This document shows positions 1 to 8,526 of a DNA stretch of 8,526 nt, piece after piece. Position numbers and translations under genes: made by a program. This DNA is from an uncultured Oscillospiraceae bacterium. GTDB lineage: Bacteria > Bacillota > Clostridia > Oscillospirales > Ruminococcaceae. Position 1 is the stretch's first letter. Each line of letters begins with the position of its first letter. The notes under the pieces are model-generated. The model ran no database searches and was not told the origin of the DNA. It saw only the letters and a program-made list of their open reading frames with translations. The stretch spans positions 1 to 8,526 of the forward strand of contig CAKSPU010000067.1 in assembly GCA_934486875.1 (NCBI GenBank), given 5' to 3'.

Positions 1-148
1 CATTGTCGATATCCGAAGCAATTTTTATCCGAATGTTCCACCCGCCGCCGATGTCAAGTCTGTAAAGCGGCTCAAGGACATCAAGCTTTTTTATCCTCCT
101 GTCGCCGCCCCCACCGCAGCCGAGGATATATCCTGCAATGAAGCTCAT
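1..148 (-). CDS. Tail-region protein, N-terminal fragment (runs off left edge)
   Basis: This open frame begins with ATG directly after the TAA stop of the hub gene (TAAATG) and has a strong ribosome site, AAGGAGG, 5 bases upstream. Only 49 codons are in the window, so the gene is cut by the edge and is not a pseudogene. The product starts MSFIAGYILGCGGGG, a short hydrophobic stretch followed by a glycine run. A basic patch (DRRIKK) and an apparently beta-rich segment with another glycine cluster (DIGGGWNIRI) come next. I do not recognise the family. Its place immediately after the baseplate hub suggests a tail tip, spike or fibre component, which is inference from position only. Confidence 0.6.
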   Translation of the reverse strand, partial: MSFIAGYILGCGGGGDRRIKKLDVLEPLYRLDIGGGWNIRIKIASDIDN

Positions 149-1444
149 TTAATCCTCCTTTACAAGCCTGATGTTTTTCTTCTCACCGTCTGATGATACA
201 TCATAGCTTAGCCTGTAAGCCGTATTTCCGTAAACAAATTCAGTCACCGTTTCGGAAAGCCTCCTGATGCTGTCGGGCATAACATTGTCCATCATCGCCC
301 CGTCGAACTGTGTTATCCTGTCGCCCACAGCAGAGAAAAAGGAGATGTCCGCTTTTCGCAGGTCTGTGCCGCTGTCATTTGTAAAGCCCACACCCTTGTC
401 GGTGATGACCGTGCTTCCGTATTTCCTGCCGCTCTCAATTTTTTTCAGAAGCTCATATCCCATAACATCGGTGTAATCCGATTCGTCCTCGCAGATGTCC
501 GCCGTCTCCGCCTGAGCATAAACGGAAGCCGCTCCGAAGCGTATGACCGTCTTAACGGAAATAAGCCCGTAAATATCCCCGAACACAAACTCCGTCAGAC
601 CGCAGGGGGCAAAGGAAATGTCAGCGTGACCGCAGTAAAATGACCGCCAGACCTTTTTTGCCGCCATTGACATAATATCGCCTGTCCTATCCTTGTCAAA
701 AAGCTTGCCCGACAGCTTAAGTGACTTTCTGAAATCCCCGCCGCTGCCTGCCGAAAACACCTCACCCGAAGCCGTGTTTTTGGCATATACCGCCGCAAAA
801 GGTCCTTTCTCCGAATGGATATACAGCGGAGCGCTCTCAGAAACATTCACCCCCACACTGCCCGATGCGGAAAACAGCGGAGTAAATCTCAGCTCCTCAT
901 CATCGGAGCAGTGCCACACCCCGACACCGTTTTCCGACAGCATATCCAGTATCTCTCTGCACTTTTTCCCGTGGATATCGCTGTAATAAAGCCTGTCCAC
1001 CGCAGGAAAGCTCAGATTGCAGGGCTTGAAGCCGCACTGGGAAGCAATATCCCCCAGCACCTGAGAAGTGACAAAGGGTTCCTTGTCCTCAGTGTAAAAG
1101 CTGTCCTTAAAATCATTTTCCGTCATTCTCATTCTGTCAAAAGCACGAATCGTAATAAGTCCGCCCTGCCTGCTGATGCTGCTTATAAAGTGGGGGCAGA
1201 ACTTCATATCCGATTTTCCCGAAACCCTGAGCTTTACCGCCGCATTGGGAGAAAAGCTGTCCGCCGTGGATATGGTCATAATAAGCTCCGAGCTTACAAT
1301 GCCCTTAACAGGCATATTTCCGTTTGATCTCGTGTTGTCGCTCTGCCTTATGAGCTTCATTGAAACAATGTCCCTGCCCCTTATGACCGTTCCCCCCACA
1401 GTCACCTCATAATCATTCAGGCTAAAGACAGTCCTCGGGAACAA
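149..1444 (-). CDS. Baseplate/tail hub-like protein (gp27/late-control-D type fold)
   Basis: Probably the hub at the tail tip, which links the tail tube to host-contact proteins and often carries the cell-wall-opening device. The protein is about 430 residues. The N-terminal third looks like a beta-barrel, with a strand-rich stretch ending in ITIRAFDRMRMTENDF. This is followed by a helical segment (VTSQVLGDIASQCGF) and by CREILDMLSENGVGVW then ELRFTPLF. That order (beta domain, small helical domain, 'break-up into fresh strand plus readout strand') is typical of gp27/XkdQ-like hubs. No peptidase or lysozyme motif is visible. The start is uncertain. The frame is open up to 1549 but would then overlap the upstream gene by 128 bases. 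A TTG at 1444 is used here; alternatives are CTG at 1420, just past the upstream TAG with GAGGA 11 bases before it, and GTG at 1405. Family assignment rests on pattern, not on a search. Confidence 0.6.
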   Translation of the reverse strand: MFPRTVFSLNDYEVTVGGTVIRGRDIVSMKLIRQSDNTRSNGNMPVKGIVSSELIMTISTADSFSPNAAVKLRVSGKSDMKFCPHFISSISRQGGLITIRAFDRMRMTENDFKDSFYTEDKEPFVTSQVLGDIASQCGFKPCNLSFPAVDRLYYSDIHGKKCREILDMLSENGVGVWHCSDDEELRFTPLFSASGSVGVNVSESAPLYIHSEKGPFAAVYAKNTASGEVFSAGSGGDFRKSLKLSGKLFDKDRTGDIMSMAAKKVWRSFYCGHADISFAPCGLTEFVFGDIYGLISVKTVIRFGAASVYAQAETADICEDESDYTDVMGYELLKKIESGRKYGSTVITDKGVGFTNDSGTDLRKADISFFSAVGDRITQFDGAMMDNVMPDSIRRLSETVTEFVYGNTAYRLSYDVSSDGEKKNIRLVKED

Positions 1445-1802
1445 AAGCGGCGTGGAGCTTGATTTCAGCTGTCCAGAACCTCTCTCCCCCGAAAACCCTG
1501 TCAAGTGAAAGACTGAGCTTTGCCCCCTTGAAAACCGCCTCCCTCTCATCGGGAGCGGAGTATGTCACCTTTATGCCGTCGCTGTCAAAAGCCTTTGACA
1601 GACCCTCGGCTGTACTGTCATCAACATCGGAAAGCACCGCCGAGACCGTGACACTGTGCCCCGTCCTCTTCTGTATCTTCTCCCCGTAAATGTTCACAAA
1701 GGAGCTTTCCCCGTCATACACAGGAGCCGTCTCCACACTGTATTTGTCCGATGTGATAAACCTGCTCACATCAATATCGCCTATTTTAAGATGAACCGCC
1801 AT
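1422..1802 (-). CDS. Small beta-rich tail protein, 126 aa
   Basis: The ATG at 1802 has GGGAG about 9 bases upstream and lies 14 bases after the preceding gene. The product begins MAVHLKIGDIDVSRFI and continues with alternating hydrophobic/polar strands (HSVTVSAVLSDVDD, FWTAEIKLHAAF), so it looks like a compact beta-sandwich. No signal peptide or membrane segment is visible. The opening 'KIGDIDVSRFI...SVETAPVYD' resembles the start of distal-tail or tail-adaptor proteins, but a classical distal tail protein is much longer. It lies directly before the hub, so an adaptor joining tube to hub is the best guess. Its 3' end probably overlaps or abuts the start of the hub gene (translational coupling). 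Function is inferred from position and strand pattern only. Confidence 0.6.
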   Translation of the reverse strand: MAVHLKIGDIDVSRFITSDKYSVETAPVYDGESSFVNIYGEKIQKRTGHSVTVSAVLSDVDDSTAEGLSKAFDSDGIKVTYSAPDEREAVFKGAKLSLSLDRVFGGERFWTAEIKLHAAFVPEDCL

Positions 1803-1816
1803 AAATTCTCACTCCC

Positions 1817-2242
1817 TCAGCATTCCGTAAAAACAGCCGTCACCGTTCGCCCGCAGGCCTCCGACGGCATATCGCCCGCCTGACTGATGAGCATCATTCC
1901 CTCAAAAGCAGACCTGCTTCCGTCCGAGTAAATACATCTTACAGGGATACCGTTTTCGGAGCACCGCATAATTTTCTCCTGTACACTGTCTCCCTTTATC
2001 CTCAGGAATTTCACCGTAATGCTGCCCCTTTTTGAAACAGGCACAGCCCTGTCCCCGTCAACATAGTCACGTATAACTACTCTCGGTGAAAAGTCAGCCG
2101 ATACCGAAAAAACGCCCTCCGTCACCGCCGTAAATGAATTTGTGTCCTCACCGCTTTCCGACATATCTATCCCCAGCACAAACCCCAGCTCATCATAAAA
2201 GCAGCCGTCATTCGGAGACTTCACAGCTTCCGTAACCGTCAT
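1817..2242 (-). CDS. Small tail protein, possible tube subunit, 141 aa
   Basis: The ATG at 2242 follows the previous gene's TGA by only 4 bases, and the ribosome site (GGGGGTGA) overlaps that stop, so the two are probably translationally coupled. The 141-residue product has a short acidic/polar N-terminus (SPNDGCFYDELGFVLG). A beta-rich core follows (GVFSVSADFSPRVVIRDYVD, GSITVKFLRIKGD) and the C-terminus ends in TVTAVFTEC. The size and all-beta appearance fit a small tail-tube-like or tail-adaptor protein. No recognisable enzyme motif is present. The tube role is an inference from its place between head-closure genes and the hub. It could equally be a second adaptor if this virus has a very short tail. 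Confidence 0.55.
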   Translation of the reverse strand: MTVTEAVKSPNDGCFYDELGFVLGIDMSESGEDTNSFTAVTEGVFSVSADFSPRVVIRDYVDGDRAVPVSKRGSITVKFLRIKGDSVQEKIMRCSENGIPVRCIYSDGSRSAFEGMMLISQAGDMPSEACGRTVTAVFTEC

Positions 2243-2246
2243 ACAC

Positions 2247-2594
2247 TCACCCCCTGTAAATTATCTCAATGCCCCTCTCCACCCTTGCAAAGCCGCTCTC
2301 AGCCGCCTCCGCAACAACAGCGGGATATGGGGAATTGACCTTTATAATGCCCTCGCCCGAGAACATCGTGAGCTTGACTGCCGCCCCGTCAGCCACTTCC
2401 GTAAGCGTCTTTTTTCCCTCAAAGCCCGAAGCGGATATCACCGCCTTAAGCCTTACGATACCGCCGCTGTAAGTCCTCACAAAGCAGTCGCCGTCTTTCG
2501 GGATAATGCTCACATTTCCCTCACCGTAAGCGCAGACCCCGGCAGCCCTGCAAAGTATCTCCATAAGTCCGTTGATGCTTTTTATCTCTTTCAG
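2247..2594 (-). CDS. Head-tail joining protein, possible tail terminator; likely CTG start
   Basis: The first ATG in frame (2564) has no ribosome site, but the frame stays open upstream to a CTG at 2594. That CTG overlaps the previous TGA stop (GTCTGA) and is preceded by GGGGAGGTGA at about 9 bases. Reading from it adds an N-terminal helix-like segment (KEIKSINGL) that runs smoothly into MEILCRAAGVCAYG. The protein is then 115 residues instead of 105. The remainder is beta-rich with a short C-terminal helix (VVAEAAESGFARVERGIEII). The position matches the third small gene of A118/streptococcal-phage joining modules, where a tail terminator/minor capsid protein is common. That assignment is inference. 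No homologue is recognised with confidence. Confidence 0.55.
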   Translation of the reverse strand: MKEIKSINGLMEILCRAAGVCAYGEGNVSIIPKDGDCFVRTYSGGIVRLKAVISASGFEGKKTLTEVADGAAVKLTMFSGEGIIKVNSPYPAVVAEAAESGFARVERGIEIIYRG

Positions 2595-2944
2595 ACCCTT
2601 TCACCTCCCCTCAGTTCAAGCTCGATTATCCTCAGCCTGCCGCCGCCGTAATGATACCTGAGCTCCGTCACCCGAAATTCCTCATTCCCGATAATTACCG
2701 AGCAGCCGCCTCCCGCCGAAAACATCACATCATCGGGAACGCTCCTGCCGCAGTCATAGAATAACCGCCCCTTTGAAATAAGCTTCTCACCGTTTTTGTC
2801 GCATTCCTTCTGACGGTAAAGCTCCGTGTGTATGTGCCTGAGACGCACCTCGGAAAGGACTTCCCGTTCTCCGAAAATGTCCGCCTCACCATAGCTTCTG
2901 AGAACACATTCCCCGTCAAGGAGACTGTATGGCAGATGCTTCAT
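2591..2944 (-). CDS. Putative minor capsid / head-closure protein, 117 aa
   Basis: The ATG at 2944 overlaps the upstream TAA (TAAATG) and has GGAGGGG 5 to 6 bases upstream. The sequence carries the pattern I associate with the small 'minor capsid protein' (Minor_capsid_1-like) family of Firmicutes phages. There is a strand with HIHTELYRQK, then SKGRLFYDCGRSVP, then a glycine-bearing loop, then IGNEEFRVTELRYHY and a final strand RLRIIELEL. Such proteins act as the stopper or adaptor closing the portal after packaging. The length (117) fits the family. The neighbours on both sides are also small joining proteins. The family call is from memory of the motif and has not been checked by alignment. 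Confidence 0.65.
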   Translation of the reverse strand: MKHLPYSLLDGECVLRSYGEADIFGEREVLSEVRLRHIHTELYRQKECDKNGEKLISKGRLFYDCGRSVPDDVMFSAGGGCSVIIGNEEFRVTELRYHYGGGRLRIIELELRGGERV

Positions 2945-3277
2945 TTACACCCCTCCGTTTCTCACCGTCACCCCTCTGAACAAAAGCCCCGCTTTTTCAA
3001 GTATAGCCGCCGCTCTCGGGCAAATGATACCTCTTTTCTCATAGCTTGCCGTCATATCGCCGAGCCTGACCGAAGAAAATCCCTCGTTTTCCTCCATAAA
3101 TTCCCCCTGAGCGCATACCGCCCTGAAAAATTCCGTCTCATCATTATCCGAAAGTCCGCAGTCCGTGATATATCCGCCCAGAATATCCGCCCCCCTGCGG
3201 ATAAATGGCATAATGACCTCTTCCTCCTCCGAGCCGCCGAAAACCTCCCTGTAAAATTCGTGATCGGGATAATTCAT
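2945..3277 (-). CDS. Head-tail connector (gp6/gp15-like adaptor), 110 aa
   Basis: The ATG at 3277 has an excellent ribosome site, GGGGAGGTGATG, and follows the capsid gene by 36 bases. The product is mainly helical: MNYPDHEFYREVFGG, then an acidic run (SEEEEV), then RRGADILGGYIT and ETEFFRAVCAQGEFME. The C-terminal part is ICPRAAAILEKAGLLFRGV. The layout of helices with a middle 'VCAQGEFM' and a C-terminal 'AAAILEKAGLLFRG' is typical of adaptor proteins that dock as a ring on the portal (HK97 gp6, SPP1 gp15). It sits directly after the major capsid gene, the usual place for this adaptor. I am fairly confident of the role and less so of the exact family. Confidence 0.7.
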   Translation of the reverse strand: MNYPDHEFYREVFGGSEEEEVIMPFIRRGADILGGYITDCGLSDNDETEFFRAVCAQGEFMEENEGFSSVRLGDMTASYEKRGIICPRAAAILEKAGLLFRGVTVRNGGV

Positions 3278-3313
3278 ACTTCATCACCTCCCCTCGCCCC
3301 GATTATTCGGGAA

Positions 3314-4183
3314 TTACTCAGCCGCAGTGTGGCAGTAAATGCCCGCAGCCTTGTTGGGATAAACCGCACAGATGCCGTAGCTTCTGTAGCCGTACTTCCA
3401 GCTGTCCGCATCGGGATTGTTTGCGGGATTTATGATCTTGGGCAGAGCGTGCTTGGTAAACTGGATAACAGCAGGCTTGTGAACTATCATAAAGTTGATG
3501 TTCTTAGCATCGACCGCCTTTGAATAGCCGCCGCTCTCCTCGCCGCCCGTAACACCGTCAGCCAACTTCACAGCGGAGTAAAATCTTGACTGAGGAACAA
3601 CCACTACCTCAGCGAAGGAAGCCATAACAGCCCTTGATTTTGTTGTGTCCATATCGTCGATCATACCCTTCAGCACAGGAGTGATAAAGAGCACTCTGTC
3701 CTCGGAGGGCACCTCCGCAGCGTCCATAGCGGAAACAGCCTTTCTTATCGCAGCCGCAGCCGCCTCGCCTGTTTCGAGCTTGCCCTCAGCCTTTGAAATG
3801 CCGTCAGTGCCCGCAATAGCTGCAAATCTGAAAGCATCAAGCTCGGGAACAGCCTTGGTTCTCACAAATTCCCCCGCAAGAGCGCCGAAAGCGATGCTCT
3901 GGCTCTCCTCGTTGTCCATAGCGTCCACCGAGAACATTCTGCCTCTCTCGTAGGAAAACCTCACAGTCTCCCAGGTAAGGCTCACATCGCCGCTCACATA
4001 GCCGCTGTTTCTTGAATAATTTGCAAGACCGTCCATAGTGAGCTTGGGGATAACGAGCTCATTTGCGTTAGCCCCCTCTCTTGCAAGTGCAGGGTCAGAC
4101 TCCAGCACAGCAGTCTTGGCATTTTCTCTGTAGGTCTCATCAAGGAGAGCTGCGTACTTCTTAGCAAGTGTAATAACGTTCAT
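3314..4183 (-). CDS. Major capsid protein, 289 aa
   Basis: Forms the icosahedral shell, presumably with the HK97 fold. The ATG at 4183 has GGAGGATC 8 to 9 bases upstream. At 289 residues it is in the normal range for capsid proteins without an N-terminal delta domain, which agrees with a separate scaffold gene just upstream. Visible features are an N-terminal helix (LAKKYAALLDETYREN) and a strand-rich arm (NELVIPKLTMDGLANYSR). The spine-helix region follows (NEESQSIAFGALAGEFVRTK, VPELDAFRFAAIAG), with an alanine-rich helix (GEAAAAAIRKAVSAMDAAEV) next. Then comes LFITPVLKGMIDD, typical of 'capsid domain' phage proteins, and a C-terminal WKYGYRSYGICAVYPNKAAGIY. The 64-base gap upstream, longer than others in the operon, may allow extra regulation, but no promoter is obvious there. 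Confidence 0.9.
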   Translation of the reverse strand: MNVITLAKKYAALLDETYRENAKTAVLESDPALAREGANANELVIPKLTMDGLANYSRNSGYVSGDVSLTWETVRFSYERGRMFSVDAMDNEESQSIAFGALAGEFVRTKAVPELDAFRFAAIAGTDGISKAEGKLETGEAAAAAIRKAVSAMDAAEVPSEDRVLFITPVLKGMIDDMDTTKSRAVMASFAEVVVVPQSRFYSAVKLADGVTGGEESGGYSKAVDAKNINFMIVHKPAVIQFTKHALPKIINPANNPDADSWKYGYRSYGICAVYPNKAAGIYCHTAAE

Positions 4184-4247
4184 AAATTTTGATCCTCCAT
4201 AAATTTAAGTTTATTTTTTTGGGGTAATTATGATAATGTCAGCGTGT

Positions 4248-4643
4248 TCAGCCCTTAAGTCCGAAAGCACGTCTCAGAGCAGAGCCGTCATCGGTAAGCC
4301 TGCCGCCCTTGACACCCGTGGTCATACCTCTGCCCCCCGCAGAGATACGTGCATAAGCCGCCCTTGCCGCCTCTTCAAGATCCACGCCGTTCTTTTCGGC
4401 GTAAAATCTTCCGAGACAAATGATATCCTCCGTCATAGCCGCAGGAACGCCTATCTCAGCGCATATGCATTTGGCTTTCAGATATTCATTCTCGCTCCTT
4501 GCCGCCGCAAGAGCATTTTCAAGCTCCTCCTCACGGGAAATATCCGCCTCTCCGCCGTCCTCATCGGGAGCGGCGACAACTTCATTTTCGGGAGCATTTT
4601 CTTCCTCGGAAGAAAGCTCCTCCGTCATAATTTCCTCGTTCAT
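4248..4643 (-). CDS. Capsid scaffolding protein, 131 aa
   Basis: Transient internal scaffold for procapsid assembly, expected to interact with the capsid protein encoded next. The ATG overlaps the portal's TGA by four bases (ATGA), with AAAGGGG about 9 bases upstream. The first 35 or so residues are very acidic (EELSSEEENAPENE). A predicted coiled coil follows (REEELENALAAARSENEYLKAK), then helical segments (FYAEKNGVDLEEAARAAYAR). A glycine-rich linker leads to a basic C-terminus (RLTDDGSALRRAFGLKG), which is the usual capsid-binding end of a scaffold. It is shorter than typical GP20-type scaffolds (often 180 to 220 residues), but order and composition are characteristic. No protease motif is seen. 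Confidence 0.8.
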   Translation of the reverse strand: MNEEIMTEELSSEEENAPENEVVAAPDEDGGEADISREEELENALAAARSENEYLKAKCICAEIGVPAAMTEDIICLGRFYAEKNGVDLEEAARAAYARISAGGRGMTTGVKGGRLTDDGSALRRAFGLKG

Positions 4644-6043
4644 TTTGCAATACCCCTTTCCTTTTCGATTTTTTCAAGCTCCTTTAAAGCGTCCTCCTCG
4701 GAGCATTCAAGAGCCGCCATAACAGCCGAAACACGGCTTATAAGACCCGCCTCCACAAGCCTTATGTTCCTGTCTATCACCTCGCTTTTGTCCACCGTCT
4801 GCCTGTCCGAGAAGCTTACCCTCACATTCACCTCCCCCGAAGGAAGCTCCCCGCACATCTGACCGCAGCGGATAATGCATCTCACAGTGCTTTCAAGAAG
4901 CTCCGCCGCAAGACATCGGTTGTTCTGCATCGTAATTTCCGTCCTCGTCTCCATACTCTTGACTTCCGCCGCCGTGCGTATGCCGCCGGAGCTGTTGAAA
5001 GCAAGAGTGCCCGAAGAGAGACCGCACTGGAAGCAGAGAATGTCAAGCAGAGCATTGATAGCGTCAACGTGCTCCGAAACACGAAGCTCGCAGGTGTTGT
5101 CAGTGATCTTAAGGTCACTGTCCTCATCGCATTTGAGCGCCTGATACACCTCATCGTCAGCGTCAAAATATCTGCTTATCCTGCCCGTGTCAGGGTCGAC
5201 CACCGTCCGAATGCAGGAGCTCGGCACGATTATCCTCTTGCGGCCCAGCACAAATTCACGTGAAAAGCTGTCAAAAGCAATGTCCAGCGCCTTAAGGGTG
5301 TCCGTGCAGTTTGCAAAGCAGCTGAGTCCAAGGAGGGACCCCTCCGAAAGATTGTTGTCCCCCGCAGGACGAAAGTACGCAAACATCGGCACGTCCATTT
5401 CGGGAAATTCGTCACTTTCCGAAAGCCCCTCAAAGACCTCCTCCACAGGCACCTCCAATGACATCGCCCCGTTTCCGATCTCATAAAGCTTTCTGTCGAT
5501 AACAACGTGTCCGTCACTGATGCCGTGGCGCTCAAACAGGATAAATTCCCTGCCCCCACGTAAAAATCTGCTTCCGAAAATGCCCTCGGAAATGCCTCCT
5601 CTGCCGCTGCCCGTGGGAATGAAATCTTCGGCGGAAATATAGTCGATGCAGACCCTGCCGCCGTCAATGTAGATTTTCAGCGCACCGCCGCCCAGCGCAT
5701 AAGCTCTTGAAAAGAAAGAGGGAGCCTTTTCCCAGAATCCGTTTTCCTGTAGGATCTTCATAGCAAAATCCTGCTGCGCCCTGTTATCGCAGAAAATATC
5801 CGCCTGACTTGAAAAGGTGAGCGCCGCCAGACTGTCGCAAAGCACCTTTGCGCACCCAAGCTGAGCCATACGCCTCTCACCCTTGCCGTAAAGCCCCGAC
5901 CTCTTCACATATGCCCAGGGCGGCTCACCCCTGTAAATACTGCCGCAGACCGATATCACATTTCTGTAAAAATCCTCTTCTGTCGGAATTTTCATCTGCG
6001 GGAAAGCCTTAGCCGCCCCGAAAATGATATTGCCCAATTTCAT
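4640..6043 (-). CDS. Portal protein, A118/SPP1 gp6 family, about 467 aa
   Basis: Forms the dodecameric channel at one capsid vertex through which the terminase pumps DNA. The length and several blocks fit the A118-type portal family. The N-terminal region is MKIPTEEDFYRNVISVCGSI, and the wing contains DYISAEDFIPTG. The block MFAYFRPAGDNNLSEGSLLG is followed by DTLKALDIAFDSFSREFVLG and RKRIIVP. The C-terminal crown-like helices include GLSSGTLAF, then TAAEVKSMETRTEITMQN. The start is ambiguous. GTG 6046 and ATG 6043 are almost inside the ribosome site (AAAGGAG, only 0 to 3 bases away), while TTG at 6037 has ideal spacing of about 8. The difference is at most three residues. It follows the large terminase by a few bases. 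No SPP1 gp7-type minor head gene follows; the scaffold comes next. Confidence 0.9.
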   Translation of the reverse strand: MKLGNIIFGAAKAFPQMKIPTEEDFYRNVISVCGSIYRGEPPWAYVKRSGLYGKGERRMAQLGCAKVLCDSLAALTFSSQADIFCDNRAQQDFAMKILQENGFWEKAPSFFSRAYALGGGALKIYIDGGRVCIDYISAEDFIPTGSGRGGISEGIFGSRFLRGGREFILFERHGISDGHVVIDRKLYEIGNGAMSLEVPVEEVFEGLSESDEFPEMDVPMFAYFRPAGDNNLSEGSLLGLSCFANCTDTLKALDIAFDSFSREFVLGRKRIIVPSSCIRTVVDPDTGRISRYFDADDEVYQALKCDEDSDLKITDNTCELRVSEHVDAINALLDILCFQCGLSSGTLAFNSSGGIRTAAEVKSMETRTEITMQNNRCLAAELLESTVRCIIRCGQMCGELPSGEVNVRVSFSDRQTVDKSEVIDRNIRLVEAGLISRVSAVMAALECSEEDALKELEKIEKERGIAK

Positions 6044-6056
6044 CACTCCTTTCAGA

Positions 6057-7313
6057 TCATTTCTGAGCCCCGAGAATATCGTTCATTCTCCTCTCCGTGG
6101 AATATTCCTGTGCATCGAGACTGTCCACATTCACCGACCCGTCATCAAGCCGCCTGTCCGTGCCGCCCTGCTCCCATACCGCCTCGGAGAAAGCCTTAAT
6201 GGTGTTGACGCACCTTGCGGCAATTTTGTACTGACCGCAGCTCATCATAGATGTGTAAAATCTGATACGCTGCCCGATGTCCCCCTTTCTCGCATTGTGT
6301 ATCTCCACAGGCAGACGTTCACGCCTTGCCGCATTCTGGAGCCCCCTTATAAGCACCTGCTCCGCACTGTCGCAGTAAACGTCCCTCAGACAGGGATAGC
6401 TTTTCAGGCATTTTCTTATAAACCTCACAAAATCCCTCTCCAGCTCAGCAGGGGAGACAATGCCCTTTTTGTAATACTCGTCAAGCGTGATTATCCTTTT
6501 GTACCCTGCCGTGTACCCCGTCAGATTGAAAGCCGTAGCCGAGCCGTTCCCGCCGAAGTCCACCCCCACATCAGCCATAATGATGTTATGTGGATCTGTT
6601 CTTTTGAGAATAAAGTCACCTGCCGAATCCGCAAAGTCTCTGTAAATGACCCCCTCAGCGCTTATCCACTTTCCGAGGATAAACCTGTCATAATAAACAC
6701 TTCCCGCATAATTCATTTTCAGCATCCGAACAAAAGACGGTCTCAGCGTTGGATTATCGTCAATGGTGAAATGTGAAGCCCTCACCGACCCGTTTTTCAC
6801 CCCCTCGTCAATGAATCTTTTCAGCCAGTGATTTGGCGACGCAGGATTGCAGCTCCCGTCAAAAATGGAGTTGGGTCTGTCAAGCCTTGACATTATCATC
6901 TTAAAAACGTCCTCATTCCAGGTCGTCATCTCATCACCGTAGCAGTATGAAAGGCTCAGTCCCTGCATCTTGTCCGCACAGCCGCTGCGGTACGCCCCGA
7001 AAATGAAGCATTCCCTGCCGAAAAGCCTTACCGTGCCGCCGCTTTTTACCCTGCCGACCAGCTTTTCCCCGAACATCTGCCGCATAGGGTCGATAATGTT
7101 TCTCGCCACACTTCCCTCGGTGTTTCCCACCAGCGCCACAGCCCCCTTGCCGTCAGCCGCCAGTATCCTGTTGGGAATGCGGTAATAATCGAGATAGGTC
7201 TTTCCCGACCTCACCGCCCCCACCGAAATGTTCCACCTTTTCGGCTCGTGAGTGGATATCCGCATAATTTCCGTCTGCTTAGGAGTCAGAAACAATTCCT
7301 TCACCGAACACAT
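6057..7313 (-). CDS. terL: Terminase large subunit (packaging ATPase/nuclease), 418 aa
   Basis: The motor that translocates DNA through the portal and cuts the concatemer. Residues are counted from the ATG at 7313. The Walker A motif is GAVRSGKT (32-39), and Walker B is YCYGDE with D127-E128, followed by M-T-T-W (coupling region). SCNPASPNHW (154-163) fits the sensor/linker part. The C-terminal RNase-H-like nuclease shows DVGVDFG (D248, D252), VYCDSAE (D315), and DSLDAQEY with D397/D400. ARKGDIGQRI (341-350) is typical of the SPP1/A118 terminase group. The gene overlaps the small-subunit gene by 35 bases. GTG 7316 and TTG 7325 lie just upstream and GTG 7304 downstream. The ribosome site GAGGGGAG is very close to the ATG, so a start at GTG 7304 is also possible. 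All key catalytic residues appear intact. Confidence 0.93.
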   Translation of the reverse strand: MCSVKELFLTPKQTEIMRISTHEPKRWNISVGAVRSGKTYLDYYRIPNRILAADGKGAVALVGNTEGSVARNIIDPMRQMFGEKLVGRVKSGGTVRLFGRECFIFGAYRSGCADKMQGLSLSYCYGDEMTTWNEDVFKMIMSRLDRPNSIFDGSCNPASPNHWLKRFIDEGVKNGSVRASHFTIDDNPTLRPSFVRMLKMNYAGSVYYDRFILGKWISAEGVIYRDFADSAGDFILKRTDPHNIIMADVGVDFGGNGSATAFNLTGYTAGYKRIITLDEYYKKGIVSPAELERDFVRFIRKCLKSYPCLRDVYCDSAEQVLIRGLQNAARRERLPVEIHNARKGDIGQRIRFYTSMMSCGQYKIAARCVNTIKAFSEAVWEQGGTDRRLDDGSVNVDSLDAQEYSTERRMNDILGAQK

Positions 7314-7629
7314 CACTCCCCTCAAATAAGCTTCTCAGCTCCGCAATAGCCGACTTTTCGTCCTCGTCCTCACCGCCGTAAATGCCGCATACCCGCCCTA
7401 AGATCTCCAGCGCCCTCAGCTTGTCGTAAAGCTTTATCTCTATCCCTTTCGTGCCGGCTTTCACCGAGCAAAGCGCCTTTCTGCTGTCAGCGGATAATTT
7501 TGCCGTGTCTGTGAGAATAATGACCTGTTCACCCTTTTCGTCCAAAGCTACCTTGGCAAATTTGGAAAAATCGGAAAACGCAATAGCCGCCAGCTCATTC
7601 AGCACAGCTTTTTTTGTTATCTTCCTCAT
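7279..7629 (-). CDS. terS: Small-terminase-like protein lacking the usual N-terminal HTH, 116 aa
   Basis: Resembles the central and C-terminal parts of Terminase_2-type small subunits: ITKKAVLNELAAIAFSDFSK, a short beta segment (GEQVIILTD), SADSRKALCSVKAGTKGIEI, then KLYDKLRALEILGRVCGIYGG. In that family these parts form the oligomer ring and bind the large subunit, and the protein normally opens with a helix-turn-helix that recognises the packaging site. Here the frame opens directly at the post-HTH region. The ATG at 7629 has a good site (GAGGTGA), and a TGA lies in frame three codons upstream, so no hidden N-terminus exists in this frame. Its 3' end overlaps the large terminase by 35 bases. 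DNA recognition may lie elsewhere, perhaps in the zinc-ribbon protein just upstream, which is speculation. Confidence 0.75.
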   Translation of the reverse strand: MRKITKKAVLNELAAIAFSDFSKFAKVALDEKGEQVIILTDTAKLSADSRKALCSVKAGTKGIEIKLYDKLRALEILGRVCGIYGGEDEDEKSAIAELRSLFEGSDVFGEGIVSDS

Positions 7630-7640
7630 ACCCCGTCACC

Positions 7641-7838
7641 TCAGTATTCGTAATTGTCTCTGATGAAATCCCGAAACTCCCTGCCGTACTCTCTCAGGAA
7701 ATCGAAAAGCACACTTTCCGTCACCTCCGAGGAAATGGAATCAGCGAAGCAGTCAAGGCACATATCAAATCTCCCAACCTCTTCCGACAAAACCTCGTCC
7801 CCGCACACAGGGCATACACATTTTTCACGAATAACCAT
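7641..7838 (-). CDS. Small zinc-ribbon protein, 65 aa, first gene of the operon
   Basis: The ATG at 7838 is chosen because AGAGAGGAG lies 8 bases upstream. A GTG three codons earlier (7847) would sit inside that ribosome site. The N-terminal half holds two cysteine knuckles, CPVCG (C9, C12, with an extra C7) and CLDC (C27, C30), 14 residues apart, a classic zinc ribbon. The C-terminal half is an acidic/aromatic helix (ESVLFDFLREYGREF) ending FIRDNYEY. It is the first gene behind the late promoter, and its stop lies 11 bases before the small-terminase start. No enzymatic motif is seen. Possible roles are a DNA-binding partner of the terminase, a late regulator binding the nearby operator array, or an anti-host factor. 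None is shown by the sequence. Confidence 0.7.
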   Translation of the reverse strand: MVIREKCVCPVCGDEVLSEEVGRFDMCLDCFADSISSEVTESVLFDFLREYGREFRDFIRDNYEY

Positions 7839-7977
7839 TTCAAGCACTCCTCTCTAAAAACATATGTTCGATATAATGGGTTAAAAAAAATCTCCGTTCC
7901 AAAAATCCCAAGTCCCTTTGATAAAATTAAAACTTATGTTCTACTATGAAGCAGCAAAAATCCCATACAGCAGTAAT

Positions 7978-8023
7978 ATTATCGGAACATCTCGTCCAAA
8001 GAGCCTGCATTTTCGGAACATCT
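7978..8023 (+). repeat. Direct repeat of 15 bases, period 31
   Basis: ATTATCGGAACATCT (7978-7992) and ATTTTCGGAACATCT (8009-8023) differ at one base and are 31 bases apart. They form the central, plus-oriented part of the operator array in the leader of the late transcript. The second copy extends into a full GAAC-N4-GTTT dyad. The first copy degenerates after GAACATCT. Confidence 0.7.
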
Positions 8024-8038
8024 GTTTGATGTGTTTAT

Positions 8039-8067
8039 ATAATAGCACATCCGTTCCCAAAAGTCAA
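8039..8067 (-). promoter_or_regulatory. Probable late-operon promoter (sigma-A, extended -10)
   Basis: On the minus strand, TTGACT (8067-8062) and TATTAT (8044-8039) are separated by exactly 17 bases. The -10 is preceded by TGC, giving an extended -10 element (TGCTATTAT). Transcription should start near 8032, leaving a leader of about 195 bases before the zinc-ribbon gene. No other strong promoter precedes the structural genes. A GAAC-type half-dyad lies in the spacer (8044-8055) and a full dyad (8016-8027) lies just downstream of the start, so this promoter is well placed to be blocked by whatever binds those sites. A much weaker alternative (TTGGAA, 18 bases, CATTAT; about 7905-7876) lies nearer the first gene. 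Confidence 0.75.
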
Positions 8068-8140
8068 GCCTTTTTTGCAAATTTATAAAAACTTTGTTCT
8101 ATTACACAAAAACATATGTTCTAATTTGCGCAAAATTAAT

Positions 8141-8171
8141 AAAAAATGCCCTACGTAGATCACGTAAGGCA
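8141..8171 (-). terminator. Rho-independent terminator insulating the late promoter
   Basis: On the minus strand a 10-pair stem (TGCCTTACGT with ACGTAGGGCA, one G-U pair) encloses a 5-base loop and is followed directly by six T residues. On the plus strand the stem has a C-A mismatch and no T run, so the terminator is directional. It would stop transcription coming leftward from the promoter at 8421-8393 before it reaches the late promoter. Confidence 0.8.
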
Positions 8172-8187
8172 AAAAATCATACAACAT

Positions 8188-8216
8188 TTGACATAAAAAA
8201 CCAATTATGTTATAAT
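8188..8216 (+). promoter_or_regulatory. Perfect consensus promoter reading right
   Basis: TTGACA (8188-8193), a 17-base spacer and TATAAT (8211-8216) give a full match to the sigma-A consensus, with an A-rich spacer. The start should be at about 8222-8224. No protein gene with a ribosome site follows, so it most likely drives the structured RNA at 8223-8360. Confidence 0.85.
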
Positions 8217-8222
8217 AACAAC

Positions 8223-8360
8223 GGCGAGTGTAGTAGCATACTACATATGCAAATGGCTTGACGGCGATAAGTAAGACAGCAGCAAGCCTGAAGGTCAGCC
8301 GCCTTTTTAAATAATGGTCAGAGCCCCTGAGAAATGGCAGTTTCTCAGGGGCTCATTTTG
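8223..8360 (+). ncRNA. Putative structured small RNA of about 140 nt
   Basis: It begins at a perfect promoter and ends at a 14-pair terminator-like hairpin, with no convincing reading frame inside (ATGs give 2 to 4 codons). Visible structure: a 7-pair hairpin with a 3-base loop (8229-8235 with 8239-8245); GGCTTG (8255-8260) with CAAGCC (8283-8288); and a possible closing stem GGCG (8223-8226) with CGCC (8300-8303), followed by five T residues (8304-8308). GGCTTGAC (8255-8262) can instead pair with GTCAGCC (8294-8300) with one bulge, so two mutually exclusive folds exist. I recognise no known RNA family (not tRNA, tmRNA, 6S-like, or any riboswitch I can recall). It could be a regulatory RNA paired with the antisense transcript, or an attenuated leader. 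Confidence 0.6.
8321..8360 (+). terminator. Strong hairpin, likely terminator of the small RNA
   Basis: A perfect 14-pair stem, GAGCCCCTGAGAAA (8321-8334) with TTTCTCAGGGGCTC (8341-8354), encloses a 6-base loop. ATTTTG follows on the plus strand. The T run is short (4), but the stem is very stable. On the minus strand no T run follows, so it should not terminate leftward transcription efficiently. Confidence 0.75.
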
Positions 8361-8392
8361 TGCACGATTGTATTTATTTCTTTTATGTCTCT

Positions 8393-8421
8393 ATTATATA
8401 CCCATTCTCCAAAAATGTCAA
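8393..8421 (-). promoter_or_regulatory. Perfect consensus promoter reading left (antisense)
   Basis: On the minus strand TTGACA (8421-8416) and TATAAT (8398-8393) are separated by exactly 17 bases. The predicted start is near 8386. It faces the promoter at 8188-8216, and transcription from it would cross the whole small-RNA region before the terminator at 8171-8141. Confidence 0.85.
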
Positions 8422-8526
8422 TACCCATTTGTCATTATCTTGACTTCCAAAAGTAGAAGCATGAAAACTGTAATTAAGCCGAATAGCCAGAAATGAAAGA
8501 GCCAATGAGCTATGAGTTATCTCACT
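8422..8526. other. Right edge without recognised gene
   Basis: This A+T-rich stretch holds no convincing gene on either strand. A plus-strand frame of 60 codons (8314-8496) reaches into it but has no ribosome site, and its first third is made of the hairpin. Near the very end, two 7-base units, GAGCTAT and GAGTTAT (about 8508-8521), lie in tandem and may be the start of a short repeat cut by the edge. Confidence 0.4.

Follow-up and report, generated by a model that had tools for sequence, protein, structure and literature searches.

A dyad array at the promoter of a gene-transfer-agent-like cluster of gut Ruminococcaceae as the candidate operator of a dedicated repressor

The locus considered here raises the question of which regulator reads a dense array of inverted repeats located at the promoter of an operon of phage-type structural genes. 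The window, namely the whole analysed stretch of 8526 bases, comprises phage structural genes in series on the minus strand, and the repeats ahead of them share the core GAAC-N4-GTTT. The original prediction likened this core to the Firmicutes LexA box, and the likeness itself is genuine, as the core fits the GAAC-N4-GTTT/C boxes that LexA of Clostridioides difficile binds according to the available text of PMC4234289. It went on to propose direct control by host LexA, naming a phage-coded repressor of the same motif as the alternative. This alternative, taken as a dedicated repressor that reads its own box, fits best: with a probability of roughly 0.57, we read the array as the operator through which such a repressor would hold a domesticated, gene-transfer-agent-like (GTA-like) operon silent.

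All genes of the operon lie on the minus strand. The first of them (7641..7847, likely start ATG at 7838) encodes a 68-aa protein with cysteine pairs, which matches no Pfam or PHROG family and for which a single-sequence structure model is of low confidence (mean pLDDT 59). It is followed by genes for a small terminase subunit without its N-terminal part (7279..7629; Pfam Terminase_2, profile positions 60-138 of 141 only), the large terminase subunit (6057..7325; phrog_2, 7e-32) and the portal protein (4640..6046; phrog_533, 3e-101). A 131-aa protein encoded in the portal-capsid interval (4248..4643), a putative scaffold by position only, has no PHROG or Pfam family match, and its homologues occupy the equivalent place in relatives. 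Beyond it lie the genes for the major capsid protein (3314..4183; phrog_422, 1e-72), two head-tail adaptors (2945-3277 and 2591-2944, together spanning 2591..3277; phrog_541 and phrog_793) and four tail-region proteins (2247-2564, 1817-2242, 1422-1802 and 149-1549, together spanning 149..2564), the homologues of which keep the same order in relatives. The last of these four shows a weak match to phrog_6616 and the other three have no Pfam match. The start of the next cluster gene (MSFIAGY..., 1..148) is cut by the window end and has full-length homologues in relatives; no tape-measure gene was recognised in the cluster. The closest relatives of the large terminase are found in a MAG of an uncultured Ruminococcus (L001, 97%), an IMG/VR contig (L008, 94%) and an Oscillospiraceae MAG (L002, 82%), and homologues of the 68-aa protein are present in L001, L008 and L002/L234.

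The promoter and the dyads are located between 7848 and 8130. All the predicted boxes, four exact and four weaker within 264 bases, were recovered at their places. Listed from the upstream end on the minus strand, with slots numbered relative to the first -35 base, they are box A (8110..8121; GAACATATGTTT, exact, slot -54), box B (8088..8099; GAACAAAGTTTT, one mismatch, slot -32), box C (8045..8056; GAACGGATGTGC, one mismatch, inside the promoter spacer, slot +11), box D (8016..8027; AAACAGATGTTC, exact on the plus strand, slot +40, where the initial transcribed region is expected), the degenerate box 5 (7985..7996; GACGAGATGTTC, two mismatches), box 6 in the leader (7930..7941; GAACATAAGTTT, exact), box 7 (7888..7899; GAACGGAGATTT, one mismatch) and box 8 (7858..7869; GAACATATGTTT, exact), which immediately precedes the ribosome-binding site. 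The 303-base intergenic region contains four exact GAAC-N4-GTTT dyads and seven sites with at most one mismatch, where 5000 dinucleotide shuffles yield on average 0.015 exact dyads (0.012 for GTTY) and 0.36 sites of the looser kind. Neither count was matched by any of the 5000 shuffles, which bears out the predicted strong excess and rules out a chance origin. The gap length is likewise specific, with four sites at gap 4, one at gap 3 and none at the other gaps from 0 to 11. Across the whole window, one-mismatch dyads show no excess (15 versus 12.1 expected, with 15 reached in 51 of 200 shuffles), and hence the dyad signal is local. The start-to-start spacings of the array are 22, 43, 29, 31, 55, 42 and 30; the predicted placement near whole helical turns holds for boxes A, B and C, and only roughly for the remainder.

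The claimed strong extended -10 promoter was also confirmed on the minus strand: a -35 hexamer TTGACT (8062..8067, read 8067-8062) and a -10 hexamer TATTAT with a TG extension (8039..8044, read 8044-8039) are separated by a 17-base spacer and together match the consensus at 10 of 12 positions. Promoter-like sites as such are in no clear excess in the region (4 versus 2.7 expected), and a search of viral contigs with the core-promoter pattern matched only L008. A related consensus, GAAC/AAAC-N4-GTGYTATAAT, is common ahead of many host genes (pgk-, dnaA-, rnc- and ftsK-like, by eye); as box C overlaps it, this box alone is weak evidence for an operator and was dropped as a stand-alone one. On the whole, the view that an operator-like array is built into the promoter of these phage-type structural genes is supported.

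Two further elements were observed upstream of the array. An intrinsic terminator on the minus strand (8147-8171) lies directly upstream of it and might serve to insulate the operon. On the plus strand, the interval 8188-8354 of the window contains a promoter that matches the consensus perfectly (TTGACA-17-TATAAT), diverges from the array and has a strong terminator downstream at 8321-8354. The corresponding short plus-strand transcript (8188-8354) could be a small RNA or the remnant of a tiny gene; an Rfam scan returned no family at gathering level.

The geometry of the boxes bears on the mode of regulation. Box D would cover the transcription start and, taken together with the near-whole-turn placement of boxes A, B and C, this makes cooperative binding of a repressor the simplest reading. 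A dimeric helix-turn-helix protein could bind several dyads simultaneously, with the upstream and leader boxes aiding cooperative or looped binding. The boxes might instead belong to an activator resembling GafA or GafYZ, or to a late-gene activator, an account which we regard as unlikely though by no means negligible. GafYZ turns on the structural operon of the Caulobacter GTA, as stated in the available text of PMC9632790, and boxes A and B are situated upstream of the -35 hexamer, as would suit an activator. However, a -35 and extended -10 so near to consensus should need little help, and the position of box D over the expected start, with more boxes in the leader, points away from activation.

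Comparison of the promoters of relatives, which had been suggested as a check, covered 21 promoters: eight of clade A, to which the window belongs, including the three close relatives (the window, L001 and L008), and 13 others. Three genomes with no readable promoter (G014, G018 and G019) were left out, only the copy nearer the genes was counted in G010, which has two promoter copies, and the stretches of G137 and G212 were defined by distance from terL. Within clade A, GAAC dyads with at most one mismatch recur at fixed slots, those at -54, -32/-31 and +40 in all eight promoters and that at +11 in six of the eight. The pair formed by boxes A and B occurs only at the cluster promoter, in five of six clade-A genomes, and the unit formed by the -10 hexamer and box D likewise occurs only there, in all six, with 0 control matches for either. 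Conservation of the boxes thus stood within clade A and failed beyond it: the 13 other promoters have at most one GAAC dyad each, in three of four cases at the spacer position, and nine of them carry a different dyad, TTGC-N5-GCAA (at most one mismatch), which is found in none of the eight clade-A promoters.

The TTGC count was reached in 1 to 4 of 200 shuffles for G004, G012, G017, G020 and G137, and in 7, 13, 21 and 56 of 200 for G016, G212, G008 and G006, respectively. In four of the nine promoters these dyads are located near clade-A slots, namely in G004 (-32, +41), G012 (+12, +41), G017 (-54, +12) and G006 (+43), and in the remaining five (G016, G020, G008, G212 and G137) they are off those slots, for example at -13. 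G137 and G212 each contain two perfect TTGCATWATGCAA dyads, which lie +71/+72 and +159/+161 relative to the closest TTGACA candidate. No TTGC dyad was found at the promoters of G003, G005, G007 and G009; G005 has a third type, an TTTCACATNATGTGAAA (TTTCACATGATGTGAAA) dyad at +47, and none of the three dyad types is clearly present in G003, G007 and G009. All three types have in common CAT and ATG around the centre, and they presumably belong to one changing repressor family.

G020 has a second operon, flanked by groEL on one side and by a gene that looks amylase-like by eye on the other. It encodes an MSFIAGY protein, a fibre-like protein, a holin (PF05105) and an amidase (PF01510). An TTGCACAATGCAA dyad precedes the promoter of this separate operon, which ties that dyad to the genes of the agent. 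The pattern TTGCRYWRYGCAA was detected at 18 places in ten genomes, as against 4 for the control pattern; six of these are in the cluster control region, one precedes the second operon of G020, four are in or between cluster genes and seven lie elsewhere near unrelated genes. Fibre/lysis loci outside the cluster have matches in 11 of 22 genomes, and among the 18 such loci that were read, a TTGC dyad occurs only at G020:C5 and a single GAAC site at four, including G020:C5. G020 has several more copies of the fibre-like gene, on C57, C65, C67, C84 and C12, and a holin-like gene adjoins some of them.

These comparisons bear directly on the proposal that host LexA binds the array and that DNA damage turns the operon on, which we now consider decidedly improbable. 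Beyond the fit of the core to the C. difficile boxes, it might draw support from the statement, in the available text of PMC12946183, that GTAs are SOS-inducible too, and from the lexA-family model, by which a single protein, LexA itself, was retrieved from each of G010, G011 and G015 (further weak matches were obtained in several other genomes). The host promoters at which the motif had been expected do not carry it in the upstream regions examined. GAAC-N4-GTTY is missing just upstream of recA in all 18 genomes having this gene (about 220 bases, in one only 60) and just upstream of lexA in all eight genomes with lexA above the model cut-off. As lexA follows another gene, the possibility of a distant promoter was examined in G001 and G002, and no such box was found within 1.5 kb upstream. 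It is also missing upstream of uvrB in G015, the sole clade-A genome in which uvrB was found. In G001, which of the MAGs is closest to the window and, to judge by its missing recA, is incomplete, GAACRNRYGTTY occurs at two places, both of them in the cluster promoter. The LexA recognition helix, which we take to be STSTAxRYVN, is nearly identical in genomes with the array and in those without it (G016, G020 and G004), and the sister clades carry a different dyad. In contrast to the clostridial LexA boxes, the array is thus multi-copy and of fixed slots, is absent at the recA, lexA and uvrB regions examined, and is replaced by another dyad in sister clades. The claim of host SOS regulation was accordingly rejected: the array is probably no SOS box, and its resemblance to one, while real, is probably misleading here.

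The lexA gene adjoins an upstream murC-like gene (by eye) on the same strand in G001, G002, G010, G011 and G015, and at these five loci there is no GAAC box and no self-control site was recognised. The counts of GAACRNRYGTTY against those of its reversed pattern are 2 versus 87 in G001, 15 versus 102 in G002 and 11 versus 49 in G003; the reversed control differs in composition, and a depletion of GAACRNRYGTTY is hence unexplained rather than proven.

The binder of a dedicated operator was sought through sites of its own box in G002, G137, G020, G004 and G015, and this retrieved no convincing gene, the other sites being near unrelated genes; within clade A, no second GAAC-controlled target was found. 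A scan of 1.06 Mb of the approximately 2.3 Mb of G015 yielded 14 GAAC-N4-GTTY sites, of which four are noncoding and single, and one GAAC site of this genome is 113 bases ahead of a LysR-like gene (by eye).

The leader boxes have a discernible origin. The leader segment 7960 to 7848 can be aligned to the promoter module at a score of 58, as compared to a maximum of 44 in shuffles (0 of 2000), and the equivalent alignments in L008 and L001 were matched by 0 of 1000 shuffles each. Boxes 6, 7 and 8 are the counterparts of B, C and D, the copied -10 hexamer having decayed, and an intact tandem copy of the promoter module is present in G010. This alignment suggests that boxes 6-8 stem from a decayed tandem duplication of the promoter module, of which the second copy would have lost its -10 while keeping two boxes. 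Box 6 retains 12/12 bases in both L008 and L001, and box 8 retains 11/12 and 12/12, respectively. Together they keep 23/24 in L008 and 24/24 in L001, as against 93/120 and 74/120 for the leader outside boxes (the L001 figure includes a deletion), a preference that is suggestive only, given the small numbers. Box 7 keeps 8/12 bases in L008 and 9/12 in L001, and box 5 keeps 9/12 in L008 and is deleted in L001.

Such decay might be taken to mean that the whole cluster is a decaying prophage remnant and its array a relic with no present role, especially as in-frame stops occur in two of the 20 terL matches of the genus (G004 and G017). The structural genes are, however, under purifying selection, with dN/dS of 0.04-0.34 in the measured pairs; boxes 6 and 8 were kept while the surrounding leader changed, and the slots are fixed throughout clade A. 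Hence, we consider the relic interpretation very improbable.

A terminase match was found in 20 of 20 genomes of the genus of L001, at 55 to 97% identity, and the same gene order around terL is evident from the portal in 20/20 and the capsid in 18/20, the remaining two contigs ending there. In a family sample of 197 genomes, a terminase match of any kind was detected in 127 and one of at least 440 bits in ten. Of these, two (G137 and G212) share the gene order of the window cluster, G126, G022 and G131 have different genes after the portal and resemble ordinary prophages (by eye), and G155 and G041 show no portal downstream of the terminase match. This distribution indicates that the cluster belongs to the genus and its close neighbours. 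The nearest named relatives of the capsid are from Huintestinicola sp., and capsids of viral contigs reach up to 66% identity when the close relative L008 is excluded.

Protein distances of recA are correlated with those of terL (r = 0.843) and the portal (r = 0.839) across 18 genomes and with those of the capsid (r = 0.930) across 16, with none of 5000 permutations reaching these values in each case; G001 and G019, which are without recA, were left out. The recA and cluster trees are nearly congruent, with G004, G005 and G012 placed differently or unresolved at the deeper forks. The cluster is vertically inherited with its host.

The flanks of the cluster consist of host genes that vary by lineage, among them those for EF-Tu and GlgB, DnaJ, an AMP-binding enzyme, a PLP enzyme (PALP), YmdB, an epimerase and, in two genomes, a CorC-like protein. 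The scan of both flanks in G003, G005, G008 and G012 covered 37 of 40 proteins of at least 90 aa, three piece-end proteins being left out. Pfam searches of 34 of the 37 detected no integrase, replication or phage protein, and two more are ribosomal proteins. Matches to PHROGs comprised 21 families, of which 16 are unnamed and five are named as elongation factor, RelE-like toxin, kinase, epimerase and esterase, with no integrase, replication or structural family named. The description of the site as the late promoter of a phage is thus not upheld, given that the cluster is host-inherited and stands alone between host genes. That the array is the operator of an active temperate phage's own repressor is most improbable and was rejected, for although the gene order is phage-like and capsids of viral contigs reach the identity given above, the terL match spans the entire genus with divergence that tracks recA, the host flanks of four genomes are without a recognised integrase or replication gene, and the small terminase is truncated.

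This truncation is shared by all six cluster genomes considered, in which the match of the small terminase to Terminase_2 is confined to profile positions 58-138 of 141. Four phage-like relatives were compared: in three the small terminase covers most of the GP3_package profile, and in one it weakly matches HTH families. By these profile matches, the cluster version appears to be without the DNA-binding (N-terminal) half. Downstream, in the part before which the window stops, the operon of G015 extends to a holin and Amidase_2, and that of G016 has a holin. The cluster is predicted to be a GTA-like element making gene-transfer particles.

As described in the available text of PMC12946183, the FpGTA of Faecalibacterium has a short operon, a small terminase without an obvious DNA-binding domain and, in some strains, a separate fibre and lysis operon. 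Compared by description, the window cluster is alike in its host group (gut Oscillospiraceae/Ruminococcaceae), its compact terminase-portal-capsid operon and its truncated small terminase, and the separate fibre/lysis operon of some strains has a parallel in G020. The same text records 4.6-kb GTA-like packaging in Ruminococcus callidus and gives a gene cluster for Faecalibacterium only; the words "promoter" and "LexA" do not occur in the main text of that report (PMC12946183).

Under the repressor reading, release of the repressor would allow the terminase, portal, capsid and tail genes to be made, and the resulting particles would package host DNA. By analogy, the nearest tested example is RogA, a LexA-like repressor of the Caulobacter GTA which, according to the available text of PMC9632790, binds fragments with GGAA-N4-TTCC repeats. 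Both cases would involve a GTA held off through inverted repeats with a 4-base gap at the repressor target; RogA acts on the activator genes gafYZ (PMC9632790), whereas the array described here sits on the structural promoter itself and would be bound by a dedicated repressor. More tentatively, it is possible that a private repressor acquired a new code as the species diverged, the dyads at one conserved promoter changing together from an TTGCATWATGCAA-like form into GAAC-N4-GTTY with some slots and the CAT/ATG core kept. If so, each clade would lock its own gut-commensal gene-transfer agent with its own key.

PBSX of Bacillus subtilis consists of phage structural genes that a Gram-positive host has domesticated, and it packages host DNA; it is longer, has a long tail and is equipped with an Xre repressor of its own. 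The window cluster is alike in being a domesticated structural cluster of a Gram-positive host and unlike in that it has no recognised tape-measure gene. PBSX is also named in the available text of PMC12946183. The present cluster adds a GTA candidate from another genus, a defined control region and some 20 genomes among which the operator code differs. Two questions can thereby be put directly to the test: how the GTA of a Gram-positive host stays off, and why a domesticated element would change its repressor code.

Two minor observations concern the relatives. The contig end L001:1-60 is an adapter-like stretch, which we take to be a sequencing adapter, and the sequence left of it is not to be trusted. 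A second, distinct compact cluster was encountered in the family at L328, L329, L331 and L332 (in G064, G167, G055 and G060), with a large terminase of about 27% identity, followed by genes in the portal and scaffold places, and with flanks that are non-phage by eye. Its capsid in G060 is of the PF25209 type, with named relatives from Ruminococcus sp., and this cluster may represent the GTA type of other Ruminococcus.
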